Part shown: piece by piece, positions 1 to 64,000 of the stretch
Layout: each line of letters opens with the position of its first letter
Position numbering within the stretch: position 1 is the first letter of the stretch
NCBI GenBank assembly: GCA_963402885.1
Contig: OY727101.1
Location: 20,250,417 to 20,314,416 of the forward strand
Direction: 5' to 3'
DNA: 64,000 nucleotides
From: Antedon bifida
Lineage: Eukaryota; Echinodermata; Crinoidea; Comatulida; Antedonidae
Notes under the pieces: model-generated
Database searches by the model: none
The model's input: only the letters and a program-made list of their open reading frames with translations
Told to the model about the DNA's origin: nothing
Translations under genes and position numbers: made by a program

Positions 1-640
1 TGAAGATAGTGTCAACTCATGATAAAGATAATTAATTAAGCAAGCACATACTGAAAGTTGTGCGAAATTCGAGCACACATAACCAAGATGCGCTCTGTTG
101 AAAGTGATAATCTACACAAAAAGATAACAAATCCTAATTTTTAAATTCAAGTGGCCATTTGATGACGTCAAAACATTTTGTACGTAAAATGTGTACATGA
201 ATTCATATCTACAACTCAATGGCTTCCAGAATAAGTTAAAAAAATCGGGGGTCATCTTGCATTCTGAAGAATTATTTTCATTTTAAAAAAGACCTATTTT
301 TCACCATTTTCAGAACTTTTGTAAAATTAATGTGCGCACTTTGTCATTTTTAACGTGCTCGTATAGCGTTATTTTAAGTCGGAACTGACTCAAATTTGGT
401 GAATGTACTAAGGATGGTGAGTAGAATGAGATTTGTAAAAAAAAATCATGTTTTTACGCTTTTTAAGTATCGCGCGCGCAAAAACGCATTTTTGTGCAGT
501 AATTTTTTGAAACACGCAAATGGCCTAATTCATGCTCTAAATTGATCAAAACTTAATTTTGAGCGTTTTAAATTTTTAACGCGCGATATCACGCGCATGA
601 ACCTACGTGCGCGTGCGTTTTTATTTGCTAATATTTTTAC
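1..640 (-). repeat. CRE-motif repeat module
   Basis: TTTGATGACGTCAAAAC at about 158-176, a weak GCGCGCGCAAAAACGCATTT stretch, and a block (CATGAATTCATATCTACAAC) that is the reverse complement of part of the 15.3-15.9 kb repeat. No ORF. Confidence 0.45.
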
Positions 641-1669
641 CCTTGATCTGAAGTTTACGTGTAGTGAATTTCATTAATATGTGATAATGAATTATGGAGA
701 TATGATTGATAATGTGATTTCGCAAAATGGCGTATAAATGTCGTCACGGATGAGTGATCACGCTGGAAAGCTTATTAGGATTAAGTTATATTATTTGAAA
801 GATATTCTGAAATTTTTGTAATCATTGACATTAAACTTTTTGAGATAATTGTTACACAAAATAGTGTACAGAAACAATAAAAAGAAAAAAAAAAATAATA
901 ATAAAGATTTTATACAATAACAATAGGTGATCATTTTATTCTAAATGATCACCTAATTAGGAAGAAGTGAAGGGAGTTTGATTCATTTTATTGACAAAAG
1001 ATGTTGATTTTAAAAAATTAACCTTTTCTAAATTGGCCAAAAAAAGAGTTTATTGACCAAAGATGTGATTTTAAAAATTGAACCAAAGATATTTGCTGTT
1101 AGTACTTCTCCGATGCACGGAGGAAATTCAAATATATACTTTAACGGTCTGATACTTTCAACCTGAATATATATATAAACTCAATCTCAGGTTTTATACA
1201 ATTTTAAAAATTATACAATAAAATGCCTCTTTACTAAGAATCACAAATTTTAGACTAAAATGTTACAAAACACATCAGACAAAAATGTTAACAAACATCA
1301 CTGAAAAGTTCAATTTTCTGGGTTGCCCTCATCAAACTTAATTTTTGATTTGTTTTCTCCAACAGAAAATGTAAAGAAAATATGTTACATATGTCATTTT
1401 TAACATGAATTATATCAATAATAATGAATGGGAAAACATTCCAGACATGTGAATGGTTACAGTCCACTGAAAGCTAGATAAAGGATGTTAGAAAGACAGT
1501 CAGGAAACTGTTAAAATCTGGAATACAGAATATTAAATAAAAAAATGTACGTACGTTTGCTCAGACACATAATATGTATGCTAAAATATTGTATCTATGT
1601 GAACAGAGCCTTCGAAATGATGAATTCAATTTGCATCTTATTCTTCTCAATGTACCGCAATAGTAACAC
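641..1669. other. No gene seen
   Basis: AT-rich, with A runs. Nothing recognised on either strand. Confidence 0.5.
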
Positions 1670-2065
1670 AAGTTGAATTGGACAGAGTTGGGTTAGGACA
1701 GGAGGTGGCACAAGACTGACTTGACACTGATGGACCAAGTTGATGTGGACCGAGTTGAGGTGGACCGGGTAGAAGTGGACCAGTTAAGGTGGACCGACTA
1801 GAGGTGGACCGAGTAGAGGTGGACCGAGTAGAGGTGGACCGAGTTGAGGTGGGCCAAGTTGAGGTGGACCAAGTTGAGATGGGCCGAGTTGAGGTGGACT
1901 GAGTTGGGGTAGGATAGGAGTTGGTACAAGATCGAGTTGACATAGAACCAAGTTGAGGGGAACCGGGGTTTGAGGTGGAATGTGGTAGGGTAGGATAGGA
2001 GTTGGCACAAGACCAAGTTAACATAGAATGAAGTTGACATAGAACCAAGTTGACATGGGACAGTG
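1670..2065 (+). repeat. 15-bp minisatellite
   Basis: At least 12 imperfect units of GGACCGAGTTGAGGT between 1728 and 1910, flanked by a longer unit with AGGATAGGAGTTGGCACAAG that recurs three times. The minus-strand ORFs here (repeated ST-R/P-ST) follow from the 15-bp period and are not genes. Confidence 0.9.
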
Positions 2066-4112
2066 TTAGATCACGTAAAAAAGAGCAATATATGAATGTA
2101 GTGATTAACATACTTATTAAACATATTCTGTTCCTAATTATTGGTAGAGTAAGGAACTCTTTCATTTTAAAGTCGTTCAACCTTGCCAAATATGTCAACC
2201 TTTTGATCGCAAATTCAAAACCTTTCTTTCTAAATGGCGATGTGACAGGTTCCAGAATGTGACAGGTTCCAGAATAAACGGCAAATTTAAAGACAGTTGT
2301 AGGAAACTATTCATGGTGACTTATTCATGCACAGATACTATAACACTGGACTGGCTGGTTTACTTCATGGTGGGACACCTCATGACCATTAAAAATTAGT
2401 TTGTAACCCAATACAAAAATAAATTATACTAAATATGATTTTTAAATTGTTACTTTGTATGATAAAAAGCTCAGCTAACTATGTGTATAATTTTAGTATC
2501 AAATTTGATAAAAAAATAAAAATGTTCCCTGAACCAAGGAAACTAAAATACAACAGTTTAAATTAATGTTCAAACAACCATTTAATCTACTATAGATTTT
2601 AATACGAGAAGCAACAAGGGAAAACATGATTGTACAATAGCAATAGATAAAAGTCATCAGGGTTTAATATTAAGTGTATGACAAGGATATACTGAACAAT
2701 GACTTGCCGAAACTACTTAAATTTTCCCGCAAAAATACACATAGGACTTCAGAAAGGACAACGCTATGGGAAAAACAAGGATAGTATTACTCCGTCGGGT
2801 TTATCGTGGGTGGAAAAACCATTCATAATCTGTAACTACACATTAATGACCATTTCTACTGGGAAATGTTCAGAGAAAAGGTTACCGGTGAAAAGTACTC
2901 AAAATTTAAAAGTGCAGTAATTACAACGGTTGAACGAAAAGGGAAGAACAACTCATCAGAAGGACAATGACATTAAACTTCAATTAAGCAATTTACCTGA
3001 TAAATTATCATGCTTGTTTAATACATTGATAGATTGTTTCTTTTATCAGACACACAATAGCATTTAATCGCCAATTAAAAGATAACATTACCAATGTTTT
3101 TTCTAGAGATTATCCCTGCTGCAGAGAAAATAACTATAGTCAGAGGTCCTAACTTGAAACAAAATATTTTATAATGATTTTATTTATCGCCCAACTATTT
3201 TATCTATTTATTACCATATACCAAGGCTATCTAGTTGCTATGTAGATACTGATCAAGTAGGTTTTCCAATAAAACAGAAAGATAATATAAAACATACAAA
3301 ATGTTGAATATTCAAACAAAGGTAGCATTAAAGTTCATTTAAATCGTTAAAATTGTTTAAAAAATGTATTAAAACTTTTGTAAAGATGTTTTAACTATGA
3401 TAACCACAAGCGCCCCCACGTCTAGAATTCTTAATCAATTCATCTGCCATCTGTCCCGATCTTGATATATCTTTGATACTTTCAGTTTTTCACACCCAAA
3501 ATATCCCCGCCCCCAGTTTCCTTTGTAGGCCCAAGAGCTCTCAAATTTCATTAAAAATAAATTGAATTATCATATCAAATTTATCGAACTATAAAATCCT
3601 TAAAGATGTATTGTCCCCCAAAAACATGAAAAAATAAAGATTAATAAAATCAATTTGGCTGAATTCTGTATTTTAAAATCAATTTAAATTGACAACATCT
3701 TACAGTACCTCTTCATGGAAATGTGCAGAGATTTCATCAAACAATTCCTCTTTCGTTTTCAGAATGACTTCAACATTTTTTTTTATTAACCTTGAACGTT
3801 AAATTTGAAAGAATCAATTTCAGATTTTTATCTTGTCACTAATAAATCTAAAGTTTATTTATCATAATTTGGAGATAATTGTAGAAATTATTTATAATTG
3901 CTTACAAATTTATAAGGAACTTTTCAACAATTAATTTATAAATACTCTTAAAATGTACAGATGTGGCAGTGTAACTTGGTGGTCAACAAACCTTTAGATT
4001 ATGATAAAATGAAATCAGCAATTGTAAAGGTAAAATCTTGTGGAAAAGTTTCATTGCATTTTAATTAAACATTTACTGATAATTCATTTTGAAGTAAATG
4101 TCTTACTGGTAT
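2066..4112. other. No gene seen
   Basis: Apart from repeat family D at 3.6 kb, no feature. A short minus-strand open frame at 3,391-3,489 is listed among the findings. Confidence 0.5.
3598..3715 (+). repeat. Dispersed repeat family D
   Basis: TTAAAGATGTATTGTCCCCC then AAAAACATGAAAAA and AAAGATTAATAAAA. The same order of blocks occurs reversed at 13.6 kb and in part at 17.1 and 42.9 kb. Confidence 0.5.
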
Positions 4113-4254
4113 TTAAGCTCTGTTTACACTATCAAACTAGTTCGACAACAAAGTGTGATCTGCCCAAATATGGTAGTGATGTGCGTGTCCATATATGGGC
4201 ACGTCATCACATTTTTTTGTCACATAAAGTTTGATGGTGTAGACAGAACTTAAG
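4113..4254. mobile_element. MITE family A, full copy
   Basis: Inverted ends TTAAGCTCTGTTTACACTAT and the complement of TTAAGTTCTGTCTACACCAT. Inside is a near-palindromic body with CCAAATATGGTAGTGAT and CCATATATGGGCAC. No ORF. One of nine copies or fragments in the window. Confidence 0.7.
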
Positions 4255-4394
4255 AATGATGTCATTCTGCACAAAGTCTTCCTGATAGGTAGACAGAAAT
4301 TTCGAATACAAATACAAGATTTGTATAATTACGCAATATATGTTACCTAATTCCAGAGTAATAAAGCTACCTCTAATAAACTGAACCTAACACA

Positions 4395-4463
4395 GAGGCA
4401 CTGGAAAAAGAGGAACACAGGGCCACGTGGAGGAGAGTTGTTAAATCATCTACGGTGCCCTAA
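4395..4463 (+). pseudogene. Possible LINE ORF2 C-terminus
   Basis: The frame EEHRATWRRVVKSSTVP ends in TAA. A D/E-R-x-x-WRxLVK-like end followed by a stop is common at the C-terminus of RTE/jockey-like proteins. Only 23 codons, so the assignment is tentative. Confidence 0.4.
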
Positions 4464-7400
4464 CAGGCTAAGGGCAGAGTAAAGTAAAAACAAGTAAAAC
4501 CCTTTAATCTCGTCCACTCAACAAAAATTGTGTGTCCAACTTTTTGTCGGCCATCAATGATGGATACCCAAATTCAAAAAACTTTTTCCAACCCACTTTC
4601 GCAAAGAAAAACAGGAAAAGTATATTACCTTCTGTGTGAAACGGTCTAGACCAGCAATAAAATATTGGCTTGCTTACTTAAAAAGTGCTGTAATTTGCGT
4701 GTGAAAAGGGCTATAGTCACAGTGCCACTGACTATGTGTTTTTTAAGGCCATGTTTATTTCACATACAGATGTTTAAAGCCTGCCCATTTTGATTTTAGA
4801 AAGGTTCTTCATGATGTATGGCAACATACAAGAACACATTTGGTAGGGTGTAGGTTTCACTAAACCATTTTTTTACAAATGCAGTTCCATTGCCATTTAC
4901 TGTGATTTTCAAATATTTTATCAATTATAAACTTTAAGCAAATAAAATAAATATTACAATATATCTTGATGGTTATAAAAATAATATGTGGAAGAAATTG
5001 CATTCGAATCCACACAAAACATTTCTTTATAATAGCTAAAAATATGCAATTAACTTACAATCAGATAAATTTTGGTTACATTTATTTGTTCTTTTGACAA
5101 CTCAAATTACAATCATTTGTCAACGTACCGACTTTATCATGTAGCGGTATGATATGAATCATATTTAACCTATTTTAATATTTAATTCATGATCTCTATA
5201 CCTTTGTACAATGTCGGTATGTAACAATACATCAAATAGTACACATACCTTTTCAAAGTGTAAAATGTAAAATGCTACTACTAACCACAGTATGGACCGT
5301 TTGACTTTACATAGGGTTAAATAGTGATAATAACAACTAACTATTTACTAAGAGACTTTATCCTATTATTTAGCAATTAAACAGCCCTAGGCTGCACTGA
5401 TAAACATCTCAAACATAAAAGCAGAGAACGCCTTCTACATTATTAAATACACAAAAGAAATTCCTGTATATGTATCAATTTCCGCTAATAAAATGACTAA
5501 ACAACGCAATTGGTAATAAAAAAATAAATTTACTGAAAATAGAGATAATCTTTTAGATAAAATATGGTATATATTTTGATGATTTTTTTGTTTAGGACGT
5601 TAACCCAACGTTGTTGTTGTATCCTTCCCATGTATGATTGCAGTGTTATCATTTTGTAAACAAAAACATTTTTCTGCACGGCAGCATGTATGTATTGTGT
5701 GGTGCTACGCAGTAGCTACATGGCCCAGGGCATTTACTGAAATAAATATGGTTACTGATTTGGTAGTTTACATTTTTTGTGCGATATTGAGGGTGCTACT
5801 AAATGTACTGTATTATAAGGTAGATGGGTAAGGTCCATTCTGCTTTAACGTCATTCACAGACTTTCAACCTACTGTAACATCCTATACCAAGTGACTTTG
5901 GATAAGAGCCAAGGGTCCAGCCAACTCTTTAACCCAACCACCCAGACAGAAACATGTATGCCCTACTATGTTCTTATACCAACTATGTTGTAGGAACAAA
6001 CATCAATAAAGTTTTTTTTTTTGTCGCGAATCTTATATAAGTATTTCTGAAAGTTCTTTAGCCTTTATCCTATGAATGTTGTTTATTCTCATCACACCTG
6101 TTAAAATACCGCTAAATATCTTACATCTCAAACATCAATAGTGCATTGGTTGCATTAAAATCATTTATCACTTCATCAGGCTGTAATATAGTTTGGCATT
6201 ATACCATAGGTATTATACACAGTGGAACACATCCTTTGGGACACCCATATTCAGGTGACACCCCTTTCATGAGTGACTCCTATTATAAGGGACACTTTAC
6301 TGTAAAACGAGCGAGAGGAAATTTATGTATGTTTACTACGAGTACGACCAACCAACCCCTATTCAAGTGACACCTCTATTGAGGACATTACATTACTGTT
6401 TGTGACTACTGTAAGAAAATAAGGGTGATTAAATAAAAATAGGAGAAGAAGAAAGAAAAGGGAAAGTTCAAGAAGAGTGAATATTAGTAATACGACATGA
6501 GCCCCTTCACCTCACCCACGTATACAATCCTCAGGGGTAAAGGGTCCCCACACTCAGACATCTTTCTTAGAACATTTCAATCTATTCAACATATAAATGT
6601 CATTAACAACATAATGCCATTTGATGATAAAGTATAATAGAGAGGCCTACGTCACAAATTTAATGTAATAAGCTAATGAGTTTGTAGTGGATGACTAATG
6701 AGATTTTGTGGACTGCATAACATACAGGCAAGAAAAGTGAAACTAACTAAATACAGCTTTTTTTTTACTTAAATATTTGTTTATTTTGACTTGATGGAAG
6801 GGACCAACAGCTAATACATCCAATGACAGCAAGATACAAGCAATACGACACAGATAAGTCTCGAACCCATGCCTCTCACATGCTAGTCCGATTTACAACA
6901 AATACCTTACCTCTGAGTGTACAGGATGATATGCTACGTCTGTTACAGTATCCGTATGCCCTGTTAGTTTCTCAACGTACGTACCACCACGAATGTCAAA
7001 TATATATGCCTGCAAAATAGAAATATTGTTTTAAATATTTACAACAAAAATATGGGTTTGTTAAGTTAGTTCATGGGAAAGTTAACTTTGGTTGGTAGGA
7101 ACCAATTAACCGGGTAAATACGTAAGCCTGAAAGGGCCTTATCACAAAATGAACAAAACAAACATGGATGTAATGATAGCCATCTTTAAAATAACTATTA
7201 AAACGAGTAGTATTATTTATAAATGTATCTCATACTCCATACCCTTAACAAAAAAAACTGTCCATATTACGAACATTCAAATTTATTTCAAAATTTCATT
7301 TTTAAATTCAGCATTACCAACATAATAAAATTAATTAAAAAAAAAATATGTTTCTTTATGATGTTTACATTGAATAATATCAACAATTTATGTCTTTTTA

Positions 7401-9075
7401 ATGAAGCACTATCCTTTGGAAAATGAGTAATTTTTCAATATGTATTTACATTTTCAATTTGATGTTATGATAGCTTAAAATCAGGAAATTAATTATATTC
7501 TAATTTGCTATGGGGTAATATTATATGATTTAATGTGCAATTAATTAATGATAAATAAACTGTTATTTAAAATAGTCGTAATCATAAAATGACAGAATAC
7601 TGTATTTGGTGGAATTTCTCTGATAACTTAGTTACTATGGCAACATATAAACAAGCTGTCATTTTTAAATCGTTATAAAATGATGAATTAAAAGTCATAG
7701 AATGAAAACTGATAAACCAGAAGAGGTTTACGATAAAACTACTTTTGACAACTTATAACAGTAAGACTTTCAATTTCAACGTTGATTGACGAGAATACAC
7801 CACTTCCGACGACACTGATGAAACATATGGGCGTTAAGATACAATCCAAGTATATATAGCGCTAAAATAAAATCTGGTTTACGCTAAGTGCTCGAGTAAT
7901 CAAAGTTAATCAATTAACGAACTGGGCTTTCTCAAGTTAGAGGTAATCAAAAAGAAAGTTATCATTATCGTGAAAGTATGAAACGTTTCCATCTTCACCT
8001 TCACGCCAATCGGTTAAATATTCAAGGCTGTCGACTGGCCAGGTGCGTTATTTCAATTTGGGATACGGTAGTCGAAGTTGTTACTCATTTGATAGTCAAA
8101 CAGGAACATTATTCACAGCTACTTATAGTATAAACATTTGGTTTACAATGTTTATTAATTACAATTATTAATATTAAAAACTTTTCAGATAAAAAGAAAC
8201 TATGACACTTTGATAGACTTACTAAAAATCCCTCCTAGGCCCCACCTCTTTAAGAGAGAAATCATAAAGAAGGCCCTAAGGAAGAAAGTTGTTCAGGAAC
8301 ACAAACTCCTTGGGCCCTCTGAAGGAAACGTTGATTAAAATAAAAACAGGGATACTATAAAACGTTAATGCCAATATCTATTAAAAAGAAGTGGAGATTG
8401 ATTTTAAGATAACAAATTTTGTCAGGATTAAAAAGATAAAACTTTCATTTCTATGAAAACACAATCAACCACAAGCACGCTCTTGAGTTTAGGGTTTTAT
8501 AAGAATTGAATCAGGTGACATCAGAGATTTGGGATTAAAAAACTGGAGGTCTAGTGTACACTTTTGCATGTATAGACTCATATTCAATGGAATTTTAACT
8601 TCTATTGACTATAAGTGGACTTTAAAGAACCCATAGTGCATCTTTCTGAAGAGTAGGGGTTACCCTGGTTTACTGGTTTATCTAGGCCGTTGTGGAAAGA
8701 AGAATGAGTGCTGTTGTAACTCGGCATGAAGGGAGATGTTGGAAGATGTAGGCTGTATGTGCGGTCCACACTTGTATGCCATTCAGCCCAGGTTTACATT
8801 TAATTTATAATGATGGATAATGAGCAGTATGTTATTGTTATGCAATAGCTGTTTAGTCCCCATATGGTTCTTAGTAACAAACCTATTTGAACCTCTGTCA
8901 ACAGGATGTTGTTATCAAGGTATTTTATTTTTATCGACAGGTGTACAGAATGTAGCATATCATGATAAGCCATTTACAAAGCAAGAATTTCAGAGTTTAG
9001 TTTAGATGCCACCCACAAATTTGTTAATTTTTATCATAATCATAACTGTAAACCAATATTAGTAGTGATGGAGAA
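4464..9075. other. Repeat-rich, no gene seen
   Basis: Holds a SINE head scrap at about 4,505-4,525 (complement of TGAGTGGACGAGATTAAAGG). At 6,215-6,390 it holds a repeat with GGGACACCCATATTCAGG, related to a block at 47.4 kb. Otherwise AT-rich and unassigned. Confidence 0.4.
6823..6960 (-). mobile_element. Degenerate tRNA-like repeat
   Basis: The minus strand carries CATGGGTTCGAGACTT, a B-box match, but no good A box. The ORF on the plus strand across it looks accidental. Confidence 0.3.
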
Positions 9076-9214
9076 ATAAGTTATCCAGTTCTTTATAGTG
9101 TACACAAGCATTTTGTAGACCTCAGTTTATAGTCCTTATCCGAAAAGACTCCTTCTCCTAGGATCACACCATGTCAGACGCTCCAACATCTGTCCACGAA
9201 ATTAGTAGAAACTA

Positions 9215-9217
<3 letters not shown>

Positions 9218-9279
<62 letters not shown>

Positions 9280-9590
9280 TATTTAATGAGGGTGATCCAT
9301 CCAGCTATTGCTGATCATTAGGGACCCTCAGAGGTTCACAAGACAAACATATACACAAGATGCTCTACATAAACAAAGTCTTATTACTGGAGTAAGTCTT
9401 TGGGAGTGGAGTAATTTGGTCCTTAGAAAAAATCCTGACATGTGACGGGACTTGAACCCCATGTTAGTATAAACCCCTATCTACTCTTTTCACCACCAGA
9501 ACCAATGGAGAAAATTGCATTTATGGGTATAATGATACTAATGGATTACGGTTCCACTGTCTTAACAGCCCGGCCACTCAATCATACAGA
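9218..9590 (-). mobile_element. tRNA-derived SINE with 57-nt A tail
   Basis: On the minus strand: A-box-like GAGTGGCCGGGCTGTTAAG near 9580, B box GGGGTTCAAGTCCC near 9447-9460, a unique body of about 170 bp, then an unbroken A57 tail (T run 9218-9274 on the plus strand). The head resembles tRNA-Leu/Ser (TGGCCGAGCGG). The very long uninterrupted tail suggests a young insertion. Confidence 0.75.
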
Positions 9591-10570
9591 AAAACTCAAA
9601 CCCATGTCTCTAGTCTATCATTAGTAATCAGCTATAAAGGCAACAAACAAGGCAATGGTCAATTAAATTCTAAGTTGTATTGGAATATTATTGACTATTG
9701 GCATACAACATTATTCAATACCGAAGGCCAAGTAATTGCATAATAGGTGACATAAATCAGAAATTTTATCTTTATATAAATGTTTAATTTCATCCAACAC
9801 TTGGTTTACCTCGCCACCGGATATTTTGAAACAAATCAAATCAAAGAATTGTCTATTTTTACTCGATAGTAGGTACTACATTTTTGCGATGAGATGGATA
9901 ACAATGATAACCATTGTTAAGACTAGGTCAAGTACCCTGGGATATCAAAATTAGAAAGAATAGTGTTGAAAGATGATCCAGATATACAAATTTACATTTG
10001 GATTTCTTTTATAATTGTTAAGGTTAAATTTCTTGGTCTTAAGAGAGGGAATTAGTCTGAATTTACTTAATTTAAGTCATGTTTCGGTATATATTTATAA
10101 TAAAGCGTTTGTATACAAAGGAACCTATTAGGATTATGCGATTAATTGACTTAACTCCACCCTTTAACAAGCTTATGTGTTGGATTTCTAAGGTCAAGAT
10201 AATTGGTTTTTGAGGAGGCTAGATAATTACATGTCCTAGAAAATTAAGTCTTACGCATACAAGAAAAGTACATACAAATATTTCTGATCAGCGTCAGCAC
10301 ACGGTATAATATAATTTTGTTTAATTGAATGTACATTATTTGCCAAGACAGTAGAACTTTTAACTGGACATTTTCATGACCCAACAAAGTGTGTCCTGAT
10401 TACATTATAATTATATTGCCCCTTGTTTGGTAAAATGCCTTCTAAAGGCCAATTTACACAGATGAGTGGTAACGGTAAGCGGAAAACCGCATAGCTTGTC
10501 TCACCTAGAATCTGTATTTAGCCTGAACGGAAACCTTATTACTACCACATTTGAGCACAGCATACTTTTA

Positions 10571-10610
10571 TTGTCAAACTAGTTTGATAATAGTGTAGAC
10601 AGAGCTTTAG
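10571..10610. mobile_element. MITE family A, short deletion derivative
   Basis: Contains TGTCAAACTAGTTTGA and ends AGTGTAGACAGAGCTTTAG, so it is mostly the right end. Confidence 0.5.
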
Positions 10611-10947
10611 GTTCTGAACACTTAATTTATTTACTAATACTATTTAATTTTGTATCATTATTTAATCATTCATATTTATCAGTAAACATTGAAAGACATG
10701 TGACCACCATGCTAAATATTTGTACATTAATCATGTCATCATTAGGAATGAAATACATTGCATGTTAACCAATATCAAAAGTGTTTTAAACCAATCATCA
10801 ATCATTTTGTGGACATACTTCATTCTTGATAATGACATAAATTAATGTTGAAACCTTTAATCTTGACATGTTGATTTGTATTTCATATACTTTTCTTTCT
10901 CTATATTTGGATAGTGTACTGTACATTCTCGCTGTAGTGATTAGTGT

Positions 10948-11437
10948 AACCTCAAATGGGACCGTAATGTTAAAGAAATTGTATCCAAAGCCAGCAGACG
11001 TCTGCATATATTGTGTAGATTAAGAAAGTTCAATCTTCCGAAATTTGATCTTGTAGATGTATGTATTTAAGAGTTACATAAGACCAAGTGTTGAATATGC
11101 TGTCCCAGTATGGCATTCTAGTCTCACTAAGAAACAAAGTGATATGATAGAATCTGTCCAAAAAGGGGCTTGCAGAATAATATTGTGTAATGACTACATA
11201 TGTTATGACCAAGCACTCAATGATCTTTCTTTAGACACTTTATCTGATAGAAGGCGTAATCTATGCTATAAGTTTGCTCTGAATTGTTCAAAAAGTATTC
11301 ATTTTGGAAAATGGTTTCCAGTGAAGAATGTAAGTAATATGAAACTAAGACGTGTAAAGTATCAACAACCCAAATGCAGAGTTGAAAGATATAGAAAAAG
11401 TGCAATACCATACCTTATCTCGCTTCTAAATGAATAA
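10948..11437 (+). pseudogene. Non-LTR retrotransposon reverse transcriptase, C-terminal fragment, frameshifted
   Basis: The frame from 10948 encodes NLKWDRNVKEIVSKASRRL and ends at an in-frame TAA (11065-11067). After a one-base frameshift near 11057, the other frame continues SYIRPSVEYAVPVWHSSL and ESVQKGACRIIL up to the stop at 11437. This is the C-terminal part of reverse transcriptase of jockey/CR1/L2-type LINEs (thumb and connection region; the catalytic YxDD lies upstream and is absent). The frameshift and the missing 5' part show a dead, 5'-truncated copy. Confidence 0.88.
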
Positions 11438-11700
11438 TCATTATATATCACCCAGTACAGCTATGCGATTCTTATTGGTCCTTTTAGGTGTTTTTTTTTT
11501 TCTATTTTAATATTTTAATGCTAAACTTGTTGAATGTTCCTGTATTGTATTTCTTGTGTATATTGCCTCCTTTTTTATATAATTATCATTGGTTTTATAC
11601 TTTTATACAAATTTTAATATTGAGAAAATGTAAATATCTTTGTAATTCAGCTAAGGCTGCGATGATGATAGTGAAATAAATGAAATGAAATGAAAAAAAA
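11438..11700 (+). mobile_element. 3' UTR and tail of the LINE fragment
   Basis: From the RT stop to a short tandem tail (AATAAATGAAATGAAATG, then an A run), typical of LINEs that end in short repeats instead of poly(A). The ORFs on both strands here are noise. Confidence 0.6.
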
Positions 11701-12150
11701 GTGGACGGTTTGGATACCGTATGTACAGTATGACCAAGAATCCCATGGAAGTATAATCTCACCCCCTGCTTTACGCTAAATAAGTATGCAGATATCTGTA
11801 GGGTAGGAAGGTTTGGACCTCCTTGATTTATTTTTGGACATGGACACATCATTATACATTGTTCTATACACTATTCTGATGTAAACCTAACGAATCTTTT
11901 GAGAGTTGGCTACTCCAACATGTTAGTTCACACACAGCCACTGTGGTGGACAGATGAGAGAGCATCTTACTGACATGTGTGTAGTTGAAAAGTCAAACAT
12001 CTGCGTCCACAGTACCATAAGTAATGATCCATTCAATTCAATTGGCACTATACAAGAACTTGTAGTAGTAGTTAGTTGTTTTTGAATCGATTCAAAGAGA
12101 TAATAACCTTCACTAATAAGTTGAATGGGTAGCCCCTTTCTAACAGCAAG

Positions 12151-12272
12151 TTTCCTATTATAATCCCTTTCACGCATATTATATCACAATGAATTCTATT
12201 TGAACGCTCTTCTTGCTAACGTGATATCAATATCACGTTACTAGCATGAATATTCTGGATCATAATAGGAAA
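12151..12272. repeat. Fold-back repeat
   Basis: Outer arms TTTCCTATTATAATCC and GGATCATAATAGGAAA, inner perfect hairpin TAACGTGATAT-CA-ATATCACGTTA (12217-12240). About 270 bp before the zinc-finger ORF. Confidence 0.7.
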
Positions 12273-12540
12273 GTACGCTGGAGGTCAAAGGTTGTGATAA
12301 TACATATTCATGATTTAAAATCAAATTTAAATTAGACTTGATAATCATGTATTATTTTTTATATATAGTAAATTCCCATTTATCCGCAGACACTTTTATT
12401 ATATACTATTATTTCTAAACGTATGAATGTATAAATCTTTAATAAAATTTACATTTTGTATTTTTTTCAACACCTATATTTTTTACAACATTTCAACACA
12501 ATGCATAAATACAATTATCAACTTTTATTTGGCATGTGGG

Positions 12541-12717
12541 ATGACTGGAAAGGGAACCGAGGGTTTATGCATTATTTGTCTTGATGATGATGAAATTATA
12601 TGGCTTTGCTTTAATTGCAAAGTACTTATACATAGAGAGTGCCTGTTACAGTGGTGGGAATACACAGAGGGGTTTTCCTGTCCACTGTGCAAAATAGACA
12701 TGTTTGAAACTCTATGA
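12541..12717 (+). CDS. Small ORF with C4HC3 zinc finger (RING-variant or PHD-like)
   Basis: 58 residues from the ATG at 12541; the same frame is open from 12427, but that part is AT-rich and low in complexity. Metal ligands are C10, C13, C23, C26, H31, C34, C47 and C50, spacing C-x2-C-x9-C-x2-C-x4-H-x2-C-x12-C-x2-C. HRECLLQWW is RING-like, while the spacing and GFSCPLCK also suit a PHD finger. No convincing acceptor or other exon is visible. A fold-back repeat lies 270 bp upstream and a 30-bp tandem repeat starts 18 bp after the stop. It may be a small gene, an orphan exon or a relic of a mobile element. Confidence 0.45.
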   Translation: MTGKGTEGLCIICLDDDEIIWLCFNCKVLIHRECLLQWWEYTEGFSCPLCKIDMFETL

Positions 12718-12734
12718 TATAAATTAAAATGAAT

Positions 12735-12892
12735 TAAATATTGATAGATTAAATATTGATAAATTGAAAATGGATAGATTAAATATTGATAAATTGAAAA
12801 TGGATAGATTAAATATTGATAAATTGAAAATGGATAGATTAAATATTGATAAATTGAAAATGGATAGATTAAATTGAAAATTTGCCGGGTGG
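12735..12892 (+). repeat. 30-bp minisatellite
   Basis: About five near-identical units: AAATATTGATAAATTGAAAA plus TGGATAGATT. It starts right after the zinc-finger ORF. Confidence 0.92.
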
Positions 12893-13399
12893 GCCATTCC
12901 TTTTTTTAAGGTTGTGTAGTTTTGTGAACTAAAACAAGTAACAATTATTGGTGTTTCTAATGTCTTTGTTTGTGTTCAAGAACTTTTCGGGGTCAATCCA
13001 AAAAACTGTAACAGTTCACGAAACCACATAGAGCGGATAGAGCTCGCTATTCGAAGGTAGCGCATACGCATATTGTAACACGATCTTATTTTTCAAATTT
13101 GCAAAAGTTTTATGTGAAAATGGCTGATGTAATCGATTCACGAAATGTCGCAAAAGTGTCTGGTTTTCAATAACTGTATATAAAAATAGTGTTTAAAGAA
13201 AAATATGAGAGTAAACAGCTTAAAAGTAACAAATAAATTTAGCCTCAAGAAATTTGGATTATTTTAAAATTATTTAATTTATTTATATTGTAAATCTTGT
13301 TAGTTAACTTTTAACTGACAAGTTAAATGATAATGTTGTCTCCTCAAAAAACTATTTTTTAAAATTTTGTTGATGAATGTGCCATTTTAATATCACATA
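12893..13399. other. No gene seen
   Basis: AT-rich spacer after the 30-bp minisatellite. Nothing recognised. Confidence 0.4.
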
Positions 13400-13775
13400 A
13401 TATTTATTAACTTTGACCAAAAGTTGGATTGAAAAAAAAAATATTTAAGCAAAAAATAGTCAAATTGACTGGAAGTCAATGGGTGTTTGGTTGAATTTAA
13501 CTGTTTATTTTGTCTTTTTATAAGTGAAAACTATATTATTTTTAACGGAAACGATAACCTTTATTAAAACTGCAAAATGGCCTATTCAAAGTCTTTTTTT
13601 TGTTTTATTAATCTTCAATTTTCATGTTTTTAGGGGACAATACACAAAAAATGTTTCATCTGCTTTTTATATTAACTATCTGTAAATGCAATTCTTTACG
13701 TTAAACTATTCATGAATACAAGTCAAAATGTCGCACACATTATGAATGGTTTACAGATAATACATCTTTAAGTGA
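13400..13775 (-). repeat. Dispersed repeat family D, inverted copy with nested fold-back
   Basis: On the minus strand TGTATTGTCCCCTAAAAACA and AAGATTAATAAAA match the 3.6-kb copy, and TATAAAAAGACAAAATAAA matches the 17-kb copy. A fold-back (CTGTAAA...TTTACAG) sits in its end near 13,670-13,760. No ORF. Confidence 0.5.
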
Positions 13776-14636
13776 AAATACTAAATTAATTTCACAGTGT
13801 TGCGTCTGTAGTTACATTAGTGACAAGAATGTGGTGTCATTGATGATGTCTGAATAATATTGGACTGTCTTGCTTAACTTGCACTTTAACAAACTAAAAA
13901 AATAATCTAAAATATTTCATATAAAGCCAAGGTTAGAAAGATAAAGATCAGAAAGAGACAGATTAGTACGGCTTCACTGTGGGGTATTTGTACAAATTTC
14001 ATAGAAAGAATTTATATCAATTAGATAATTTGAATGAAGGTTGTGGACAGTTCCGGTTGTTGTCAACTTTCCACATATTTATGAAAGACTTATCTTGTTT
14101 GAGAGTTTCCGATTTGTTAAATAACAAATTAGACTACTTCATCATCAACATCAGTAAGTACAAAAGTTAGTTTATAAAAAACGGTTTGGTATTTAAATGT
14201 CAATTTAAAAAAAGGTAGTGAATGAACATCCTTTCAAAATTCAGTGATTCGATTTTTAGTTGCTTTAAGATTTTTATTTAGGAGGATTTTCTCTCCAGCC
14301 ATACAGAAAATTCATGTCTAAAAACCTCATCAAATTTACAATTTTTATAAAGTTTGGAAAAGTTTTGATCACAAGAGGGCTCACTTCAATTTCAACTTTC
14401 ATGGTGATAAACATCATCAAGTAGAGAAAACAAAATGCATACAGTTGATACGCTCTAAAGTTGATGTCCCTGAAAACATATTAAAAAGTAGGTGTACTAC
14501 TATTTACTAAAAAGGAATTTATTTAACTTTGGAAGCTATAACCAAGTTGATAAAAAATGAACGTTTTTCTTTGTATTAAAAAAAAAATGTAATATGACAT
14601 TTAACTACCTCACCTTTTCAGTGCAATATATTTATT

Positions 14637-14668
14637 AGTTATCCGCTTGGTATACCAAGCGGATAACT
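14637..14668. repeat. Perfect 32-bp palindrome
   Basis: Half site AGTTATCCGCTTGGTA followed at once by its exact complement, with no spacer. A related GCGGATAACT occurs at about 16,182. Confidence 0.9.
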
Positions 14669-16205
14669 CCTTGTAATTGTATGAGATCAATATTTTTTTT
14701 CTGTATTATTCTTCTTTCCTTCCTTCCTTTTTGTGAGTCGTGTTCCTCTAAAATGTGTAAACATAACATTTCATAACTTTGACAACATATGGGCATTTAC
14801 GTGAAGTTGTGCACCTCCTATTTTTGAATGACGTCATAGTTGCGCAACGTGACTTACGCGCAATTTTATGAATTTCAATGATTGATCATAGATTAAAAAC
14901 CAAAAGTCATTTAGTATTGACACTTTGACAAAATTTAAGTCATATCAGGGGCAAACTTTCTACGGATTAAAAATGGCATGTTTGACAAGAAGTTACGCGC
15001 GCACGCGCATTTAAAATTTCAAAATGCGCAAAATTAATTTCTAATCAACTTTTTACGCGTTTCTTGTCATTTTGAGCATGTCAAAAATTCCCACGGGCGC
15101 GCAATTTTTTATGCGCGCGGTGCGCACATAGCGTTAAAAACATATTTTTTTCTCTTGAATTATATTTTTCAAGCCTTTCCCAGTGATTTTGAAAACAATT
15201 TAGACCTTTTCCAGTTTAAATAACGCCATACGAACACGTTGAATTAGACAATTCGTGCGCGTTTTTTATGAAAAAGCTTAAAAAATCGTCAAAATTATGT
15301 CTTTTTTTAAACAGTCATAGTTTCTAAAGTAAACCGTTAACCGTTTATTTTTATTACAAAATCTAGAAGTTGATGAGTTGTAGATATCGGATCATGCATC
15401 AATAAGGCTAAAAAAACATTGTGACGTCATCGTATGGCCACACGAATGTAAAATATAGGATTTTTGTCTCTTTCGTTATTGCTCATCACATTCAATGGAG
15501 CGCATCGCGCTTATCTGTATTCCTTTTTCTCCTACATTTATATATTGTGTAGGTCAATCAACTTTCTTTAGCATGAGATAAAAATATTTTAATTTTTATG
15601 ACGTCATCATGCCTAAAAATTTTAATTACGTGGGTCATTAATTTCATCTTTACAGTAAATTTTAATCTGTAATAGCTCGTAAGAATAAAATGTGATAATC
15701 ACGATTAAAACGTTTTCTGGAAGCTATTGGATTGTAGATACGAATTCATGTAAACATTTTGCCAATCGGATGTTGTGACGTCATCATATGGCCAGTTGAA
15801 TAAAAAAAGTCGTATTTTCATATTTTGCGTAATAGTTCATCACATTTAAAAGGGTGCGCATCTATATTTTACGTATTCAAATTTCTTCTACACGTTAATA
15901 TGTTGTTCCTGAGATAATTTCCTTCTGAAATTGCTATCTAAGTGTTTCATTTTGATACCGTCGCCATGTTAAAAATTGGAATAAATGGCGGGTCCCGTAA
16001 TTTCACCTATTCTACACTGTATGTAATATGTATACAGCTTATACTGTTTGCATGTATATACTATATGACACAAAATTCAGCACTAACAGCATGTCATATT
16101 CTTCAGTTCTTGTCATAATGCCATAATCTTTATCTGTGTGCAATATTCCAACGTATGACGTGCACGTGGCGTTTGTCGTGGTGCGGATAACTAACTCGTC
16201 AAAGT
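14637..16205 (+). repeat. Long dispersed repeat with several TGACGTCA motifs
   Basis: Opens at a perfect palindrome (14637-14668). It includes TGACGTCA at about 14828, 15421, 15599 and 15776, each near an (A/G)TGGCC or CATC block, and ACGCGCGC-rich parts. Two internal modules (about 15,340-15,540 and 15,690-15,880) are tandemly related. It ends near GTGCGGATAACTAACTCGTC. No gene is seen inside. Confidence 0.55.
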
Positions 16206-16934
16206 GACGAGTTTCATGTCTAGTTTTGTTTTTTGATTTGATTTTGTACTGTGTCATATACACAAAAAAGAAAAACTATTACTGGGCCAAAATCAAGGTA
16301 GAATAGACTATATGCTATTGTTTTTGTTTAATGCTCAATTACTAAGCTTCATCATTCAACCTTCTAGCAGTTTCTGTGTCAGAACGCAGTCTGTTCCACA
16401 AGGTGGCTTAGGAAGTGTGTCTCTCGGCTACACCTATGCCCCACCATGAGCTTAGCCTGCTTATTTCTAAGGCGGAAACCTATTTAATACCCTTTCAGAA
16501 CCACAGCCAATTACTGCCATCCTTAAGTGGAATTCAACTACAACGGTACAGTTTAGACTCTTCCTGTTGTGTGAACACACTATTAAAACACTTTCTATTG
16601 GGAAATAAAACTTGTTTGTTTCTCTTTGAGGTAAATTACAGTAATGGTTGCTAAACGCTTTCATCTGAAACGTATTAATGTAATCAGCTTTTATATTTCC
16701 TTCAAACAGAGAATGGAAATTGCATCGGTCTACCAGGAAAAAGGTGCTTAGGGGTAGATGTACTAATCTCATAAGCGTTGCTTTGAATAATTGAATTCAA
16801 ATTCTACACATTTCTTGTAATAACAGATTAATTATTAATTATTAAAATAAATATACATTAGAATATAATATCTATTAAATATTGTCCTTTACGAATTATT
16901 TATAAAATCAGACTTTGAAAAGGCCATGTTGTAG

Positions 16935-17160
16935 TTTTAATTTTAAGTCATTGACATTCCAAAAATAAAATAATAATTTTCCCTTTATAAAAAGACAAAA
17001 TAAATGTTTAATTTAACTAAAAACCCAATTATTTTTGGCTTAAATTACAGTTTCTTCAGATACATTTTTTTTTAATGATCCAATTTCAGTCAAACGATTA
17101 TTTGATGGCATATTCAACAAAAACATTTTTTTTTTCAAGAGGACAATATATCTTGATATT
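16935..17160 (+). repeat. Dispersed repeat family D
   Basis: TATAAAAAGACAAAATAAAT and GCATATTCAACAAAAACATT, then AGGACAATATATCTT. About 3.5 kb from, and inverted to, the 13.4-kb copy. Confidence 0.45.
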
Positions 17161-17439
17161 TGTCAACAAGCACTTCTTCAAATAAGATTAAGGTATGAGG
17201 ATGCTGGCCAAAATTTAATAATCCAAAAAAGAGTAGTTGAGCTAAAAAAATTACAAACTGCTTACAATTACTTTCTGGCTGGCAAATATTAAGATAAATT
17301 ACACAAGGATATTATTTATGACAGAAATTAAAATTAGTGAGACATCAAATATGCCAAACTAACTGTATAAGCAGTCAATATACATTAATATCTTGAATCT
17401 TGAACATGTGTGGATGGTAGAAAAAATAAATTGAAAAAA

Positions 17440-17545
17440 TAAAATCTAGTAGTTATAGTGGCCTAGGTCGCTCTTGTTTTTCATGGCCTGTTTTATTGTT
17501 ATTTGCTATTTTTTGCTAGGTCCAATAAATAAATGAAATGAAAAA
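17440..17545 (+). mobile_element. LINE 3' tail fragment
   Basis: Ends in CCAATAAATAAATGAAATGAAAA, the same kind of tail as the LINE copy at 11.7 kb. No coding part is left. Confidence 0.4.
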
Positions 17546-19636
17546 TATCAAATAAAAAAGGTAGTTGAACTTCTGCCTACAGTTATCTTGTGACTTGGCA
17601 AATATAAAAATAAAAATTACGCAAGGATTCGTCCTCACACCTTCCTGTCTAAAGGACATGTGCTTGGCTTTGATGCCATATTACTTCCTGTCACACAGGT
17701 ATCTATCATCAATACAAAGCTTTTGACAAGTTTGGTTTTGGTCTCAGTCAAAAAACATAATCTTTACGCCAATACAATTTCCTGCCACCTACTGTCTATC
17801 CTTATTATCAATATGTTTAAATGGTTGATAGAATTATCATTAACTGATAAAAAAAGACTGTGCTTTCGTGTAAAGTTTTTTTTTAATTTTACAATGAAAT
17901 TCTGTAAGATTATTGGTGTTACTTCAGCAAAAAACTGGAAATTACAAACAATATTTATATATTATTTAATATTATGACTTTTGAAAGACAGAGAATTCAA
18001 ATCAAACCACTTTCAAATGAAAGTAAACAGCTTTCAAACATCAAAGATGACAAAACAGAAAAAGACAGAAAAAAACTGCTTTTTAAAAATTATTTTATAT
18101 AGTATTTTAGTTATTTTTAATTCAGCAAGTAACTCGCAAATTACAGGATAATCTATATAATGTTTAATGTATGCATGTGCATGTTTGTATCACTAGGCAA
18201 GGTACTTCACACACATTACCTCGACCTTAAAAATACTCTAGCCATTGGTACTGTGTACATGATAAAGATACTAGAAACGAGTAGAGGATCGTCTAATGGT
18301 AGACGCTACACTGTAGCTGCCATTGGTCTATAGATGGCCTAATCAAATTTCCTCAGATTCCAATCAAAACCAAACGCAAGTGTGCATTTACATTATGCAT
18401 GACAAACTACTTTGTTTGTTGTTAAAACTTTCCGCAGCATATTCAACTTTCTTACTTCATCACTCTGCTCAGTTCATTAACCAGACGATAGTGACAGTGC
18501 CCAAATTTGGCCAGACGCTTGGTCTATTATTAGCATCACCTGAGAAGAAGTGCTCACACAAGTTCCCCTTCACAAAAAATACACTGTCACAGTTTATTGG
18601 GAAGGATGTTTTAAAAAAAGTGCAGTTACATAATTCAAAATTTATAAATTATTGTCACTTTTTAAAGAAATCAAACGTAGCTTAGGCCTTATTTTACTTT
18701 ATATCTTAAGTCACATGGACAGATTACTGATAATAAATAATTTGCTGTCCCATCAGATAAGTGGTAACTCTCAACACAGGGGCTTTGTAAACACGTCACC
18801 AGGGTAACCCCTACTCGTCTTGAATGAGGAACTAGAGTTTTTTTGTACACAGAAAAATTGTGTAAACTGGAACGAAATTGTTGGCTGTTGCCTTAACACC
18901 CAGCAATTTGACACAAAAATATTTTCTTGGAGCCTCCCTTAAAACTTCTTCTACTTTTAATTTTATTGTTAGTTATATATAATTGTAATGCGTCAATCTG
19001 ATACAAGAGGCAACTCTCTCAAAGTAATAGACAAGTCTTATTTGTGTTTAATATACAATAAACAAATGTTCCAGTAGCATTTTTCATCTACCCACAGCTG
19101 ATAGTTGATATAAATTGTTCATGTCGGGTTAAAAAGAATTAAGTTAAATGATTGAACATTGATTTAAAAAGGTCATAGACATGTAGAAAAAATATCAGAC
19201 AGTCAAAGAGTTGAATAATCACACTATAAGGATGAGTGAAAACTTGTCTCTGGCAGGGTGGTATCAATGATACAATGTTGGACATATGTTATCAATTTTG
19301 AATAAATTTGAGATTGACAAATACGATACAAATCATATTGCAATTGAAATATTACAGAACTATTTTTTCCTTTTTCGCGAAACTGATACATTTGTAAGGT
19401 ATATGGTATATTATTTCAGTTTTAATCTATGTTTTAATGCATGCCGCTTAACAATTAGAACATACAAACTAAAGTATATTTCTTAGATCCTGTAAAAGAT
19501 TTAGTTTATACTAATACATTGTCAAATAAAAAGTTTAGTGGTGGTGTAAGTTGCTACATTAGAAAAACCAAAGAGCAATGCGCAATGCGATGCAGAAGAT
19601 AGGAAGACAAAGAGGATTGAACATGTGAAAGTGGTA
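17546..19636. other. No gene seen
   Basis: Contains a 120-codon plus-strand ORF (18,323-18,685) without a recognisable domain or splice support, treated as chance. A GTCACCAGGGTAACCCCTAC block at 18,796 is the inverse of one at 8,651. Confidence 0.4.
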
Positions 19637-19804
19637 AGTGCTTGTCTACACTATCAAACTAGTTTGACAAAAAAAGTGTGATGTGCCCAAATAGGGTAGT
19701 GATATGCCCAAATATGGTCGTGATATGACATCATCATGTCCATATATGGATGGGCACATCACATTTTTGTGTCATTATAAAGTTTGATAGTGTAGAAAGA
19801 GCTT
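19637..19804. mobile_element. MITE family A, full copy
   Basis: Begins CTTGTCTACACTATCAAACT and ends AGTTTGATAGTGTAGAAAGA. The centre has a duplicated ATGCCCAAATATGG block and CATCATCATGTCCATATATGG. Confidence 0.7.
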
Positions 19805-20163
19805 CAGAGAGGAAAAATGATGAGATTAATCTTTTTTTTGTTGAAACTAAGTTATAGCATATTTTGGTGTTTTTTTATTCAAATATGTTCGCAATTCATT
19901 ATTAATATCAATATTCTTCAGACTTGTGACAGTACGTCATATTTGATACCATAAGTCAGTAGTTTCTTGGTAAAATTCATAATTGTTTTGACACGGCTGA
20001 TAATAAATAGAATGTGATTAATGGTTTGGATAAAATAGCTCCTTGGATTGAAAAAAAATGTTTACACTGTTTCAAGTCAATGATCCTTCTCGGTTCAATG
20101 TATGACAATTATCTCGGTTTGCAATTGCAAATCATCTATTCCTCATTTCCTTTTCTTTTAAAC

Positions 20164-20300
20164 TAAAGTTCTATCTACACTATCAAAACTTCATGTGACA
20201 AAAAAATGTGATGTGCCATATATGGACATGATGATGTCATATCACTACCATTTGTGCATATCACTTCCATATTTGGAAATAGCACATCAATTTTGAAAAA
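20164..20300. mobile_element. MITE family A, right end decayed
   Basis: Begins AAGTTCTATCTACACTATCA, centre GTGCCATATATGGACATGAT. The right inverted end is lost after an A run. Confidence 0.6.
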
Positions 20301-20662
20301 AAAATCCTAAAAGGAAAACAAAACTATACAGATGTACTGAGTATCACCTGAGAAGGTAAGAATCAACTTTTACTTAAAACATGTATGGCGCCAAACCCTA
20401 CATCATGAGCAACAATTGCATTGGCAACACAGTTATAAAACACAATGGACTTCAGTATTAATTTAGATGATGCACAAGATTTGTTTTAATAGCTCCCTCT
20501 ATGTTAGATGCAATTTTTTAAAATATAGTGCCCTCTATCTTTTGACAACCCTTCAAGTCTCTCAAAAATTTCCTTTTTCTCTCTCTTTTTGCAAGTTGAA
20601 ATCAGGCTCAACATTTTTAAACAGAAGAAAGTTCATTGGTTATGTCATATAATAGAACTTAC

Positions 20663-20765
20663 CGATTTATCTTCTGAACCAGTTGCAATGTACTTTCCAC
20701 ACGGACTGAACGCAAGCCCACACGGATGAACACGATTCTGATGCCCTTCAAGTCTCTTAACACAC
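20663..20765 (-). CDS. WDR27: WDR27 coding exon 21 (last one found)
   Basis: Residues 764-798: CVKRLEGHQNRVHPCGLAFS then PCGKYIATGSEDKS. The acceptor is GTTTTGTAG and the donor TCG/GTAAGT, a near-perfect site, so coding must continue in at least one further exon. That exon should encode the last WD repeat and the stop. I found nothing convincing for it between 1 and 20,650. Confidence 0.92.
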
Positions 20766-23700
20766 CTACAAAACCAACAAAATTGTTATTGTCTGTAAAA
20801 CATGAAACTCGGCAATTCTAGTTACATTGTATGGTACAAAATGACACTAAAATAACAATTGGGCTAGCCTCATGTTTTACAGTGAAATAATTGAATAAAA
20901 GAAATAATTTATGGTTTTATACTATTCGTGCAATGGAACAAATAATTCCATGTTCTATTTTCACCTCATGATTTGTACCATTGCACTCATAATACATTCA
21001 TTATTTGTATATTATTTACAAACACCTTTGGTAAAAATTTGAAGTGAAAACGCAGGAAATCAGAAAGGTTATCAGAAAAAAAAGTAAAAAGAAAGTGCAT
21101 TGAACCAAACTTTGGGCGAGAAAAAATAAGTCAAAGGTGGAGATTAAAACGTGTTCTATCGTCTGTCACTGTTACAACTTACCACATCATCGTTAACATG
21201 GTATCTGTACCCGGACAGTGTACCTGACAGGAAATATGATTATACTGAAAGACGAGGCGCTAAAATCCCATTGTCACACTTGACCGACAGTGGTTAGTAT
21301 CAAAGTGGACCAAATACTTAGCTAGTAAGTCGCGCGTGACATCGACCGCACTTACATTAAAGTAGTTGGCAGCATTAAATTTATATTTGTTTTTGGAAAT
21401 AGGTACTACAGTAGGCCTACTGTAAAATATGGCTCAATGCAGAGAATTGACAGGACGGCTGAATCATATACTGTACATTCCTAAATGAACAGGAGATGTT
21501 TTACATACAATATTCCTCTCAATATTTACATTCTCTTTTACAATTGATTTTAATGTACCGTTTACAAAATAATTTTTTAAATACCATTATTTCCTCCAAA
21601 AATCATGTATAAAATGTAACATTCCGATGTAAATCACTAAATATATAGTTTGCAATGGTGACAGACACAATTTAGACTGTCTGTCTGACAGGAGAAATTC
21701 CTACATCAGTCCCGTCACCAACAGACACCAGAGTATCGGGTTCAAAACAACAACGTCCTAAAGTAAATTCAATTTAACTTCAGTTTCAGCTTTCTGAGAT
21801 CACGTTCATTTCCCATAGAAAGGGTTGTTCGAATTAAATTAAACAGATGTAGAAAATAATGCACAATTAATGATGATTTCAAAGTTAATTTTGAATTAAA
21901 CCCATCTTAATTCATTAAGGTTGAGTGAAAGAAATAGAAAACATACTCCGTCATTGAAAAGGCCAACAACAGGAGTATGAGGCACCATAGGGTCTGGAGA
22001 ATTTAAGGTGGTATTACTCAAGAAGCCAAAATTATATAACTTTAATACATAATCTAGCATTAATTTAGTAAGTAAAGAGTCGGAAGAATTAAAGAAAGAG
22101 ATTTAGGTATTTTAAAAATAATCAGAGGTACGTTCAGGCTTACAACTACCACCAAAGTTAATAATTGCCTATTATACCAACTCAGCAAGTGAAATCAACT
22201 AAGAAAGCTACCTGTCATTTTAAAACATGTATGATTCCTGTCATTTTCATGGGGGAAATAGCAATATTTAACGATTATTTTGTACAAAAAAAATTCTGTG
22301 AAATATAAAATTATATTTTCACACTCATGAAATTAATTGTAACATTGCACTCATAAACATTCATTATTTATATAATAGTAAACATTCGGTTTTAAGACAT
22401 TCCACAAAATTCAAGTCAGTCACAGTCAAACTGTGCATACTTATGTTTATGAGAATATGCACAGAAAGACTTTTCAACTAAACAGCTGCGTCCAGAAAAC
22501 ACAAAATCGCTATTAATATGTATTAAGTTCAGTAGGCTAACATATCCACTAAAAATATCATGCAGAAACATCTGTTGTCTCTGGTCTAAACCCCCTAAAA
22601 GGTTGTTTTTACATTGAACTCAAAGTGATAATTTTAGGCTGCAGGTACAAAATGTCTCCTACCACTGTCCCACCTATCTTTCCAAACTTGTTGCAGCTTT
22701 TTGGAAAACATTACCACATCACCAAATATTCTAATTAGAAACATGCCATAAAGGAATCGATTAGTATCGCAGGAAGTGACCGCAGTGACTCAATTGATTA
22801 TGGGAACAATTCCTTTTCCTTGGTTGTCTAAAGCTCTGTCTACACTATCAAACTAGTTTGACAAAAAAAGTGTGATGTGCCCAAATATGGTAGTGATGTG
22901 ATATGGTTGAGTGATATGACATCATCGAGAGTTGAAAATGTGCATCTTCATCCTATGCTACATGTTGACACGTAGCACTATGTGAATTTGTGGTTATTGC
23001 CAAATCTAATAATGTATAAAATCCAAAAATAGATATGCAACTTGAAAATGTGCATCAAACACATCATGTGACCTATTAAAGTCCAAAAAAATCAGATCAG
23101 CTCAAAGGTAAAACCTCTAAACTGGTGGGAAATGTTTAACTCTCATGAATGGCCATATCAGCCATTCTCTCTCCCACCCACCAGAGACCCTCCAAACACA
23201 GAATTGAACTGAAAGTGGGTATTTTGCTGTTTTCATTAACATATTTTGTGATACTTTGTATCACAAATGTATAATACTAACATTTACCTTTTGAGACAAT
23301 TGTTGGATTTATTTATTTTTATTTTTTTAATTATTTTTATTTATTTATTTAATTTATTTTATTTTTTTGTATGAAAATTATTTTCCTCAGTGAATTGTTT
23401 TGATGTATTTTTAAAAAAAGATTTAGATACCGAGATATATTGCTAAAAATCTCAAGGTGTTAACTGGGGTGAGATGTGTATCTTACAAAAGCAAGTACTA
23501 AAAATGTCTAAGATTAATTTCTAGGTAATCTTCTTTGATTATACATGAATATGGTTCATCATGGTGTCTAATATTAGAGTCGTCAACAACAGTTTTACTC
23601 TACATTTATTGAAGCGTATTTGTCAAATCAACAGTGTTAAATGGGGTCATTATGTGTCTCATATCAACACTTGTTATCCCTTGCATTATGTGATAAACAT

Positions 23701-26700
23701 GCGTCTTGCTAATTAAACATCATGCCAATTAGCAAAATCCAATTGAGAATTCTACACTGTGAATTGTGTCATGAACTACTTTCCCCTCTATGGAATTATG
23801 TGATCAAAATGTCTAAAAATATTAATTATTAATGTCATTTTTGTGCTTATAAGTTAAAATTAATTAATTTGCTTAAAGTATGTTGAGTTCTCAATTATTG
23901 TAATACCAGAAGATCCACTGAAGAATGTGAGATAAAATAACGCGAGTCTTAAGGCCTGTTTATACTACAACGTTAACAAATGACAGTAATTTATTATAAA
24001 TGTACATTTTTCCTACAGAAAACAAAAAAAATAGAAAAGTTTTCCTCCAAAAACTATAGAATAACCATTTATACTGTCTTCAAGAAAATTAATATTTTCA
24101 AAAAATCTAATCAAATGATTTTTTTTAATTTTAAATCTTGATTGAAAAAAAAAAGATAATGTAACTGTGCATGCACCACACACCGTTTGCATGAAAATTA
24201 CAAAAGCTAGAGCCAGTGGAGCAGTAGCCTTCAACAATGAAGTTTGCTCCTAAATGGAAGAAGAAGAATAGGGGAGTTGCACTTCTAGAAGGAGACAGGA
24301 GATCATTCAGTATATCACTCTCTCTTGATTATTAAAACAAACAATATAATATTTGTTTTAAATAGTTTGTTTTTAATTCACATATTCATGAATTATAATA
24401 ATATACTTTATTGGTAAATGCATAACAGTGGCACTCTTAGACTTGTCTAAGGTCAGTAGTTATTATCTTTTTTATGTTAGTCCACCAGTAGAACGTATGA
24501 AATGCCATATATGTGCCAAAATATTTATCTTTACTCATTACAGGCTAGAACCTAGTTTATGGCACTTTGCATTCATCTTATTTCAAAATGCAAGATAAAT
24601 AATCAAGGATTTTGATCTTAAACCAAAAGTTTAATCTGGCATTAGAAAATGTTTACCATCTCAAAATGATTGAAAACAATTTTAAAAAATAAATTTAATA
24701 AACAAATAAAGTAACTTGTACTTTATATTAGATAAGATTTAAATAAGAGTTAATACAGGAATTAAAACCGTTGAAAGATACACATCAGTCAGAAGTGTAA
24801 CTGTCAATATCTAATAAGTTTTCACGAAATTATTGCAAAAACGCTGTACAATCAATTAAGCAGCCCAACCCCTTTGTCGTCACATTTAGGAAATAGCGTG
24901 GAAGAAATACGGGTAAAGGAAGAAGAGTTAAGAGCTGTGTATTTAAACTTGGCAGCGAGAGGAAGTGGTTATAAATAGCGCAGGTCATCATCACGGGAGA
25001 TGATTTCCCTTTCACAAGACTTGCGTGCTTGTGTGGTCGCTTAGATGACTGTGAACAATAACCAATCACAGGTTCAATCCGTAAAGATTATAAACAGATT
25101 ACTACGCTTAATCAATTACAGCTTGACTCTAATTGGAAAGAAAACTAAAGATTCAAATTTTCAAGGGTATAAACTATAAGTATAATCAAAGAATATATAT
25201 CATCAGTAAAATGATCAATCTGTGATTTGTGACAGACCATGGATGGCCGACCATCAGAGAGGAGGTAGAAATTGCATAAAACTAGTTGATGCAACGTCCT
25301 ACAAATATATAGTTTTGACCTCTATACGACCTGAAAATGTGATTGTAAACATTATCACAATACCGGCTGTTTCAGATAAATTGGTCTAAAACACTTTTGT
25401 GGAAAATCACTGTTAGGTCTATAACATAACTAATTGGGATGCTTGAAAGTGGCCTAGTCCAAACGTGGGTATGAGTATCGGCAACATGTTTTTGGAAGTA
25501 AGTTACTAAGCAGCAGTATTAATACTACTAAGAAGTGGATAATAAAACATGAAAAAAACAGAAATTCAATTGAAGACATTGTCCCTCAAAAAATAATATG
25601 GAATTCCTTGTTGTTCTAGCAACAAACAAATAATAGTGTGGATCAGACTATAGCTATCAAAACAACACTAATATTGGACTAGCCAACAAAACAACATTAG
25701 TGTAGACTATAGCTAACAAAGCAACACGAATGTTGGCATATAGAAAAAAATATTCATGTTGGGAAAATAAAAGGTTATGCCATGGTTTTCATGACCTTTT
25801 TTAAAATATGATTCCTAATTCGTAGACATTAGCCAGACAAGTAGTTTGTAATTATTAATGATAGCATTTAATTGCACTTGTCTATGTTGGAAAGAAGATC
25901 TGATAGAAACATATAACAAGTGTGAAAAGGGCCTAAGGCAGTTGTCTGCGACTGTATGAAAAGTTATTTTTAATTTCCTTTTACACTGGATTCAGACATG
26001 TTGATTTGTTTTCACAACAATTAAAGTAGTTACATTATAATACATTATTATTATCAATTTGACAGGCATAGGAGAAATTCCAAAACGTACAGTGATAATA
26101 ATGATATACTGAAGATTAATCAATTTATAAACAGTGAAGATGAGAACATCTGTGAGAATGATAACAAGTTGCCGGTAGAGACGTTATATGAAAAATGCTC
26201 ATCATGTACTTTGAGATTAAAAATAATTAAAAAGATTAATTTTTAAAAATAAAAAAACAAATATTTCTTGCTTTTCTGTGACATATTGTTGTCATTTACA
26301 AACTCAGACAACTTTTTTTTATTAGAAAAGCAAACATCAATAATGTTCATGACGCAAAACGACTCCACGGGAAATGTTTTGATAATGACACCATTACGAT
26401 AACCCAGATGATTTCAACCTAACAGAACAGAATACATCAATCAAAGCTGTCAATCATTCAGCTACTAAGTCTGTCGGAGTAAGTTTTCAGCGCAGCTTCC
26501 CCCCTCCTGGATGTGGTATTGAAAGAATTAAAAGTACCTGTTCGTGCGCAAGTCCCAGATTTTGATGGCGTCAGTAATGGCTGATGTCGCAAAGAGGTCG
26601 TAAGCTGATGACGGATGAGTTACATATGCTGAACCCTGAAAAAAGAACATATGAAAGAAACTGTTACTTACAGTATTGTATATTCAAATGAAATATTTGT

Positions 26701-29700
26701 TGTTATATAACAAGGCATGGATCACTTCAATATTTTGAATATTTTTGATTGTCTAGATTTGTATTCTTGGTCAATTTTTCTTGACTTTATTTGACAGATT
26801 TATAATAATAATAATTAATAATAATTGTCTTTTGTATAGCCCCTACAGACTTGAACTACAATAGGTACGTAGAAATTACATCATTTCATATGCCATGCGA
26901 AAGAGATGGGTTATCAGCAACTGATTGAAGATTTCAATAGAGTTGCCATTCTTGATTGATTGTGGAAGAGCATTCCATAAGAATGGATCTGTGTAAGAGA
27001 ATGTTTGGTGGTGTAGACAGAGCTTTAGAGAATGACCGGTCAGCAAATTATGTCTACTTGTTCTTGGTTGGAATAGTCAAGGCAAAGATATAGATGAATA
27101 ACCAAGATTATCCATCTTTTAAATTTGTTTATCAAAAATTTGGCATCTTTACTAATATTTTACTAGTACATTAAGAGCAATATTCAGTTTAATGCCAAAT
27201 TAAGCTTTTTATTATAAATTAATTTAATAAGTTGTCATTAGGAGTGTCTATCAGGAAGAGACTGTTTGCCAAAGTATTTATAATTTCAGTTATTATCTAT
27301 TACTAAGTACAAAAATTTGATATAATGTATAGTAAGTGCATTCTTAATTTTAAAATCAGGTGATGTTATTTTTTTAATAATTTTTTTTTTATTTCAGAAA
27401 AAAGAGTATACATTGTACATTGACTTGACCAATGGGTGATGGGTAAGTTTTAACCAATCATTGGTACAGGAACTTTATATAAAAGGAAGAAAAATAAATG
27501 ACTTAATAAAATATCTGAGGTATAAAACTTTCCAATTCCAATTCAATGGGGCAGTGTGGTGCAATGGTTAGAGCAATCAAGAAGTTGTGGGTTTAAGCTC
27601 TGATCTGTGGCTATGATTTGCAGCGCCCCTGCCTTAACCGCTCGGCCACTCGACTCGACTAATTAGCTTCGATTTCGAGTTTACCTTTTCTGAAATAATT
27701 ACTTAAAAATCATGTCATGATAGCTTAAAGACAAATGAAAAACTTAAGTTATATTAATACCATTGACTTTAGGTGTGGATAAAAACGAGTTCAAAGATAA
27801 AGTATTAAAAGACTTCTTGAATGCAAGAGGTTGATAACCTATATTAGTAACTACTTTTCAATACTTTAAGACTTAAGTCTGTTATCACATGGACACAATT
27901 TGTTAAGCTAATAAAGACTTTTGGCTTTTATACAGTACAATTCTTAAATTAAGTTCTATAATTTAGAGTTAACGTGTTTAGGAAATTAGTAATTAGGAAG
28001 AAGGAGCATTAAGAAAGTAATTAATGTATGCATCGTTAATATATTATAAAAATCTTTTTTTTATTAAAAATAAATCTAAAAACACATGACAACAAACAAA
28101 TGGCGTTTAAAGTTTGCTGCAAAGAAGAGAATAGGAGAGACATTTTGAAAATGACATTACTATAACAGCGCCACCACAATGATACTTTACTTGATTTTGT
28201 TTGATAACATGTATTGTGCGCTCATGCACGTCATTTGTAACTCGTATGCTCTTGCCAACGTTCATGTCAAACACTTCCAGTGACTTGTCTGAACCTGCAC
28301 ATAAAACAATATCTTTACCATAATTAAGGTTAATTTAAACTTGGTTGTATTTTCCTTTTTTTAATATCATACTGTACTTCAAGTTTGTTCATTTTTATGT
28401 GCAACACACACAAATGACACTAGCACATGTTCACACAAACCATCACAAGTAAGTTGATCATGATCAACACTTCTACAGGTTCACATACAAATTATTAGTA
28501 AAGTTGATCATGATCAACACTTTCACAAGTTCACATAAAACATCATGAGTATTTTCAAGTTTATCACGATCAGCACTTCCACAAGTTCACATAAACATGA
28601 GTGAAGTTGATCATGATCAGCACTACCACAGGTACACATACAAATTATGAGTAAACTTGATCATGATCAGCACTACAACAGGTTCACATAGTATAGTTCA
28701 TCATGATCATCTCTACTACCTAAATTCTCAATAACAAATCAGATGTAATTGGTTTGTTTGTAATACAGCGTAATTGTCTAGATAATTTCCTATCTACAAA
28801 CACTGCTCTTCATCAAAAACCTATAAATCACAAACAGTTTAAAATTAATATAATAAATTAATTATTTAAATGGTTGTTTTGACGTTAATGACCCAAAATA
28901 TCAAGATTTGAAAATATAAAGGCATACTTTTGAAACTGTTTTTTGTAAAGTGCAAAATGATAGCGGTGTGCCAATTTCTGAACAGGTGGTAAAGGTACCT
29001 TTGTATAATGACCACGATTAAGTGATGAAAGGCCATATTTTTTTTTGGTTCTAATATCTGTTTTATGTCTGCAAAAAGTAACAACTGTAATAAGTTGTAA
29101 CCAAGCAAGAGGCTTGATTTTTGTTCTGAGATGTTCTTCGTTGTTACTGTGTCCGTTACTCTGTATGTGTATTGCTCTGGTATTCAAATGGACAAACACA
29201 GAACATGAAATAATCAAACAGCGCCTCAACCATACTTTATCCAGAGATCTTGAGAGGTTCGCAAATGAATGTACTGTATGAAAATATGTAAAAAATTAGG
29301 ATATATTAGGCCTACTTGTTACAAAGTTATAACAATTTATGTTAGTGTGAAAGAAGTTTAGCAATTAAAAGCTTTTCAATCGCATACATCTCCCTAGTTG
29401 AACCAAACCATGTGTGTCTCAAGCTCCACATGAGATCAAGAATAATTATTTTTATGACCATATTTTTAATGAAACTTGCTGAACTATGACATTTATGTGC
29501 TGAACTACGACATTTAATGATGACAAAACTACTGGGTGTGACACAAGCTAAAATCCTTAGATTAACTGTGCCTGAGTGAAAGTCCAAATGTGGATACTTG
29601 AAAAACTGTCACACTGGCTGAATCACAATGTGCTGTTAATTATACCATAAATTAAGACGTAAATTATTTACATAAAAATGAAAGTATATTTTTAAAAATA

Positions 29701-32700
29701 TTGATTCATTTTATCCCTTTGGAGTTATGCATCTAGTGACCTACTAAAAAAATTCAGTTGGGATCTAGTGACATTTTAAATATCAACAAAATCTTGTGTG
29801 ACAATTTTTATAGCCAGTCAGGCTACTGTCTTTGCGTCCAAGTTAACCACTACACTGTCCCTACAATTTTTCCATCTAATTTAAGGTCACAAACTACAAA
29901 TATTATGTAAAAATAAATACTATATAGTTATGGTTTATTTTGTCTTTAAACTGTTAAAAATGTGAAAAATAGGTCTAATAATTTAAGTAAATGCCAGCAT
30001 GCATTTGAGCATGAGTTGATGTTTTTGTGATGCAACTAGTTTTGGTCGGATAAAGTCAATTGTGATGGGAAAGAATGTATGAACTGAATTTTGGAAACAA
30101 TCCTACTGAAATCAAGAATCAATCTCATTGAAATCTAGAGTCAATCCAACTGAAATCTACAATCAATCTCAGGGATCTGAAATCAATCCCACTGAAATCT
30201 ACAATCAATCTCAGAGATCTGAAATCAATCCCATTGAAATCTACAATCAATCTCACTTAGATCTGAAATCAATCCCACTGAAATCTAGAAACAATCCTAC
30301 TGAAATCTAGAATCTCAAATAAATACTGATGGGAATTCTGGTCATCACAGTCATTTGAAAAAGTGCATAAACTGAAATAAGCGAGTATGTGCTGAAAAAA
30401 TAATTTTATGCGTTGTACAATTTATTACGATATAAACCACATTTTTTATGCCATATATCCTAGATAGTCTCAAACTTGATCAATTGGTAATGATCGTTAA
30501 TTGTGAACCATGGCGAAATTAGACACAAATTCAAGCTGTGGATAATTTTGATATCTTCCTTTATTTCATTAGGAAGTAACACCAATTTGGCAGCATTGTG
30601 TGGTTGTTGAAATATTTATTTATTTTCAGTCAGCGCAATTGGGTAGCTCAACTGTCAATTTTGAGAAGTCAAATTCAATGAGAATTAAACGAATCCTTGA
30701 AATTATTTTACTAAACTTCCTTCAAATATTAAAATCATAAAAACTTATGGCTTATTGTATTGATTGATTGATTGATTGATTCTAATACAATTTATATCTA
30801 TGCTTGTATTTGGCATAGTGGTTAGAGCATTGGACTGTGGCGTAGCACAATCCACAAACAGACACAATATTTTTTGCAGCGCCCTGCCCTAACTTGGAAA
30901 TAACATTGAAATATTTCGGGGAAGTTTAAATTCAATTCAATGATATTTGGTCAAACATGTGGCTTGAAATTTCAAATTTAAATCATAATGTTTTTCCAAT
31001 TAAAATCATAATGTTTTTCCAATTAAAATAATAATGTTTTTCTTGCAATTGATAAATTAATAAAAGAGAACATTAATTCTAAATGAAATCCTAAATTTAG
31101 ATTTATTATTATTCACATAACATAATGTAAATATCAAAATACAGCAGAACATGCTGAGCAGTAGTATTATTAGTAGCTTCCTGACATTGACAACTGCTAA
31201 ATATTGTACTAAACTACCAACACCCCTCGGGACTAGCTAACCCTATCATCAAATAACCAACTCACTCACAAACGAAAGTGTTCGCAAAGTGCTGCCACTG
31301 ATGACATAATGTCAATGTGTGTCACCTGGTAGGATATGCCCCCTCATGCTAGGTCTACTTGTACACCCGAGATAAACTGCTAGGCACAGGGGGGAATAAG
31401 ACCCTGGGGCCGGTGAAGGTAGTATTACACAGTAATGTAGGAGGGAACAGATTTTTGGAGTGTTGTTGTGGAAATTAGAGAAGACATTTTAAAATTAGTG
31501 CATATTATAAGAGTTGTATTGTGATAAAAATAGAAAATTTATTAATCAGTCTAATTAATATATCATAGTAAAAATATTAAATGTCACAAGTTAAATTTAT
31601 TGTAAAAATGCAAACATGGACATATAAAAAAAAACATTATTATTCAATTATACTAATTGAATGTTTGTGTTTTGGTTAAACTCGATTTTTTGTTGAAACC
31701 TTTAAAATATCATTTTTAAAACTGCATACATTAAATAGAAACTGCAATTTTTCAAATTAATTTGAAGAATAACACAAACACAATTTTAATTACTAAACTA
31801 CATCTTTCATTTTATTACAAATTATATTAATAATTTATCTAAATTATGACTCCAGTAATAGAACATTATTAATTTCATTTATGGTTGCCGCTGAACTGAA
31901 CCACAATTAAATTAAAATGATTAAATGCAATTCTACACATAAGAGAAACTGAAGCTGCTTGTAATTTGTTGCTTATCAAATAGATTAGCAGACGACATTA
32001 GTAGATGAAATTAGCAGACGACATTAGCAGATGACATTCTAAAGCAGACAACATAAGCAGACAACATTTGGATAGATAGAAGAAAATGTTTGGAATATTG
32101 ATGATTATGAGCATATAAATGTAAAAGTAGAAGACATGATTTAAAATGACATTTAATTGTAACCGATAGTAAACTTATGTTTCAAGTGACAAGGTTGAAG
32201 CATACTACATTTCTCAAAGATCAGTGGACTAGAAGTATACGCATACAACCATGTTCATCTTCCCTAAGGGTCTCTTCGTGTCAAATAACTTCTACCAAAC
32301 AGGGCTCATTTGTCTGTCCACCACAACGGCTTAGATGAGATGAACCAGTACCAGTGGAGTAACATAGGCCCCAGGTTTGGCATTCCTTGGGGCCCTCCAA
32401 AGCTGGGTAGTTGCATTGGGCTGCTCATACACTGGGTCCTTTAAGCTGGGGCCCCTAGGTTTAGCTAGTGAGTGCTCATAGCCGTTGCGCCACTGGGGTA
32501 ATACGTTGTTCCAAAAGATGTACTGAGTTCTTTAAAGTGCACACGAGCCAGATGCTGGACCTCCAGTTATAAGGATCCTTATCTGAGAAGACTTTATTGC
32601 TCTACCACCAGAACATGCTCGAGAAGAGACTTCAACCTCTGCCAATTTTTTTAGGTATGGTTTGCATTACTCCTGCCTTAACTCCTCGCCCACTCAACAT

Positions 32701-35700
32701 TTTAACAACAGATGTTACTGTCACTTGAATTTTATAATAAACTAAAACTTAAGACTAAAGCAACCTGTTGAGTATGTTACTATAGGGTACTTAAAGAAAT
32801 ACTGCAAAACTTCCTATATGACAACATTTAATTAGATGTAATGCATAAAAAATATATCTCTACCAAGTCATGGACCTTTTAATAGGCTTTTCAATTGAAT
32901 AACGGAAAGATTTAAATTTAATTTAATGTAGAGGCATAAAAATGTAAATGAACTTTGATTTTATGGGTTGCACGTAACAACGACCAGGAAAGAACTTAAC
33001 ATTTTCTACTTCAAAAATAGAAGAGCACTTCTTTCATGGAATATTCAATCTTTAAATGTTAATGAAAGGAAATACTGTATGAACTTATAATAAAAAAAAA
33101 AAAGAAAAAAAAAGGTTTTTCCGCTCAAGCTATGTACTGAATGCTACGCAAGGACGTACATGCGATGCAATTCATTTTACTAACTTGTGAATATACTTGT
33201 ATTGCATGTACGTTCAAGTAGGATTATTCCATGATAATTTCACAAAATATGTCTCCACTCAGGTGTATAAATGGGTACCACATAGAGTACAAACAAACAA
33301 ACAGCAAACTACTACATCCCATTTCTATACATATATTACTATGGAGCACACCCTTGAAAAATGCCTCACTGATGACTATTTCCTTTATATAATCTCAAAT
33401 TAAAATTACTGCATAGATGAATTAAAATTGTATTTAAAAGCATTTTACGGAAATATAATCAGGAATCTTACTTAACTGTTGTCAGCTCTTCAGGCCAACT
33501 TTGAAATGTGATTGATACTTGTCAAAGTGTATTAACAACAAACAGTTTAACCTTATATGGATAATTATGGTATGGTACACAATACCTAGAATCTGGTGTT
33601 GTTGTCGATAATTATCGTGCATGTGATATAAGAAGAACAGATTTAACAATGCAACTAATATATTGCAGGTCTTTCACCTTTTAATAATAGAAAGCTTTCA
33701 TTTCTGGACCGTAGACGACACAAACTGGTATTTTATACAATATGATTAACCAAAGCATGCGTTTAAACGCCCAATATACATCATTTATTATCATTATTTG
33801 GTCAATTTAAAAGTGGGCTTATTGTAGGTCAACATGGAACTCAACTGGTCAACATGAGAGGGCTCCTGAATATCAGTTAACCCACTGAGCTAAACTGCAA
33901 ATGAGGTGCAACAAATGAGTACCCTTTTTGTTCATAATCCAAAACATTATGCAATAGTTTCTCTTACACAAACTAAAAAAAAATTGTTCTAGCCTCAAAA
34001 ACACAAGTTAATAGATAATATTAACAACTTGGAAATCAATTTAAGAGTGTCTGATAACGCAACAATTTGTTGAATACCTAGAGACCCTTTTTTAGAGTTG
34101 TAAACACCTTTCGTGTGAAAATTGAGACCTAAAGGTTAAAAACCATCCCCTAGCGCTTCAAATATTACTCTTTTTGGTGGTTTCTAAAATGTGATGTCAC
34201 GTTTGATAGATGCTAATATGTTTGACTGCCTACTACATGTGAACAGCAAGTTTTTATATTACATTAAAGTAAATTAGAGCAGAAACCTTATTCCTCTGGG
34301 AGTCTGTTAGTGTGTAGGGGGTTAATCTATTACTGTGACCTTCATGTAGCTATAAACAAATTTAAATATTATGTTTAATCCGAAGATACAGAAAAAACAC
34401 TGTAGTTTATTGACACTCCTGCTCTATGTTGTACCATGCATAATGATAATTTGTTATGCGCACATATTCGCTCACAGCGCTTTTGGAAAATCAAAGGAAA
34501 ACTAATCTGTAAACCTAAAAAACTTCCAAATCTAGACAAAAAAGTAACTGCATTTAGTTTAGCAGTTTACCAGCAATTATGCAGTTATTCGAGAATCTAA
34601 CTAGACAAAAAAACATAAATTACATATTGCTATTAAAGCATAAAAAAGCAGATGTCTTTAGTAATAATAAACAAATGAATATAATTGTAATACAAAAACC
34701 TACATTAAATTTATCTATTCATTTCAGAGCCACAATAAATCATTTTTTATTGACATAAAAAATATGTACATTATATTCTCAGATCACGTTCAGCTTACAC
34801 TGAGCATTGGAGACAACATACAGGTATTCTAAAAAATATAGGGGTTGGCCGAGCGTTAACATATATTTAGAATACTTGAACATGTCCACCTACACCACAT
34901 AGAACAGGCCAGAATTATCTAAGTGTAATGTCCTGCAACTTTCACTTATATAATTTATTTTTTGGCGCAATTAAATAATTTCTTGAATATCTCTTTCCTT
35001 GACCTTTTAAATTAACTGTTCTATCTTTACTTATTCCTTTGACATCTGAAGCTAACCATAATAAACATAATACTAAGTGATTTCATTTTCTAAACTTGTG
35101 TGAAACTTTGAAGTGTTGAAACTTGAGAGAGACGCAAGTGTCAGGAAAAACAAACCATAATTAGATATGAATTAGTCATCAATAAAATATCAATTACACA
35201 TTGGTAATTATTAAACTACAGGTCTTCCTTTAATGAAAGATTACTTTTTATTCATCTTACATTTACAATGATTACTAACTTTCATTTGGTAAGGGTACAG
35301 CTTTTGCCATTAACTGCCACATTTTAGAGAAGGAAGTTGTCTAGTGTACAATATCATCCTTAAAAAAATTAGAAAATTGGAAAGGAGAAAAATGTCTTTT
35401 TTAACATGCTAAATATGCCATACACACTACCTACGAACCATGCACTAGCTCAAATTGGCTGGGACAGTACTTATACTTCAATAAAAGTTTAAACGTATAA
35501 ATTCAATCTTCTAAAAAATTCATTTATAATTTTCTGCATGTTCATTTTGTAGGGGCGTGAAAATCTAAAAGGCTAATTTCTTCATCAAGGCTAATGGGAG
35601 TGCTTGGAAAAAGAATTAGCAATTTGATTAATAATACTGGATTTTGAAATTGAAATCCATATGCAAGAAATATTTGTTTGTAGAAATACAAAACAATAAA

Positions 35701-38700
35701 CTCTAGACATTTACAGTAAAGGAACTCTGTAGTTTACAAATTGTTAACATTCCAAGAACACAAGGGAACATACAGCACATTAAAACATACACATTTCAGA
35801 GAATTCTCATTTAGAATTCTGCGAAACACGTCGATTTGATAGGGTATAATTAGTAAGTCACATTGTGCAAGAGAAAATGAGCAAAACACCTTATTAGGAT
35901 AATGACATTAAAAGTTTGTTTTGTTTCTAAATTTGTTCAGTTTCAGCTGAAATGCTGAACACAAAATCAATTAACATTTTGAAATCAGTAATATGGTTTT
36001 CCAACAAGAGAAAAGACCACAGAAATTGTTTAACAGCTTGTTCACAATACTCAATATGTGGTTTTTCAAATTGTCCTAAGCTTATTCATTGATTACAGCT
36101 TTCCCTCCACTAAAACATAATGTCAATGCGGCAAATATGACCCTAAATTTGGAGCAGACAACAATATTTTTAATGGCAAAATTTCAGTATTTATTAAAGA
36201 AACTGAACAAATTTAATAAAAGTTTATTCTTTATTCTTTTATTAAATTTGTTATTAACAATATTAAACACCCTGTCGATAGCCTGCCAAGGAGTGAGAAA
36301 AAAATCATTGAATTTCCATGGCAACGAGTCTGGTTAATTTATTACATAATTGAACTTTTTTCCTGTATTTTTTGTTTACAAAGGTAATCATGAACAACAA
36401 TATGTAAATGAGTTAAAAACTGAAATATATTTCGACGATAAGCAATATACTATTCCATATTAAAACTGTGTTAGCAAACTGTACTGTGTACATTTGTCTC
36501 AACAACTACTGTTTGTAAAGTTACACACCCAAGTAGCTTTGGGGGTTGTAGGGTTTGAACCTTTCCTAAAGTGCCCTTTTCAAACTCAAGCCTAGAAGTG
36601 GAAGTGATGGTAAATAGGCCTAACTTGCCTAGCTCTATAAAGGATTTTTGTACCTTTTACAGAATAAAGAAATTCCAGATGCAACTGACAAAAAAGAATT
36701 AAATATGATCCCCTGATTGGCCAAAAATGTGTGCAAATGAACAAATACAATTAATTCTATGCTTTAGTGCATGGTACTCGAAAACACAGTATACATGTGA
36801 TTCTGTCGCGGAGAAACAAAAAATCGCTTTCGATCCACTTACTACTTTAACTAAAATGATCAGTTGCCACATGTACAATATTGTAGTGTGTACCTATTTT
36901 TATAAGACCCTATCTGAAGCGCTTTTAAAACCCTAAAGTTAAATTATCAAGAGGACTTCAATAAGTTCAAAACAATTATCCACAGTACTGCAGGCTTGAA
37001 AACGACGTCTATTTCTACAGTAGACTCAGTGTCTCCAACATCTGCAATATAAAAGCTATCTGACTTCTACTGATAAAGCGTTAAATGTCGCCTGTATACA
37101 GGTACAAGGAGCGTTGGTCAAACGCCAAAATCTCTTCCGACTTATTCATTAAAATAAAAGCCTTTTGAGGAATAACGTTGAGGATGTTGACAAATCGATA
37201 TAAGTAAAGAAAAACACTTTACACTTTGATTGTGAACAATAATAAATCAACTTCTACAAAACAGAAGCTGGCTATCTGTCTGTTATACAGCAAGTTCACT
37301 GTTCAAAACAAGTATAACAATTAAAGTAGCTGCTATACATAGATTAAATAATTATAACATATAATAACTATATTGAACATATCCAGAGTGCCTTAAATGT
37401 TCCGTAAAGTCTCACAACAAAGTTTTACTGAACAAAGTGCATAGTGCCGAATAAACCGTTTATAACAAAAATATAATTTTTATATCAATTGCATTTCAGC
37501 TTAAATTGTGCTCCCAAATAACTGTTTAAATCAAAAAAAGTTAAAAATACCTAAAATGCCACAGATTCTACTACATCGGTCTTTTGAATTGAGATGATAT
37601 GTTGCAATATTTGTGATGTAAATAATTTTTATGTATTCAAAATAATGTTTGATCTATCTAAAGATAAAACAAACTTACTATTTGGAATTTTTAAAATACC
37701 AATATATTTTAACCAAAATATAATCTAGGCAATAAAAAGAAAAGCCTAAACTCCAAGTACACTCGAATGATATGATATACTATTCTAGAGGGCAAACTAG
37801 ACAAAAATGAAATAAACTTTATGAAAACCTAACAATAATTCTTGAACCTTTAAAAAAAGCTTTTCTGAATATTTGAGTGCAATATATGATATCAAATGTC
37901 ACTTTTTAACAGCTCACGTTTTAATAATGATGATGTCACAATAAAACACCTGTTCATGAATAATATTGTGATTGTAGAGATTACGATATAACGTGTGTGG
38001 TTATGCTGCCTACGAATACAGTTCCTAGAAATAAATTATGTAGTACTTAGTATCTTTGAAGACAATCATTTTCGCGGCTTCGTTCCTGTTTTCTGATTAG
38101 TTAAATTGTGTTTGATTGACAGGTACCTTTTTTATATTAAAAATAGAATGATATACAACTTTCTCCTACTAGTTACATGTACATTAAAATTGTAAGAATT
38201 ACTATAAATTCTTGTTTAGAGTTTCAGAAACTTTTGAAGTTCAAAACGTTTCTAAGACTACATTCAACTTGGTGTTATAAGCTTTGGATTTGATATCTCC
38301 TACTTAATCACAATCATTGCAGTATGATTTATCTTTTAATAAAATCATGTTGGTAAAGAGTTACATTGCATAGCCATAGACCATCTCAGAAATGGCATAT
38401 CAGACCCTCAAAATAATGAAAAGAAGATTGACTCAAAATATGTCAGTGGCAATAGAAATAGTGCTTTGAGCATGTCCTATTATGGAGAAGTGTAATTTAG
38501 AAATCTTTATGGTTATTTTTAAATAGTGAAATAACACGTTTTGTTGACTCCCTTTAGACCCTCTGAATTTGGTTGACATCATTCTGACAAATCCTTGAGG
38601 GCTCTTGAAGAAAGAATCAATGCAACAGTTCCATATAAGGAAATGCTAAAAGAGGCAGACGACTTCCAAGAGTGTGATGGAACCACAGTTTGTGTATTAA

Positions 38701-41700
38701 GCTCTGTGTGCACTTTCTGGTATATGTGATATGCTTAAATTATGGTAGTGATATGACATCATCATGTCCATATATGGGCACATCAACTTGTTTGTCACAT
38801 AAAGTTTGATAGTGTTGACAGAGCTTTAGAACATAAACAATATACATGTGTTGCTTGAATGATAAAAAACAAACATTTAATATCATAATAATAAAACAAT
38901 AGCAAAGGATACAGGAGTAGAATGAATTGATGGCACTTAGAGCTGTTATCTGCTTTCCTTGGGTAAGGTTGTATGAATTCACCAACTTGTAATGTGACTG
39001 ACTCTGATACCTAAAAAAAACAAACAAATTAAAATTTAATTCAAGATCCAATAATTGAATAAAGCTTTGTCTACACCATCAAATATGTAATTTGTAAGCA
39101 GATATAGGTACTGTATCTAAATGTTTCCAGTATCATAGGCAGATTCTATGATACAGTATCACATATTATGTAGAAATACAGCACTGAGAATCAAATGAAC
39201 TTTTAGGATATTGTTATGGTATTTAAAATAAGCAAGCATAGTATTTTTATCAAAATATAAAAAAAAAAAAAATAAAATCAAAATATTGATATTTGTTTTG
39301 GTTTCATAACAGAGAGTTCATAGCACTTTGTTGATAAAATATAATTTTTATTTCCTGATATAAAAGATTAAATTATATTTCCTGAAAAATTGTCCAGAGT
39401 ATAGAAATTAATAAACAGACAGATAATAAATTGAAGATATCCGCATAATAATAAGATCTTTTAAGATTAAAATTTGCATGTATAACATGTGTATTTTATT
39501 TCACTTTATACCAGGTGTAATTTGTATTTCTTAGAACATTTTGTTTTAAATTATTCACAATTTATTTGTAATTAAGTGATCAAAAGTATAGAGAGAAACT
39601 TTAGTCTGTCACATAACTAAAAACATATTTATTTATACCTAAAATACTTTTATTTGTTTATTTATAATTTATTTGATCCACACTCAGCATAAAAAACCTA
39701 AATTGAATAGGACTTCTGAAATTTTTCAAAGTGAAATAATTATTGTATTAGAAAGATCTAAAGATTTTAATATATTTTTGCTGCATCCTACCACAATAGT
39801 CTGTCATACTGCTTACCAACACTTAAAACACCAGACAGATTTTTATCAAATCATTTTTTTTTTTTCGTTTGAGGGGCCTAACTAAATATTTAGAGATGAC
39901 ATCAAGATTGCACTACATGTGGTAGTACAAATAGGCCCACAAAGAAATTGACATTTTATAATGACATTTTCTTTTTATGGTTGATAAAATAAATGACATT
40001 AATCAAATACATAAAATGCAGAGTAAACCATTTATTTCTATGGAAATAATCATAAGCATTGAGGATAATTGAGGTACTGTGTATTCCGAGTAAAGTCTAA
40101 ATCAATTTATCAGTACACTGTACACAAAAAGAACGAATCAGAGCTGGTATATATGGCGTGACTGGCACTACCTAACCGACATCCAAAGTCACTTGACTGT
40201 TTTCAATTGTTATATTGTTCTCATTGTGTCAACCTCTACGTACAAAAGTATTTGTGTTTAGGATTACCAGTAAAATATTCTGCAAGAAAAACTAAAAGTA
40301 AGTTTAGACTGAAATATTAAGCATAGTATTAAGTATGTGAGGTGAATGTGCGCCTCATCTAGAAAATATTTTCTTAGAGAGGGAGGTGGGTGGGGTATAA
40401 GGCTGGTTAGGACAACATACCAAGAAAATACCAATACTTGTTGTTGTTTTTGCCTTTTTGGCTTCTTTTTCTCAAAGGACCTCATTAGAAACAATTCATT
40501 TTAGGACTTTTATGGGTTATGCTTTTAATTTATTAAGTTTTGACCTTTCTTTCCTTTATACATTCATTGTATTTTATCTGTAATTGTTTTTATGATACTG
40601 AAATAAATCAAATTAAATCAATACTGACCACCAAGGTAAATTATTTTGTAATTTTACAGATCAATTCAAAATGGCTTCAAGTAGGTTGACTACATTTCTA
40701 GAAGATATTGATGAGAAGGTTCTAGAGTGCCAAATATGCTTTAACCGACTCAACGAACCCAGAACCTTAACATGTCTTCACAGCTTCTGTCTGAGTTGTC
40801 TTGACAACTGGTTGAAGAAAACTAACAACAAACTAACCTGTCCAACGTGCTCCCAATGTTATCAGATTCCAGAGGGTGGTCTAAAGAAACTACCACCTAA
40901 CACCTTCCTGAATAATTTATTAGAAACAATTGGACAAATGACAACTACAGATAAGACCAAATGTATTTGTGGAAAAAAAGGTCAATCTAAAACCTACTGT
41001 CAGGATTGCAGAGAGTATTTGTGCCACAGTTGTAGTGATCCTCATAAGAACATTCCATCTTGCAAAAATCACAAGTTGCATTCAGTGGAAGATATTCAAT
41101 CTATGAGTGTCAGTGAGATCAATGACATGCATCCGCCTCAATGTTCCGTCCACAATGAACCTCTAACTGTGTATTGCACCATTTGCAATGTTGCCATTTG
41201 CATACACTGTTCAATCATGGATCACAAGGAATGGAAGGGAAAGGAAAAACATGTGACAATCAGCATAACAGATGCGTTTAAAACATTTAAACAAACATCA
41301 GCAGAATTAGAAAAAGTGGCAAACCAATGTACAGATAAATTAAATGATGATCTTGAAGTAATGAATGACCATGTCAAGACACTAGGTGAAAAAAGAGAAA
41401 AGAGTTTAAGAGGAATTGAAAATTATGTTGATGAATTGGTAACAAGAGTAAAAGACAGTGGAGAAAAATTAAAACGTGAAGCGGAGGCAATGTACAAAAT
41501 CAAGAGGAAATTAACTGATGCTGATATAGAGGATGTGACGACGACAGTATCACATATAAATACAAACATCAAGTTGCTACAACACTTAAGAAAAGGTAAC
41601 GAAGCAACGGCAATGTTATCTGGGAATGACGTCATTAAAGCACTGGATGATAGGATCAAGGCAGTGCCTAAAAAACAATCTGATGGTAATGCAGAGATTC

Positions 41701-44700
41701 ACTTTGTTAAACAACAAAATGCTTCATTGGACAAGGACATTGGAAAGGTTACAGAAATAAGGCCAGCAGCAGACTATTTAGAACTAATAGAAGTTGAGAG
41801 CATCACAACAGCTCAAACAATCGACGTCAAAATAATTAAAACTGACAAATGTAAAATAAAAGCAAGTAACATAAAAGCTACATTGACACAACCAACGGGA
41901 GAAACTATCATTGCTCAAGTAAAAGATGGAAATGGTGAATATACTGTTAAAGGACTATGCAGTGCAATTGAAGGAATTTGCAAGGTTGATATTAGAGTTG
42001 ATGGAGAACACATTAACAAGTCGCCAATGAGTATCAAAGTGGAGAAAGAAGGACTATTAAAAACTATAAACATAGATAATGTTACAGAAGTTCATGGTGT
42101 AGTTAAATATGATGACGATTGCTTGCTTGTTTCATGTCTAGACAATGTTATTCGCAAATACAAGCAATCAGGTGAAAACATTGGTGAGATTACACTATCA
42201 GAAGGTGTGCAAGTAAACAGAATGTACACAATGAACAATGGTAATATAGCATTCAGTGATTGGGGTAATAAATGCATCACACTATGCAGTATGAGTGGTG
42301 AGGTGGTTAAATCATTTGGTATGGGAGTGTTACGTCCACCATGGGGTATCCATGTGGATGAAGCATCACGTGTCATGTATGTAGCTAATGATGATAATGT
42401 AGCCATGCTTAACATTGAAAGTGGTGATCTCATTAAAAAAATAGCCCAATGGAATTGTACTGGTTTGAAACACACCAACATCATGGATGTCACCCTTACA
42501 AGACAAGGACAAATTCTTGTACTGCATTCTACTAAAAGCTGCTTAAAACTATTTGATACAAAGGGAAAGTATATTAAAGACCTTGTCAATGAGGGCGATG
42601 TAGATGGTAAAGTAACGCACCCAATAGGAGTAGTAGTTGATGATGATGACAATATCATAATATCAAGTTACCACAAACTACAGCTATTTAGTAATAGCGG
42701 AAAGTTTATTAAAAGGATCGATAAAGAAGAAGATGGAATCAACCATCCTCAAGTTTTATCTATCTTATCACACCATCCGCGTAGACTTGCAGTGGCAAAT
42801 AATGGTGATAAAACTGTAAAAATATTTAATTATTAAATAAGCTAGTGCTCAAGATATAAGACCATAATATAATGCTATTAGTTTTCATCGATGTTTATAG
42901 AAATTGTAAAATATTATAATAATTTACATAAGGTTAAAGATGTATTGTCCACCTGAAAAATATTTCTTAAAAAAAATGTTATGTTATGTTATGAATTCCA
43001 TACTAGTTTATTTATATTTTGATATCAATCTTGAAAATATGTCTCGAAAGGAAATGATTTGTAGAGAGGCTCCAACTTGAGGGCATAGTTCATAGACTAT
43101 ACCATTTGTGAACAGGGGTGTTTAATGAAAAGATAAAAGTTATATCTCGCTCCTCGAGTATAGGCATGAAATCAACTACATACTAGTTTAATTCTATATC
43201 TTATAAATCTTGTAAAAAATGATTGCTATTATGTATATTGCTTTACTGGCTTAAGATTACAAATGTTTTTAACATATAATGGTCATACATTTTAATAAAT
43301 CCACTGTTTACTGTGATTTTTAAAGTTCACTTATTTAATTCATTGCTACACTGATAATCAACCATATTTGTGGTGCTGTACTACTGTAGTACAGTTTTAA
43401 AAGTGTATAAAAAATTATGCATTTTTTTTCCTCCAAACTATGACATGATTTGTAAACCATTTGATTGGTCAGTTTTAAAATCGTTAAAATCTGCAATCGA
43501 GTTCAACTTCAACGATTGCACATTTTAAAGATTTTTAGTGTTTATTTTTACCCCTTTTCCTGTAAAATCATTGAATCCGGTCAATTTAACGCAACTCAAC
43601 GTCGACTGGAAAACAGGCTTAACATTTGCAGCAAGATCATCAAACAATTCACTTTGTGTATTAATTAAAGATTCTTTCTAAAGCAATGCTATCACATCCT
43701 GCTAACATGTACAATATCATTTCAACAAGGATATTGTCATATTAGACAGAGAATCCAAATGCTTTGAAATGGGTGTGAAAAGACAGTGTACGTTAAATGC
43801 GAAACACCTTTACTGAACAGAAGGGGGAGGGCTATGTCACAACTTATCTTGAATCTTCAATTCAACAACATTTTGGTAATAGCTCTTCGACCCCGTCATG
43901 GGTCACCAATTGGCACGATTCCATAATTCGGCCTGATGATATGACCTGTTCCTATTATTAAGTGCAGTTGACTAGAGTTATTCTTCCAAACTTGATACTA
44001 CTGGATGAGTAACAATTACCCATAGTACAAAATCATTGACTTAACAATCTTCTAAAGATGTTTTGGATAACAGCCTATAGTTTGTTGAATGTCATGTTAA
44101 AACATGCACATTTATGTTTCAACAATAATACACAATGGTTGAATTTGCATACTATATTAGATACAACACAGAACAAATAACAAATTGACAACATTGTTCT
44201 TCAAATTATTTCTAATGTTATCAATAAAGTTGAATACAAACTGTAACATTAACCACAATATGATAAGTGCCAAAAAAGCAGGTGGTAATTTAAATGTTCA
44301 CCTGTATTTAATCATGCAAAATTATGTTTTCAAAGAACAACATGGAAAGTTTTATATTCTTATAAATAGATTTTTCATTTTGTCTCAAAGAAATAGAAAT
44401 TCTACAAAAACAAATCTGAACATGCAGATTCATGTTTCAATAATAATACATGAATGTTTAATTGTTTGCATAATGATTTCATTTGCATAATCTATAACAT
44501 GCAAATATTATGTTTTAATTAACAATACGGAACACATGCAAATTGATAACAGTTCTCAATTACTCCTAATGTTATCAATACAGTAGAATATAAACTGTAA
44601 CATTTTAAATAACAATATGAAAGTGCCAAGAAAGCAGGTGATAATTTAAATGTCCGCCTGTATTTAATTATGCAAATTAGGTTTTGAAGGCACAACATGG

Positions 44701-47700
44701 AAAGTTTACAAGAAAATGGTAAAAATGAGTGAAGAAATAATGTTTGAAAAGGATAACCACTATATTCTTGAGTACACCTATACTTACTTAAAAGGTAATG
44801 TACAAATATTATAAATACAAAATATATATAATAAAAAAAGGGGGGAAATAGAGAAATGAAAGCAGAATGCATGAGGACCTTGGGACTATTATCTGTAGCA
44901 AACAATTATTTATTCAATATTATATTCTTTTTTATATTAGTTAGTTAGTTATAATAGTTATCAGTAGTTTACAGGTATCGTAATCATAAAGTTAAACATG
45001 CAAAAGTTAGAAAACATTTAGAAACATTATGATATCTGACTTGAAAATAAAGCAAAATAATATAGTATTTCTTTATTTATTTTTTTTCAACTTTTATGAA
45101 ATATATTGAGAATATATGAGATGTACAGTACATACAAATATATCGGATATTTTTTTTTAATTCAGTATATTAAAAATTCACACTTTTGCCAAAGAAATTT
45201 TTAAAATATGGGTTATATAATTTACTAAAACGAAACAAATGTATTTGAAATGTATTTTAAAGTTTACCTTTAAGCTCTTAATACTCACACTGTTCCTGTT
45301 CTAATATTTTTGTTTACAAAAAAGAAATTGTTAAAGAAATACTAAACGGACAATTTCTATTGAATGACATTGCAGATTTTGTTACTTTTGGACACAGGCT
45401 GTGATAATAGGACAATGTCAATGAAAGGATAAAGGTACGTCAACGACCCACTTAACATGATTGTCGCTGTGGCCAGCCGCCTATGATTAGAGCGCTGACG
45501 TGACGTTCATGTTCGCCTTAAGAAAGAAAAAAATCAGTGTGATAATTATAGCTTGCGAAAAAAACGGTCTAGAAATATGAAACACCACAAAATGGATCCC
45601 AAAAAATTTGTGACTTAATACCCATGAGGTGTTTTAGGTGAATCACCAACAATTGTCAAGTGTACTGCATTCTTTAGAGTGCACAAACAGACAGACATCT
45701 CAGGGAAGCATTCGTTATATTATTCCAGGATAATTAAAACCAAATTCTATATCATTAGAGAGAAAATTAGTACAGTTCGTTAAACAAATTTTTCCTACTG
45801 CACGCTTTCATACAGTACACTTGGCGTATCAAAATGACATGAATTATATTGGGAAGGTTACGGTAAATATTAACTGCCCACTGAGAGTGTTTTGTGAGGT
45901 AATTATTGGGTATCAAAATGACCTTAATTGTACTGGGAAGGTTACGGTATATTTGAACTGCCCACGGAGAGAGGGTTGTGAAGAATTATTGGGTATAAAA
46001 ATGATTAGAAAAGTTTTAAAGGCTATGTTCAGACCCATGGCGTTAGACCGTTTTAGCGTACGACGCTAAAAGAATGTGTGTCTGAACAGTTGAGGATTAG
46101 CGTACAACGCGTTGTACAACGGTTGTAACGTTGTAGTGGAAAACGGTTGATAGTACCGTTTTAGCGTACGACGCTACTGTAAGTCAACGATGTATCCAAT
46201 CAGAACGTTTCCTGTTATGACGCGAAACAAGGTTTGACCTATATAGGCTGACATCTTGTATCGTCAATGTGTGAGAGATGCATTTCAACAACAAAAAGGC
46301 CAGAATAAATAAGGCCTAACTAGACTATAAATACAACTGTAGGCTACAAACTACATGTATCAACTGATTACTCTTATATTTTCTAACAAATGACATAAAT
46401 AAATGCACCTTGTATTTAAACATGGTGACTACGATCCCTTCCCCTTAGGCCTAGCTAAGAGCCATTCACGCATTTCATTCAAGCTAAAAACTAGCGTGGT
46501 GGGACATCAAGTCACTCATTAATATATTAGACTAGACTGGACAAGTTTAATGCTGAAAACCCCCTAACTCCTAAAAAAATCAGTAAACAAACAAGGCCGG
46601 GGAGCTGTGTCTTTTTTATTAGCAAGTTAAGGGTTTTTTTTAACTGACTGGTCTGGACTAATCACAATCATTTTTTTCCACCCATGTGGTTAACACAATC
46701 TCCATCTTCATCATTAGGAGGCCTGCTTTATTTTCGTAACACAAGAGCCTGGGGAAAATGTTTTTTACTACAAAATAAAACAATAGAAACAGAAATTTGG
46801 CTTTACTATATTTTTCTTAAATAAATGCTGAGGTATGTTTTATTTACGGCAAATTTTGTCATAATTGTAGGGATGAGATCTAGGCCTATATACAGTGGAA
46901 ATAACGATGAAAACACGTGGGTAAGAGCACATGAATATGCAACTAGAAACAACCTGAATGACGCACTTCCGTTGTAACGATAATCGTACGCTATGGGTCT
47001 GAACACCTAATTTTTTTCTCTGCGGTTTGTAATGTGACCTTGCTAGTAACGTTGTACGCTAAAACGGTCTAACGCCATGGGTCTGAACATAGCCTTAAAC
47101 TACATTTTGAAACCCGACCTAGATAACATGTCCTTTTTTTTTGTCCAAAGTTTATTAATCTTAAACTATTAAATCAATTATATTAATGCATTAATCTTTT
47201 TTTTCACGTGTGCATGCCCCTTACAACATTCATTAGGGAAACTAGATATTAATCTAGCTTAAGTGTGGACAGGCAGGTGGTGCCAATCCGGAAATTGGTA
47301 AGAACATTAAGTCATTATCTACAGGATTATACAACATACCGGAGATAATGTTAATGTTGTATGTGACTATCATGCCAACATTTAAAAAAAATGTAATTGA
47401 CTATGGTTAAACCTCAATTAAGCAACCACTCTCAGGTTCTGTAAAGGGTCCACTAAAAGGGGTGTCCATGAGTGAGATGCTGCACAAAATGCCCTGATTG
47501 CGGTAGGTAAGGAAAAACAAAATGATGGATGGATGAATGACAAGTGATGGTCTGCCTCAAGAGGTTCATACTAGGCAGTGTTATTGGGCCAATCATCATG
47601 ATGTCCAATCAAAATAAACTGAAATGGTCACAGCTTTATAACCAAATGGGTCACTTTGCAAACTTGATTCAGACAACTAACGTTATCTAAATATCTGGGC

Positions 47701-50700
47701 AATTTGTTACTAAAAATCCAATACCTGATACTGCAATATGTATGTGAACAATGTAGTACTAAGCATTGATTTTGTAACTATGAATGTACGTATCCGAAAT
47801 AAAAGTAAAATGAATAAGCAAATGGGTGACTTTGCAAACTTGATCCAGGTAACTCACTTTATCTGAATATCTGCCATGGACAATTTGTTACTAAAGATCC
47901 AATACCTGATAATGAATAAGCAAACGGGTCACTTTGCAAACTTGATCCAGGTAACTCACTTTATCTGAATATCTGCCATGGACAATTTGTTACTAAAGAT
48001 CCAATACCTGATACTGTAGTATGTATGTGAACAATGTAGTACTGAGCATGGGCACGTATTTGCACAAAGTACAACAAAAAAAGCCACCATGCAGTAACAT
48101 ACTAATGGTGTCTTATCAAAACCGACAGACATGAATTCCTCAATCATAATTCGCCATTTATTACTTGTCATCATTCAAGCAATATAGTCAAATTGATTGT
48201 GGGAAGTAGTTCAACATTTGAAGCCAAAAATTCACTTTAAAAGTTATCAACTTGATTTAAGCATTGATAATTCATATTTTAACATACTTATATCAGACAT
48301 TTAAAATTGAAGATATGCCAATACAAGGCATTAAAGTCTTGCTTTATATCTGCCAATTAATTGCTGTACTAATGAATGTGTCTAGTTGTATACATGTATC
48401 AGCAGTTTTTACCAAGGTTAATGTTAGAATCTGGATAACCTATATTTATAACATACCTATTAAATAAATAAATAAAAATAAAATAAATTCAAACTCATAA
48501 TAAAAATTCATTATTTGCTGACGCGGATTTAGGCGGGGCTAAACAGACTTCAGCCCCCCTTAAATTTAACAGCCATGTCTTTTTAAAATAAAATAATGAC
48601 TATTTTTAGTTTTTCTTTCTTGGGTTATTCCTCGGTTCATTCTATTAATATTGTTATCTTGTGCTTTTTCTATGTTATGTTTGTCTTTGTATTTTTGAGT
48701 GAACCGAATAAAACTGAACTGAACTGCAACCTGACGGATAGTTTTTATCATTTATAAAATATTTAGCCCCCCCACCCCCAAATCTATAATGCTGGATCTG
48801 CCCCTGATTTGTACAATAAAAGCGGCAAAGTTAAATAAACGCAATACACATAGACATACAATCCTACTAAACACTAGAACTTAATAATATGCAATGTACC
48901 TGTATCGTCTTGTAAAAGGGGTTTAGTGGAATTGTGTGCCACACATCTGCATTCACTTTTTCAAAAGATGAAAACATTTGAAAAAATAGAATGTTAGAAC
49001 TTAGAACTTGGTTTAACTGACTTTGATATCAGTTTTAAAAGCAAAATTAATTATTATTTTTTAAAAACCCAATATACTGTGATACCAAGACAAGTACAGC
49101 AGCATCCTGTTATTACCATTATGAATTTAAAGTTATGAAGTTGGCAAGTTTTATTAATAAAAAATGGAATACCCCACAATGAACTTCTGAACTAATTATA
49201 ATAAATGTTTAAAAAAATGGAATCAACTCATTCAAGTGACACATTATTGCATATACAAACATATGAAAATGAGTCATAATTATCAATGTATAATCTGAGG
49301 TTATCGTACCCTGTATTCGACGTTGATAAACGAGAAATACCGCTGGACGTACATCAACAAGCTTTACCGCTAATTGGAAGAAACTGGTAAAGAGTTAGTG
49401 GAAATCGTCCAAAGACAAGGCCATGCGTTTAAGGTAGAATTGCAATATGTTGTTAGTTTACGGCAGACACTTCGTGATATTGTCAATTATTGTTGGTTCA
49501 TGGAAGTACATTCAAACATGGTAACAATTTAAAGCAATTATGCAAAAGGATGATATACTAGTTAGCTAATACAAATATAATTTGTTCTCATGATTTTTTA
49601 GAGCAGCCATAAAAAAATGCATCTTTAAAAGCTTTTTCTATTCCAATTTGTTGATATGTTTCTGGTTAAAACAGCATTTTTGTTATATGCCATTAGATAC
49701 ATTTTTCTATCATACTTTAGTGGAAGAAAACTGCTTATTTTTAGCACAAACTTAAGAGTGCAAATCAAATATTTATTCCTTTCTCTCTTTGTTTTCAGTT
49801 TATGACCTGCTTCTCACAAACAATTTTTTGGATCTGAGTTACTCAAACTCAAATACTGGCATTATTATGAAATTACAAGAGAAATAAATGTCACATTTGA
49901 CTTAATCATTTTTCAGTACAACAGAGCAAAATGGAATTTTATCCCAACAATACACACCTCACTTACAATATTAAATTAGGGACTACAGTATGAATAGAAA
50001 AAATAGGACGATATGCAAACACGAATCATGCTTATGTGAACACTAGGGAGCAAAAGTGATGAAAACTGAGAAATAAAAATTAAATGATTCATGTAAATGT
50101 GTTTAATTCTTTATTTCAGTATTAACAAAAGCACAGAAACAACTACTTTAGGGACTATTTTTCTTACACCATCTGCAATCAATAAGGATAAACTTGCATA
50201 AGACATGACTAGAAATGCATGCAAAACGTCAACACATCAAAGGTTAGCAGTCAGCATTTAATAGTACGTCTACCTTTACAAACAGCTACTTTAGGGACTA
50301 TATTTCTTACACTGTTTGGAGCAATAACAGGATAGGAACAACAAAGTTCACCTTGGGAGCAAATATACAAAAACTTGTTAAAACAGAAAAATAAAAACAT
50401 TTAGAACATGAAATCGAGCAATCATACACATTCAAAAGGAAGTCCGCCTTCACAACCATCGCTAGGGAACTACCTTTTCTTGTAACATTATTATGACAAT
50501 TCATAACAGGATAAAAAATATGACCGCAACATTCACCTTGGGATAAAGTACCGCAAATTCATTAAAGCACACAATTGAGAACATAAACAAAATACATTAC
50601 TGCAATAATTATTAACAACAGATTACTCATAAACTACTAAACTAAAGGGACTACTTTTCTTACACTCGGGAACAAATAGCAGAATATTAAAAGTAGACCA

Positions 50701-53700
50701 AACACAACCTCACAGATTACCATGGAGAGGGGCTAATCATTTAATAAAACCAAAAATTGAAACTAAAAAACCGAAATTGTAGAAAATGTACGTCTGTTAT
50801 ATCCCACAAGTACTGCTAACAGTTCGATTGGGAGAACAATTATAAATTGAAAAATAAAACCGAAAAACGAAAGTACATTAAAATGAATGAATGTATTTCC
50901 TTGGTTCACTCCAGTGTTCCCTCCAAAATTCAATTAGGAAAGTCAGCATGGTAACAGGCTTTAAAAAGCACAGAACATAATTATTTAATAACAAATATTG
51001 TGGATAACAATTAATATTTTAAATCAAAGTATAATGTATGTTGATATCTATAATTGAGCATTTTTTTGACAGTTTGTAAAAACACATGTTTTGAATTACG
51101 ATGACTTTGTGTTTTAATTTACAGAAATTATGTGTACTTTCTATGATATGACTAATACTAAAAAACATTTTGTTTTAAGAAAGGTAGATCATTATTAACA
51201 TAAAAACATTAAACATGTGTAAACTCTTGTTTAAAAACCTATATCTCACTCATTACACACATTTCTAGCTTTTAAATTATCTCCATGCAGTTACGATTTT
51301 ACCCTATAATAAATTTTTTTTTTAAATGTTTTTGTTGAATAGGCAATTTTTAATAAAACAGTTATTCACCAAAATTTGAAAAAAATATTGAATCGTAATT
51401 ATTATTTATTGTAATTAATATATTCTATTTTTAATTAAAGAATAAAATTTCCTATGAATTACAATAAATAATAATTAAAATTCAATTATTTTTTAAGTTT
51501 TGAATATTCCTTTTCACAATTTAAGTTTGATTTTTTTCTTTTATTTACAGATAAATTTAAATGGTGCTTTAATAAAAACACATAAAAAGGAAATTAAGTT
51601 GAGTGCATACAAGACGACGTAGAACACAGGAAGTAAGCTCTCTGGATACTGGTCACAGTGCTGACATACTAGCTTAGGCTACTAACCTGCCATTTATTAA
51701 ACCCAGCTTAGAAAATTACCTGATGTAAAATACAATTTAAATGGCTTTGTAATGAGCAAAGGAACAATGTATAAACATGTGGTAAATGAAATTAGGTCAA
51801 CAAAAATCGGTCTTGCAAAAGTTGACAGACCTGCGTGCAGTGACGGACTTAAATTATTTAAACAGAAGATCTGCTCAAGTGTTCAAACAACAAACAATTG
51901 CTGATAAAATTTGGCTTAAGTTTCGGCCTAAGGTTTTGGGTTTACATTTAGCTTAGAACCTTAAACCTTGCGGAGTGGCTTTATCATAAACCACCAACAT
52001 AAAACGAATAAAAAGAACACAAAAATTAGGTTAGATAGTGGAAATTTGGCATGACTTTTCACATGTGCATATACAGTATGTCTGATCACATGTTTCAGAA
52101 ATTGTCAAGGTTACGTTTCAATACCAATCAATATACACATAGCTGCGTGAAAATGAAGCATTGACGTTTGATTTGATTTGCCGGCGATGGACCGGAACTC
52201 TGCCAGAACAGGTGTGAAGAAACTTTAAGAGGAAACTTTCTTATGAAATAAATAAGGGTGATACATTTAGTACTGTAGGTAATTATTATCCTCAAGCTTA
52301 ACTGGAAACTGGGAAAATTCAGATTAGGCTCTCAAAAACCCAGCCAGCAGTGCAGCGCCTACATATTATGGTCAACAACTATTCAGACAACACACCTATA
52401 TATTGAGACGATAAGAGGACACCTCGGGTTCTACAATAATATTTACAATATCTATAGCGCTTTCATTGTCATAACTTCTGTCAATGGCCTATATAAAAGA
52501 TCACGTTAAAAGAACTGTTAATTCATCCATTCTAATCTGTAGTAAAGGGGAAAACACACACAGTAGTATACCTGTTTTAAAAAAAAACCCAACAGTACTA
52601 GAGAGGGCGATCTATGTAAATAGAGCAACCTAAAGTTTATTCTTTGCTTATGTCTTGCTTTCTATACTTACAAAGAGGGCAGCAAATAGGTTTTTGAAGT
52701 TTATATTCAGACAGTAATATATCTAAATAAACCAATAAGATTAGAGAACTGAAGTATGCGAGATTAAACCATAGCCTGAAGAAAATGTGTATGCAGCTAT
52801 GTAATTTTTTAGCTTGTCTTTTTTATTAAATGTTATTATTGATGAAATAGAAATTCATTATACTATCAATAATTATTGCATTTACCTTTTGATGTCATCT
52901 ACACTGGTATCGATGAGATACTTGTAAAGATAGAACGCCTTATCACATGATATGATGATAAACTTATCCATGTAGTAAAACTGAGAATGCTTGATTGCAC
53001 TGCTAAAGACAGACTTGGCCTAAGAATTTAATAAAATATATAAACAAAAATAGTGTTTATTTATCAAAGAATTACCAAAAGTATCATGATTACCAGAGTT
53101 GAAGGGTTGGGATTATTTGAACCAAACAAAACCTTTCAAATAAAAAAAAAATCTCTCCCTTTTGGAACATCCATCAAACCACAAAAAATAAATGGATTTT
53201 TTTTTACATTTGAGGTACAGTACAGTTTTTCCATTCCGCAAAATAAAAGAAATTTATTTTCAGAGACTCACAACATCATGCTCACTGCCCATTTAGCCAT
53301 TCGACCAATGAAAAATAGTAAAAGTAATACATAAAATGTCAACTAGAAACCAGAAACAGAACACAATAAACATTTAAAAATATCTGAATAAGAAGACAAA
53401 TTTATTTTCTCCAGAAGATCTTCATAAATGCTTTGCGAACAATGTCTCTGTTTGTACCAACCTTGTCAACTTTCTGTTTTTCATTGATATTTTGAAATGT
53501 TAAAATTGGTTCAGAAGATGATTTTTTCCACAGTTTAACTGTTTTGTCATTTGATCCTGTTAGCAGATATTGGTTGCCATGACTCCAAGATACACAATTT
53601 ACAGAACTGTCATGACCTACAAATCAAGTAAAGTTTTGAAAACATATCCTGTCTGAAAATGAGATGAGAGGCAACAAAATGTGGATACATTTTACAACTA

Positions 53701-56700
53701 AAAAGATTATTTATATATTTACCTGTGAATGATATACATTTACTACTTAAAGGCATTTTAAATGCCATGCTAGACTTGTTTGCTAAAGCACATGCTAAAT
53801 TCTGGCCATCCCCTAAAAATAAAAATATCATAATATAAGTCCAGTGGTAATAAATATATACTCTTTTAAGTTCACAATCATTAATACATTGTATGCCTAT
53901 GTATACAGTATAGTGTCTGTGTCACTATTGTTGTAGCATTGTGGCTGCTGCTTTGTTTACTGCTATAGCTGTGCTGTAGCTGCTGTATAGTTGCTGCTTC
54001 TGTGGCTACACTACTGTTTTAGGATGATGTACAGTAGCTGCTGTACAGTGGCCACTGCTACATTGTTGCTACTGTAGCTGCTGCATGGTTGCTACAGTAG
54101 CTGCTACACTCCGGCTACAGAAGCTGCTGCACTGTTGCTGCTACATTCTTTATTGCTGCTACATCTCATACTACCATAATTTGCTACTGCAATTCTGTAA
54201 TGTTTTTAAATTCTCACCTGAAAATGCTATTTGATGAATAGGAGTAGGCTGTTCAGCAACACTTTGTTTTACTTTCAATTTTGTTGGCGGAGAAGCATCA
54301 ACGGGATATGCTTTTTGTAGAGCCCTTAAGTTAGAACAATGCAGATGAAAATCATAATATGATGTTAATAACTTTATTTTTATTTTATACACATTTAACA
54401 ACGGCAAGTTGAAAATCAATTTCAGGATGGGTATACTATCAAAAACCACAGACAAAAAGACACATATAAAGAAGCCACCTGGATAAAAAAAAATGACAAT
54501 AATATGAACAGAAAAGAAGGCGTATTAAATGATCTAACATTTACAATAATTATAATCATTAAAATAAAAGAAATCAAATATTTTGCTTACTTTGCACCAG
54601 CTCCAACCTTTGGTGTTGACTTTCCTTTTAATTTGTTGGTTTTTGGTGAAAACATATCCTGTCTAAAAAATATTATAATTGGAAGGAGATGGAAACTTTA
54701 TTTAAAGGTATGAAGTTGATTATCATAACTAATGATAATTGTGGTGGCAAAAGTCTGACAATATGGCACCCAAGGGATAATTGGAAAGAAGTACTGAAGT
54801 TGTAGTTAAGAATTAATTATGTCAATCACAAAATTATGCATGATGTCAGCCAGAAATCTAAACATCTATAACAAAAATCTTGGAAGTTTTGTTTGCTTCA
54901 GTTTCTTTAGGTATATTTTATTTTATTCATTTGGCATGCAGGCTCTGATGAGTGACTGTGTGCGACAGTGGTTATGTGTTTAAAGTCTTCTTTAATTCCT
55001 TTATTTAAACTTTTTCGTACCTGGGTTTTTGTGAGTAGCCAGATGACTTTATCTTTGAATGGAATGTGAGTGCTTGATTGTCTTGAATCAATGACTTCTT
55101 TTGAGCACTATTCTTCTTTGGTTTTGTTTCTGCTTTTGATTTTGGAATAAGTTCCGATCTTAACGGTGAACTGTCCAACATTAATGTACTTTAAAAAAGA
55201 AGGTTTATCATGGATATTATTTGTATTGGAAAATGGAGTGGAGTTGTACCGTTATGGTCCAGATGCCCGACTACCAATCCAAGGGTCATTGGTTCAAATC
55301 CTTTTCGATGCCTTATGACAAACTACTAGTTTGTGTAGAACATCTTGTGAATGGCCATTCTTGGAAATAAGTTTTTTTTTATTTTGTGGAAATCTGGCAG
55401 TGAACATACTATGATTATAGCAAATACTGTATATAATTTTTAATACAGAAAATGGTCTCATTTTGTTGAGAAAAAATCTTCTTCTACCATCGAATCGAAT
55501 TCACATTGTTGTTTTTACTATACTACCTTGATAACACTGTTACATCTGCCACCTGCACTGAATCACCTTCTGAGGTGATTGTAAGATTCTGTAGACCAGT
55601 TGCTTCTTTGGAGACTGCTAGGTCATGAGATGAGGTCGTTGAAGCAAAGACGGTATCAACTGAAAGCACATGCGCTTCACTTTGGAATATGCTGCCTACC
55701 AAACACCATATCTGGAGAAAATAAATAATATTAATATTTTTATATTATTTTCTGCAGGAAAGGTGCCAGAGAGTGAAATCAATTGGAAACTTGTCCACAA
55801 CTTTGACCTTAAATACATAAATAAATTGCACTGTCCCACAATTCTACAAACCTTTTCTTGATCATGTGACCCAGAGAAGCTGTAGGTTCCCACCAATGAT
55901 ATACTCTTCATTGGAGTATCTAGACTTTGTTCTGATGGAAGCGAGTCTATGATGAGAAAGAAAATTTGAAATAAAATTACAATATATGACATGGAATAAA
56001 CTGTTATGAAAATTAGTTTTTGCTATTTTGGGGACAGAATACTTCACACTAGCATGAACATCGAATTTACAAATACCTTGAAGGTCAATGACCCTTGTGA
56101 CCTCATAGCTGTAGGCATTGATAATAAGAATCGAAGCAGTTGTTCCAACAATCAATACAGGTGGCACTTCTAATAGATCTCTATGAATAGAGTAAATTGA
56201 ATATATTATAAAAATGAGGGTTAGGATCCTTCATATTTATTGATTCAAGCAGTTATGTCATGTCATGTTATGTCAAAGTCTCGTGCACAACACTCAAGAT
56301 GTGCCTTATAAATGCACATAATCGGAATGGTTAAAAATAACATAGATTGACTGAGTAGGAATCATGTGCCATATCCACAAACCAATACTTGGTCTTTTGA
56401 AGAGATGTAAATGCGAGGAAAAAGTCGCAGACTACTGGGCTGAATTGCGAAACATTTTGTGTCATACACCTGCCACTAAACAGTGATCATCTGGGGGCCA
56501 AGATGGACCTGTACACCCGTGGTAACACCCTACTTATCCAAAAGATGCACTGGGTTCTTTAAAGAGCACAAGTTTATGTGCACACTGGACCTCCAGTGCT
56601 TATCTGAGCAGTGAACCTGAGCCGTTTGTATGGCTATGGATTGTAGTACCCTAGCTTGGACACTCGACTCTGCTAGAGAGAGGGAACACCATAAAAGAGC

Positions 56701-59663
56701 CAATGAATATATGTACATAATAATGTTACTCAACTGTACAACAGAACTGTTGTGTGTGAGAAATGATGGAAGATTAGCAGCACTGCTAGGCCGGGACTTT
56801 GTAGGCCTAACTCGATAGAAAATACCCAGTATGGTGTTTCCTGCCTCACTCTGGTCATCTTCATCATTCTGAAAGGTGTCGTCTGCAGTGGGCTGTTGTG
56901 TTTTCCAAGATGGCTTACTGGATATTGTTGATGCTTCTCCTGAAAAGTAAACAAAAGTTACATTGTGTTACTGTAGGTTAGTATTTCTTATACAAGCAAT
57001 AACCAACATTATTTCACACCTGAGTAGATTCTGGTCATTTGATTGGAGGATTGTGGGTCACATGATATTCGATAAACTACTCCAATTTTGTCATATACGA
57101 GTGCACTTTGTTATTGCATTGCAAGTTGAATTTTGCTATATGCTTGCTTATATGCACTATATAAGAATGAAATATTATTATTATTTACCAAGTTCTTGGT
57201 CAGTATGAAGCCTTGACATTTGTACCTTCTGTAAGTGTTTAGCTACATCTATCTGATGTAACAAACGAAACCCACTTGAATCACTCATGTCATATATACG
57301 CACCTAATAAAAAACAAAAACATACCAATGGAATAGTAGAAAGAAAATATAAGATAATTTTAACTGTCAAATGCAAGAGCATGTGACTCAAGCGCTACCC
57401 TCATGGATCCATACCTGCGCAATGAGTGTGTGGAGGGGTAGCATATTAAAGCAAGCCTAACATTTTTTTTTTGTGAGGAAAGTTGAATTCTGAAACAAAA
57501 TAGATAATGTGTGTGTAGCTTTCATCATTGTTTTGAACATTCTCTAATGTGAAACAAATTACTTTATAAAAGAAGTACCTGGCCATCAGTTGAGCCTATT
57601 GCTACTTGTTCATTTTCATAATTCCAAGCTAGACACAGAAATGGAGAACCTAAAAACAAAAAGAAGTGTAGTGTTGTAGTAGTGGACTATCTATACAAAT
57701 AGCTTAAACATGCACCATTTGCACTGCACTTTGTATTTAAGCTCTGTTAGAACTGGGATTTTCAACAAAAGTTTTTTTACCCTTTTTTTCATAAATGGCC
57801 AATCAAGCATCTTTAAATACATTGAGGTTGAAGAGTGGTCAGTTGGTAACAGTAATTCAAAATAAATTGAACGTCACAAACATAACCTAAAGAGAAAAAG
57901 GAATGAGAGAGGAATATTTTTACCTGATATTATTGTTGACTGGTATATAAGTACACTATTATTGATATCCCAAACCTGAAAAATATATAATATTTCAACT
58001 GGTTAATTTATATTAAATCAGAAATTTGACCTACAAAATTATTAAACATTCTCCTATTATTCTCTTAAGCTCTGTCTACACTATCAAACTTTATGCGACA
58101 AATAATGTGAAATTCCCATATATGTACATGATGTCATATCACTACCATATTTGGGTACATAACACTTTTCTAATCTAGTTTGATAGAGCCTACCATATTT
58201 GAATATATACCATACCAATGATAATCATTACCTTAAATGTCCTGTCCTCCGATACAGACACTACCATCGCCCCATGATGTGGTGAAAACTCTGCACTGGT
58301 CACTCTAGCAGTGTGCCCTTCCAATGTTGTGTGCAGGTGCTCAGACTGTGTATAAATTATTATACATATAATGCAAATTTACAGATACAGCATGAGTGTG
58401 AATTCATATCGTGTAGGGATTTGTAAGTAATACACCAAAGATGAAGTTACCATCAAAATGGAACCCAACTTAACTGGTTGATATGAAACTGATTGCGCCG
58501 AGCGCAGATAAATGCAACACAATGATGTAGGGGAAGCACAAATGAGTTGACCAATCACAGCGACAGTATAGTTAATCCATCGTGCCGTGATTGGTCATTT
58601 ACGTCCCGTGTTGCGATCAAGTGGGAACCAAGCTTTAAGACTACAATCAATTTATTATTGCAAAGATTTCAACAAACCTGCGATGACAAAATGAGAACCT
58701 CTTTATCAATGCAGACTGCCACCAATGAATCATCTGGACTGAAATTAAGATGTTCAACACAGCCTGGTGTAGAAAAGATCACAACACCTCGAATTTGACT
58801 ACCTGAAAAAAAATCACAACAAATAAACACACCACTACTATGGCTACTATACTTTTCAAAAAGAAGCCCATCTCGAAAAATATGTGAACTTGGGAGGTAA
58901 TGTCTAAAAAATCCTATTATTGTATAGCAATTACATTTACAGCATTCAATTCAAAAAGAAGCTCCCCTCTTTAGTTTGCAAAAGTATCTTGAAAAGAAGC
59001 CAACCCAAGAGTACTAAATAAGAAGCCCATGGGCTTCCTTTCGAGGTTTTACGGTATACCTTGTTCATATGAAGCTCTGGCTTTCTGGACGTTCCACACT
59101 ATGATGTAATCTGGTGCGGCAGTACATAGTAGAGGAGGTTGAGGCTGTGAGCCAAAGCAAACACAGCTGATTGGCTTGCTGTGCCCAACTAACTCCAAAG
59201 GCTAGTAGAAGAAATATAAAATGTAAGCACAATATTTTTCCATTGAAAATGCTCCTTAATTTAAGAGTTATGTTCTGGAAAAGAAAGATTTAATAAAAAG
59301 TAAACTTTGTAGGCTTATGTGAATTTCCAAGGAAAACTCAGCTAGAGTTTGCAACATAGTTGTGATCGCATCTCTATCAGAGCAATTCCTTTCCTATGAC
59401 CGTTACAGACCATACCACAATCGTACTGGGTTTAAAGTGCGAAAATTCCATTTTAGGATTACAAAATGCAAATTACTTTCATCCAGCATTTCCCGTTTTG
59501 ATGTTTAACAATAATTACCTTTGAAGAAATGCTCTGCAGACTCCATACTGCCACCGATGTCCTGCCCATTGGCAGGGCCACATATGTTCCATTGCATCCC
59601 AACTGTACAGCATCACTTGATGTATTCATACTCCATTTGTGAACAGCCATGTTTAGTTTATAT
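20663..59663 (-). CDS. WDR27: WDR27 (WD repeat-containing protein 27), 21 coding exons, 3' end missing
   Basis: WDR27 is a WD40 beta-propeller scaffold protein of poorly defined function. I assembled 21 exons on the minus strand, each with AG/GT borders and compatible phase: 59663-59519, 59201-59060, 58802-58678, 58345-58232, 57975-57924, 57649-57579, 57303-57189, 56939-56826, 56178-56077, 55946-55852, 55711-55527, 55188-55021, 54662-54591, 54324-54218, 53812-53723, 53616-53462, 53019-52886, 39010-38913, 28312-28191, 26635-26538, 20765-20663. The joined frame has 798 codons without a stop. Motifs agree in order with vertebrate WDR27 as I remember it: an N-terminal propeller (GHSKPISCVCFG, GHTARVTSAEFSP, VSEDRTFK), a low-complexity linker (FHSKIKSSGYSQ, MFSPKT), then a second propeller (GHDSSVNCVSWS, HSQFYYMDKFI, IKIWDLRT, FSPCGKYIATGSED). 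Vertebrate WDR27 is roughly 830-860 residues, so about 50 residues with the final WD repeat are missing. The intron after exon 17 holds an antisense TRIM-NHL gene. Confidence 0.92.
22828..22925. mobile_element. MITE family A, left half
   Basis: CTAAAGCTCTGTCTACACTA through GTGATGTGCCCAAATATGG, then truncated near TGACATCATCG. In WDR27 intron 20. Confidence 0.65.
26538..26635 (-). CDS. WDR27: WDR27 coding exon 20
   Basis: Residues 732-764: SAYDLFATSAITDAIKIWDL then RTNR, a blade ending in the classic WDLR. The acceptor is TTCTTTTTTCAG and the donor ACAG/GTACTT. Phase 0 in, phase 2 out. Confidence 0.92.
26800..26995 (-). mobile_element. Retroposon copy with (ATT)n tail
   Basis: On the minus strand it ends in GGGGCTATACAAAAGACAAT followed by an (ATT)n-like tail, the typical end of LINE-mobilised repeats. 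The body includes a block complementary to GAGATGGGTTATCAGCAACTG, of a kind common in marine invertebrate repeats. It lies in the WDR27 intron before exon 20. Confidence 0.45.
27009..27028. mobile_element. MITE family A, right-end fragment
   Basis: GGTGTAGACAGAGCTTTAG directly beside the retroposon at 26.8-27.0 kb. Confidence 0.4.
27545..27658. mobile_element. Composite SINE-like repeat with tRNA-like boxes on both strands
   Basis: Plus strand: TGGTGCAATGGTTAGAGC then GTGGGTTTAAGCTC (A- and B-box-like). Minus strand from the other end: GAGTGGCCGAGCGGTTAAGG, a good tRNA-Leu/Ser A box. A related copy lies at 30,810-30,900. Confidence 0.5.
28191..28312 (-). CDS. WDR27: WDR27 coding exon 19
   Basis: Residues 691-731: IVLCAGSDKSLEVFDMNVGK then VHERTIHVIKQNQ. 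The acceptor ATGGTAAAG lacks a strong pyrimidine tract, but the phase and the conserved IVLCAG favour it over a second AG inside GTGCAG/GT. The donor is CAA/GTAAAG. Confidence 0.85.
28440..28715 (+). repeat. 55-bp minisatellite with palindromic core
   Basis: Five to six diverged units built on AGTTGATCATGATCAACACT, then CACAGGTTCACATA. In the WDR27 intron, 130 bp before the exon 19 acceptor. Confidence 0.85.
30100..30320 (+). repeat. 42-bp minisatellite
   Basis: Units of CCCACTGAAATCTACAATCA plus ATCTCAGAGATCTGAAATCA. Because 42 is a multiple of three, one frame stays open as a repeated NPTEIYNQSQ peptide. No start or splice context supports a gene. Confidence 0.85.
30810..30900. mobile_element. 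Second copy of the composite SINE-like repeat
   Basis: Carries GCATAGTGGTTAGAGCATTG on the plus strand and the shared GCAGCGCCCTGCCCTAA block at the other end. Preceded by an (ATTG)n microsatellite at about 30,757-30,781. Confidence 0.45.
32352..32497. mobile_element. Short TIR element (MITE) inside the SINE
   Basis: Left end CCAGTGGAGTAACATAGG, right end complementary to CCCAGTGGCGCAACGGCTA. G/C-rich body with GGGGCCC motifs, about 145 bp, no ORF. It appears nested in the SINE body. Confidence 0.5.
32498..32700 (-). mobile_element. tRNA-derived SINE, same family as at 9.2 kb
   Basis: Minus-strand head GAGTGGGCGAGGAGTTAAGG, a B-box-like GAGGTTGAAGTCTC, then the body blocks CAGATAAGGATCC and AAAGAACTCAGTACATC. 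The body is interrupted at 32,497 by a short TIR element. Confidence 0.6.
38697..38829. mobile_element. MITE family A, full copy beside WDR27 exon 18
   Basis: TTAAGCTCTGTGTGCACT at the left, AGTTTGATAGTGTTGACAGA at the right. It lies 84 bp beyond the donor of WDR27 exon 18. Confidence 0.65.
38913..39010 (-). CDS. WDR27: WDR27 coding exon 18
   Basis: Residues 658-691: NSYNLTQGKQITALSAINSF then YS. The acceptor is a T-rich tract ending TTTTTTTTAG and the donor is TCCT/GTATCC. Joining to the next exon restores SFYS-Y-IVLCAG, as in vertebrates. MITE sequence lies within about 100 bp on both sides. Confidence 0.88.
39060..39087. mobile_element. MITE family A, left-end fragment
   Basis: AAAGCTTTGTCTACACCATC, 50 bp upstream of WDR27 exon 18 in gene orientation. 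With the copy at 38.7 kb it brackets the exon. Confidence 0.5.
40148..40297 (+). promoter_or_regulatory. Candidate TATA box and untranslated first exon of the TRIM-NHL gene
   Basis: TATATAT at 40148-40154 is followed 143 bases later by a donor (CTAAAA/GTAAGT, GT at 40298). Together with the acceptor that ends at 40659 this would give a 5' UTR exon starting near 40180 and an intron of about 360 bp. Inferred from signals only. Confidence 0.35.
40671..42836 (+). CDS. TRIM-NHL family E3 ubiquitin ligase, intronless CDS (TRIM2/TRIM3/TRIM71-like)
   Basis: 721 residues, complete. RING finger of C3HC4 type at residues 20-60 (C20, C23, C35, H37, C40, C43, C57, C60). B-box 1 at about 98-134. B-box 2 at about 158-194 (C158, H161, C169, C172, C180, H185, H194). 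Coiled coil at about 200-340, rich in K/E/D. Filamin-type Ig domain at about 370-465 (SPMSIKVE end). A C-terminal beta-propeller of NHL-like repeats at about 475-721, ending in the strand KTVKIFNY. The architecture and length match TRIM2/3/71 relatives, which ubiquitinate targets through the RING and bind protein or RNA through the propeller. The target cannot be read from sequence. Large lineage-specific sets of such single-exon genes are known in marine invertebrates. A splice acceptor (GTAATTTTACAG) ends 11 bases before the ATG. It lies antisense inside a WDR27 intron. Confidence 0.95.
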   Translation: MASSRLTTFLEDIDEKVLECQICFNRLNEPRTLTCLHSFCLSCLDNWLKKTNNKLTCPTCSQCYQIPEGGLKKLPPNTFLNNLLETIGQMTTTDKTKCICGKKGQSKTYCQDCREYLCHSCSDPHKNIPSCKNHKLHSVEDIQSMSVSEINDMHPPQCSVHNEPLTVYCTICNVAICIHCSIMDHKEWKGKEKHVTISITDAFKTFKQTSAELEKVANQCTDKLNDDLEVMNDHVKTLGEKREKSLRGIENYVDELVTRVKDSGEKLKREAEAMYKIKRKLTDADIEDVTTTVSHINTNIKLLQHLRKGNEATAMLSGNDVIKALDDRIKAVPKKQSDGNAEIHFVKQQNASLDKDIGKVTEIRPAADYLELIEVESITTAQTIDVKIIKTDKCKIKASNIKATLTQPTGETIIAQVKDGNGEYTVKGLCSAIEGICKVDIRVDGEHINKSPMSIKVEKEGLLKTINIDNVTEVHGVVKYDDDCLLVSCLDNVIRKYKQSGENIGEITLSEGVQVNRMYTMNNGNIAFSDWGNKCITLCSMSGEVVKSFGMGVLRPPWGIHVDEASRVMYVANDDNVAMLNIESGDLIKKIAQWNCTGLKHTNIMDVTLTRQGQILVLHSTKSCLKLFDTKGKYIKDLVNEGDVDGKVTHPIGVVVDDDDNIIISSYHKLQLFSNSGKFIKRIDKEEDGINHPQVLSILSHHPRRLAVANNGDKTVKIFNY
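42933..42985 (+). repeat. Dispersed repeat family D, fragment in the TRIM-NHL 3' UTR
   Basis: GTTAAAGATGTATTGTCCAC, the end block of family D, 97 bp after the TRIM-NHL stop codon. Confidence 0.45.
43294..43299 (+). terminator. Candidate polyadenylation signal of the TRIM-NHL gene
   Basis: First clear AATAAA after the stop codon, about 460 bp downstream, followed by a T-rich stretch. The implied 3' UTR includes a fragment of a dispersed repeat at about 42,933. Confidence 0.35.
44098..44715 (+). repeat. Imperfect tandem duplication, unit about 320-360 bp
   Basis: CTAATGTTATCAATA, AGTGCCAA(A/G)AAAGCAGGTG and CAACATGGAAAGTTT occur in the same order at about 44,210-44,355 and 44,567-44,708. Confidence 0.75.
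45828..45995 (+). repeat. 82-bp tandem duplication
   Basis: Two units with TGGGAAGGTTACGGTA, AACTGCCCAC and AATTATTGGGTAT. Lies just left of TIR element B. Confidence 0.8.
46017..47103. mobile_element. TIR element B, 1.1 kb, non-autonomous
   Basis: Left end from about 46021, GGCTATGTTCAGACCCATGG, continuing about 40 bp with GTTAGACCGTTTTAGCGTAC. The right end (to 47094) is its reverse complement, near perfect over 40 bp. Both sides carry TTAAA, a possible 5-bp target duplication. The interior has further CGTACGACGCTA-type inverted motifs and no transposase-like ORF. Confidence 0.65.
47640..48050 (+). repeat. Tandem triplication, unit about 100 bp
   Basis: CACTTTGCAAACTTGATCCA, then CAATTTGTTACTAAAGATCC and AATACCTGATA, in three copies. 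Copies 2 and 3 (47,818-48,008) are almost identical. Confidence 0.85.
48575..48727 (+). mobile_element. LINE 3' tail fragment
   Basis: T-rich 3' UTR-like stretch that ends in AATAAAACTGAACTGAACTG, a short tandem tail. Flanked by C-runs (AGCCCCCC on both sides) that may be the interrupted target or host repeat. Confidence 0.35.
48730..50090. other. WDR27 intron 17, no gene seen
   Basis: AT-rich intron sequence. Nothing recognised. Confidence 0.4.
50095..50700 (+). repeat. Diverged tandem repeat, unit about 150 bp
   Basis: Four weak copies of CTACTTTAGGGACTA, TTTTCTTACAC and, less regularly, CACCTTGGGA. In the long WDR27 intron. Confidence 0.65.
50701..52885. other. WDR27 intron 17, no gene seen
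   Basis: AT-rich, including an AATTACAATAAATAATAATT inverted repeat near 51,400-51,490. No coding signal. Confidence 0.4.
52886..53019 (-). CDS. WDR27: WDR27 coding exon 17
   Basis: Residues 614-658: IKHSQFYYMDKFIIISCDKA then YLYKYLIDTSVDDIKR. The HSQFYYMDKF block is a signature of WDR27. The acceptor is AATTCTTAG and the donor AAAAG/GTAAAT. It is followed by the 13.9-kb intron that contains the TRIM gene. Confidence 0.92.
53462..53616 (-). CDS. WDR27: WDR27 coding exon 16
   Basis: Residues 562-613. A full WD blade: GHDSSVNCVSWSHGNQYLLT, then GSNDKTVKLWKKSS. The acceptor is GATTTGTAG. The donor AAG/GTTGGT is weak, but it is the only phase-0 GT site before the frame stops. If unspliced, the frame runs another 19 codons to a TAA ending at 53402, so an alternative end is possible. 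Confidence 0.8.
53723..53812 (-). CDS. WDR27: WDR27 coding exon 15
   Basis: Residues 532-562: DGQNLACALANKSSMAFK then SSKCISFTG, leading into a GHD motif in the next exon. Very similar to the vertebrate DGQWLACGLAN block. The acceptor is TATTTTTAG and the donor ACAG/GTAAAT. Confidence 0.9.
53930..54170 (+). repeat. Diverged CTG-type array in WDR27 intron 14
   Basis: Dense TGCTGC, GCTGCTA and GTAGCTGCTG motifs over about 240 bp, between exons 14 and 15. It is interrupted, so not a pure expandable tract. Confidence 0.8.
54218..54324 (-). CDS. WDR27: WDR27 coding exon 14
   Basis: Residues 496-532. It includes KAYPVDASPPTKLKVKQSVA and the start of the second propeller (TPIHQIAFS). The acceptor is TTCTAACTTAAG and the donor TCAG/GTGAGA. 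A CTG-type trinucleotide array lies just downstream in the intron. Confidence 0.85.
54591..54662 (-). CDS. WDR27: WDR27 coding exon 13 (72 bp)
   Basis: Residues 472-496. The conserved MFSPKTNKLKGKSTPK motif of the inter-propeller linker. The acceptor is ATTTTTTAG (ending at 54663) and the donor GCAAA/GTAAGC. Phase 2 in and out. Confidence 0.85.
55021..55188 (-). CDS. WDR27: WDR27 coding exon 12 (basic linker)
   Basis: Residues 416-472. A Lys-rich linker (KSKAETKPKKNSAQKK) followed by the conserved block LTFHSKIKSSGYSQ, which recurs in vertebrate WDR27. The acceptor is TTTTTTAAAG and the donor CCCAG/GTACGA. A nuclear-localisation role for the Lys run is possible but unproven. Confidence 0.86.
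55237..55345 (+). mobile_element. tRNA-like SINE head in WDR27 intron 11
   Basis: B box GGTTCAAATCC at 55290-55300 with a degenerate A-box region GTTGTACCGTTATGGTCC 50 bp before it. Followed by a tail with a T8 run. No cloverleaf forms cleanly. Confidence 0.45.
55527..55711 (-). CDS. WDR27: WDR27 coding exon 11
   Basis: Residues 355-416. It starts IWCLVGSIFQSEAHVLSVDT, the end of the first propeller, then becomes a Ser/Thr-rich linker. The acceptor is TTTTCTCCAG and the donor TCAAG/GTAGTA. Phase 0 in, phase 2 out. Confidence 0.86.
55852..55946 (-). CDS. WDR27: WDR27 coding exon 10
   Basis: Residues 323-354: DSLPSEQSLDTPMKSISLVG then TYSFSGSHDQEK. The acceptor is CATCATAG and the donor AAAAG/GTTTGT. 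Phase 1 in, phase 0 out. Confidence 0.86.
56077..56178 (-). CDS. WDR27: WDR27 coding exon 9
   Basis: Residues 289-323: LLEVPPVLIVGTTASILIIN then a short strand ending in RVIDLQ. Of two tandem acceptors (CATAG and CATAGAG), only the second keeps the frame open. The donor is CAAG/GTATTT. Phase 1 in and out. Confidence 0.85.
56400..56672 (-). mobile_element. SINE body in WDR27 intron 8
   Basis: Shares GAGTCGAGTG, CAGATAAG, GGAGGTCCAG and AAAGAACCCAGTGCATCTTT with the copy at 32.5 kb (minus strand), and extends further 3'. It sits 150 bp downstream of exon 8, which makes that exon's donor look weak by context. Confidence 0.5.
56826..56939 (-). CDS. WDR27: WDR27 coding exon 8 (linker)
   Basis: Residues 251-289. 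A Ser/Thr/Asp/Glu-rich linker (DDTFQNDEDDQSEA) that matches a poorly conserved stretch of vertebrate WDR27. The acceptor is CTTTTCAG. The donor CTGG/GTATTT is not strong, but it is the one that keeps phase with the next exon. A SINE lies shortly downstream in the intron. Confidence 0.75.
57189..57303 (-). CDS. WDR27: WDR27 coding exon 7
   Basis: Residues 213-251. It starts VRIYDMSDSSGFRLLHQIDV and continues with a charged linker (KHLQKVQMSRLHTDQEL). The acceptor is TTTTTTATTAG and the donor CTTG/GTAAAT. Phase 0 in, phase 1 out. Confidence 0.88.
57579..57649 (-). CDS. WDR27: WDR27 coding exon 6 (71 bp)
   Basis: Residues 189-212: SPFLCLAWNYENEQVAIGST then DGQ, a blade with the GS(T/A)DGQ turn. 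The acceptor is GTTTTTAG and the donor CCAG/GTACTT. Phase 1 in, phase 0 out. Confidence 0.88.
57924..57975 (-). CDS. WDR27: WDR27 coding exon 5 (52 bp)
   Basis: Residues 172-189, VWDINNSVLIYQSTIIS: the W-D end of the blade begun in the preceding exon. The acceptor is ATTTTTCAG and the donor CAG/GTAAAA. Too short to see without homology, but phase and flanking exons fit. Confidence 0.88.
58064..58192. mobile_element. MITE family A copy in WDR27 intron 4
   Basis: Begins CTTAAGCTCTGTCTACACTA; the centre has ATATGTACATGATGTCATAT; the right end AGTTTGATAGAGCC is partly deleted. 40 bp beyond the exon 4 donor. Confidence 0.65.
58232..58345 (-). CDS. WDR27: WDR27 coding exon 4
   Basis: Residues 134-171. 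It encodes LEGHTARVTSAEFSPH and VSVSEDRTFK, a canonical WD40 blade and one of the best matches to vertebrate WDR27. The acceptor is ATACACAG and the donor AAG/GTAATG. Phase 0 at both ends. Confidence 0.92.
58678..58802 (-). CDS. WDR27: WDR27 coding exon 3
   Basis: Residues 92-133. It contains CVEHLNFSPDDSLVAVC followed by a beta-strand run (KEVLILSS), one blade of the first propeller. The acceptor is TTTTTTTTCAG and the donor GCAG/GTTTGT. Phase 1 in, phase 0 out. Confidence 0.9.
58860..59055 (-). repeat. Palindromic repeat family E in WDR27 intron 2
   Basis: On the minus strand: AAAACCTCGAAAGGAAGCCC, then TTAGTACTCTTGGGTTGGCT and TTTTGCAAACTAAAGAG. A second copy lies at 63.4 kb in the opposite orientation. 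Confidence 0.6.
59060..59201 (-). CDS. WDR27: WDR27 coding exon 2
   Basis: Residues 45-92. It encodes a WD repeat with GHSKPISCVCFG and APDYIIVWNVQKA, typical GH and W-N/D ends. The acceptor is TTCTACTAG and the donor ACAAG/GTATAC. It enters in phase 0 and leaves in phase 1. Confidence 0.9.
59519..59663 (-). CDS. WDR27: WDR27 exon with start codon
   Basis: Residues 1-44. The ATG is at 59650-59648 in a good context (AAACATGG) and is the first ATG after a clear acceptor (TTTTCTTTTAG) that ends at 59664. The 13 bases before the ATG are 5' UTR, so at least one untranslated exon lies further upstream. The peptide begins MAVHKWSMNTSS and ends in SLQSISSK, followed by the donor GTAATT. It ends in phase 0. 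Confidence 0.85.
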
Positions 59664-60850
59664 CTAAAAGAAAATAAATATTATAGCTATTGTAATAACA
59701 TGTCACATGAAGTTGAGTTAAATGTGTTCTGTGTAAATACTTATTTGGAACTTTCAATCACATTGAATGTATGGTATGGGTAACCACAACTAGTTACAAT
59801 CGGTTCCACGTTGTCGACATAAGCCGCACTCTGTTAGTGTTAGTTATGTTTTATTTTGGTCGAGATAAAATTAACTTTTGGCATAAAAAAACATGTACTC
59901 AATAAAAAAGATGAGTAAAAATAATAGTATTTAATGCATTATCACAAAAGTATCATATCAGGTCATTATTAATTAGTCAGTATCACCTTTTTAAATTTAT
60001 TAGGCCTACTAAAAATCCTTACATCAAATACCTTTCATAACTCTACCATATGGCCTAGTACTATTACTAGGAGGTAAGGGATACGGTCTCTCTGTTATAC
60101 GGTAGGCTACTAACTAGGCCTACTATTACTAGCCTAGTAGCCGAGAGGGCCGCCGAGTGAGTGCCGCCGGTGTGTGAATGGGCAGCCTAAAAATAAATAG
60201 CCAGCAGGCCTAGCCTACTACTACTACTACTAGCAGTTATACGTTAGGTAGGCCTAGGCTTTTTGCTAAATAAAATTCTTAAACTGCACAGATAATGCTA
60301 GGCCTAGAATATATACAAACGTTTTCCTGATAATACAGTAAAACAACCCTTGTTTAAGCCATAACAACACACAACAAACCACCTGTTTTCAATTTTGTGT
60401 TTTAAAAGAAAACGCCCTCACACAAAACTAATTAGAAAAACTTAGTAACCAATCAAATTGTCGTATTTATTATTGTATAGCAAACACAGTGACTCCAGTT
60501 TAATTCATTTTAAAAAACATATCGAAACGTTGATGTTGCGCAAAATTCTTATAATAATAATTCATTACACTTTGTAAAATTATTTTGTTTACTCACAGAA
60601 ATATATTTAATTCTTCTCTCGTTATTCTTGATTTTGTTCGATTTCTTTTCTATATTGTTTAATGAAAAAATGTAATTGCTATGTACTTTGTTGTTTCCAA
60701 ACTAACTCTTATGGAATAACGTTCACTTCGATTTTCTGACTAATCCCACCCTCAACAAATTCTAATCAATGTTTAGAAGTAACTTACCTACCTATCGTCA
60801 TTGTGAGGTATTCTACTCACCTCCCTCATCGGAGTCAATTTTCTTTTGTA
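59664..60850 (-). promoter_or_regulatory. WDR27 5' region with candidate untranslated exon
   Basis: The acceptor at 59664 requires an upstream exon. The best donor candidates on the minus strand are TTTCT/GTGAGT (exon ending at 60597) and GGTAG/GTAAGT near 60788. Neither can be confirmed from sequence alone. A locally CpG-richer patch lies at about 60,120-60,200. Five TAGGCCTA-type motifs occur between 60,000 and 60,310. Confidence 0.35.
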
Positions 60851-60854
60851 AATG

Positions 60855-60953
60855 TATTCTATTCTTGAGTTAAAACTCAATAGTTGTTCCTCTACACGAA
60901 AATCTTTAGTAAAAGGCGAAAGATTTATGCGTGGTGCAGAGAAACCACAGTAA
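60855..60953 (-). ncRNA. U5 spliceosomal snRNA-like gene or pseudogene, copy A
   Basis: U5 snRNA is the U5 snRNP core RNA; its loop I contacts both exons during splicing. Read on the minus strand from about 60953, the sequence follows U5: TGGTTTCTCT (5' side of stem I), then the invariant loop I block CGCCTTTTACTAAAGA (60918-60903), then AGAGGAACAAC (3' side of stem I). The match to metazoan U5 is close to identical over about 45 nt around loop I. After GAGTTTTAACTC, no Sm site of the form AAUUUUUG is visible and the 3' hairpin is weak, so this may be a pseudogene with a decayed 3' end. The ORF that overlaps it on the same strand is spurious. Confidence 0.8.
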
Positions 60954-60974
60954 AGAGAAACATCTGACAATGGT

Positions 60975-61010
60975 AATATGTATAAAAGTACCTATCGAAA
61001 TAAATAGGTT
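60975..61010 (-). promoter_or_regulatory. PSE-like block upstream of U5 copy A
   Basis: The minus-strand block AAACCTATTTATTTCGATAG lies about 40-60 nt before the inferred 5' end. A related block, AAACCCATATATTGCGATG, sits at about the same distance before copy B (around 61,650-61,670). Metazoan snRNA genes carry a proximal sequence element near -55, so position and conservation fit, but the element is species-specific and I cannot confirm it. Confidence 0.4.
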
Positions 61011-61526
61011 TGGAATAGTGTCTGTTATTAACAAAGTTAGTAACATTTTTGAATCTGTACTGGAGTTTTTAACACTACAAGCCTAAAGTATCTTAATATA
61101 GGTTAAAGAAATTATTATAAAATAGTAACATAAATATTAACAAAACGTGGAAAAAGTACAAAACCCATGCCTTCATTTGCATATTTAAAATAGTTATTGA
61201 AGTTAATAATCGAGTTCGTTGTTACGTAACAAGGCGTTCAATTGAATACCGTACAATATTGTGTTGAAAACAATTTTGTAATTAAAAAATGTAACACTTA
61301 CAAATAAATAAAGTAATTTGTTAGGCCTATGATTTCAATTAATTAAAAATACATCATAATGGGTATTGTGTAGCTTCGTAATCACCAAATAAAGTCTATT
61401 CTACAAATCACCATTGAGAATATAAATGTATATCTCGTAGGTTGTCTTGACAATAATAAAATAGTAACAGTTTCACTTTCACTAACACTTTAATAATTAC
61501 CCTCGTTAATAAAATAATAAAAAAGG

Positions 61527-61615
61527 GATGAGAAAAATTGACTTAAAACTCAATAGTTGTTCCTCTAGACGGAAATGGCGAAATATTTATGCGTGATGCA
61601 GAGAAACCAGAGTAA
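61527..61615 (-). ncRNA. U5 snRNA-like pseudogene, copy B (loop I deleted)
   Basis: A second U5-like copy about 660 bp upstream of copy A in the same orientation. It keeps ACTCTGGTTTCTCTGCA, ATTTCGCC, TAGAGGAACAACT and TTGAGT, so stem I can still pair (ACUC with GAGU). About 10-11 nt of the loop I core are missing. Downstream it has CAATTTTTCT (61540-61531), which resembles an Sm site better than anything in copy A. Without loop I it cannot work as a normal U5, so it is probably a pseudogene. Confidence 0.72.
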
Positions 61616-62095
61616 AGAGAAATACGTCACTTGCAGTATGTATGGCATTCCACATCGCAATATATGGGTTTTGATTATTCATAACAATTAGTAAACATAA
61701 CATAACCAGCTCAAACTTGAGAAGATTGTAAATTATCTTTCAGTTAAACTTGTCAACTAAATTTAGCATTAGAAAAAGTTTTAACTAATTATTTTAATTA
61801 GAATAGTGTTACTTGTAGTTAGTTAAAATGTCTAAAAGTTAGAAATCGAACAAACAATGCTTATATGGTTTGCATATTGAGGTATATTCAGAGCGTCATT
61901 CTGACGACTGGAGCATTCTCTACTTCTCTACGGAGCGCCATTTATGCCTTTATTAACTTCAATAATAGAAATAGTACTACGGTAACTGTGGACCCAATTT
62001 AGCACCAGGGTAGCACAGTGATATAATAGAAATAAGTCACTACTGCTCAAGTGGACCTAATTTAAAGTCGCTTCAATAAGTTTCAATATGATATG

Positions 62096-62221
62096 TTTAA
62101 AAGGCATCTGAAATCATATTTATTTCAACAAATTTACGAGTGCTAGCGGTTCTGGCGTTGCGCCTTAGAACTTATCTTTTTGGAAAGAATTCGGCGCATT
62201 ATAAATATGAATTGAATTGAA
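62096..62221 (+). mobile_element. LINE 3' end (RT C-terminus plus short-repeat tail)
   Basis: FKRHLKSYLFQQIYEC ends in TAG at 62144-62146, a typical C-terminus of LINE reverse transcriptases. Then comes a GC-richer 3' UTR with GGCGCATTATAAATATG and the tail GAATTGAATTGAAT. The insertion splits a local repeat whose halves lie at about 61,990 and 62,255. Confidence 0.6.
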
Positions 62222-62829
62222 TATCTTTTCGTATGTTAATACACTGTGCTCAAATGGCCACAATTTGGCACCAGTGGAGCACAGTGATATAAACTATAAA
62301 TAAGTCACTGAATGTTAATATCTTTTCGTATTTAAAACATCGAGAAAAAATACTTCTGGAAATACTTCAAAAATATTTCAAACTTGCTATATATGCTAAA
62401 TATCGGTTACTCCATCCGTAATGCAAAAGAAAAATTAGTTTCAAGCCATATCAGTGATTTTAATAACTTGCGTTTGTCTAAGATAAATACTTATTTAGTG
62501 TCTCCGGAAAGTGCACATATTCATTGAAATATGAAATTAAATATTAAGTCTCCAGTACTAGCCCACCATGGAGCTAATAATGAAAATAGAGCCCAGAATT
62601 GCACTTATATACTACTATTAACAAAATCAAAATTTAACAGTGTGGCGTGTTGACCGCGAATGACTAACAATAGCATCTTTCCCACTACACCTGCACGTGA
62701 CCATTGCATAACAATGCACGGCATACCAAACCGTTTCGTACACCTGCGATGAATATATAATAAATTCAATTTCTTTTAAAATTGAGGGCGGCAAACATAA
62801 AATTTACGAGATCAAATACAGGTTGAAAA

Positions 62830-63100
62830 AAAAATTTAAAACAAAAAAGATGTAAAATGTGCTCTCCCTGCCTCAGCACTAAGGCCCTGCCACAGCCTTT
62901 TGGGGTCGTTTCCACCACATCACCAGATGCATTGATGTTGTCGCCTCATGATGTGTGGTGGAAAGGGGGACGTATAATTCTGTGAACCCCAAACACAGTG
63001 GCCGCATGCCTTTAACTCTATTCCACCGACCAGCGTGGGAATCGAACCCACGACATACGTGTTGTCAACACGACGCTCAGGCGACTGAGCTAACTGATCA
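62830..63100 (-). mobile_element. SINE with intact tRNA-Val-like head
   Basis: Minus strand 63099-63028 folds as a full 72-nt tRNA: 7-bp acceptor stem (GATCAGT with GCTGGTC, two wobble pairs), D stem GCTC/GAGC, anticodon loop TTGACAA (GAC, Val), 5-nt variable loop, T arm GTGGG-TTCGATT-CCCAC. The D loop lacks the GG pair needed in a working tRNA, the anticodon stem has a T-T mismatch, and GAC is not the usual eukaryotic Val anticodon. A body of about 200 bp with no terminator right after the head follows. So a SINE is more likely than a tRNA gene. Confidence 0.65.
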
Positions 63101-63198
63101 TTTTGGTTTTAACAAGATTAATATGATAGTTATGACGTACTGATGAATTACGTAATACACGTATAAATAGACTATTATCAGCTGTTCAGTCATGTACT

Positions 63199-63291
63199 AC
63201 TTTGTGGCCGAACGGGTAATGCTCAGGTTTGGTTGCTCTCAACTCTAGTAGACTGGGTTCGAACCTCTACGGATATTTTTTTTTTTTTTTT
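63199..63291 (+). mobile_element. tRNA-Leu/Ser-like SINE fragment with T16 run
   Basis: A box TGGCCGAACGGG and a perfect B box GGGTTCGAACC, then 16 T. The acceptor and T stems do not pair, so it is not a functional tRNA. Confidence 0.5.
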
Positions 63292-63424
63292 GGAATTGGA
63301 AATAAATATTGTTTTTCTTTGACTTTGAAAGAGAGATATTTTGAGGTTTGTAAATGTCAGGCCTAAACAAGTGGACCTTTTTTTAAATCAAAAACAAAGT
63401 TGCATGGCATTATTTTCCATTAAA

Positions 63425-63560
63425 TAGACTACTGCCATAAAACCTCGAAAAGAAGCCCATGTGCTCCTTCATTTTTAGTACTCTTGGGTGGGCTTCTTTT
63501 CCACATGAGTTTTTTTCGAGATTACTTTTGCAAACTAAAAGAGAAGAGCTGTTAGGTTCC
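63425..63560 (+). repeat. Palindromic repeat family E
   Basis: AAAACCTCGAAAAGAAGCCC, TTTAGTACTCTTGGGTGGGC, ACTTTTGCAAACTAAAAGAG. It matches the 59-kb copy. Confidence 0.6.
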
Positions 63561-64000
63561 CGCCCGGAAAATGTTTTATTTACATGATTTGAATGAACAA
63601 TTTTCTAATGTAAAGATTAACAACATCAAATTTAACAGTGTGGCGTGTTCACCGCGAATCTTCCCCATAATACACCTGCACAAACTCATTTGCATAACAA
63701 CGCACGGCATACCAAACTGTTTTGATGCAAGGTCCCCGGAAATGACATCTATTTTTATTACAACATGTATAACAATCTTTAGTACCCTACCATTTTTGGG
63801 GCTGAGCGAAGACAATTTTGAAAAATAGAGCTGCATAGGTTCTCACCCGAAATAAAGGGCACTTTGCATGATTTGAAATTATATGAAAAAAAATTATATA
63901 AGAAAGTGCCCCTATTCATTGAAATATGAAATTAAATATTAAGTCTCCAGTACTAGCCCACCGTTGGGGCAGAGCTATAATAATGAAAATAGAGCACAGA

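Follow-up and report, generated by a model that had tools for sequence, protein, structure and literature searches.

Two U5 snRNA-like loci in tandem (copies A and B) were identified on the minus strand of a 64,000-nucleotide stretch of the Antedon bifida genome (contig C14, positions 20250417-20314416; hereafter the window). Based on comparison with the remaining U5 genes of the genome, which comprises 315.6 Mb in 27 contigs, these are probably orphan genes of the array type that lie outside the homogenised clusters on contig C7, each carrying a disabling lesion. We place the probability of this reading at roughly 0.83. Copy A lacks the Sm site and 3' stem, and copy B lacks most of loop I.

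Identification of two U5-like loci

The earlier note on this DNA had reported a tandem pair of U5-like loci from inspection of the letters and proposed a covariance-model search, which we carried out with the Rfam U5 model (RF00020, family cut-off 40 bits). Copy A (60837..60953, minus strand) exceeds the cut-off with 71.8 bits (E 3.6e-10) and aligns to all 117 of the 117 model positions. Copy B (61509..61615, minus strand) scores 39.0 bits and falls short of the cut-off by 1 bit, with E values of 0.011 when the whole window is searched and 0.0003 when the search covers 1.8 kb. The pair is thus real, and the start of one copy lies 662 nt from the start of the other, a distance within the 500-700 nt range of 75 of the 86 spacings in the main U5 array. 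Searched up to E 1, the window yields no third match to the same model; in the adjoining 10 kb of the contig (L028), searched up to E 0.1, tRNA-like units and no U5 copies were found.

The resemblance around loop I had been judged hard to explain by chance, and genome-wide counts agree. A loop-I 17-mer with at most one mismatch occurs at 102 sites in 315 Mb compared with 6 for a reversed-pattern control, and a 25-mer from the 5' half with at most three mismatches occurs at 106 sites compared with 0 for its control, copy B being among the exact matches. A chance origin of the U5 likeness is excluded. An open frame of 67 amino acids (60991-60788) overlaps copy A.

U5 genes elsewhere in the genome

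The main U5 array occupies 70 kb of contig C7 (11.468-11.538 Mb) and contains 87 copies with an exact loop I, all on a single strand. A second cluster of 7 copies is found on the same contig at 14.06 Mb. Three additional genes are dispersed, two on contig C1 (C1a and C1b) and one on contig C16. These score 97.3-97.8 bits and have a body slightly different from the array type, a different upstream sequence, and no octamer within 320 nt. All of the 100 loop-I 17-mer matches listed fall in U5 loci, namely the C7 clusters, the two C1 genes, the C16 gene and, as the only match on C14, copy A. A genome-wide search for the U5 family returned at least 47 loci; these are the 47 top candidates out of 33,706, and every one lies on C7.

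The main array itself (C7:11468000-11537999) includes at least seven altered copies in which the U5 3' half is combined with a changed or absent loop. In three of these, an identical foreign sequence (AATACTGAAATACTGAAATACTAAAG) replaces the 5' half. Among the matches listed, U1, U2 and U5 each possess one large tandem array (C7:23473301-23577557, C10:17590369-17692042 and C7:11473844-11535495, respectively) together with other copies whose upstream sequences differ. Some of the listed U2 copies outside the array score 191 bits compared with 189 within it, and a single U1 copy among those listed scores 138 bits compared with 129 in the array. The 14 U4 matches among those listed form groups of 9 and 4 plus one single copy. 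U4 is excluded from the promoter comparison below, as the motif used located no U4 starts.

Copy A retains loop I and lacks the 3' end

Loop I of copy A is exact, and its U5 homology extends from +1 (60953) to approximately +89 (60865), ending within the beginning of the Sm block. Compared with a consensus of 94 array copies, the body of copy A is identical at 80 of 85 positions and the aligned spacer at 85 of 155 (p 3e-11). The Sm block matches at 4 of 10 positions and the 3' stem at 8 of 24, or 12 of 34 combined. No Sm-like run was found near +88, in agreement with the original description of copy A as a locus with loop I and without an Sm site. Beyond +89 the sequence is background-like; in local alignment, 174 of 300 shuffles resemble the array as well as it does. 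One base pair of lower stem I is broken in the RF00020 alignment. The predicted fold of copy A (-24.7 kcal/mol, z -2.42, with 2 of 200 shuffles as good) is 11 kcal/mol weaker than that of an array copy (-35.9 kcal/mol, z -5.99, with 0 of 200 shuffles as good).

The loss of this 3' end by a micro-inversion of approximately 36 bp, which would have flipped the Sm site, was considered and rejected. When reversed, the tail of copy A reads AGTCAATTTT and agrees with copy B at 10 of 10 positions. However, 36 of 295 random tails were as good in an initial version of the test, and with free breakpoints 104 of 600 random tails from the window matched equally well, making such an inversion an improbable origin.

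Copy B lacks most of loop I and retains the Sm site

Relative to the other copies, copy B lacks 11 nt (TTTTACTAAAG) at a deletion junction at 61576..61577, which removes most of the invariant loop I. Its Sm site (AATTTTTCT, 61531..61539) is intact (10/10) and lies at +77; the same site lies at +88 in the three dispersed genes (C1a, C1b, C16) and in the single array copy tested. The 3' stem region (CCCTT ... GAGGG, 61500..61528) has a lengthened loop and agrees at 19 of 24 positions, giving 29 of 34 together with the Sm site (p 9e-4). Against the 94-copy consensus, 69 of 74 aligned positions of the body are identical compared with 94 of 171 in the spacer (p 5e-10), and the sequence past the 3' stem resembles the array weakly, since 8 of 300 shuffles do as well.

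The note had described copy B as missing about 10 nt of loop I while keeping an Sm-like sequence and stem I pairing. The loop loss stands, corrected to 11 nt, as does the Sm site. The stem I pairing holds in part: short pairs are present in the model alignment, but the RNA as a whole is predicted to fold no better than shuffled sequence (-16.0 kcal/mol, z -0.56, with 56 of 200 shuffles as good).

Promoter elements

The proximal sequence element (PSE) upstream of copy A (CAAACCTATTTATTTCGATAGGT, 60990..61012, minus strand) is identical to that of the U5 array at 23 of 23 positions. In the genome, these 23 nt occur exactly at 71 places of the main array and at 4 of the second cluster; the one further exact site is that of copy A. 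Allowing up to three mismatches, 103 sites are found compared with 2 for the control. Additionally, a distal block (61168..61187) containing the octamer ATGCAAAT (61182-61175) agrees at 18 of 20 positions and is situated 229 nt before the start of copy A. The octamer lies at 242-256 nt in 84 of the 87 main-array copies and at 237-253 nt in 5 of the 7 copies of the second cluster. The 62 nt upstream of copy A are array-like (0 of 300 shuffles as good in local alignment), and its spacer is weakly so (13 of 300).

The PSE of copy B (61651..61673) is eroded, with 16 of 23 positions retained, which by itself is not better than the spacer of copy B. However, the PSE region remains recognisable, as positions -62 to -1 are similar to the array and likewise to copy A, in each case with 0 of 300 shuffles as good. 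An octamer-like sequence (ATGCAAAC) is present at 61868..61875; a link to the array octamer is not supported, since the corresponding block agrees with the 94-copy consensus at 13 of 20 positions, alone not above spacer, and 236 of 300 shuffles are as good. The spacer of copy B is not array-like (179 of 300). The upstream block that had been described as common to the two copies therefore corresponds to the PSE region, with the octamer in copy A besides.

The core of the vertebrate 3' box (AARRYAGA) is found exactly at +133 in C1a and C16 and with one mismatch at +131 and +148 in C1b, and is absent from the array copy tested. Copy B has a single one-mismatch match at +214, and copy A has one-mismatch matches at +89, +112 and +219. 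We do not consider those in copy A to be a residual 3' box, given that they are one-mismatch matches only and that the tested array copy itself has none.

Origin and fate of the pair

Both in the body and in the PSE, copies A and B follow the array and not the dispersed genes. Over the aligned positions their gene bodies are 93-94% identical to the array consensus, in contrast to the flanks, which for the most part align poorly. In a tree of 47 rows and 147 columns the two copies are joined with each other (82/76) and placed outside the uniform array copies. However, tree support is weak, with values of 26/83 at the deepest two forks and an unsettled bootstrap. The two copies also have differences from the commonest array sequence in common (TTTACT at the start, and TTTTAA). 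By their promoter homology, the two array-type copies were duplicated as DNA rather than by retroposition, and both were probably functional through much of their history before being disabled later and separately. Because the bodies agree so well while the flanks hardly align, the comparison suggests that selection or conversion long maintained both copies and that the loss is recent. However, gene conversion from the array could likewise have kept the bodies similar, despite the differences from it that copies A and B share; this, along with the score of copy B 1 bit under the Rfam cut-off, the weak tree, the weak or absent spacer homology and the unsupported octamer block of copy B, tempers our preferred reading.

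In U5 snRNA, loop I holds the exons and the Sm site confers stability. Neither copy should yield working U5 RNA, because copy A is without an Sm site and 3' stem and copy B is without most of loop I and is predicted to fold at the level of shuffled sequence. The promoter of copy A appears to be alive and that of copy B eroded. RNA from copy A would acquire no Sm ring and would presumably be degraded. RNA from copy B, if made, could carry an Sm ring, and exon holding would be impossible.

The earlier note had left two readings side by side, a genuine U5 cluster now represented by decayed copies or a diverged but active copy A, and the evidence favors the former: an array-type body and PSE occur in both copies, and each has a disabling lesion. 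It is very improbable that copy A encodes a variant U5 snRNA that is still active and merely ends in an atypical 3' sequence. The exact PSE, the octamer, the retained loop I and upper stem, and the score of 71.8 bits would be expected of such a gene. However, the Sm site, the 3' stem (8/24) and any homologous 3' end are all missing, the sequence after +89 is at shuffle level, and the broken lower stem I pair and weakened fold described above point in the same direction. Retroposed pseudogenes scattered through the genome without the upstream block had been named in the note as an observation that would refute its account. The loop-I sites listed are instead all U5 clusters, dispersed genes or copy A, and upstream homology extends from the exact array PSE of copy A to the PSE region of copy B, whose likeness lies beyond 300 shuffles. 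Both copies are defective and situated away from the main cluster, as retroposed sequences often would be. However, an RNA copy brings no upstream promoter, so the exact PSE and octamer block located 5' of the transcribed part of copy A contradict retroposition. The array-like and A-like 62 nt upstream of copy B (0/300) and the array-like spacing of 662 nt also stand against it, and we regard a retroposed origin as extremely unlikely.

A WD40-repeat gene downstream of copy A

We identified a WD40-repeat gene, overlooked in the first reading of this DNA, downstream of copy A and on the same strand. The Pfam WD40 model matches two of its three exon pieces at 35.2 and 44.7 bits (cut-off 27), and the first piece scores 15.8. 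The start of this gene may resemble WDR27. Its first clear WD40 coding exon (59519..59663, minus strand) contains an ATG at 59650, with a candidate acceptor (TTATTTTCTTTTAG) before 59663, 13 nt ahead of that ATG, and a donor after 59519.

Two consensus 5' splice sites (60788..60821, minus strand) follow copy A, GAG|GTGAGT with its last exon base at 60821 and TAG|GTAAGT with its last exon base at 60788. They are the only two occurrences of AGGTRAGT in the 128,000 strand-bases of the window, starting at 60822 and 60789; elsewhere, 2 occurrences are found in the 94,000 strand-bases of the other loci examined. Scored with a donor matrix not trained on this genome, they rank first and fourteenth among all donors of the window. 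The random probability of two such donors within 200 nt after copy A is approximately 2e-6, a value that overstates the case, as it was computed after the sites had been noticed. These donors would define an exon 1 of 133 or 166 nt counted from the start of copy A. The longer form includes an upstream ATG at 60801 that shares the reading frame of the WD40 protein, and in the shorter form the sole upstream frame is of four codons.

In a less likely but possible reading, the WD40 gene now uses copy A for its promoter and its first exon, with splicing from 60821 or 60788 to 59663. Under such a scheme the event that deleted the 3' end of copy A would have left the U5 promoter and the first 89 nt before a donor site, and transcripts would begin at copy A, read through, and be spliced into the WD40 gene. 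Service to that gene would account for the PSE (23/23) and octamer block (18/20) having remained intact though the snRNA 3' end is gone. However, their preservation may simply reflect a recent death of copy A. The shared strand, the top-ranking donor as one of the window's only two AGGTRAGT sites, the position of TTATTTTCTTTTAG relative to the ATG and the in-frame ATG of the longer exon are consistent with promoter use. The break in U5 homology lies just 44-77 nt from the donors, and any first exon of usual length would therefore extend into the U5 body. Additionally, the 371-nt stretch that begins in the tail of copy A is not a recognisable repeat, as a DNA search in which simple repeats and very common words were skipped matched only the sequence itself.

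Against this scheme, the donor sites were counted only after the pair had drawn attention. Five other acceptor-like sites, located between 60326 and 60066, score above 5 bits, a level that the acceptor before 59663 does not exceed, again with matrices not trained on this genome, and the exon structure proposed here is therefore provisional. snRNA transcripts are also normally intronless, as described in the literature on snRNA promoters (PMC5493778). The fuller proposal, that a U5 gene with a PSE and octamer promoter lost its 3' processing signal and now provides the WD40 gene with promoter and 5' exon, contributing a spliced mRNA leader that bears an intact U5 loop I stem-loop, appears slightly more doubtful still. 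Among the papers listed on snRNA-promoter capture, readthrough, exonisation, and U5 variants or pseudogenes, no title or abstract opening describes such a case.

Other features of the window

A tRNA-like Val(GAC) sequence is present at 63026-63100 on the minus strand of the window, and two more occur on the minus strand of the adjoining 10 kb (L028:1228-1300 and 3010-3082). The GAC anticodon is unusual in eukaryotes. In a genome search, the 40 candidates scored out of 600 were all identical over 91 nt. Several of these units are arranged in tandem approximately 1.7-1.9 kb apart and several are near contig ends, and they are probably a tRNA-bearing satellite.

An uninterrupted frame of 721 amino acids is found on the plus strand at 40671-42836, with Pfam matches to RING and B-box domains. 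The best matches among solved structures are TRIM2 and TRIM3, the NHL-repeat part included. Similar short frames also recur in pairs when compared by eye (58946-59109 with 63410-63604, and 62605-62775 with 63576-63842). Their recurring motifs are PRVL..MGF.SRFYG and GMPC.VMQ...ATLLN, and the frames are probably dispersed repeats.

Comparison with known systems

The U5 genes of this genome provide a clean example of an snRNA family shedding copies, with a homogeneous array, a handful of dispersed genes that have another promoter, and a pair left behind whose lesions affect two different essential parts. Should copy A indeed drive the WD40 gene, it would offer a natural test of how closely an snRNA promoter is tied to short, intronless, Integrator-processed transcripts, and would reveal how such a promoter behaves once the 3' signal has been lost.

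Compared with the U5 family as represented by RF00020 and by the array and dispersed genes of this genome, copy A retains loop I, the upper stem, the octamer block and an exact PSE, and copy B retains the Sm site, the 3' stem and an eroded array-type PSE. However, each is without a part needed by a working U5, and the score of copy B stays 1 bit under the family threshold.

Variant U1 genes in human are a second point of comparison. One source covers variant U1 genes along with the anatomy of snRNA promoters and the coupling of the promoter to 3' processing (PMC5493778), and another reports that some human U1 variants are produced yet unstable (PMC7328512). The variants resemble copies A and B in being promoter-bearing snRNA copies with altered bodies, some of the U1 copies being transcribed and unstable. 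The present pair differs from them in that its lesions are complementary and that copy A directly precedes a protein-coding gene of the same orientation. U5 isoforms have been described in Drosophila and mouse (PMC4291461), and the Drosophila isoforms, like the genes examined here, comprise several diverged U5 paralogues within a genome. However, according to that source, the fly isoforms retain the 3' stem-loop structure, whereas copy A does not.
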